DNA from: an uncultured Acidaminococcus sp. | GTDB lineage: Bacteria; Bacillota_C; Negativicutes; Acidaminococcales; Acidaminococcaceae | Direction: 5' to 3' | DNA length: 23,422 nt | Assembly (NCBI GenBank): GCA_900314165.1 | Contig: OMUE01000221.1 | Span: forward strand, 1-23,422 | Shown: piece after piece, positions 1 through 23,422 of the stretch | How positions within the stretch are numbered: position 1 is the stretch's first letter | Layout: each line of letters begins with the position of its first letter | Position numbers and translations under genes: made by a program | The notes under the pieces: model-generated | Told to the model about the DNA's origin: nothing | The model's database searches: none | Seen by the model: only the letters and a program-made list of their open reading frames with translations

Positions 1-26
1 AGTCCCGTCCCCGAAGGGACGAGACT
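1..26 (-). terminator. T-box terminator hairpin
   Basis: An 11-bp stem (with one G-T pair) closes on a TTCG tetraloop, with GTCCC TTCG GGGAC at its centre. It is the alternative fold to the antiterminator just upstream. The U-tract that should follow lies beyond the window edge, so the end is not visible. Confidence 0.85.
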
Positions 27-243
27 ATGAGCCCGTGGTACCACCCTTATGACAGCCTGTCAATAGACTGCCACTTTTCATGCTGTAACGGTCATGTTCC
101 GGGTCACCCTACTGCTGGTTCGGGAACCGGCTCCAGAGGGATGTTCAACGCTGCCTTCTCCTGCCCGGGCTCCCACTGTCCCCAAGTCGCTGTACCGACG
201 GCACCATCTACTGTCTCTTTCATAGCCTTATGATTTATAATTA
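1..243 (-). promoter_or_regulatory. T-box leader, probably phenylalanine-specific (target gene outside window)
   Basis: On the minus strand the region carries the T-box antiterminator core AGGGTGGTACCACGG (about 33-47), followed directly by a terminator hairpin. Upstream, the stem III type signature AGTAGG...CGG...CCGTTA is visible (about 71-112), and a GAAC...CTCTGGAGC stretch precedes it in the usual stem I order. In the position where the specifier triplet is expected stands TTC (124-126, minus strand), a Phe codon. The UGGU of the antiterminator bulge implies an uncharged tRNA with A73, which fits tRNA-Phe. T-boxes sense uncharged tRNA and allow read-through into synthetase or amino-acid genes. 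A SPOUT methyltransferase gene upstream followed by pheST is a known Firmicute arrangement, so pheS is the likely target. The T-box call is firm; the specifier assignment is inferred by alignment to the consensus by eye. Confidence 0.9.
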
Positions 244-249
244 CGCTTC

Positions 250-278
250 ATTATACAATGATTTGCAAGCAGAGTCAA
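250..278 (-). promoter_or_regulatory. Sigma-A-type promoter of the T-box transcript
   Basis: TTGACT (273-278) and TATAAT (250-255) are separated by exactly 17 bp on the minus strand. Transcription would start near 243, giving a leader of about 240 nt before the T-box terminator. This separates the downstream synthetase unit from the ktr/methyltransferase genes upstream. Confidence 0.85.
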
Positions 279-293
279 CGGAATTAGAAGTTA

Positions 294-453
294 CCGACGG
301 ACGGACGATAGCCGACTGACGACGGACGATAAAGGAACCACGCTTCGCGTGGAACATATTCAAACCGGCGGAAGACGGTTTTTTGTTCCTCTATCGGTCG
401 TCGTATGTCGTCCGTCGTATGTCGTTGTCCCTCTTTACTATTCGCTCTTCGCT
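294..453. repeat. Heptamer-armed inverted-repeat element A (GTCGTNN type)
   Basis: The right arm holds four in-phase heptamers of the form GTCGTNN (400-427). The left arm (about 296-337) holds the complementary CGAYNNN units with 7-bp periodicity (the same heptamer recurs at 303 and 324, 21 bp apart). The inner ends pair: 327-338 against 385-396, 11 of 12 positions. Between the arms are a perfect small hairpin CCACGC TTC GCGTGG (338-352) and a second one with stem AACCG/CGGTT (363-380). Beyond the GTCGTNN units, 439-452 contains two heptamers of the TCTTCGC type used by elements B-D, and these code for the end of the methyltransferase gene. Together with the T-box leader this accounts for the gene-free stretch 1-437. 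Confidence 0.75.
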
Positions 454-1223
454 GTATTTGTCACCGCCGCAAACAGCAGGATGCTGCCGGCAATGGCCAC
501 ATTCAGGCTTTCGGCGTGGCCAAACATAGGAATCTTCACCTTCTTGTCCGCCATGGCCAGCAGGACCTCCGGCACTCCGTTGCCTTCGCTGCCCAGGATC
601 AGGGCGCTGCAGGGCGGGAATGTAGTCTTCGTCACGTCTTCTGCCCCTTTGAGAGCCGTGGCCCACAGTGGGATATGCTTGGCCTTGACCCAGTCCGCCA
701 GTTCCCGAACCCCCACATTCGTAAAGACGGGGAGATGGAACAGGGAACCCATAGTGGACCGAACCACCTTGGGATTGTACAGATCCACGGTGCCGTCCAG
801 GCACACCACCCCTACGGCGCCCATAGCGTCCGCGCTGCGGATGAGGGTGCCGGCGTTGCCCGGATCCTGGATACTGGCCAGGACCAGCACCAAGCCCATA
901 TCAGGCGCAAAATCCTGCAGCTTTTGCTGAGGCATCCGCACAAGAGCTCCGATGCCCTGAGGATCTTCCGTATCCGCTGCTTTGCGGAACACGGCATCCG
1001 TTACATGATAATACACGGTTTCAGACTCCACCGGATCTTCCCAGCCTTCCGGCAGCCGGGTATAAAAATAGCAGTCTATGTCCCAGCCGGAATCCCGGGC
1101 TTCGCTGACAGCCCGTTTCCCTTCCACCAGGAACAGTCCTTCCCGAACCCTGTATTTTTTCTGTTTCAGGGATGCCGTCCGTTTCACCCATTCGTTCTTC
1201 AGGGATGTGATTTCGTAGATCAT
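438..1223 (-). CDS. TrmH/SpoU-family RNA 2'-O-methyltransferase
   Basis: 261 residues. Predicted SAM-dependent ribose 2'-O-methylation of rRNA or tRNA by a SPOUT (knotted) enzyme acting in the cytoplasm. An N-terminal substrate-binding part (about 1-95) is followed by the SPOUT domain with its three motifs: QDPGNAGTLIRSADAMG (Asn and Arg of motif 1), LILGSEGNGV (motif 2) and the IPMFGHAESLNVAIAGS knot (motif 3). The family resembles Bacillus YsgA/RlmB; the exact target nucleotide cannot be read from sequence. The ATG overlaps the ktrA stop as ATGA, so it is probably translated with the ktr genes. The last residues (AKSE) are encoded by heptamer repeats of the adjoining intergenic element, so the natural C-terminus may have been overwritten. 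A T-box for a Phe-type synthetase follows. Confidence 0.9.
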   Translation of the reverse strand: MIYEITSLKNEWVKRTASLKQKKYRVREGLFLVEGKRAVSEARDSGWDIDCYFYTRLPEGWEDPVESETVYYHVTDAVFRKAADTEDPQGIGALVRMPQQKLQDFAPDMGLVLVLASIQDPGNAGTLIRSADAMGAVGVVCLDGTVDLYNPKVVRSTMGSLFHLPVFTNVGVRELADWVKAKHIPLWATALKGAEDVTKTTFPPCSALILGSEGNGVPEVLLAMADKKVKIPMFGHAESLNVAIAGSILLFAAVTNTAKSE

Positions 1224-1879
1224 ATGCCGTCCTCCAGCGCTTCCACACTTTTGCGGGTGCCGATGACCACCAGTTTGTCCCCTTTACGGAAGGGTTTCGT
1301 AGGATCCAGGGTGATTTCCGTAGACCCGTCCTTATGCTTGATAGCCACTACGTTCACGTTATAATTTTTCCGCACATTGATGTCGATGAGGTTCTTGCCC
1401 ACAGTTTCCGGGCTGAGGGCGATTTCCATGAGGCAGATGTCGCTGCCCAGCTCGATATAGTCCAGAATATTCGTGTAGGCCAGGTTATGGCCGACCCGAC
1501 GGCCCATATCCCGTTCCGGGTAGATGACCTTCGTAGCCCCCAGTTTGTGCAGCATCTTGCCATGCAGGGGATTCGAAGCCTTGGCGTAGATGGTCTTCAT
1601 GCCCGCTTCCCGCATGAGCATAACGCACATGAGGCTGGGCTGCAATTCCCCGATGGCCACGATGGCCGCGTCGAAGTTACGGATGCCCAGGCTGGCTACT
1701 GCCTTTTCGTCAATGACGTCGCACAGCACCACGTGGGTCAGCTTCTCCGCCTCGTTCTGCACCACATCTTCGTTATTGTCTATGCCCAATACTTCATGGC
1801 CCAGCTCTACCAGGGTTTCCGCAATAGCCCGGCCGAACCGGCCCAGGCCCCAGACCACAAATTGTCTTTTCTCTTTCAT
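1220..1879 (-). CDS. ktrA: Potassium uptake regulatory subunit KtrA (TrkA family)
   Basis: 219 residues, the usual length for KtrA. It is the cytoplasmic RCK ring that gates the KtrB channel. The N-terminal Rossmann RCK_N domain starts with the nucleotide-binding VWGLGRFGRAIAETL motif and the acidic residue of LGIDNNED. An RCK_C (TrkA_C) domain occupies about residues 135-219 and is the part that binds c-di-AMP in characterised homologues. It lies 7 nt downstream of ktrB and overlaps the methyltransferase by 4 nt, so all three are likely co-transcribed. Confidence 0.95.
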   Translation of the reverse strand: MKEKRQFVVWGLGRFGRAIAETLVELGHEVLGIDNNEDVVQNEAEKLTHVVLCDVIDEKAVASLGIRNFDAAIVAIGELQPSLMCVMLMREAGMKTIYAKASNPLHGKMLHKLGATKVIYPERDMGRRVGHNLAYTNILDYIELGSDICLMEIALSPETVGKNLIDINVRKNYNVNVVAIKHKDGSTEITLDPTKPFRKGDKLVVIGTRKSVEALEDGI

Positions 1880-1886
1880 AGCGCAC

Positions 1887-3218
1887 CTACCCTATCAAAA
1901 TATCTTCTTTGGGATAATGGATATGGCCCCGCTGCTTCCGGGCCGTGAGGGCCAGGGCAAAGGTCATGACTCCGACTCTGCCTGCATACATGCTGAGGGC
2001 CAGGATCAGCTTGCTGGCCGTGCACAAATGCTGGCTGAGCCCCGTGGACATCCCCACAGTTGCATAAGCCGACACCACTTCAAACAAGGCATACAGGAAG
2101 CTGGTATCTTCCAGGTACGTGATGCACAGCACCGTGCAAGTTACCCAGACGATGCTCATGCCCGCAATGGCAAAGGCTTGGCCGCTGTTTTCCTGGCTGA
2201 TGCGCCGGCCAAAAATCACACAGTCCGGATCCCCCTTGACTACCTGACGAATGTTCAGCAGCAGCAAAGCCGCCGTGGTAGTCTTGATGCCGCCGCCTGT
2301 AGAAACCGGGGACGCCCCGATGAACATGAGGATGACCATCAGGAACATTGTCGGTGCCCGTAGGCCGGTCAGGTCCACCGTATTGAAACCTGCTGTACGA
2401 GGCGTAATGGATTGGAACAGGCTGGCCCAGAATTGGGTCATGGGAGACATCTTCCCGATAGTGGCCAGGTTTCCTTGTTCGAAGAAGGCGAAGCCCGCCG
2501 TACCCACTACAGTCAGAGCCACCGTGGATACCAGCACCAGCTTGCTGTTCACCCGCAGCTTTTTGAAGCGGAACTTATTCCGCAACAGGTCGCTCATAAC
2601 CGGAAAGCCCAAGGCTCCCAACAGGATCAGGGCATCGATGCAGATATTGACCACCGGGTCTCCAACAAACCCCGTCAGGCTGTTAAAATGGCCGAATAAG
2701 TCGAAGCCCCCATTACAGAAAGCAGAAATGGCATGCCAATAGCCGTAATAAATGCCCTTGGGCCCGAACTGGAAGGCAAAACGAATGGCCAGCAGGGTGC
2801 CAAAGAACCCTTCTATGACAAAGGTGTATCTCGCTACCCGCAGACTCATATTCACCACGCCCCGCATATCGTTCTGGTTCAGGGAAGCCTGGATATTCAG
2901 CCTGTCCTGGAGGCCCAGCCTGCGTCCGGCTGCTACAGTAAACAAGGTTGCAAACAACATGAGGCCCAGGCCGCCCAGCTGAATCAGGCAGATGAGCACC
3001 AGCTGGCCGAACGTAGAAAAATACGTACCCGTGTCCACCACAATAAGCCCCGTAACGCAGGAAGCCGAAGCCGCAGTGAAAAGGGCGTCCACGAAGGATA
3101 GCCCCTCTCCCCGGGCTCCGGCTATAGGCAGCATCAGCAGCAGAGCTCCGGTCAGGATCAGTGCCGCAAATGTCAGGGCAATGACCTGGGAAGGGGAAAA
3201 ATGGGGTATATTCCTCAT
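1887..3218 (-). CDS. ktrB: Potassium uptake channel subunit KtrB (TrkH/KtrB family)
   Basis: 443 residues, an integral membrane K+ translocating subunit usually coupled to Na+. The four-fold M1-P-M2 architecture is visible through its pore loops: SASCVTGL (about 51-58), FCNGGFDL, RTAGFNT and TVGMSTGL. Each has the single filter Gly typical of the SKT superfamily. The start ATG is preceded by a GGAAGGGAG ribosome site. It follows the hydroxy-acid oxidising gene by only 30 nt with no terminator, so that gene and ktrBA may share a transcript. Pairing with ktrA immediately downstream is the standard Ktr arrangement. Confidence 0.95.
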   Translation of the reverse strand: MRNIPHFSPSQVIALTFAALILTGALLLMLPIAGARGEGLSFVDALFTAASASCVTGLIVVDTGTYFSTFGQLVLICLIQLGGLGLMLFATLFTVAAGRRLGLQDRLNIQASLNQNDMRGVVNMSLRVARYTFVIEGFFGTLLAIRFAFQFGPKGIYYGYWHAISAFCNGGFDLFGHFNSLTGFVGDPVVNICIDALILLGALGFPVMSDLLRNKFRFKKLRVNSKLVLVSTVALTVVGTAGFAFFEQGNLATIGKMSPMTQFWASLFQSITPRTAGFNTVDLTGLRAPTMFLMVILMFIGASPVSTGGGIKTTTAALLLLNIRQVVKGDPDCVIFGRRISQENSGQAFAIAGMSIVWVTCTVLCITYLEDTSFLYALFEVVSAYATVGMSTGLSQHLCTASKLILALSMYAGRVGVMTFALALTARKQRGHIHYPKEDILIG

Positions 3219-3248
3219 GGTTTCACGCTCCCTTCCCTGTCATCTGTT

Positions 3249-4265
3249 TTAAAATTTCCGTACGTTTTCCAGGCTGATTTCAGCCAGGCTGGCAGTGCCA
3301 CACATCTCCATGGTGTCAGCCAGTTCTGCGCCCAATTTGTCAGTCAGAAGCTTCACGCCTTCTTTGCCGCCGCCATACACAGCGTTTACGAAGGGTCTGG
3401 CAATCAGCACGGCATCAGCGCCTAAGGCCAAAGCCTTGTACACATCTACGCCGCTGCGGATGCCACCATCCACCAGGATTTTCATAGAATCGCCCACTGC
3501 CGTGGCGATTTCCTGCAGGACTTCAGCCGTAGCAGGGCTCTGGTCCAGGACACGGCCGCCGTGGTTGGACACCACGATGGCAGAAGCGCCGGCTTCTTTC
3601 GCCTTCAGAGCGCCTTTTACACTCATGATGCCTTTCACGATGAAAGGCCGGCCTGCCAAGGCGATGATTTCCGCCATTTCTTCCACGGATTTGCTGCCTG
3701 CAGGAGGCACAAAGTTTTTCAGGAACGGCAGACCTGCAGCATCCACGTCCATGGCTACGGCAAAGGCACCGGATTCTTTTACGAGAGCCATTTTTTCTGC
3801 AATCATCTGCTTATTCCAAGGCTTCACAGTAGGCACACCCAGGCCTCCGCAGTCTTTAATAGCCTTCGTAGCCCCTTCCATCACAGCAGGATCCATGCCG
3901 TCGCCTGTAAAGGCAGCAATGCCGGCCTCAGCGCAGCCGGGCACCAGTTCGGCGTTATAGGTCAGGTCGTTGTATTTGTCGCTGTAGTGCATAGCTACGG
4001 CGCCTACAGGACCTGCGAAAATCGGGTATTTGAACGTACGGCCGAACAGAGTGAAGCTGGTGTCCACAGGCCGTTTTGCACACAGGGTATCCATAACCAC
4101 GCGGATTTCCTGCCATTTATTGTAATTGCGGATAGCCGTATCCCCGACACCCTTAGCACCGGGTCCGGGAATCATATTTTTGCATGCCACCCCGTTGCAA
4201 ACCGGGCACCCCTTGCATTTCCCCAGGCATTTTCTGGCATTTTCTACTAATTCTTTATAATCCAT
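3249..4265 (-). CDS. FMN-dependent alpha-hydroxy-acid oxidising protein with Cys-rich N-terminus
   Basis: 338 residues from the chosen ATG. A GTG three codons upstream is only 1 nt from the GGGGAG ribosome site, whereas the ATG is 10 nt away. The TIM barrel matches the lactate oxidase / glycolate oxidase / L-lactate dehydrogenase family: FMN-contacting Lys in IVKGI (Lys211), the catalytic SNHGGRVLDQ segment (His235, Arg238) and the phosphate-binding VDGGIRSG and ADAVLIARP segments. The family oxidises 2-hydroxy acids to 2-oxo acids; the substrate here is unknown, with lactate or 2-hydroxyglutarate plausible from context only. Unusual is the short N-terminus with five cysteines, CX3CX2CX2CX4C (residues 13-28), which could hold an Fe-S cluster or a metal. 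It lies upstream of ktrB and downstream of repeat element B. Confidence 0.88.
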   Translation of the reverse strand: MDYKELVENARKCLGKCKGCPVCNGVACKNMIPGPGAKGVGDTAIRNYNKWQEIRVVMDTLCAKRPVDTSFTLFGRTFKYPIFAGPVGAVAMHYSDKYNDLTYNAELVPGCAEAGIAAFTGDGMDPAVMEGATKAIKDCGGLGVPTVKPWNKQMIAEKMALVKESGAFAVAMDVDAAGLPFLKNFVPPAGSKSVEEMAEIIALAGRPFIVKGIMSVKGALKAKEAGASAIVVSNHGGRVLDQSPATAEVLQEIATAVGDSMKILVDGGIRSGVDVYKALALGADAVLIARPFVNAVYGGGKEGVKLLTDKLGAELADTMEMCGTASLAEISLENVRKF

Positions 4266-4300
4266 GAATTTCACGCTCCCCTTTTTGAGTACTACGGATT

Positions 4301-4329
4301 ATTATAACATAATAAAGCGAAGAGCGAAA
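4301..4329 (-). promoter_or_regulatory. Possible promoter of the hydroxy-acid oxidising gene
   Basis: A good -10 box TATAAT (4301-4306, minus strand) lies 35 bp before the ATG. With a 17-bp spacer the -35 position falls on TTTCGC inside the left heptamer arm of element B, a poor match to TTGACA. If the promoter is used, its -35 region is supplied by the repeat. Confidence 0.4.
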
Positions 4330-4495
4330 AGTAAAGAGCGAAGAGGGCTGCTCCGCAGCATCCTCTTTGTCCGCCCTTTTCAAGGGCGGGGGACCGGCGA
4401 AGCCGGTGGTGGGTTCATTTTAAGGATGGCAGTGGAAGCGTGCAGCGCACACCTCTTCGCTTTTCGCTCTTTGCTCTTCGCTCTTTGCTCTTCAC
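4317..4495. repeat. Heptamer-armed inverted-repeat element B (GCTYTTY type)
   Basis: The left arm is four heptamers (4319-4346, GAAGAGC-like). The right arm is six in-phase heptamers of GCTYTTY form (4452-4493), a reverse-complement match to the left. Inside lie four perfect small hairpins: GCTGC TCC GCAGC (4347-4359), CCGCCCTT TTC AAGGGCGG (4371-4389), ACCGGC GAA GCCGGT (4393-4407) and GTGC AGC GCAC (4440-4450). The right arm is two heptamers longer than in elements C and D, consistent with a 14-bp tandem duplication. It ends two bases before the A-tract of the sodium-pump operon terminator. No credible gene lies inside. Confidence 0.85.
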
Positions 4496-4496
4496 T

Positions 4497-4534
4497 AAAA
4501 AGAATAAACCGCCCTGCGGCGGCTTATTCTTTTA
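4497..4534 (-). terminator. Intrinsic terminator of the sodium-pump operon
   Basis: A 13-bp stem (4501-4513 with 4518-4530, one G-U pair on the minus strand) closes a 4-nt loop and runs into a T-tract on the minus strand. The stop codon of the small OadG-like gene lies in the stem. The stem is flanked by A/T runs on both sides, so it could also work on the other strand. Confidence 0.85.
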
Positions 4535-4646
4535 CCGGAAACATCTTCACTAACGCCATGGTCAGGCCCGCAAACAGGGCCATGATGACGAACACCAGAG
4601 GGTAGGCGATGATGAGCAGTTCTATAGCAGATTCTACACTATGCAT
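4524..4646 (-). CDS. OadG-related small membrane subunit of a Na+-pumping decarboxylase (40 residues)
   Basis: A 40-codon gene directly after the beta subunit gene. Its AAGGAGG ribosome site starts on the last base of the beta stop codon and sits 7 nt before the ATG. The protein has one membrane segment (about residues 9-34, ELLIIAYPLVFVIMALFAGL) and a short charged tail ending in VKE. This matches the membrane part of OadG/MmdD/GcdD gamma-delta subunits without their Pro/Ala linker. In the family these subunits bind the beta subunit and stabilise the complex. Good ribosome site, tight coupling and the terminator straight after the stop support a real gene. Confidence 0.85.
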   Translation of the reverse strand: MHSVESAIELLIIAYPLVFVIMALFAGLTMALVKMFPVKE

Positions 4647-4659
4647 GTCCGTGCCTCCT

Positions 4660-5811
4660 TTACTGCAGCACAGGAATGAGGGCCATGGCCAGGCCGCCGG
4701 CTACCACGGAGGCTACCTGCCCGGCTACATTCACGCCGATGGCCTGCTGGATGATGAAGTTCGTCGGGTCTTCCTTTAAGGCCATTTTAGAGATAACCCG
4801 TCCGGAAATGGGGAACGCGGAGATACCGCAGGCCCCGATCATGGGATTGATTTTCTTTTTCAGGAACAGGTTCACGAATTTAGCAAACAGCAGGCCCCCC
4901 ACCGTATCGAAGATGAAGGCCACAGCTCCCAGGCACAGGATTTTCAATACCTGGGCATTCAGCATGCTTTCTGCCGTCATGGTAGCGCCTACCGTAATGC
5001 CAAGCAGCAAAGTCACCAAGTTCGTCAATTCATCCTGGGCCGTCTGAGCCAGGCTGTCACAGACCCCGGACACCTTCAGCAGGTTGCCGAACATGAGAGC
5101 CCCAATGAGGGGTACAGAAATAGGAGCGATGACGCCCGCAATAAAGGTGACCATAAGTGGGAACAGGAACAGCACGGTCTGGGACACGGGCTTTTCTTCC
5201 TTATAGTGCATCTTGATTTTCCGCTCTTCCTTCGTGGTCAGCAATTTTACCACCGGAGGCTGGATGATGGGCACCAGGGACATATAGCAAAAGGCCGTGA
5301 CGGTCAACGGTGCCAGCAGGTTCCGGGCAAATTTCTGGGCCACAAAGATGGTGGTAGGCCCGTCCGCCGCCCCGATGATGCCGATAGACGCCGCTTCATT
5401 AAAGGGGAAACCCACCAGCGCAGCTGCCAGCGTTGCCACAAAGATGCCCAGATGGGCAGCCGCCGCGAACAGCATCATGTAAGGAGCCCGGATGAGCGGC
5501 GTAAAGTCACACATGGCGCCGATGCCGATGAAGATCAGTACCGGGAATAATTCGTTGGCGATGCCCGCCTGATACAGCACGGTGAGGAACCCCGGTTCTC
5601 CACCATCCACCGGCATGACAGCGAAATGGCCCGGCAGGTTGGCCAGGATGCAGCCCACCCCCATGGGGAACAGCAGCACCGGTTCATAGCCCTTGCGGAC
5701 CCCCAGGTAGATCAGGATGACCCCGATTGCGAACATGATCCAGGTATAAGGATCTCCCAGTGCAAAAACGCCTGCAAACAATTCATGAAAAACAGTACTT
5801 ACATTCGACAT
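4660..5811 (-). CDS. Na+-translocating decarboxylase beta subunit (OadB/MmdB/GcdB family)
   Basis: 383 residues, polytopic membrane protein, usual family length. It uses decarboxylation of carboxybiotin, transferred from an oxaloacetate, methylmalonyl-CoA or glutaconyl-CoA carboxyltransferase, to pump Na+ out of the cell. The signature GAADGPTTIF holds the essential Asp (Asp150), and NPMIGACGISAFPISGRV (322-339) holds the Asn/Ser residues of the Na+ path. The carboxyltransferase and biotin carrier subunits are not in this window, so the substrate is unresolved; glutaconyl-CoA is attractive if the host is Acidaminococcus. It has its own promoter and a leader with a terminator, and is translated with the small OadG-like gene downstream. 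Confidence 0.93.
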   Translation of the reverse strand: MSNVSTVFHELFAGVFALGDPYTWIMFAIGVILIYLGVRKGYEPVLLFPMGVGCILANLPGHFAVMPVDGGEPGFLTVLYQAGIANELFPVLIFIGIGAMCDFTPLIRAPYMMLFAAAAHLGIFVATLAAALVGFPFNEAASIGIIGAADGPTTIFVAQKFARNLLAPLTVTAFCYMSLVPIIQPPVVKLLTTKEERKIKMHYKEEKPVSQTVLFLFPLMVTFIAGVIAPISVPLIGALMFGNLLKVSGVCDSLAQTAQDELTNLVTLLLGITVGATMTAESMLNAQVLKILCLGAVAFIFDTVGGLLFAKFVNLFLKKKINPMIGACGISAFPISGRVISKMALKEDPTNFIIQQAIGVNVAGQVASVVAGGLAMALIPVLQ

Positions 5812-5950
5812 TGCTTCACCTCGTAGATAAACTGTGCCAGGTTCTGCTCCTTTACCAAAAAAAAGGGCCGGACATTTTTCAATGCCAGGTCCTCGCTAAC
5901 CTTCCTACCCCTGTGCCATACGCAGAAAGGAGATATTTAATTATTCATTG
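5812..5950 (-). promoter_or_regulatory. Structured leader of the sodium-pump operon: candidate riboswitch or attenuator
   Basis: The distance from the predicted transcription start (near 5950) to the ATG is about 139 nt. An intrinsic terminator sits in the middle (5856-5891), leaving about 55 nt upstream of it that could form a sensor. That part contains GGCACAGGGGTAGGAAGG, with AGCGAGG next to the terminator stem. The sequence CCTGGCA occurs once in the 5' side of the terminator stem (about 5882-5888) and again downstream of it (about 5832-5838), so the two copies could compete for the same partner. I cannot assign a known riboswitch class; Na+ sensing would suit the gene but is only a guess. 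Confidence 0.6.
5856..5891 (-). terminator. Terminator inside the sodium-pump leader
   Basis: On the minus strand GGACCTGGCAT (5891-5881) pairs with ATGTCCGGCCC (5874-5864) around a 6-nt loop, with two mismatches and one wobble, and is followed by eight T. It lies about 45 nt before the start codon, upstream of the ribosome site, so transcription of the operon must pass it. Confidence 0.75.
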
Positions 5951-5955
5951 TCAGA

Positions 5956-5984
5956 ATTATAAACCATTTTTGCTATTGATGCAA
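5956..5984 (-). promoter_or_regulatory. Promoter of the sodium-pump operon
   Basis: TTGCAT (5979-5984) and TATAAT (5956-5961) with a 17-bp spacer on the minus strand. It lies just downstream of the pth stop codon, so the pump genes form a separate transcription unit. Confidence 0.75.
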
Positions 5985-5998
5985 GTGGCTGACCGTCT

Positions 5999-6619
5999 TT
6001 AAGCCTGAGCCGGCTTGCCCTCCGGTTTATCGGCAGCCGTTTTTGGCTTCTTCTTGGCATTGAACTTTTCCATAAGTTCGCTGAGATCCGCTCCCTGCAT
6101 CCACATCTCCACCGCGTCCGCTGCTTTCGCCACAGCTTCCTGGATGAGCTTCAGGTCGTCTCCCCGGAAGGGGTGCAGCACGTGGCTGATGACAGCCTGT
6201 TCGTCATGAACGGGATGGCCGATGCCAATCTTGATGCGGGGATAGTTCTGACTGCCGATGGCGTTCTCTATGGATTTCAGTCCGTTATGACCGCCGGAAG
6301 AGCCTTTCCGGCGGATCCGCAGGGTGCCTACCGGCAGATCCATATCGTCCTGGACCACCAGGATTGCTTCCGGTTCTATGTGGTAGAAGCGGGCAAAATC
6401 ACTGACGGCTACACCGCTGTTATTCATATAGGTCGTAGGCTTGATGACGTAGCATTTCTCCGGCATCCGCTTTTCCAGATAAAAAGCATTATCCGCCTTT
6501 TTCCAGCTGCCGCCATCGGACCAGCGCTCAGCCAGGCAATCCGCCACCATAAAGCCGATATTGTGCCGGGTATTGGCATATTCCTTGCCGATATTTCCCA
6601 GGCAGGTGATGAGTTTCAT
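5999..6619 (-). CDS. pth: Peptidyl-tRNA hydrolase
   Basis: 206 residues from an ATG with an AAAGGAG site 9-10 nt upstream; the longer reading frame runs into repeat element C and is rejected. It cleaves the ester bond of peptidyl-tRNA released by stalled ribosomes. Key residues are present: Asn9, His19 (TRHNIGF), Asn66 (TYMNNSG), Asp92 (DDMDLPVG) and Asn112 (SSGGHNGLKS). Oddities: the usual GNPG near the N-terminus reads GNIG, and a Lys/Ala/Pro-rich tail (about 188-206) extends beyond the fold. Position after prs follows the Bacillus glmU-prs-ctc-pth order, with ctc (ribosomal protein L25) absent and element C in its place. Confidence 0.95.
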   Translation of the reverse strand: MKLITCLGNIGKEYANTRHNIGFMVADCLAERWSDGGSWKKADNAFYLEKRMPEKCYVIKPTTYMNNSGVAVSDFARFYHIEPEAILVVQDDMDLPVGTLRIRRKGSSGGHNGLKSIENAIGSQNYPRIKIGIGHPVHDEQAVISHVLHPFRGDDLKLIQEAVAKAADAVEMWMQGADLSELMEKFNAKKKPKTAADKPEGKPAQA

Positions 6620-6643
6620 GGGTTCTGACTCCTTTAGATAAAA

Positions 6644-6770
6644 GCGAAGAGATAAGAGCGAAGAGGCCGCTTGCGCGGAATCCGGCCCCCTCTGGGGGCG
6701 GAGGGCCACCGTAGGTGGTGGTGGGGCCGTGCAGCGCACACCTCTTCGCTTTTCGCTCTTTGCTCTTCAC
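6644..6770. repeat. Heptamer-armed inverted-repeat element C (GCTYTTY type)
   Basis: The left arm is three heptamers (6646-6666) and the right arm four (6741-6768), reverse complementary. Inside are hairpins CCGC TTGC GCGG (6667-6678), GCCCCC TCT GGGGGC (6685-6699), CCACC GTA GGTGG (6706-6718) and GTGC AGC GCAC (6729-6739), in the same order as in element B but with different stem sequences. The right arm ends two bases before the A-tract of the prs terminator. The element lies between prs and pth. Confidence 0.85.
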
Positions 6771-6771
6771 T

Positions 6772-6804
6772 AAAAAAGGGCTGTGACAAACACAGCCCTT
6801 TTTT
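6772..6804 (-). terminator. Intrinsic terminator of prs
   Basis: GGGCTGTG and CACAGCCC form a perfect 8-bp stem around a 5-nt loop, flanked by A6 and T6, so it can act on both strands. It begins a few bases after the prs stop codon. Confidence 0.9.
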
Positions 6805-6811
6805 CATTCAG

Positions 6812-7777
6812 TTATTCTTCAAACAGATGGCTTACGGACAGATGGTTGTAGATCCGCAGGATGGTTTCTGCCAGGATGGGTGCCACGGACAGTTGGGTAA
6901 TCTTCGGATGCTTCTTAGCAGGAGCCAGAGGAATCGTATTCGTGGTTACCAGTTCCTTGATATCGGATTGGGCAATCCGGCTCAGGGCAGGATCCGTCAG
7001 GATCGGGTGGGTTACGCAGGCATAGACTTCCTTGGCACCGAATTTCTTCAGAGCCTTGGCGCCTTCACACAGGGAACCGGCCGTATCTACGATATCGTCC
7101 ACCATGATGCAGATCTTGCCTTCTACATCACCAATCAGATTCATGACTTCGGCTACACCGGGTTCAGGGCGCCGTTTGTCGATGATGGCCAGACCGCATT
7201 CCAGGCGGGTAGCAAAGTTACGGGCACGGCTTACACCGCCCAGGTCAGGAGAAATGACCTTGATATCGGAAGGATCGAATCCTTTTTCCTTCATATAGTC
7301 AGCCATGATAGGGCCGCCGGGCATATGATCCACAGGAATGTCGAAGAAGCCCTGGATCTGGGCAGCGTGGAGATCCACAGTGACCAGACGGGTGATACCG
7401 GCTACGGTCATCAGATCAGCCATGAGTTTGGCAGTGATAGGTTCACGGCCTCTGGCTTTTCTGTCCTGACGGGCATAGCCATAGAAAGGAACTACAGCTG
7501 TAATGTGTCTGGCACTAGCCCGTTTGAAGGCATCTGCCATAATCAGCAGTTCCATAATATTATCATTTACAGCAGGACCGCAGGTCGGTTGTACAATAAA
7601 CACATCCTTGCCACGGACACTTTCGTTAATCATAACCTGTACTTCACCGTTATTGAAACGGTTGATGACAGCGTCGCCTACCGTTGTCCCCAGATATGCT
7701 GCAATTTCTCTCGCCAGATCAGGATTGGCGTTGCCGGAAAATATAGCCATTTCGTCGGCAGATTTTTCACCCAACAT
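6812..7777 (-). CDS. prs: Ribose-phosphate pyrophosphokinase (PRPP synthetase)
   Basis: 321 residues, class I PRPP synthetase, which makes PRPP from ribose 5-phosphate and ATP for purine, pyrimidine, His, Trp and NAD synthesis. Visible are the catalytic flexible loop (RQDRKARGREP, 103-113), the DLHAAQIQGFF segment with His137, and the PRPP-binding loop DDIVDTAGSL (227-236). A GGGGGT site precedes the ATG. It has its own promoter and terminator although it follows glmU, as in Bacillus. Its product is the known effector of PurR, encoded two genes upstream. Confidence 0.97.
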   Translation of the reverse strand: MLGEKSADEMAIFSGNANPDLAREIAAYLGTTVGDAVINRFNNGEVQVMINESVRGKDVFIVQPTCGPAVNDNIMELLIMADAFKRASARHITAVVPFYGYARQDRKARGREPITAKLMADLMTVAGITRLVTVDLHAAQIQGFFDIPVDHMPGGPIMADYMKEKGFDPSDIKVISPDLGGVSRARNFATRLECGLAIIDKRRPEPGVAEVMNLIGDVEGKICIMVDDIVDTAGSLCEGAKALKKFGAKEVYACVTHPILTDPALSRIAQSDIKELVTTNTIPLAPAKKHPKITQLSVAPILAETILRIYNHLSVSHLFEE

Positions 7778-7820
7778 GCTTTTACTACCCCCAGGTTCTT
7801 AGTCTAGAATTCTAAAGAAA

Positions 7821-7849
7821 AGTATACAACTCTATTTCTTTTGTGACAA
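7821..7849 (-). promoter_or_regulatory. Promoter of prs
   Basis: TTGTCA (7844-7849) and TATACT (7821-7826) with a 17-bp spacer on the minus strand, in the short glmU-prs gap. Transcription would start near 7814, giving a leader of about 37 nt. Confidence 0.75.
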
Positions 7850-7853
7850 CCGC

Positions 7854-9227
7854 TTATTTTTTGTTTCTGTATTTTTCAGCCCAGTCCGGAATATTGACCT
7901 GTTTGCCCCGGGCCACGCCCAGTGCGTTGGCAGGCACATCTTTTGTAATGGTGCTGCCGGCAGCGATGTAGCTGCCCTTGCCGATGGTCACAGGAGCCAC
8001 CAGGTTGCTGTTGCAGCCTACAAAGGCATCGTCTTCGATGACTGTGCGTTGTTTGATCTTACCGTTGTAATTGACCGTAATGGTACCGCAGCCCATGTTC
8101 ACGTTGCTGCCGATATCGCTGTCCCCGATGTACTGCAGGTGCGGCAGCTTCGTGCCCACGCCTACATTGGAGTTCTTCACTTCTACGAAGTTGCCCATCT
8201 TCACATGGTCTGCAATGACCGTATTGGGCCGCAGGTGGTCGTAAGGTCCCATATGGACTTCATTGCCCACCTGGCAGTCATGAGCATAGACAAACTGCAT
8301 GACCGTGCCATTGCCTACCTTCACATTCGTAAAGCGGACCTGAGGCCCGATTTCACAGTCCTCGCCGATTTCCGTATCCCCTTCCAGCCAGGTGCAGGGA
8401 TACAGTACCGTGTCCCGTCCTACCTTCACGCCTTTTTCCACATACGTCGTAGCAGGATCCATGACGGAGACCCCTTCGTCCATGAGACGGCCTACGATGC
8501 GGCTGTTCATGATGCGCTGGGCTTCAGCCAGCTGCCGGCGGGAGTTTACGCCCATAACCATGTCGAAGTCCCCGGTTTTGATGCCGGCTACCCGACGGCC
8601 TTTTGTCAGGCAGATACTCAGGATATCCGTCAGATAATATTCGCCCTGGGCATTGTCGTTGGACAGGTTGGCCAGCAGTTCAAACAGCAAAGGCAGTTCT
8701 ACACAGTAGATGCCCGTATTGATTTCCCGGATCTTCCGCTGCTCCGGCGTAGCGTCTTTTTCTTCCACGATGCCCGTGACCTGACCGGCTTCGTCCCGCA
8801 GGATCCGGCCATAGCCGAAGGGATCCGGGGCCGTAGCTGTCAATACGCTGACACCGGCACCACTCTTCAAGTGGCTTTCGTAGAATTTTTTCAGTTCAGC
8901 CCCTTCCAGAAGAGGCGTATCGCCGCACAGGATCAGGGCTGTACCTTTAGCATCCCCCAGCAGGTCTTTTGCCTGCAGCACTGCATGGCCTGTGCCCAGC
9001 TGTTCCGGCTGGATAGCCACCCGGGCACGGGTACCTACAAACTCCGTAACTTTTTCAGAACCGAAGCCCACAATGACGATTTCGTCATCCGCACCTGCTT
9101 CCTCGGCAGCGTCCATGACGTGTTCCAGCATGGGTTTGCCACACAGTTTGTGCAGTACCTTGGGTAGTTTTGATTTCATCCGCGTTCCCTTGCCTGCAGC
9201 AAGGATGATTGCCGCCAAATCCGACAT
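7854..9227 (-). CDS. glmU: Bifunctional UDP-GlcNAc pyrophosphorylase / glucosamine-1-P acetyltransferase
   Basis: 457 residues, full length. It acetylates glucosamine-1-phosphate and then couples it to UTP, making UDP-GlcNAc for peptidoglycan. The N-terminal pyrophosphorylase begins with AAIILAAGKGTRMKS and continues with the GTGHA and DTPLL segments. The C-terminal left-handed beta helix contains the hexapeptide repeats and the NYNG active-site region. An AGGAGG site lies 8 nt before the ATG. It follows purR by about 20 nt, so ispE-gntR-purR-glmU look like one operon. Confidence 0.97.
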   Translation of the reverse strand: MSDLAAIILAAGKGTRMKSKLPKVLHKLCGKPMLEHVMDAAEEAGADDEIVIVGFGSEKVTEFVGTRARVAIQPEQLGTGHAVLQAKDLLGDAKGTALILCGDTPLLEGAELKKFYESHLKSGAGVSVLTATAPDPFGYGRILRDEAGQVTGIVEEKDATPEQRKIREINTGIYCVELPLLFELLANLSNDNAQGEYYLTDILSICLTKGRRVAGIKTGDFDMVMGVNSRRQLAEAQRIMNSRIVGRLMDEGVSVMDPATTYVEKGVKVGRDTVLYPCTWLEGDTEIGEDCEIGPQVRFTNVKVGNGTVMQFVYAHDCQVGNEVHMGPYDHLRPNTVIADHVKMGNFVEVKNSNVGVGTKLPHLQYIGDSDIGSNVNMGCGTITVNYNGKIKQRTVIEDDAFVGCNSNLVAPVTIGKGSYIAAGSTITKDVPANALGVARGKQVNIPDWAEKYRNKK

Positions 9228-9246
9228 TCTTAAAGCCTCCTAGTGA

Positions 9247-10059
9247 TTACAGTAATTCCGGTGCAACGTCTATAGCCTTAGCTGCTTCGTCCACGGATTT
9301 CAAAGTCAGCAGGGAAGCATATTCTTCTACGGTCTTCTTGACCGGTTCTTTCGTAGAGATAAACAGGTAAGTGCCCACAACCGTAGCGCCTACTTCGGCT
9401 GCCAGTTCCTGCATGCCCCGGGCCGTGCCACCACCACGCATGAAATCATCTACGACCAGGACCCGTGCCTTGGGAGGCAGAGCCTTTCTGGGCAGGGACA
9501 TGGACTGGATTTTTTTGGAAGAGCCGCTGAGATAGCTGATACTTACCGCAGGTCCTTCCGTAATCCGGGCTTCTTTCCGGGCCATGACCATGGGGATGTT
9601 GAATGCCCGGGCCGTACTGAGAGCCAGAGGAATACCTTTCGTTTCTACAGTCATGACGTATTCCGGCTTCAGTTCCAGCGTCCGCTGCATAATGATTTCT
9701 CCCAAACGAGAGCAGATCTGAGGATCAAACAGCAGGTCGTTCATATAGATCATGCCGCCGGGCAGCACTCTTTGAGGATCTTTCAATTTCTGAGCCAATT
9801 CCCCCAGGAATTGGTTATCTGCTTCGTTCGTATGATAGGGAATGAAGCGTACACCGCCGCTGGCCCCGGCCACCGTTTCGATGATGCCCAGATCATAGGC
9901 TGCCAGTCCGTTCCGAACCGTCTGCACGTCTTCACTTAATGTAGATTTAGCGACTGTGAACTTTTCGCAAAAATACGAAAAGGGAAATAACTGGAATGGA
10001 TGATCGTTCAATTCTTTGGTTAATGCTACGATACGCTCCAGACGCTTAATTCTTGCCAT
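9247..10059 (-). CDS. purR: Purine operon repressor PurR (Bacillus type)
   Basis: 270 residues: an N-terminal winged helix (about 1-75) followed by a phosphoribosyltransferase-like domain. The PRPP-binding motif VLVVDDFMRGGGTARG (200-215) is intact. In Bacillus, PRPP binding releases the repressor from pur promoters, so high PRPP means derepression. The start overlaps the end of the gntR gene by 14 nt, which suggests translational coupling. The ispE-purR-glmU-prs grouping is conserved in Firmicutes. I did not find a clear PurBox upstream of genes in this window. Confidence 0.95.
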   Translation of the reverse strand: MARIKRLERIVALTKELNDHPFQLFPFSYFCEKFTVAKSTLSEDVQTVRNGLAAYDLGIIETVAGASGGVRFIPYHTNEADNQFLGELAQKLKDPQRVLPGGMIYMNDLLFDPQICSRLGEIIMQRTLELKPEYVMTVETKGIPLALSTARAFNIPMVMARKEARITEGPAVSISYLSGSSKKIQSMSLPRKALPPKARVLVVDDFMRGGGTARGMQELAAEVGATVVGTYLFISTKEPVKKTVEEYASLLTLKSVDEAAKAIDVAPELL

Positions 10060-10774
10060 TAGCCACTACCTTCTTTCCTTTCTTGTCCGTAGGGATATTG
10101 GTTTGTTCTTCAATGACGCGCAGCAGGGTCCGTTCTGCATTTTCCATATGGACCCGAACTGCTTCCTGAGCCTTCTTGGCGTTGTGTTTTGCAATGGCAT
10201 CCACAATGGCCGTGTGTTCTTCCAACATGACTTCCAGACGGCCTGGATACGGCATGGAGCTGCCACGGATGGCCGTGATCTGCTCCCGCAGGTTGTTGAT
10301 GATGGTCATGCAGCGGCGGTTGCCACTGGCTCGATAGATTATATCATGAAATGCCGTATCGTTTTCAATAATTTTCGGATAATTCTTTTCTGCAACCAAA
10401 GGTCTGTCAACTTCTATGAGGCGGCGCATTTCAGCCACTTCCTCATCCGTAATCTTTTCGGCAGCCAGGCCGGCAGCCAGTACGTCCAGAGCCGTACGGA
10501 CTTCGTAGACCTCGTTGATGTCTTTGATAGAGATGTTGGCTACATAAGCCCCTCTCCGGGGAATCATGACGACCAGGCCTTCCAGTTCCATCTTACGGAT
10601 AGCTTCCCGGACAGGGGTCCGGCTGACGCCCATCTCCTCAGCCAGCTGCAGTTCCATAAGGCGCATGCCAGCAGGGAACTGCCCACTGATAATAGCCTGC
10701 CGGATATTTTCTACAACGACCTCCCGCAGAGGTTTGTAAGAATCCAAAGGAATTTGTTTCAACCGTTCAACCAT
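10046..10774 (-). CDS. GntR/FadR-family transcriptional regulator (FCD domain)
   Basis: 242 residues. The ATG is chosen over a TTG two codons upstream because the GGGAGGGG site is 8 nt from the ATG but too close to the TTG. An N-terminal winged helix (about 15-75; PVREAIRKMELEGLV recognition helix) is followed by an all-helical FCD domain. Metal or ligand residues are visible as the Asp and His of DTAFHDI, the His of EEHTAIV and the His of VRVHMEN. The ligand is unknown; FCD regulators commonly sense carboxylic acids. It lies 2 nt after the ispE stop and overlaps purR. A GntR gene in this position is not part of the Bacillus order. Confidence 0.92.
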   Translation of the reverse strand: MVERLKQIPLDSYKPLREVVVENIRQAIISGQFPAGMRLMELQLAEEMGVSRTPVREAIRKMELEGLVVMIPRRGAYVANISIKDINEVYEVRTALDVLAAGLAAEKITDEEVAEMRRLIEVDRPLVAEKNYPKIIENDTAFHDIIYRASGNRRCMTIINNLREQITAIRGSSMPYPGRLEVMLEEHTAIVDAIAKHNAKKAQEAVRVHMENAERTLLRVIEEQTNIPTDKKGKKVVANGKN

Positions 10775-10776
10775 TT

Positions 10777-11637
10777 TCAATACCCCTCCCGCACTGTATG
10801 TGCTGTTTCTATTTGTAACTCTCTATATTTCTGTTTCAACAGGCCGGCAGCCTTAGCAGCTGCTTCAGCCTGGAAAAAGATGCCAAATACAGTAGGCCCG
10901 CTGCCGCTCATCATGGCCTTCGCAGCGCCCAGTTCCTGCAATTCCGTCAATAATCCCTGCAGGATGGGATGAGCCGGCACCGTCACCAGCTCCAGGTCAT
11001 TGCCCATAAGGGCCAGGACATCCGGAAGCTTTTGAGAAACAATCGCCTGTTCCAGTTTGTCTATATCCGGACTGTTTTTCGGCGGCTTCCGATCGATTTC
11101 CCCGTAAGCCCAGGCCGTGGAGACCTCCAAAGCGGCTGGTTTTACAAGGACCAGGTGAAAATCTGGCACGGCCGGCAGCACTGTCATCAGTTCGCCCCTC
11201 CCCCGGGCTCTCTGAGTGCCTCCGGCAATACAGAATGGCACGTCGCTGCCGATGGTGGCGGCCACCGTCTCCAGCTGCTGTCGGGGCAGAGGCTCTCCAT
11301 AGTACTGGTTCAGCAGCTTCAGCACTGCTGCTGCATCCGTACTGCCCCCTGCCAGTCCTGCGGCTACGAAGATCTGTTTTTCGCCATGAAGATGAACATT
11401 CAGGTCACAGCCGGTTGCCTTTTGGAAGGCTAAAGCTGCCTTCACCATCAGGTTCCGCTTGTCACAGGGCAGCTCTGCCAGATCCGTGGTCACGGCAAAG
11501 GAAGCCGCCGGCTCCAGTGTAATAGTATCGGCCAGGGATATGCTCTGCATGATCATATCCACCCCGTGGTAACCATCCGGTCGTCGGCCCAGGACCTTCA
11601 GGCCCAGATTAATTTTTGCATAGGCATGCACAATCAT
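10777..11637 (-). CDS. ispE: 4-diphosphocytidyl-2-C-methyl-D-erythritol kinase
   Basis: 286 residues, a GHMP kinase of the non-mevalonate (MEP) isoprenoid pathway, phosphorylating CDP-ME. The N-terminal AYAKINLGLKVLGRRPDGYH is diagnostic, the ATP-binding glycine motif VAAGLAGGSTDAAAVL is intact, and the C-terminal MSGSGPTVFGIF is the third GHMP motif. The start ATG has GAAGGTGA about 8 nt upstream; a frame open for 32 more codons upstream covers the promoter and is rejected. It is the first gene of the ispE-gntR-purR-glmU cluster. Confidence 0.96.
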   Translation of the reverse strand: MIVHAYAKINLGLKVLGRRPDGYHGVDMIMQSISLADTITLEPAASFAVTTDLAELPCDKRNLMVKAALAFQKATGCDLNVHLHGEKQIFVAAGLAGGSTDAAAVLKLLNQYYGEPLPRQQLETVAATIGSDVPFCIAGGTQRARGRGELMTVLPAVPDFHLVLVKPAALEVSTAWAYGEIDRKPPKNSPDIDKLEQAIVSQKLPDVLALMGNDLELVTVPAHPILQGLLTELQELGAAKAMMSGSGPTVFGIFFQAEAAAKAAGLLKQKYRELQIETAHTVREGY

Positions 11638-11668
11638 GGTCTTTTCACCTTCAGTGTATTTTGTATCC

Positions 11669-11697
11669 ATTTTACCGTTATTTTTTAATTGTAGCAA
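11669..11697 (-). promoter_or_regulatory. Promoter of the ispE-gntR-purR-glmU operon
   Basis: TTGCTA (11692-11697) and TAAAAT (11669-11674) with a 17-bp spacer on the minus strand. The leader to the ispE ATG would be about 25 nt. Confidence 0.6.
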
Positions 11698-11755
11698 GAG
11701 ATTTATGAACATTATTTTAACTTTTTTCCACAAACGTTCCGTCTTCTTGATTTTC

Positions 11756-11784
11756 TATCATTTATGATTAAAAAGTGTTACAAT
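11756..11784 (+). promoter_or_regulatory. Possible promoter of the YitT-family gene
   Basis: TACAAT (11779-11784) with TATCAT 17 bp upstream, or alternatively TAATAT (11784-11789) with TTTATG (11761-11766) at 17 bp. Both are imperfect; the region is AT-rich and divergent from the ispE promoter. Confidence 0.4.
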
Positions 11785-11813
11785 AATATCACTCTAATCA
11801 AGGAGGTCATCCT

Positions 11814-12698
11814 ATGCCAAAACTGATCCGCAAATATTTCTGGACAACTCTGGGCTGTTTTCTGATGGCAGTAGCTGTGAACAGCTTCTTCGTCCGCCAT
11901 CATTTCATCGCCGGAGGGATTGCCGGTTTCTCCATGATCCTGTACTACCTGTTCCACTGGCCTGCCGGTATCGTCAGCTTCATCCTGAATATCCCCTTGT
12001 TCTATCTGGCCTATCGCTACATGAGCCGTACATTCTGTATTGACAGTCTCATGGGCACCCTGATCTTTTCCGTCATCCTGGACGCCACAGTCTTTCTCCA
12101 GGAACTGGTAGTCGTAAACGACCCCATCCTGTCTTGTATCGCAGGCGGCGTAGTGGAAGGTCTGGGGGCTGCCCTGGTATACCGTTCGGAAGCGTCCACA
12201 GGAGGTGTGGACATCATCGGCTTCATGGCCAAAAAGTATAAAGGCATCAGTGTCAGCACTACGAACTTCGCTTTCAACGTAATCCTGATGCTAGCCGCTA
12301 TGGTGTTCTTAGGCATTGAGCCCGTGCTGTACACCATGGTCATGTTTTTCATCTCTTTTAAAGCCACGAACTTCTTCATGGTGGGCTTTGATTATAAGAA
12401 AACCATCATGATCATCAGCAAGGAGCCGGACAAGATTGCCGACCGGATCATGCGGGAGGTCCAGAGAGGTGTTACATTCCTCCATGGGGAAGGTGGCTTT
12501 ACTCACAACGATACGAAAGTCCTCATGGTCGTCATCAAACTGACCCAGCTGAATCATATCAAGAAGATTATCGAACAGGAAGACCCCATGGCCTTCGTCA
12601 CCGTCCAGGATGCCAATGACGTATTCGGCCGCGGCTTCACAGAGCCGGACGTGGTGCTGGAGTTTCCGGAAGAAAACAAAGCGAAAAGCGAAGAGTGA
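11814..12698 (+). CDS. YitT family membrane protein (DUF161 + DUF2179)
   Basis: 294 residues, AAGGAGG site 7 nt before the ATG. The first about 210 residues form several hydrophobic segments with the family features (AGGIAGFS near residue 33, STGGVDIIGF near 128). The C-terminal DUF2179 domain (about 215-285) is soluble, with HGEGGFT and the VFGRGF end. YitT-like proteins are of uncertain function; transport roles have been proposed. The final residues KAKSEE and the stop codon are encoded by the left heptamer arm of repeat element D. It converges on gltS. Confidence 0.9.
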   Translation: MPKLIRKYFWTTLGCFLMAVAVNSFFVRHHFIAGGIAGFSMILYYLFHWPAGIVSFILNIPLFYLAYRYMSRTFCIDSLMGTLIFSVILDATVFLQELVVVNDPILSCIAGGVVEGLGAALVYRSEASTGGVDIIGFMAKKYKGISVSTTNFAFNVILMLAAMVFLGIEPVLYTMVMFFISFKATNFFMVGFDYKKTIMIISKEPDKIADRIMREVQRGVTFLHGEGGFTHNDTKVLMVVIKLTQLNHIKKIIEQEDPMAFVTVQDANDVFGRGFTEPDVVLEFPEENKAKSEE

Positions 12699-12857
12699 TG
12701 AGCGAAGAGGGCGCGCTGCGCAGGCCTTAAAACAACGATGTGACATATCATCATTTCAAACAATGCTCTTATCCCATACAATTGATAATAGTCGTACTGC
12801 TGCAACAAGATTGTGCGGAGCACACCTCTTCGCTTTTCGCTCTTTGCTCTTCGCTAC
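12681..12857. repeat. Heptamer-armed inverted-repeat element D (GCTYTTY type)
   Basis: The left arm is four heptamers (12683-12710) and the right arm four (12825-12852), reverse complementary. It shares the first hairpin (GCGC GCT GCGC, 12711-12721) and the last (GTGC GGA GCAC, 12813-12823) with elements B and C. The middle is AT-rich filler without the two GC-rich hairpins. The left arm overlaps the end of the YitT gene; the right arm ends just before the A-tract of the gltS terminator. Confidence 0.85.
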
Positions 12858-12893
12858 AAAAAAAACCTGCCGCCAACCGCGGCAGGTTTTTTT
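12858..12893 (-). terminator. Intrinsic terminator of gltS
   Basis: AACCTGCCGC and GCGGCAGGTT form a 10-bp perfect stem around a 5-nt loop, extended by A/T runs on both sides (A8 and T7). It serves the minus-strand gltS and could also stop yitT transcripts. Confidence 0.9.
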
Positions 12894-12900
12894 ACTAAGG

Positions 12901-14106
12901 TTACTTCCCAAAGATATTCACGAACACCATGATGATACTGGAATTTACGAAGTCGATGAACATAGCGCCTACCAAAGGTACTACGAAGAAGGCTTTCGGA
13001 GAGGGACCATACACAGTGGTGATGGCGCTCATGTTAGCCATGGCGTTAGGCGTAGCGCCCATACCGAAACCGCAGGTAGCGGAGACCATGACGGCAGCAT
13101 CGTAGTCCCGACCCATAACGTTGAAGACCACGAACGTGGTGAACAAGGCCATGAGGACAACCTGAGCGATAGCGATGACGGACAGAGGGCCGGCAATATC
13201 GAACAGTTCCCAGATCCGCAGGCTCATGAGGGCCATAGACAGGAAGATGTTCAGGCCAACGTCGCCCATGGTCTGGATTTCGGGAATAGGTACATCCACA
13301 CCCTTTACGGTATCTGCGATATTCCGGATAACGGCAGCTACCAGCATGGAGCCGATGTAGCCGGGGAATACCAGGCCGACGCTGTTAAAGAACTTCGTAA
13401 CGATGGTGCCGATACCCATAGCGATGAGGATTTCGCCGGTACCCAGCATGAACTTTTCAGGCGTCATGGGCACAGGTTCTGCTGCTTCCATACTGTTCGT
13501 GCTCACGTCTGCCGGCTGATCCATATCCACAGCGCCACTGCGCAGATGGTATTTTACCAGCAGTCTATGGGCTACAGGGCCGCCCATGAGGGAGCCGGAA
13601 ATCAGGCCGAACGTAGCCATAGCGATGGCCACCGTATTGGCTCTGGCTACGCCCATGCTTTCAAACATAGGACCGAAGGCACCGGAGGTACCGTGGCCGC
13701 CTACCAGAGGGATGGAACCGGCGCACAGACCCAGCAGGGGATGCAGGCTGAATACTTTTGCCAGAGTTACGCCGATGACATCCTGCAGGGCAATGAGGAT
13801 GCCGCAGACGATGGTCAGAGTCACTACGCCCCGGCCGCCTTTTTTCAGCAGGGCAAAGCTGGCAGTAAACCCGACACTCGTAAAGAACATATTCATGAAG
13901 AAGCTTTGCTGTACAGTATCCAGCTTGATGGCGCTGCCGCCGGCCTGATGCAGGGCCAGGTTGATAATAGCGAACAGGATACCGCCAATGACCGGGTTAG
14001 GAATACAGTACGTTTGTAAAAACTTGATCTTGGATTTTAAATATTTCCCTAAATAGTACAGAAAGATACCTACAGCCATTGTTTGATACGAGTTTAATGC
14101 CAACAT
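12901..14106 (-). CDS. gltS: Sodium/glutamate symporter GltS
   Basis: 401 residues, the same length as the E. coli protein. Integral membrane carrier importing glutamate with Na+. The two inverted repeats are recognisable: the first re-entrant region has GSIPLVGGHGTSGAFGP (about 130-146), and the second has CGFGMGATPNAMANM near residue 350. An AGGAGG site lies 9 nt before the ATG, and the gene starts 14 nt after holA with no promoter visible between, so it may be transcribed with the com/holA genes. In a glutamate fermenter the Na+ gradient made by the decarboxylase pump encoded elsewhere in this window would drive it. Confidence 0.95.
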   Translation of the reverse strand: MLALNSYQTMAVGIFLYYLGKYLKSKIKFLQTYCIPNPVIGGILFAIINLALHQAGGSAIKLDTVQQSFFMNMFFTSVGFTASFALLKKGGRGVVTLTIVCGILIALQDVIGVTLAKVFSLHPLLGLCAGSIPLVGGHGTSGAFGPMFESMGVARANTVAIAMATFGLISGSLMGGPVAHRLLVKYHLRSGAVDMDQPADVSTNSMEAAEPVPMTPEKFMLGTGEILIAMGIGTIVTKFFNSVGLVFPGYIGSMLVAAVIRNIADTVKGVDVPIPEIQTMGDVGLNIFLSMALMSLRIWELFDIAGPLSVIAIAQVVLMALFTTFVVFNVMGRDYDAAVMVSATCGFGMGATPNAMANMSAITTVYGPSPKAFFVVPLVGAMFIDFVNSSIIMVFVNIFGK

Positions 14107-14120
14107 TCTGTCATAACCTC

Positions 14121-15206
14121 CTAATATTTTTTACTGCCCACAAATTCTACTAAAACTTCCTCCAGACGTGGCCAGGTACGGCCCCCCTGTCTGGATTCCA
14201 TTGCAGTCTCACCAAGGCCTATATAGGCTTTTTCCAACGCCTCCCGGGAATACCGGGCGTTGTAGCCCATGGCCACTTTCACTCTATAGGGATGCAGCTT
14301 CGTTACAGAGACGATGTAGTCCTGCTGGGCACCTGTGTCCTGCATTTCCTTCACCTGCAGCATACTCCGCACAGAAGAAGCCAGCCGGGCCAGCAGGCCG
14401 TAAAACCCGCTATCCCCGTTGTTCTTCCGTTCTTCCGAAAGCAGCTGGAGCACCTTGTCCAGCCGGCCTTCTCCTACGGCGTTGCCCAGGGCAAACCCGG
14501 AGATTTCCGGTAGTTGGGAAAACATCTGCTTCACGTCATCTGCTGACCAGAGCTTGCGTTTACCTGCATACAAGGCCAGTTTCTGCAGCTCCTGCCTGAG
14601 AAACAGCAGAGGCGCCTTTTCTGAAGAGGCTACATACTCCACCAGCAGGTTCATGGCTTCATTGGTCAGCCGTCCGCCCAGCTTATCCGCTTCATTGCGC
14701 AGCCAGGGCTGCAACACATTGGGATAGGGCTTCAGGGAAGAGCAATCGGCCACCAGGGCTGTCTTGCTCATATGCTTGTAAAAGATTTGCCGTTTGTCCA
14801 GTTTCTCACAGACGCAGAATACGTAGGTGTATTCCGGTACATCGCTGAGGATCCGGACCAGGGTTTCCACCGGTGTAGGCGTTTTCCCCTTTTTTCGTGT
14901 GCCTGTCTTTTTGGGTTCGTTTTTCTCTTTCGTCTTCGCTTCCAGGATTTTTGGATTCTCTATGAACACCCAGTTCTGACCGCCGAAAAACGGGACTTCA
15001 TTGACTGCTTCCTGTAAGGCAGACAGGGCAAAATCTCCTTGGAAATTCCATTCGTTGCAGTCCGTCCCCTCCGGAAAGGCTTTACTACGTATCTTCTTTT
15101 CCAGAGACTTTTTGAAATAGGGTTCATCGCCAAAGGCGACGACCATATGAGGACAGGACTTCTCCCGGTCCAGTTTGGCCAGGAGGGCTTCCGCTTTTAA
15201 TTCCAA
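14121..15206 (-). CDS. holA: DNA polymerase III delta subunit
   Basis: 361 residues from a TTG codon 8 nt after a GGGAG site; TTG at 15221 and GTG at 15215 are alternatives but sit on or before that site. It is the clamp-loader subunit that opens the sliding clamp. The AAA+ fold without Walker A is recognisable from FGDEPYFKKSLE near the N-terminus and the C-terminal collar with LHPYRVKVAM and WPRLEEVLVE. A Lys/Thr/Pro-rich stretch of about 25 residues (around 90-115) is longer than usual in the N-terminal domain. The comEC-holA order with overlapping ends is common in Firmicutes. Confidence 0.92.
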   Translation of the reverse strand: MELKAEALLAKLDREKSCPHMVVAFGDEPYFKKSLEKKIRSKAFPEGTDCNEWNFQGDFALSALQEAVNEVPFFGGQNWVFIENPKILEAKTKEKNEPKKTGTRKKGKTPTPVETLVRILSDVPEYTYVFCVCEKLDKRQIFYKHMSKTALVADCSSLKPYPNVLQPWLRNEADKLGGRLTNEAMNLLVEYVASSEKAPLLFLRQELQKLALYAGKRKLWSADDVKQMFSQLPEISGFALGNAVGEGRLDKVLQLLSEERKNNGDSGFYGLLARLASSVRSMLQVKEMQDTGAQQDYIVSVTKLHPYRVKVAMGYNARYSREALEKAYIGLGETAMESRQGGRTWPRLEEVLVEFVGSKKY

Positions 15207-15211
15207 ACGAT

Positions 15212-17539
15212 TCACTCCCAAGTATTGGTATTGTTCGTGTTGCGTATACTATACCACCATATTCCGCGCTCGTCAAAGGTTATTTTTATAGCCCCTGACA
15301 AATCTGTCCGCACAACGGGAATATTAAAAGATTTCAGTCTTTTCAGCGTTTCTTCATGAGGATGTCCGAATCGGTTGTCCCGGCCCACCGAGATGACAGC
15401 CAAACGAGGCTGTACTGCGGCCAGGAAGGCCCGGTCCGAAGAGGTGTTCGATCCGTGATGGGATATTTTCAGTACATCACTTCTGATAGGATTTCGGGCT
15501 GCTTTTCGTTCCAAAGCTTCCGGAGCGTCCCCTGTAAACAGGATGCTCCCTATAGGATGAATCAATTGCACCACTGCAGAGTTTTCGTTCTCCGCGCCTC
15601 CCTTCCCTGCCGATTCCGGTGCTTCCACGATATGTATTATACCGCTTTTTAAGGGCAGATTCTGTGTTTTTTGTATTTTGTATACAAATTTTATTGTCTG
15701 AAATGTCCGTCCCACGTGTATAGCCTGTTGTAAATCCAAAGAAGGAGCTTCGTTGGGCAGATAGAGTTTTTCCACCGGATACCACTTCAGCAGTCCGGCC
15801 AGGCCCCCGGCATGGTCGTGGTGCCCATGGCTCACGAAGGCCATGTCCACCTTGTCCACCTCCAGATACCGCAGAAAGGGCACCAGGATCCGCTCCCCTG
15901 TATCGTAGAGGCCGGACAGGCCACCCATGTCCATAACGATGACCTCCCGTTCCGGCGTGACCACCACGGCACAATCCCCCTGCCCTACGTCCAGAAAATA
16001 CGCCGTAAGGGGCGGGGGCTGCAGCCTGGGGAAAAGCCATAGAAGGCCCACTGCCAGAGCGGTGCCCAGGCGGGTACTCCATAGCAGGTATTTGCGCGCT
16101 TCCCGGAACCAACCCAGCTTCAGCCAGCCGGCCAGAGCCAGATAATAAAGGGGCACCAGGAAGGCCGACGGCTGGCCCAGGACCCAATGGGTGCCGGGCA
16201 GGCGGCATAACAGCTGACCGCCCTGGAACGCCACCCCCAGCAGCTGGGATGTGCCGATGAGGAACACCCGGCCGGCCAGGTCCAGTCCCAGGACCCCCAG
16301 CATCGCTCCCAAGGCGCCCAAGGTCAGGCACAGGGATAGCAGAGGCACCAGCAGCACATTAGCTGCCAAAGCCACAAGAGAAACCATGTGGAAGAAATGG
16401 GCCAGGATGGGCAGCGTCAGGGCCTGGGCGCTGAGAGGGACGGCCAGGGCTCCAGCCAAAGAACCGGGCAGCAGCAGGAACAACCTGCCGGCCAAAGGCC
16501 GCCGCAGGACCAGAAGGCCCAGGCAGGCTCCAAAGGACAGCAAAAAGCCCGGGTCCCAAAGAGAATAAGGCCGCCAGACCAGGAGCAGGATGGCCGCCAG
16601 ACCCAGAAAAGCCTGGCTATCCGCTTTCTTGCGGCCTGCTTTCCCCAAAAGGGTACCGGCTCCCATCAGGAAGGCCCTGCACACGGAAGGCCGGAGGCCG
16701 CACAGGACCGTATAATAGCCCATGCAGAGCAGGACGAGCACAGTCTTTACCGGTTTCGGCCCCGGCAGCAGGCTGGCCAATCCCCAAAGAAGGCCCAGCA
16801 GGATGGCCATATGGCTGCCGGACACGGCCAAAAGGTGGCTGAGGCCACAGCGCTGGAACAAGTGCAGGATATCCCCGTCTATATTGTCGCTGCCGCCCAG
16901 CACCATACCGCTGAGGAGAGCCGCCTCTTTGGGAGGCAGGGCCTTCTGCCACTGCCGGCGCAGGTCATCGCCCCAGATCTGCAGGCGCTCCTGCAGTGTC
17001 AATTCCCGGCTCAGCACGGTCACAGCCCGCCCTTCTCCCAGGAGCCGGCCGCCCTGACCTCTCACAGCAGCAGACACATGAGGATCCGGCTGGCCGGGAT
17101 TATAAAAGCCATCCGGGGCCGCAAATTTTCCCCGGACCTGCAGCAGGCCCAGGCCGGGCTCAGATCCCTTGTACTTTTTGATATGGACCCGCACCTGTCC
17201 CTCAGGCACCTGCAGCAGGAAGGAAAAGCCCCCATAGCTGTCCTTTTTCACAGACCCCGGCACCGTCCGTCCTGTCAGGGATACTGTCCGACCTACAAGG
17301 CCTGCCATTTTCTGCTCCGGTGTCCTATACCGGCTGCCCGTCACCAGACCCAGTGCCGCCGCCCCACAAAGAAAGCAGCAGAGCATGGGCAAAGCCCTGC
17401 GGCCCTTGTGCCACAGCATCAGCCCCACACAGCCGGTGAGCGCAACAGCCCCCACGCCCACCTGCCAGAGCAGGCCATAGCGGATGGCCAGCCAGATTCC
17501 TGTTCCGTACGCCAAAGCTGCCAGGACAAAGCTGTTCAT
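15212..17539 (-). CDS. comEC: ComEC/Rec2 competence DNA-uptake channel
   Basis: 775 residues. It carries single-stranded transforming DNA across the membrane. Order: N-terminal membrane segments with the DUF4131 OB-like part (about 1-170), the polytopic competence domain with HLLAVSGSHMAILLG (about 235-250), and a C-terminal metallo-beta-lactamase domain starting at YFLDVGQGDCAVV. The metal motif SHGHHDH is intact (570-576), consistent with the nuclease role proposed for this domain. The ribosome site GGAGGT lies at the 3' end of comEA, 2 nt separate the genes, and holA overlaps the end. Confidence 0.95.
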   Translation of the reverse strand: MNSFVLAALAYGTGIWLAIRYGLLWQVGVGAVALTGCVGLMLWHKGRRALPMLCCFLCGAAALGLVTGSRYRTPEQKMAGLVGRTVSLTGRTVPGSVKKDSYGGFSFLLQVPEGQVRVHIKKYKGSEPGLGLLQVRGKFAAPDGFYNPGQPDPHVSAAVRGQGGRLLGEGRAVTVLSRELTLQERLQIWGDDLRRQWQKALPPKEAALLSGMVLGGSDNIDGDILHLFQRCGLSHLLAVSGSHMAILLGLLWGLASLLPGPKPVKTVLVLLCMGYYTVLCGLRPSVCRAFLMGAGTLLGKAGRKKADSQAFLGLAAILLLVWRPYSLWDPGFLLSFGACLGLLVLRRPLAGRLFLLLPGSLAGALAVPLSAQALTLPILAHFFHMVSLVALAANVLLVPLLSLCLTLGALGAMLGVLGLDLAGRVFLIGTSQLLGVAFQGGQLLCRLPGTHWVLGQPSAFLVPLYYLALAGWLKLGWFREARKYLLWSTRLGTALAVGLLWLFPRLQPPPLTAYFLDVGQGDCAVVVTPEREVIVMDMGGLSGLYDTGERILVPFLRYLEVDKVDMAFVSHGHHDHAGGLAGLLKWYPVEKLYLPNEAPSLDLQQAIHVGRTFQTIKFVYKIQKTQNLPLKSGIIHIVEAPESAGKGGAENENSAVVQLIHPIGSILFTGDAPEALERKAARNPIRSDVLKISHHGSNTSSDRAFLAAVQPRLAVISVGRDNRFGHPHEETLKRLKSFNIPVVRTDLSGAIKITFDERGIWWYSIRNTNNTNTWE

Positions 17540-17541
17540 GG

Positions 17542-18153
17542 TTACACCTCCACTTTGTCTGCCAACTGTTTCAATTTAGCCGGCCCTATACCTGGCACCT
17601 GCAGCAGGTCCTTTACCGTGCTGAAACGCTTTGCCTGTCGGCAGCGGATGATTTTCTGCGCCAGAGAAGGTCCTATACCCGGCAGCCGTTCCAATTCCTC
17701 TGCAGAAGCCAGGTTTACGTTGATTTTCTGGTCAGCAGTTCCATCTGCCGGATTCTCCTTCTCCTGCCTGCTTTGCCGTCCGTTCTTCCCTTTAACCGCC
17801 TTTTCCTTCTTTGCTTTCCGTTCCGGCACGTGGATCTGACAGCCGTCCTTGCATTTTTTTGCCAGGTTCACCTTCGTCAGGTCCGCCTCATCCGTCAGGC
17901 CACCTGCCTGCTCCAGGGCATCTCCATAGCGTGTTCCCGGTGCAACCCGGTACAGCCCCGGCTGCACTACGGCACCGGAAAGATAGACACATAAGCCTTC
18001 TTCCTTTTGTTCCTCCCGGGCCGCTGCAGGCATGTCCGGAACCAGCTGCCCCCCGTTCTGTTCTCCGGGTCTGGAAAACCACAGGCCCACACCCGTACAC
18101 AGGAGGATGATACTGACGATGACCAGCCATTTCTGTTTCTCCCACAAGTTCAT
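17542..18153 (-). CDS. comEA: ComEA competence DNA receptor (SLBB + helix-hairpin-helix)
   Basis: 203 residues from an ATG with AAGGAG 7 nt upstream; a longer frame to 18198 runs into the leuS terminator and is rejected. One N-terminal membrane anchor (about 8-26), an SLBB domain (about 53-115, VYLSGAVVQPGLY), a Lys/Glu-rich linker, and a C-terminal (HhH)2 domain with VNLASAEELERLPGIGP and LLQVPGIGPAKLKQL. It binds double-stranded DNA at the cell surface and passes it to ComEC, encoded next. The gene starts only about 20 nt after the terminator of leuS. Confidence 0.94.
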   Translation of the reverse strand: MNLWEKQKWLVIVSIILLCTGVGLWFSRPGEQNGGQLVPDMPAAAREEQKEEGLCVYLSGAVVQPGLYRVAPGTRYGDALEQAGGLTDEADLTKVNLAKKCKDGCQIHVPERKAKKEKAVKGKNGRQSRQEKENPADGTADQKINVNLASAEELERLPGIGPSLAQKIIRCRQAKRFSTVKDLLQVPGIGPAKLKQLADKVEV

Positions 18154-18172
18154 ATAGAGCTCCTTTCTGTAC

Positions 18173-18218
18173 AAAAAAGGCAGATGCCCCCTGCACAAAT
18201 GTAGGAAACATCTGCCTT
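18173..18218 (-). terminator. Intrinsic terminator between leuS and comEA
   Basis: AAGGCAGATG and CATCTGCCTT form a 10-bp perfect stem with a 22-nt loop that may itself fold, followed by a T-run on the minus strand. It is about 60 nt after the leuS stop and directly upstream of the comEA ribosome site. Confidence 0.8.
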
Positions 18219-18279
18219 AGCTTCATTGGTTACAGGGTATAAAGAAAAATTCGTAGTAGGAAAAAAGGTTCAGTCTATA

Positions 18280-20775
18280 TTATTTTTTAATGACGATATT
18301 CACCAGACGGCCCGGTACGGCAATGACCTTCACGACTTTGGCATCGCCGATAGCCGCTTTCACGGTTTCGTTTTCCACAGCCACTTTGGCCAGTTCGTCC
18401 TTCGTGATTTCAGCCGGCGTCATAATCCGGGCTTTCGGTTTGCCGTTGACCTGGATCAGTACTTCCACTTCGGCTACTTTTACAGCTTCCGGATCGTAGG
18501 TAGGCCAAGGTTCCTTATGGATGCTTTCCGTTGCGCCCATAGCATCATGCCACAGTTCGTCCGTAATGTGGGGCGTAAACGGTGCCATCACCAGCAGCAG
18601 CTTGGAAATAGCTTCGTAAATCAGGCCCTTGTTAATAGTCTGGGCTTTATCCTTGTAAGCGTACAGGGCATTCACCAGTTCCATCATGGTAGAAATAGCC
18701 GTGTTGAAGTTGAAACGGGTGTCAATGTCGTCCGTAATCTTCTTGATGCTGGCGTGCAGGATGTGGCGCAGTTCTGCATCTTGTTCGTTCAGGTTGGCAG
18801 CATCATAGCTGGTCACCTTTTCAGCCAGTACATCTTTGAAGTGGTACACCAGGCGCCATACCCGGTTCAGGAAGCGGAAGGAACCTTCCACCCCTTTATC
18901 ACTCCATTCCAGTTCCCGTTCTACAGGAGCAGCGAACATGATGAACAGACGGGCCGTATCGGCACCAAACGTATTGACGATATCTTCAGGGGAAACCACG
19001 TTGCCCACGGACTTACTCATCTTGCCGCCGTCCTTCAGCACCATGCCCTGGGTCAGCAGGTTCGTAAACGGTTCGTCCGCTTCTACCAGGCCGGCGTCGT
19101 GCAACACCTTCATGAAGAACCGGGAGTACAGCAGATGCAGGATGGCGTGTTCGATCCCGCCGATGTATTGGTTGACGGGCATCCAGGAGTTGACAGCTTC
19201 TTCGCTGAAAGGAGCCTTGTCATTATGGGGATCCGTGTAGCGCAGGTAGTACCAGGAAGAGCACAGGAACGTATCCATGGTGTCCAGTTCCCGTTTCGCC
19301 GGGCCACCGCATTTCGGGCAGGTGCAGTTCACAAAGCTATCGCTGGTAGCCAGGGGGCTCTTGGCACCGGCCGTAAATTCTACGTCCAGAGGCAGCTTCA
19401 CAGGCAGCTGGTCTTCGGGCACCAGCACTTCGCCGCAGTGAGGGCAGTAAACCACGGGAATCGGACAGCCCCAATAGCGCTGACGGCTGATAAGCCAGTC
19501 TCTCAGGCGGAAGTTGATGCGCCGTTTACCCAGACCCTTTTCTTCCATGTAGTCGATGATGGCGCTCATGGCTTTGTGCATTTCCATGCCCGTGAATGGG
19601 CCGGCGTTCACCAGGACGCCTTCCTTTTCTACGTAGGCATCCGTCATTTCATCCAGCTTCAGCTCTTTATCCTTGGGCTGCAGGGTCAGTATCTTCTTGA
19701 TGCCGTATTTCGTTGCGAACATCCAGTCACGATGGTCCCCGGTAGGAACGCCCATGACGGCGCCAGTGCCGTAGTCCACCAGGACATAGTTCGTGATCCA
19801 GATCTGGACCTTTTCGCCGGTCAGAGGATGGATGCAGTCCACACCGGTGTACATGCCCAGCTTTTCGGATTCCGTAGACGTCCGTTCGATATCGGACGTA
19901 TTCTTTACCTGATCGCAGAAGGCTTCCAGTTCAGCCTTCCGGGGATTGTCCTTCAGCAGTTCTTCCACCATGGGATGTTCCGGCGGTACCACTACAAAGG
20001 TTACGCCATAGATCGTATCAGGACGGGTGGTGTACACGTTCAGCTTCTTGCCCAGTTTCGGCACTTCGAAGCCGAATTCCAGACCTTCGCTGCGGCCGAT
20101 CCAGTTCTTCTGCATGATTTTAACCCGTTCAGGCCAGCCTTCCAGCTTGCTCAGATCATCCAGCAGCCGTTGGGCGTAGTCCGTGATTTTGAAGAACCAT
20201 TGGCTCAGCTGTTTCTTTTCTACAGGCTGGTGGCAGCGCCAGCATTTGCCATCTTCTACCTGTTCGTTAGCCAGTACGGTACCGCAGGTATCGCACCAGT
20301 TCACGGCAGCTTCCTTCTTCACTGCCAGACCCCGTTTGTACATCAGTTCGAAGAACCACTGGGTCCATTTATAGTAGTCTTCCTTGCAGGTAGTGACTTC
20401 CCGGTCCCAGTCGTAGGACAGGCCCAGGGATTTCAGCTGCCGTGTCATGTTGGCGATATTTTCCATGGTCCACTTAGCAGGAGGGATATTGTGTTTGATA
20501 GCTGCGTTTTCTGCAGGCATGCCAAAGGAATCCCAGCCCATGGGATGCAGCACGTTGTAGCCACGCATGGTCTTGAAGCGGGCGATGACGTCACCGATAG
20601 AATAGTTTCTGCAATGGCCCATGTGCAGGTTGCCGGAAGGATAAGGGAACATTTCCAGCGTATAATATTTAGGACGGGGATCGTCGTTGTTGACCTTGTA
20701 GGTCTTGTGGTCCGCCCAATACTTTTGCCACCGGGCTTCCACCTCATGTGGTTCGTACTTTTCTTTGAAAGACAT
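18280..20775 (-). CDS. leuS: Leucine--tRNA ligase
   Basis: 831 residues, full length class I synthetase charging tRNA-Leu. The ATG has AGGAGG 7 nt upstream; another in-frame ATG two codons earlier is only 1 nt from that site. The HIGH motif reads HMGH (in [15 protein letters not shown]), the zinc-type Cys pairs are CDTC and CWRC, the CP1 editing domain is present ([21 protein letters not shown]), and KMSKS is intact ([11 protein letters not shown]). It has a strong promoter and a roughly 100-nt leader. No T-box is present upstream, unlike many Firmicute leuS genes. Confidence 0.97.
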
Positions 20776-20875
20776 GAACATACCTCCTAAAAAGAAAACC
20801 CTTCCGAAGCCTTGCATAACTTCTCCGGATTCAGTAACATAAGAGTATTACAAGGGTTTTATTACTTGTACAATA
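20776..20875 (-). promoter_or_regulatory. leuS leader with long-range stem and possible Leu leader peptide
   Basis: The perfect 9-nt inverted repeat AAAACCCTT / AAGGGTTTT (20852-20860 and 20795-20803) is followed by CTTTTT on the minus strand, giving a terminator-like end just before the AGGAGG site. Inside the loop a 17-codon frame (20840-20787) begins Met-Leu-Leu, has a third Leu at codon 8, and ends with a TAG overlapping the leuS ribosome site. There is no clear ribosome site for it, so the peptide is uncertain. The layout is compatible with leucine-dependent attenuation or translational coupling. Confidence 0.45.
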
Positions 20876-20880
20876 GGATA

Positions 20881-20909
20881 ATTATATATTTCAGGGAAAA
20901 TAAAGTCAA
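20881..20909 (-). promoter_or_regulatory. Promoter of leuS
   Basis: TTGACT (20904-20909) and TATAAT (20881-20886) with a 17-bp spacer on the minus strand. The -35 box lies about 20 bp from the start of the divergent metallophosphatase gene, so the two promoters must overlap; I see no good plus-strand promoter. Confidence 0.85.
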
Positions 20910-20930
20910 CGCAGGAAGGAGTAGAACCAT

Positions 20931-21632
20931 ATGGCTATTTATGCAATAGGGGATTTGCACCTGTCCGGAGCACCACCTACAAAACCAATGGATAAATTCG
21001 GTTCCCAATGGCTGAACCATAGGGAAAAGATCTTTGCCAACTGGCAGGCACTGGTACAGCCCACGGATACGGTGCTGTTATGCGGCGATACATCCTGGTC
21101 CATGAATCTGCCGGATGCGGTGGAAAGGGACTTGTATCCCCTGTCCCAATTACCCGGCCAGATTGCCATCCTCCAGGGCAACCATGATTACTGGTGGACA
21201 TCTCTCAGGAAGATGCAGCAGGCTGTACCGGAAAAGCTGCATTTCCTGCATAACACGTTCTATGCTATGGGAGACACAGCCATCTGCGGAACCAGGGGCT
21301 GGAACCTGCCCACCATGCCGAATTTCGGCGAACACGACCAGCTCATCTACAACCGGGAGGTAGGCCGTCTGGAGCGCAGCCTGGCAGGGGCCAGGGCCGC
21401 CGGTGCCCGCCACCTCATTGCCGCCCTCCACTATCCTCCCCTGTATAGCCCGGCAGAAGTCAGCGGTTTTACGGAACTCTGTAAAGAGTATCAGGTGGAA
21501 ATCTGTGTGTACGGCCACGTCCACGGAGACGCCGCCCATTTTCTCAATCTGTTCCAGGGTGTCCGGGATGGCACCCGGTATCTTCTGGTGGCATCCGATT
21601 ATGTGGATTTTACACCGGTACGGCTTTTATAA
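20931..21632 (+). CDS. Calcineurin-like metallophosphatase
   Basis: 233 residues, AGGAAGGAG site 9 nt before the ATG. All metal-binding motifs of the family are intact: GDLHL (Asp8, His10), GDTSW (Asp53), GNHDYWW (Asn84, His85), His167 in ALHYPP, and GHVHG (His196, His198). The family is a dinuclear-metal phosphoesterase; this subgroup is a bacterial conserved protein of unknown substrate. No signal peptide, so cytoplasmic. It lies 23 nt upstream of lgt on the same strand and is probably co-transcribed with it. Confidence 0.9.
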   Translation: MAIYAIGDLHLSGAPPTKPMDKFGSQWLNHREKIFANWQALVQPTDTVLLCGDTSWSMNLPDAVERDLYPLSQLPGQIAILQGNHDYWWTSLRKMQQAVPEKLHFLHNTFYAMGDTAICGTRGWNLPTMPNFGEHDQLIYNREVGRLERSLAGARAAGARHLIAALHYPPLYSPAEVSGFTELCKEYQVEICVYGHVHGDAAHFLNLFQGVRDGTRYLLVASDYVDFTPVRLL

Positions 21633-21655
21633 TCACAAGAAAGGAAGTTTCCCTC

Positions 21656-22477
21656 GTGCATCAATATCTGTTCTTCATTGGTTCTGTCCCCGTACGTATG
21701 TACGGGATCATGTTGTGCATCGCTATCTTCATGGCCACCTCCGTAGCCTATTTCCTGGCCTGGCGGGACGGCCGGGGCTGGGAGAAATACCTGCCGGACA
21801 TCGGCATCTACGGCGGCTTCTGCGGCCTCATCGGGGCCCGGCTTTGGGATGTATTCTTCTTTGACTGGGCGTATTACAGCAACCATCTGTTAGAGATTCC
21901 CTTTGTCTGGCAGGGCGGCATGGCCATTCAGGGTGGCATCATCGGCGGCGTCACAGGCGGCGCCATCTACTGCTGGAAGCACGGGGTTGACTGGATCGAG
22001 ATGCTGGACGTCATTGCCCCGGCCCTTTTCATCGGCCAATCCGTAGGCCGCATGGCGAACCTGTTGAACGGGGATGCCTTCGGGGCTCCTACGGGCGGTG
22101 ATTTCGGCATCGTATACCCGGCAGGGACACTGGCCCGCAGCACCTATGGCACTGCGCCCCTGTGGCCTGCAGAAGTCTGGGAAGGCCAGGTGGACGTGAT
22201 CCTGTTCTGCCTGCTGCTGTTATTCCAGACCACGCGCCCTAAGAAGGGCCAGACCTGCTGCCTGTATGTGATGCTCTACAGCATCCTGCGGTTCTGCCTG
22301 GAATTTTTGCGGGGCGACTATGTAAAGCCCCTGTTCCTGGGTCTCAAGAGTGCCCAGGCCACCAGCCTGATCTTCTTCCTTTTTGCGTTAGGACTGTTTG
22401 TGATTGCGGGATTGGAGAAATACCCGGGTGTAAAGAAAAAAGAAGAAAGAAAAAAGAATAGACGTCAGATTGGTTAG
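21656..22477 (+). CDS. lgt: Prolipoprotein diacylglyceryl transferase
   Basis: 273 residues from a GTG start, with AAAGGAAG about 8 nt upstream. Multi-pass membrane enzyme that transfers diacylglycerol from phosphatidylglycerol to the lipobox Cys of prolipoproteins. The Lgt signature GRMANLLNGDAFG (131-143) holds the essential Arg132 (E. coli Arg143), and EFLRGDY (216-222) holds the second essential Arg. The residue aligned by eye with E. coli His103 is Gln92 (GGMAIQGG). The C-terminal tail is Lys/Arg-rich, and its last codons (RRQIG) lie in the left arm of element E. Confidence 0.95.
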   Translation: MHQYLFFIGSVPVRMYGIMLCIAIFMATSVAYFLAWRDGRGWEKYLPDIGIYGGFCGLIGARLWDVFFFDWAYYSNHLLEIPFVWQGGMAIQGGIIGGVTGGAIYCWKHGVDWIEMLDVIAPALFIGQSVGRMANLLNGDAFGAPTGGDFGIVYPAGTLARSTYGTAPLWPAEVWEGQVDVILFCLLLLFQTTRPKKGQTCCLYVMLYSILRFCLEFLRGDYVKPLFLGLKSAQATSLIFFLFALGLFVIAGLEKYPGVKKKEERKKNRRQIG

Positions 22478-22634
22478 CTAAGGTAAGTTATCTTATCGGA
22501 AGATTTTCTAAACAAAAAGGAATGTGAAGCATATAAATACAAGCCTCACATTCCTTTTTCATTTATTTTGACAAGAAGCAGAGTCAATTTTAGTGTACTA
22601 CCACGCTGACGTCTATCATCTGACATCTGACGTC
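22459..22634. repeat. Heptamer-armed inverted-repeat element E (TGACRTC type)
   Basis: The right arm holds four in-phase heptamers (22607-22634): TGACGTC, one diverged TATCATC, TGACATC and TGACGTC. The short left arm TAGACGTCAGAT (22459-22470) is complementary to it. The arms cover the last codons of both convergent genes (lgt and the ADP-ribosylglycohydrolase). A long terminator hairpin lies between them. The architecture matches elements A-D, but the heptamer is different. Confidence 0.65.
22514..22559. terminator. Bidirectional terminator between convergent genes
   Basis: A 17-bp stem with one mismatch (22514-22530 with 22543-22559, core GGAATGTGA/TCACATTCC) closes a 12-nt loop and is flanked by A5 and T5. 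It serves lgt on the plus strand and the ADP-ribosylglycohydrolase on the minus strand. Confidence 0.9.
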
Positions 22635-23407
22635 TCAATAAATTCCCTCATCTCCACCGTATAGAACTTACGTCCTGCCTGCAGAATCGGGTCCGGGATC
22701 CCGTAGAACGGTTCTGCAATGCTGCCGGCAATGGCGGCCTGGGTATCTGCATCAGCTCCCAGGCTGATGGCGTTGCGGATGGCATCTTCAAAATCCGTGC
22801 TGTCTAAAAAGCAGGCAAGGGCTTCCGGCACGGAACCGTCGCAGGTAGTATCCCCGTGATATGTGTCACGGATTTCGTCAATAGTAAAATTCAGGGGATA
22901 AAATTGTTCCAGATAGGTCCGGATATCCTTCTTCGAAGCCTTATGGCGGGCCAGGAACACGGCACCGGCTACAGCTTTAGCTGCATCATAGGAGCTTTCT
23001 TCATTGTGGCTGACTGCTGCCGACCAGACTGCCAGCTGTTGGACCTGTTCTATGGACTCCCCGAACCAGCCCGCAGGGGACACCCGCATGGCAGCCCCGT
23101 TGCCAAAGCTGCCATAGGGCTGGGGGTTATCCTGAAACAGCCACTGTTTGAATTTATGGCCGAAGCCGGCATGAGGATATTTGCGGCCAAGGGCCTGCAT
23201 ATATTTGATGAGCAGTGGCAAAACGACTACCCCGTCGTCCAGCCTGCCGGCAGCTTTCGCATCCCGGAAGGCCATGGCCACGGCAAGTGTCATAAAAGAG
23301 TCGTCTGTCGCATGGCAGCGGGGTTGGAACAAGGGGAAATCCTTCGTCTTCTTCCGCTTCCATTCGTAAATAGAGCCCACAACATCACCGATAAACGCGC
23401 TTTCCAT
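22616..23407 (-). CDS. ADP-ribosylglycohydrolase family protein
   Basis: 263 residues, AGGAGG site 6 nt before the ATG near the window edge. The all-helical DraG/ARH fold is indicated by GDVVGS (7-12), TDDSF (34-38), GNGAAMRVSP (102-111) and SLGADADTQAAIAGS (215-229), which supply the Asp residues that bind two Mg2+. Members remove ADP-ribose from proteins or small molecules, or hydrolyse related N-glycosides; the substrate here is unknown. No toxin or nitrogenase gene is visible nearby. The final residues (TSDVR) are encoded by heptamers of element E. Confidence 0.92.
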   Translation of the reverse strand: MESAFIGDVVGSIYEWKRKKTKDFPLFQPRCHATDDSFMTLAVAMAFRDAKAAGRLDDGVVVLPLLIKYMQALGRKYPHAGFGHKFKQWLFQDNPQPYGSFGNGAAMRVSPAGWFGESIEQVQQLAVWSAAVSHNEESSYDAAKAVAGAVFLARHKASKKDIRTYLEQFYPLNFTIDEIRDTYHGDTTCDGSVPEALACFLDSTDFEDAIRNAISLGADADTQAAIAGSIAEPFYGIPDPILQAGRKFYTVEMREFIETSDVR

Positions 23408-23422
23408 GGTTTACCTCCTAGC

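What the first reader, a model, noticed from the sequence alone, without database searches (positions are those of the whole stretch)
4317..12857. A dispersed family of intergenic inverted repeats whose arms are tandem heptanucleotides
Seen directly: elements B (4319-4493), C (6646-6768) and D (12683-12852) have arms built from in-phase 7-bp units of the form GCTYTTY, reverse-complemented on the other side of a 74-114 bp core. Right arms start with the same four heptamers in the same order. Ordinary REP/MITE-like elements have unique arms, not arms made of microsatellite units. Short heptanucleotide tandem repeats are known in cyanobacteria, but I know of no described inverted-repeat element built this way in Negativicutes. 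Inference: a mobile or replicating structured DNA/RNA element with a slippage-driven arm.
Basis: seen in the sequence. Interest (0 to 1): 0.8.

Follow-up and report, generated by a model that had tools for sequence, protein, structure and literature searches.

The report
Heptamer-armed hairpin repeats at bacterial terminators
Small DNA hairpins whose arms are stacks of a 7-letter unit sit next to transcription stop signals in a gut bacterium, and related species carry dozens of similar elements written in different 7-letter words, which suggests a rapidly changing class of tiny repeats that spreads through and rewrites gene ends.

Summary
The three inverted repeats are real: 18 GCTYTTY-array hits against 0 in 100 shuffles. 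B and C have the same right arm except for exactly 14 bp, two heptamers. The window also holds similar elements with other heptamers, A and E. The host is Acidaminococcus-like (Negativicutes); no genome of it is held, so copies cannot be counted. Relatives show the same kind: 118 period-7 arrays in 274 kb of Dialister sp. UBA7295, against 1 of period 8 and 0 of periods 10-13. Acidaminococcus genomes carry species-biased heptamer words at 33-41 loci. In one relative a cassette of two hairpins around 3-5 heptamers recurs at 16 of 20 loci read; at 8 of 11 such sites close relatives have a plain hairpin instead. B-D each abut a terminator, and five Acidaminococcus genomes lack C at its site. Best reading: dispersed, non-autonomous, terminator-associated foldback cassettes whose arms change by 7-bp slippage; the mobilising step is unknown. 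Inverted heptamer-array pairs are in print for Xanthomonas and Geobacter, so this is a new variant, not a new kind.

The parts
4316..4346 (+). element B, left heptamer arm (AGCGAAG units)
4347..4451 (+). element B core with inner hairpins (GCTGCTCCGCAGC; GTGCAGCGCAC)
4452..4496 (+). element B, right heptamer arm, two units longer than C
4498..4536 (-). intrinsic terminator-like hairpin (oadB side) directly next to B
6639..6666 (+). element C, left heptamer arm
6667..6740 (+). element C core
6741..6771 (+). element C, right heptamer arm
6772..6805 (-). terminator of prs directly next to C; a terminator-like hairpin at this place is also seen in five Acidaminococcus genomes that lack C
12678..12710 (+). 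element D, left heptamer arm; encodes the C-terminus and stop of the YitT-like ORF
12711..12824 (+). element D core
12825..12856 (+). element D, right heptamer arm
12857..12893 (-). terminator of gltS directly next to D
294..331 (+). element A, left arm, different heptamer (GACGACN)
392..428 (+). element A, right arm (GTCGTMY)
429..453 (+). lone half-array of the B/C/D heptamer; encodes the C-terminus of the RlmB-like ORF
22461..22470 (+). element E, short left arm (GACGTCAGAT)
22603..22635 (+). element E, right arm (RTCTGAC units)

Best explanation
B, C and D are copies of a short, non-coding, dispersed foldback cassette that lodges at intrinsic terminators. Each half is a heptamer array facing a small GC hairpin, and two halves face each other across a variable core. 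Shown: dispersed copies; absence of element C from the orthologous spacer of relatives; adjacency to terminators; arm length changing by whole heptamers between near-identical copies; and a parallel cassette family in a relative that, at most sites that could be judged, stands where related species have one plain hairpin. Inferred: copies spread by copying a hairpin cassette into a terminator site, either by an unknown enzyme acting in trans on hairpins or by replication template switching between hairpins that share A-tract and T-tract edges. Polymerase stalling at the hairpin then duplicates or deletes 7-nt units, so arms grow, shrink and drift into species-biased heptamer dialects. The elements probably persist because they sit in 3' untranslated space and may act as extra two-way terminators.
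For: Arms not chance: 18 hits, 0 in 100 shuffles. Period 7 stands out: 118 arrays in 274 kb of Dialister G007, with period 8: 1 and periods 10-13: 0; 43 in 117 kb of G350; 9 and 10 per 100 kb in G011 and G013. Inverted-repeat scan: 15 of 141 inverted repeats have period-7 arms, 3 period 9, none any other period from 4 to 12, 123 none. Slippage: B minus 14 bp = C; 3, 4 or 5 heptamers in 2, 12 and 2 of 16 cassettes in G011. Dispersal: 41 loci of CTAGTGA arrays in G011, 33 loci of GTCAATG arrays in A. fermentans, reversed-pattern control 0 in the nine Acidaminococcaceae genomes searched. Terminators: an array lies within 10 bp of a terminator-like hairpin in 31 of 118 (G007; random positions outside long ORFs 227 of 2420), 9 of 26 (four Acidaminococcus-group genomes; 43 of 660) and 3 of 7 (window; 0 of 140). 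Site comparison: 5 of 11 G011 sites have a match spanning both flanks in A. fermentans and 3 of these also in A. massiliensis; 8 of 8 such comparisons show one plain terminator-like hairpin (26-49 nt between the flanks) in place of the 124-135-nt cassette. Judged by either flank, 8 of 11 sites show a plain hairpin within 8 nt of the edge in at least one of the two genomes, and the cassette was found at none. A-run and T-run lengths match those of A. fermentans exactly at 2 of 5 sites (permutation p 0.009; summed difference p 0.022; n small, chosen after seeing the data). Element C absent from the pth-prs spacer of five Acidaminococcus genomes.
Against: No target-site duplication could be defined in the window: 4-5-bp A-rich direct repeats can be read at B, C and D, but only by including part of the arm. 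No convincing transposase link. In the window the terminator is still there beside the element, unlike the replacement seen in G011, so the two may not move alike. At 2 of the 11 G011 sites (L238, L243) the relatives show no hairpin at the flank edge, and one (L239) could not be judged. G350, the second richest genome, shows no terminator association (0 of 43; control 83 of 920). The rule that the G-rich strand leads into a hairpin holds in Dialister (81 against 9) but not elsewhere (G011 4 against 4, G013 3 against 5, G008 0 against 4, window 1 against 3, G350 19 against 12). Terminator stems differ between relatives even where neither has a heptamer element, so replacement may be ordinary terminator turnover. 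Three of four other Dialister-group genomes had no arrays in the stretches read.
Confidence: 0.5

Rival explanations
1. Local growth, no mobility: hairpins (mostly terminators) stall the replication fork, 7-nt duplications arise beside them, and strand switching across the hairpin copies one arm onto the other. Similar heptamers in one genome come from gene conversion between loci.
For: Period 7 with many unrelated heptamers in one genome; arrays beside hairpins in Dialister and Acidaminococcus; exact 7/14-bp length steps; a foldback array inside a 16S rRNA gene in G350. MacGregor 2015 (PMC4679880, passage read) reports an earlier proposal that 7 nt is the length that interacts with the polymerase.
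Against: 16 of 20 G011 loci share the whole cassette with both hairpins and a conserved non-repeat spacer; the window right ends share core sequence beyond the array. Local growth cannot give that without copying between loci.
Confidence: 0.25
2. MITE or REPIN-like element mobilised by a specific (Y1/HUH or DDE) transposase, with the heptamers as tandem binding sites.
For: Inverted halves each with a small hairpin and a GG(TG)-type foot; multi-copy; mostly intergenic; Y1 transposases occur in 8 of 13 relatives searched. Arrays of at least 3 units lie in the few kb around 4 of 16 distinct Y1 places (5 arrays; 4.3 expected from the density in each genome; outside Dialister 5 against about 2 expected).
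Against: No GTAG-type foot, no clear duplication, no array in the loci around the two Y1 genes of the array-rich Dialister G007, no clear excess overall, and heptamers differ completely between elements of one genome, which one binding protein would hardly recognise.
Confidence: 0.15
3. Function first: the arrays are kept as regulatory sites (two-way terminator or insulator, Rho-loading site on the C-rich strand, or binding site of an RNA- or DNA-binding protein).
For: Enrichment at terminators in Negativicutes; the C-rich strand leaves the element on both sides (sequence). A regulator-site reading was proposed for Geobacter (PMC2700814, passages read).
Against: No common heptamer, patchy presence at orthologous sites, no transcript data here.
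Confidence: 0.1

Closest known systems
GGGNATC heptamer arrays of Xanthomonas (Rehm et al. 2015, PMC4692102; passages read)
   Same: 7-bp unit, mostly intergenic, dispersed; 70 (Xcc) and 75 (Xac) cases of two convergent arrays close together forming an inverted repeat
   Different: [quoted passage not shown] here many heptamers per genome without G-runs in the B/C/D unit, a hairpin core, terminator neighbours and high turnover
Paired tandem hepta-/octanucleotide sites of Geobacter metallireducens (PMC2700814; passages read, supplements not)
   Same: tandem 7- or 8-nt repeats in pairs on opposite strands at variable distance; several consensus classes in one genome
   Different: described as regulator binding sites, some at fixed distance from insertion sequences; no terminator or cassette structure reported in the passages read
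Heptamer-built P6b stem of the Nostoc trnL group I intron (PMC4476775; abstract and passages read)
   Same: a stem whose two sides are tandem degenerate heptamers, length change by whole units, repeated replacement of one heptamer class by another
   Different: inside an intron at one site, not dispersed
TAACTGA direct repeats of Beggiatoaceae, Cyanobacteria, Bacteroidetes (PMC4679880; abstract and passages read)
   Same: intergenic heptamers; the Dialister NTCAGTT arrays include the reverse complement of the same word
   Different: almost all direct (169 sets and one inverted in the Maribeggiatoa genome), mostly just upstream of start codons
Foldback (FB/TU/Galileo) elements of animals (recalled; only listing rows seen)
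   Same: inverted repeats built of short tandem repeats
   Different: eukaryotic, longer units and arms, transposase-related
REP/REPIN (PMC3116915, PMC3733652; listing rows only, rest recalled)
   Same: short inverted pairs of small hairpins, high copy, intergenic
   Different: REPs carry a conserved tetranucleotide foot and no tandem array

Membership tests
Convergent heptamer-array pairs (Xanthomonas type) | tandem 7-bp units on both sides, G-rich strands converging | tested here: met
   B and D pass the period-7 inverted-repeat scan, C does not; the G-rich AGCGAAG strand reads inward from both sides
Convergent heptamer-array pairs (Xanthomonas type) | G-tracts allowing a quadruplex | tested here: not met
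   the unit GAAGAGC has no G-run of 3
REP/REPIN | tetranucleotide foot (GTAG and relatives) next to the hairpin | tested here: not met
   the feet are GAGG(TG)-like; the defining foot is recalled
REP/REPIN | a dedicated Y1 (RAYT) transposase gene flanked by the repeat | tested here: inconclusive
   none among the 20 window ORFs searched, ten per library; arrays near 4 of 16 distinct Y1 places in relatives, 5 against 4.3 expected, none at the two in G007; own genome not held
MITE | terminal inverted repeats | tested here: met
MITE | target-site duplication | tested here: inconclusive
   4-5-bp A-rich repeats at the ends depend on where the end is drawn
Foldback element | inverted repeats made of tandem short repeats | tested here: met
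Foldback element | transposase of the P/Mutator kind | not tested
   no genome of the host is held
Described RNA family (Rfam 15) | match at gathering score | tested here: not met
   no match over B, C or D reaches gathering; the weak matches there are far below it

The most novel reading that the evidence does not exclude
Intrinsic terminators of these bacteria are exchangeable parts: hairpin cassettes carrying heptamer arrays copy themselves into terminator positions by replacing the resident hairpin between its A-tract and T-tract, and the heptamer words are rewritten across a genome in concert, so that each species has its own dialect. This would be a form of hairpin-directed mobility without a classical transposon end.
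Probability: 0.25. Interest if true: 0.85.

Novelty: new variant of a known kind. Interest (0 to 1): 0.6.

Why it matters
Heptanucleotide repeats have been noted as over-represented in bacteria without an agreed cause (passages in PMC4679880 and PMC4692102). Acidaminococcus and Dialister offer near-identical dispersed copies differing by single heptamers, species dialects, and sites with and without the element in related species. That makes the two open questions, why seven and how such repeats spread, testable. If the terminator replacement is general, gene ends in these bacteria turn over by a route not usually considered.

Tried and rejected
Exact 24-mer of the shared right arm: 0 hits in genome contigs and viral contigs; degenerate version 0 in viral contigs. 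GCTYTTY arrays: 1 of 10 relatives' genomes (an A. fermentans array of the close word GAAGAGT upstream of a start codon, without a paired arm) and 3 of 398 genomes of the phylum sample, those three not obviously related. Known RNA family: none at gathering over the elements. Plasmid-borne: one 41-nt match in one record only. Y1 transposase link: unclear. DNA uptake sequence was considered and set aside, because many heptamers per genome do not fit one uptake word (inference). Better pairing of own arms: not clear. General rule that the G-rich strand leads into a hairpin: true in Dialister, failed elsewhere. First attempts to pair arrays by majority heptamer gave few inverted pairs (2) and mostly same-direction neighbours (28 same direction, 9 converging, 0 diverging); replaced by the inverted-repeat scan. 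Of 34 phylum-sample genomes read at contig C1, 20 and 14, two were without bases (L140, L193); several arrays beside hairpins were seen in G350 and G440 and one isolated array each in four others (L135, L141, L192, L195). A search for a printed account of 16S V1 insertions gave no paper; a search with Dialister and heptamer terms listed no Dialister paper on this (ten of 23 shown).

Literature limits: no account of inverted heptamer elements in Negativicutes was seen in the listings of searches, which cover open-licence PMC papers only and show capped lists.
Full report
What is there. The window is a bacterial chromosome segment. Its YitT-like protein is 58-65% identical to the proteins of six Acidaminococcus loci, and its gene order matches theirs, so it belongs to or near Acidaminococcus (Negativicutes). 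No genome of it is held. B, C and D are as described: arms of 7-bp units GCTYTTY on the right and their reverse complement on the left, 18 matches against none in 100 shuffles. The right arms are almost the same sequence, and B differs from C by exactly 14 bp. Left arms are more degenerate. The predicted folds pair the arms (B -92, C -76, D -72 kcal/mol), but own arms pair hardly better than foreign ones.

More than one word. Element A (about 294-428) has the same architecture with the heptamer GTCGTMY, and beside it stands half an array of the B/C/D word. Element E (about 22461-22635) uses RTCTGAC around a terminator-like hairpin. So the heptamer is not the identity of the element.

Relatives. 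A lag-identity scan (at least 3.5 units, 80% identity) of 274 kb of Dialister sp. UBA7295 found 118 period-7 arrays and none in one Markov-resampled control. Periods 8, 10, 11, 12 and 13 gave 1, 0, 0, 0 and 0, period 9 gave 10, period 6 gave 20 (6 in the control), period 5 gave 14 (6), period 4 gave 71 (69) and period 3 gave 475 (198). Per sample, period 7 gave 5 (G012), 10 (G013), 2 (G003, A. massiliensis) and 9 (G011) per 100 kb, 43 in 117 kb (G350), 3 in 66 kb (G440), 4 in 81 kb (G008, D. succinatiphilus), none in 139 kb of three other Dialister-group genomes, and 2 in 263 kb of 17 phylum-sample loci. Seven arrays were seen in 60 kb of A. fermentans. Heptamers differ widely within a genome (RTTCGTG, NTCAGTT, RTTAGCM, RTGCGGG and others in Dialister). 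In Dialister the arrays often read into (A)AGGTG and a GC hairpin followed by T-runs; the stronger hairpin lies on the 3' side of the G-rich strand in 81 of 97 arrays and on the other side in 9, but this rule did not hold in the other genomes.

Inverted pairs. An ungapped inverted-repeat scan (arms of at least 24 nt, 76% complementary, loop up to 200) over 13 samples gave 141 inverted repeats. The arms of 15 were periodic with period 7 (10 of 39 in G007, 1 of 9 in G013, 2 of 13 in G350, 2 of 5 in the window), 3 with period 9 (G007), and no other period from 4 to 12. In G350 one such foldback lies inside the 16S rRNA gene (Rfam bacterial SSU match over L148 1-223, 109.6 bits), in the place of helix 6 of the V1 region (helix name from my knowledge), which recalls the heptamer-built P6b stem of Nostoc introns (PMC4476775).

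Terminators. B, C and D each end at the A-tract of a terminator. An array lies within 10 bp of a terminator-like hairpin in 31 of 118 cases in G007 (random positions outside long ORFs 227 of 2420), 9 of 26 in four Acidaminococcus-group genomes (43 of 660), 3 of 7 in the window (0 of 140), but 0 of 43 in G350 (83 of 920).

Gain and change at fixed sites. Between pth and prs, where the window has element C, five Acidaminococcus genomes show no heptamer element: four (L003-L006) have a plain hairpin in a spacer of 61-90 bp by match coordinates and one (L002) has a 165-bp spacer with other hairpins; the more distant L008 (Acidaminococcaceae) has no heptamer arm either. Between yitT and gltS several relatives have none, but G011 has an independent one with the word GGGTCNY, again at the terminator. 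At another site A. fermentans and G011 both carry a foldback behind the terminator, but in different words, while the three others viewed, G013, A. intestini (G005) and A. provencensis (G001), have none there (in the last two only one flank matched). Whole-genome counts show dialects (up to 2 mismatches, overlapping hits, 11 genomes): GTCAATGx3: 55 in A. fermentans, 13 in G011, 5 in A. massiliensis, 0 in the other eight; GTCAACGx3: 36 in G011, 12 in A. massiliensis, 11 in A. fermentans, 0 in the rest; CTAGTGAx3: 138 in G013, 94 in G011, 16 in A. fermentans, 3 in A. massiliensis, 0 in the rest. Reversed-pattern controls were 0 except 5 in Dialister G007 for the last. Clustered, these are 41 CTAGTGA loci in G011 and 33 GTCAATG loci in A. 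fermentans. The arm of element D also encodes the last residues of YitT (AKSEE), and the two closest homologues (96% and 83% identical) end in AKSEK and AKSEE. For the half-array at rlmB, 2 of the 5 closest homologues end in AKSE. So some copies seem older than the split of these lineages.

A cassette caught in a relative. I read 20 of the 41 G011 loci (positions up to 1.17 Mb, four loci in that range not taken). In 16 of 20 the array stands inside one conserved cassette: hairpin, spacer, heptamers, hairpin, with 3, 4 or 5 heptamers in 2, 12 and 2 copies. Eleven of the 16 met a strict pattern with clean edges (124-139 nt), and their flanks were used as a query. Five of the 11 sites gave a match spanning both flanks in A. 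fermentans and three of these also in A. massiliensis. In these 8 comparisons the relative has one plain terminator-like hairpin, 26-49 nt between the flanks. Judged by either flank alone, a plain hairpin stands within 8 nt of the edge at 7 sites in A. fermentans and 7 in A. massiliensis, 8 of 11 sites in all (L226, L228, L229, L232, L237, L240, L242, L244). At L243 neither relative has a hairpin at the edge; at L238 the A. fermentans match stops 30 nt short and shows none; at L232 in A. fermentans a hairpin lies near but the match stops 21 nt short; L239 could not be judged; the A. massiliensis match at L240 lies in a repeat and was not counted. The cassette itself was found at no edge. The lengths of the bordering A- and T-runs equal those of A. 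fermentans at 2 of 5 sites (permutation p 0.009). The number is small and the test was thought of after seeing the alignments.

How it may work. Shown: dispersal as a cassette, unit-wise length change, lineage-specific presence, association with terminators in Negativicutes. Inferred: the spreading step. A trans-acting enzyme and replication template switching between hairpins with similar edges both fit. The window elements leave the terminator intact and G011 replaces it, so the two families may differ in this step. Around 16 distinct Y1 transposase places of relatives there are 5 arrays against 4.3 expected, 5 against about 2 if Dialister is left out, which decides nothing. Why seven remains open.

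Novelty. Inverted convergent heptamer arrays are known in Xanthomonas (70 and 75 cases, PMC4692102), paired tandem repeats on opposite strands in Geobacter (PMC2700814), direct TAACTGA arrays in several phyla (PMC4679880). I read passages, not whole papers. New here, as far as my searches reach: the Negativicutes cases, many words per genome, the terminator association, the species dialects, and the cassette-for-terminator sites.

Noticed in passing
window 12-232, minus strand: T-box leader-like match, 91.1 bits, just under the gathering score of 93.
   Followed up: no
L148 51-240 (genome G350): 16S rRNA gene with a heptamer foldback inserted in the V1 helix; further arrays lie just upstream of it.
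   Followed up: partly
L184 13355-13580 (A. fermentans): A separate palindromic intergenic repeat; the 1301-nt query holding it matched 90 places in A. fermentans, 55 in A. massiliensis and 54 in G011, many of them over this stretch.
   Followed up: no
window 12678-12698 and 438-453: Heptamer arms supply the last codons and the stop of the yitT-like and rlmB-like genes.
   Followed up: yes
window 22430-22462: Purine-rich period-7 stretch inside the 3' end of the lgt-like ORF.
   Followed up: no
L092 and L099 (Dialister G007): Two IS200-like Y1 transposase genes, each shortly downstream of a terminator-like hairpin; one frame has a stop inside.
   Followed up: no
L093 and L097 (G002, G013): Heptamer arrays a few hundred bases from Y1 transposase genes, one of about 13 units.
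   Followed up: partly
L246-L254 against G011 sites: Terminator stems at orthologous sites differ almost completely between A. fermentans and A. massiliensis although the flanks are conserved.
   Followed up: partly
G011:C1:1568674-1568799: A long CTAGTGA/CTAGAGA array of about 18 heptamers with a 14-bp super-period.
   Followed up: no
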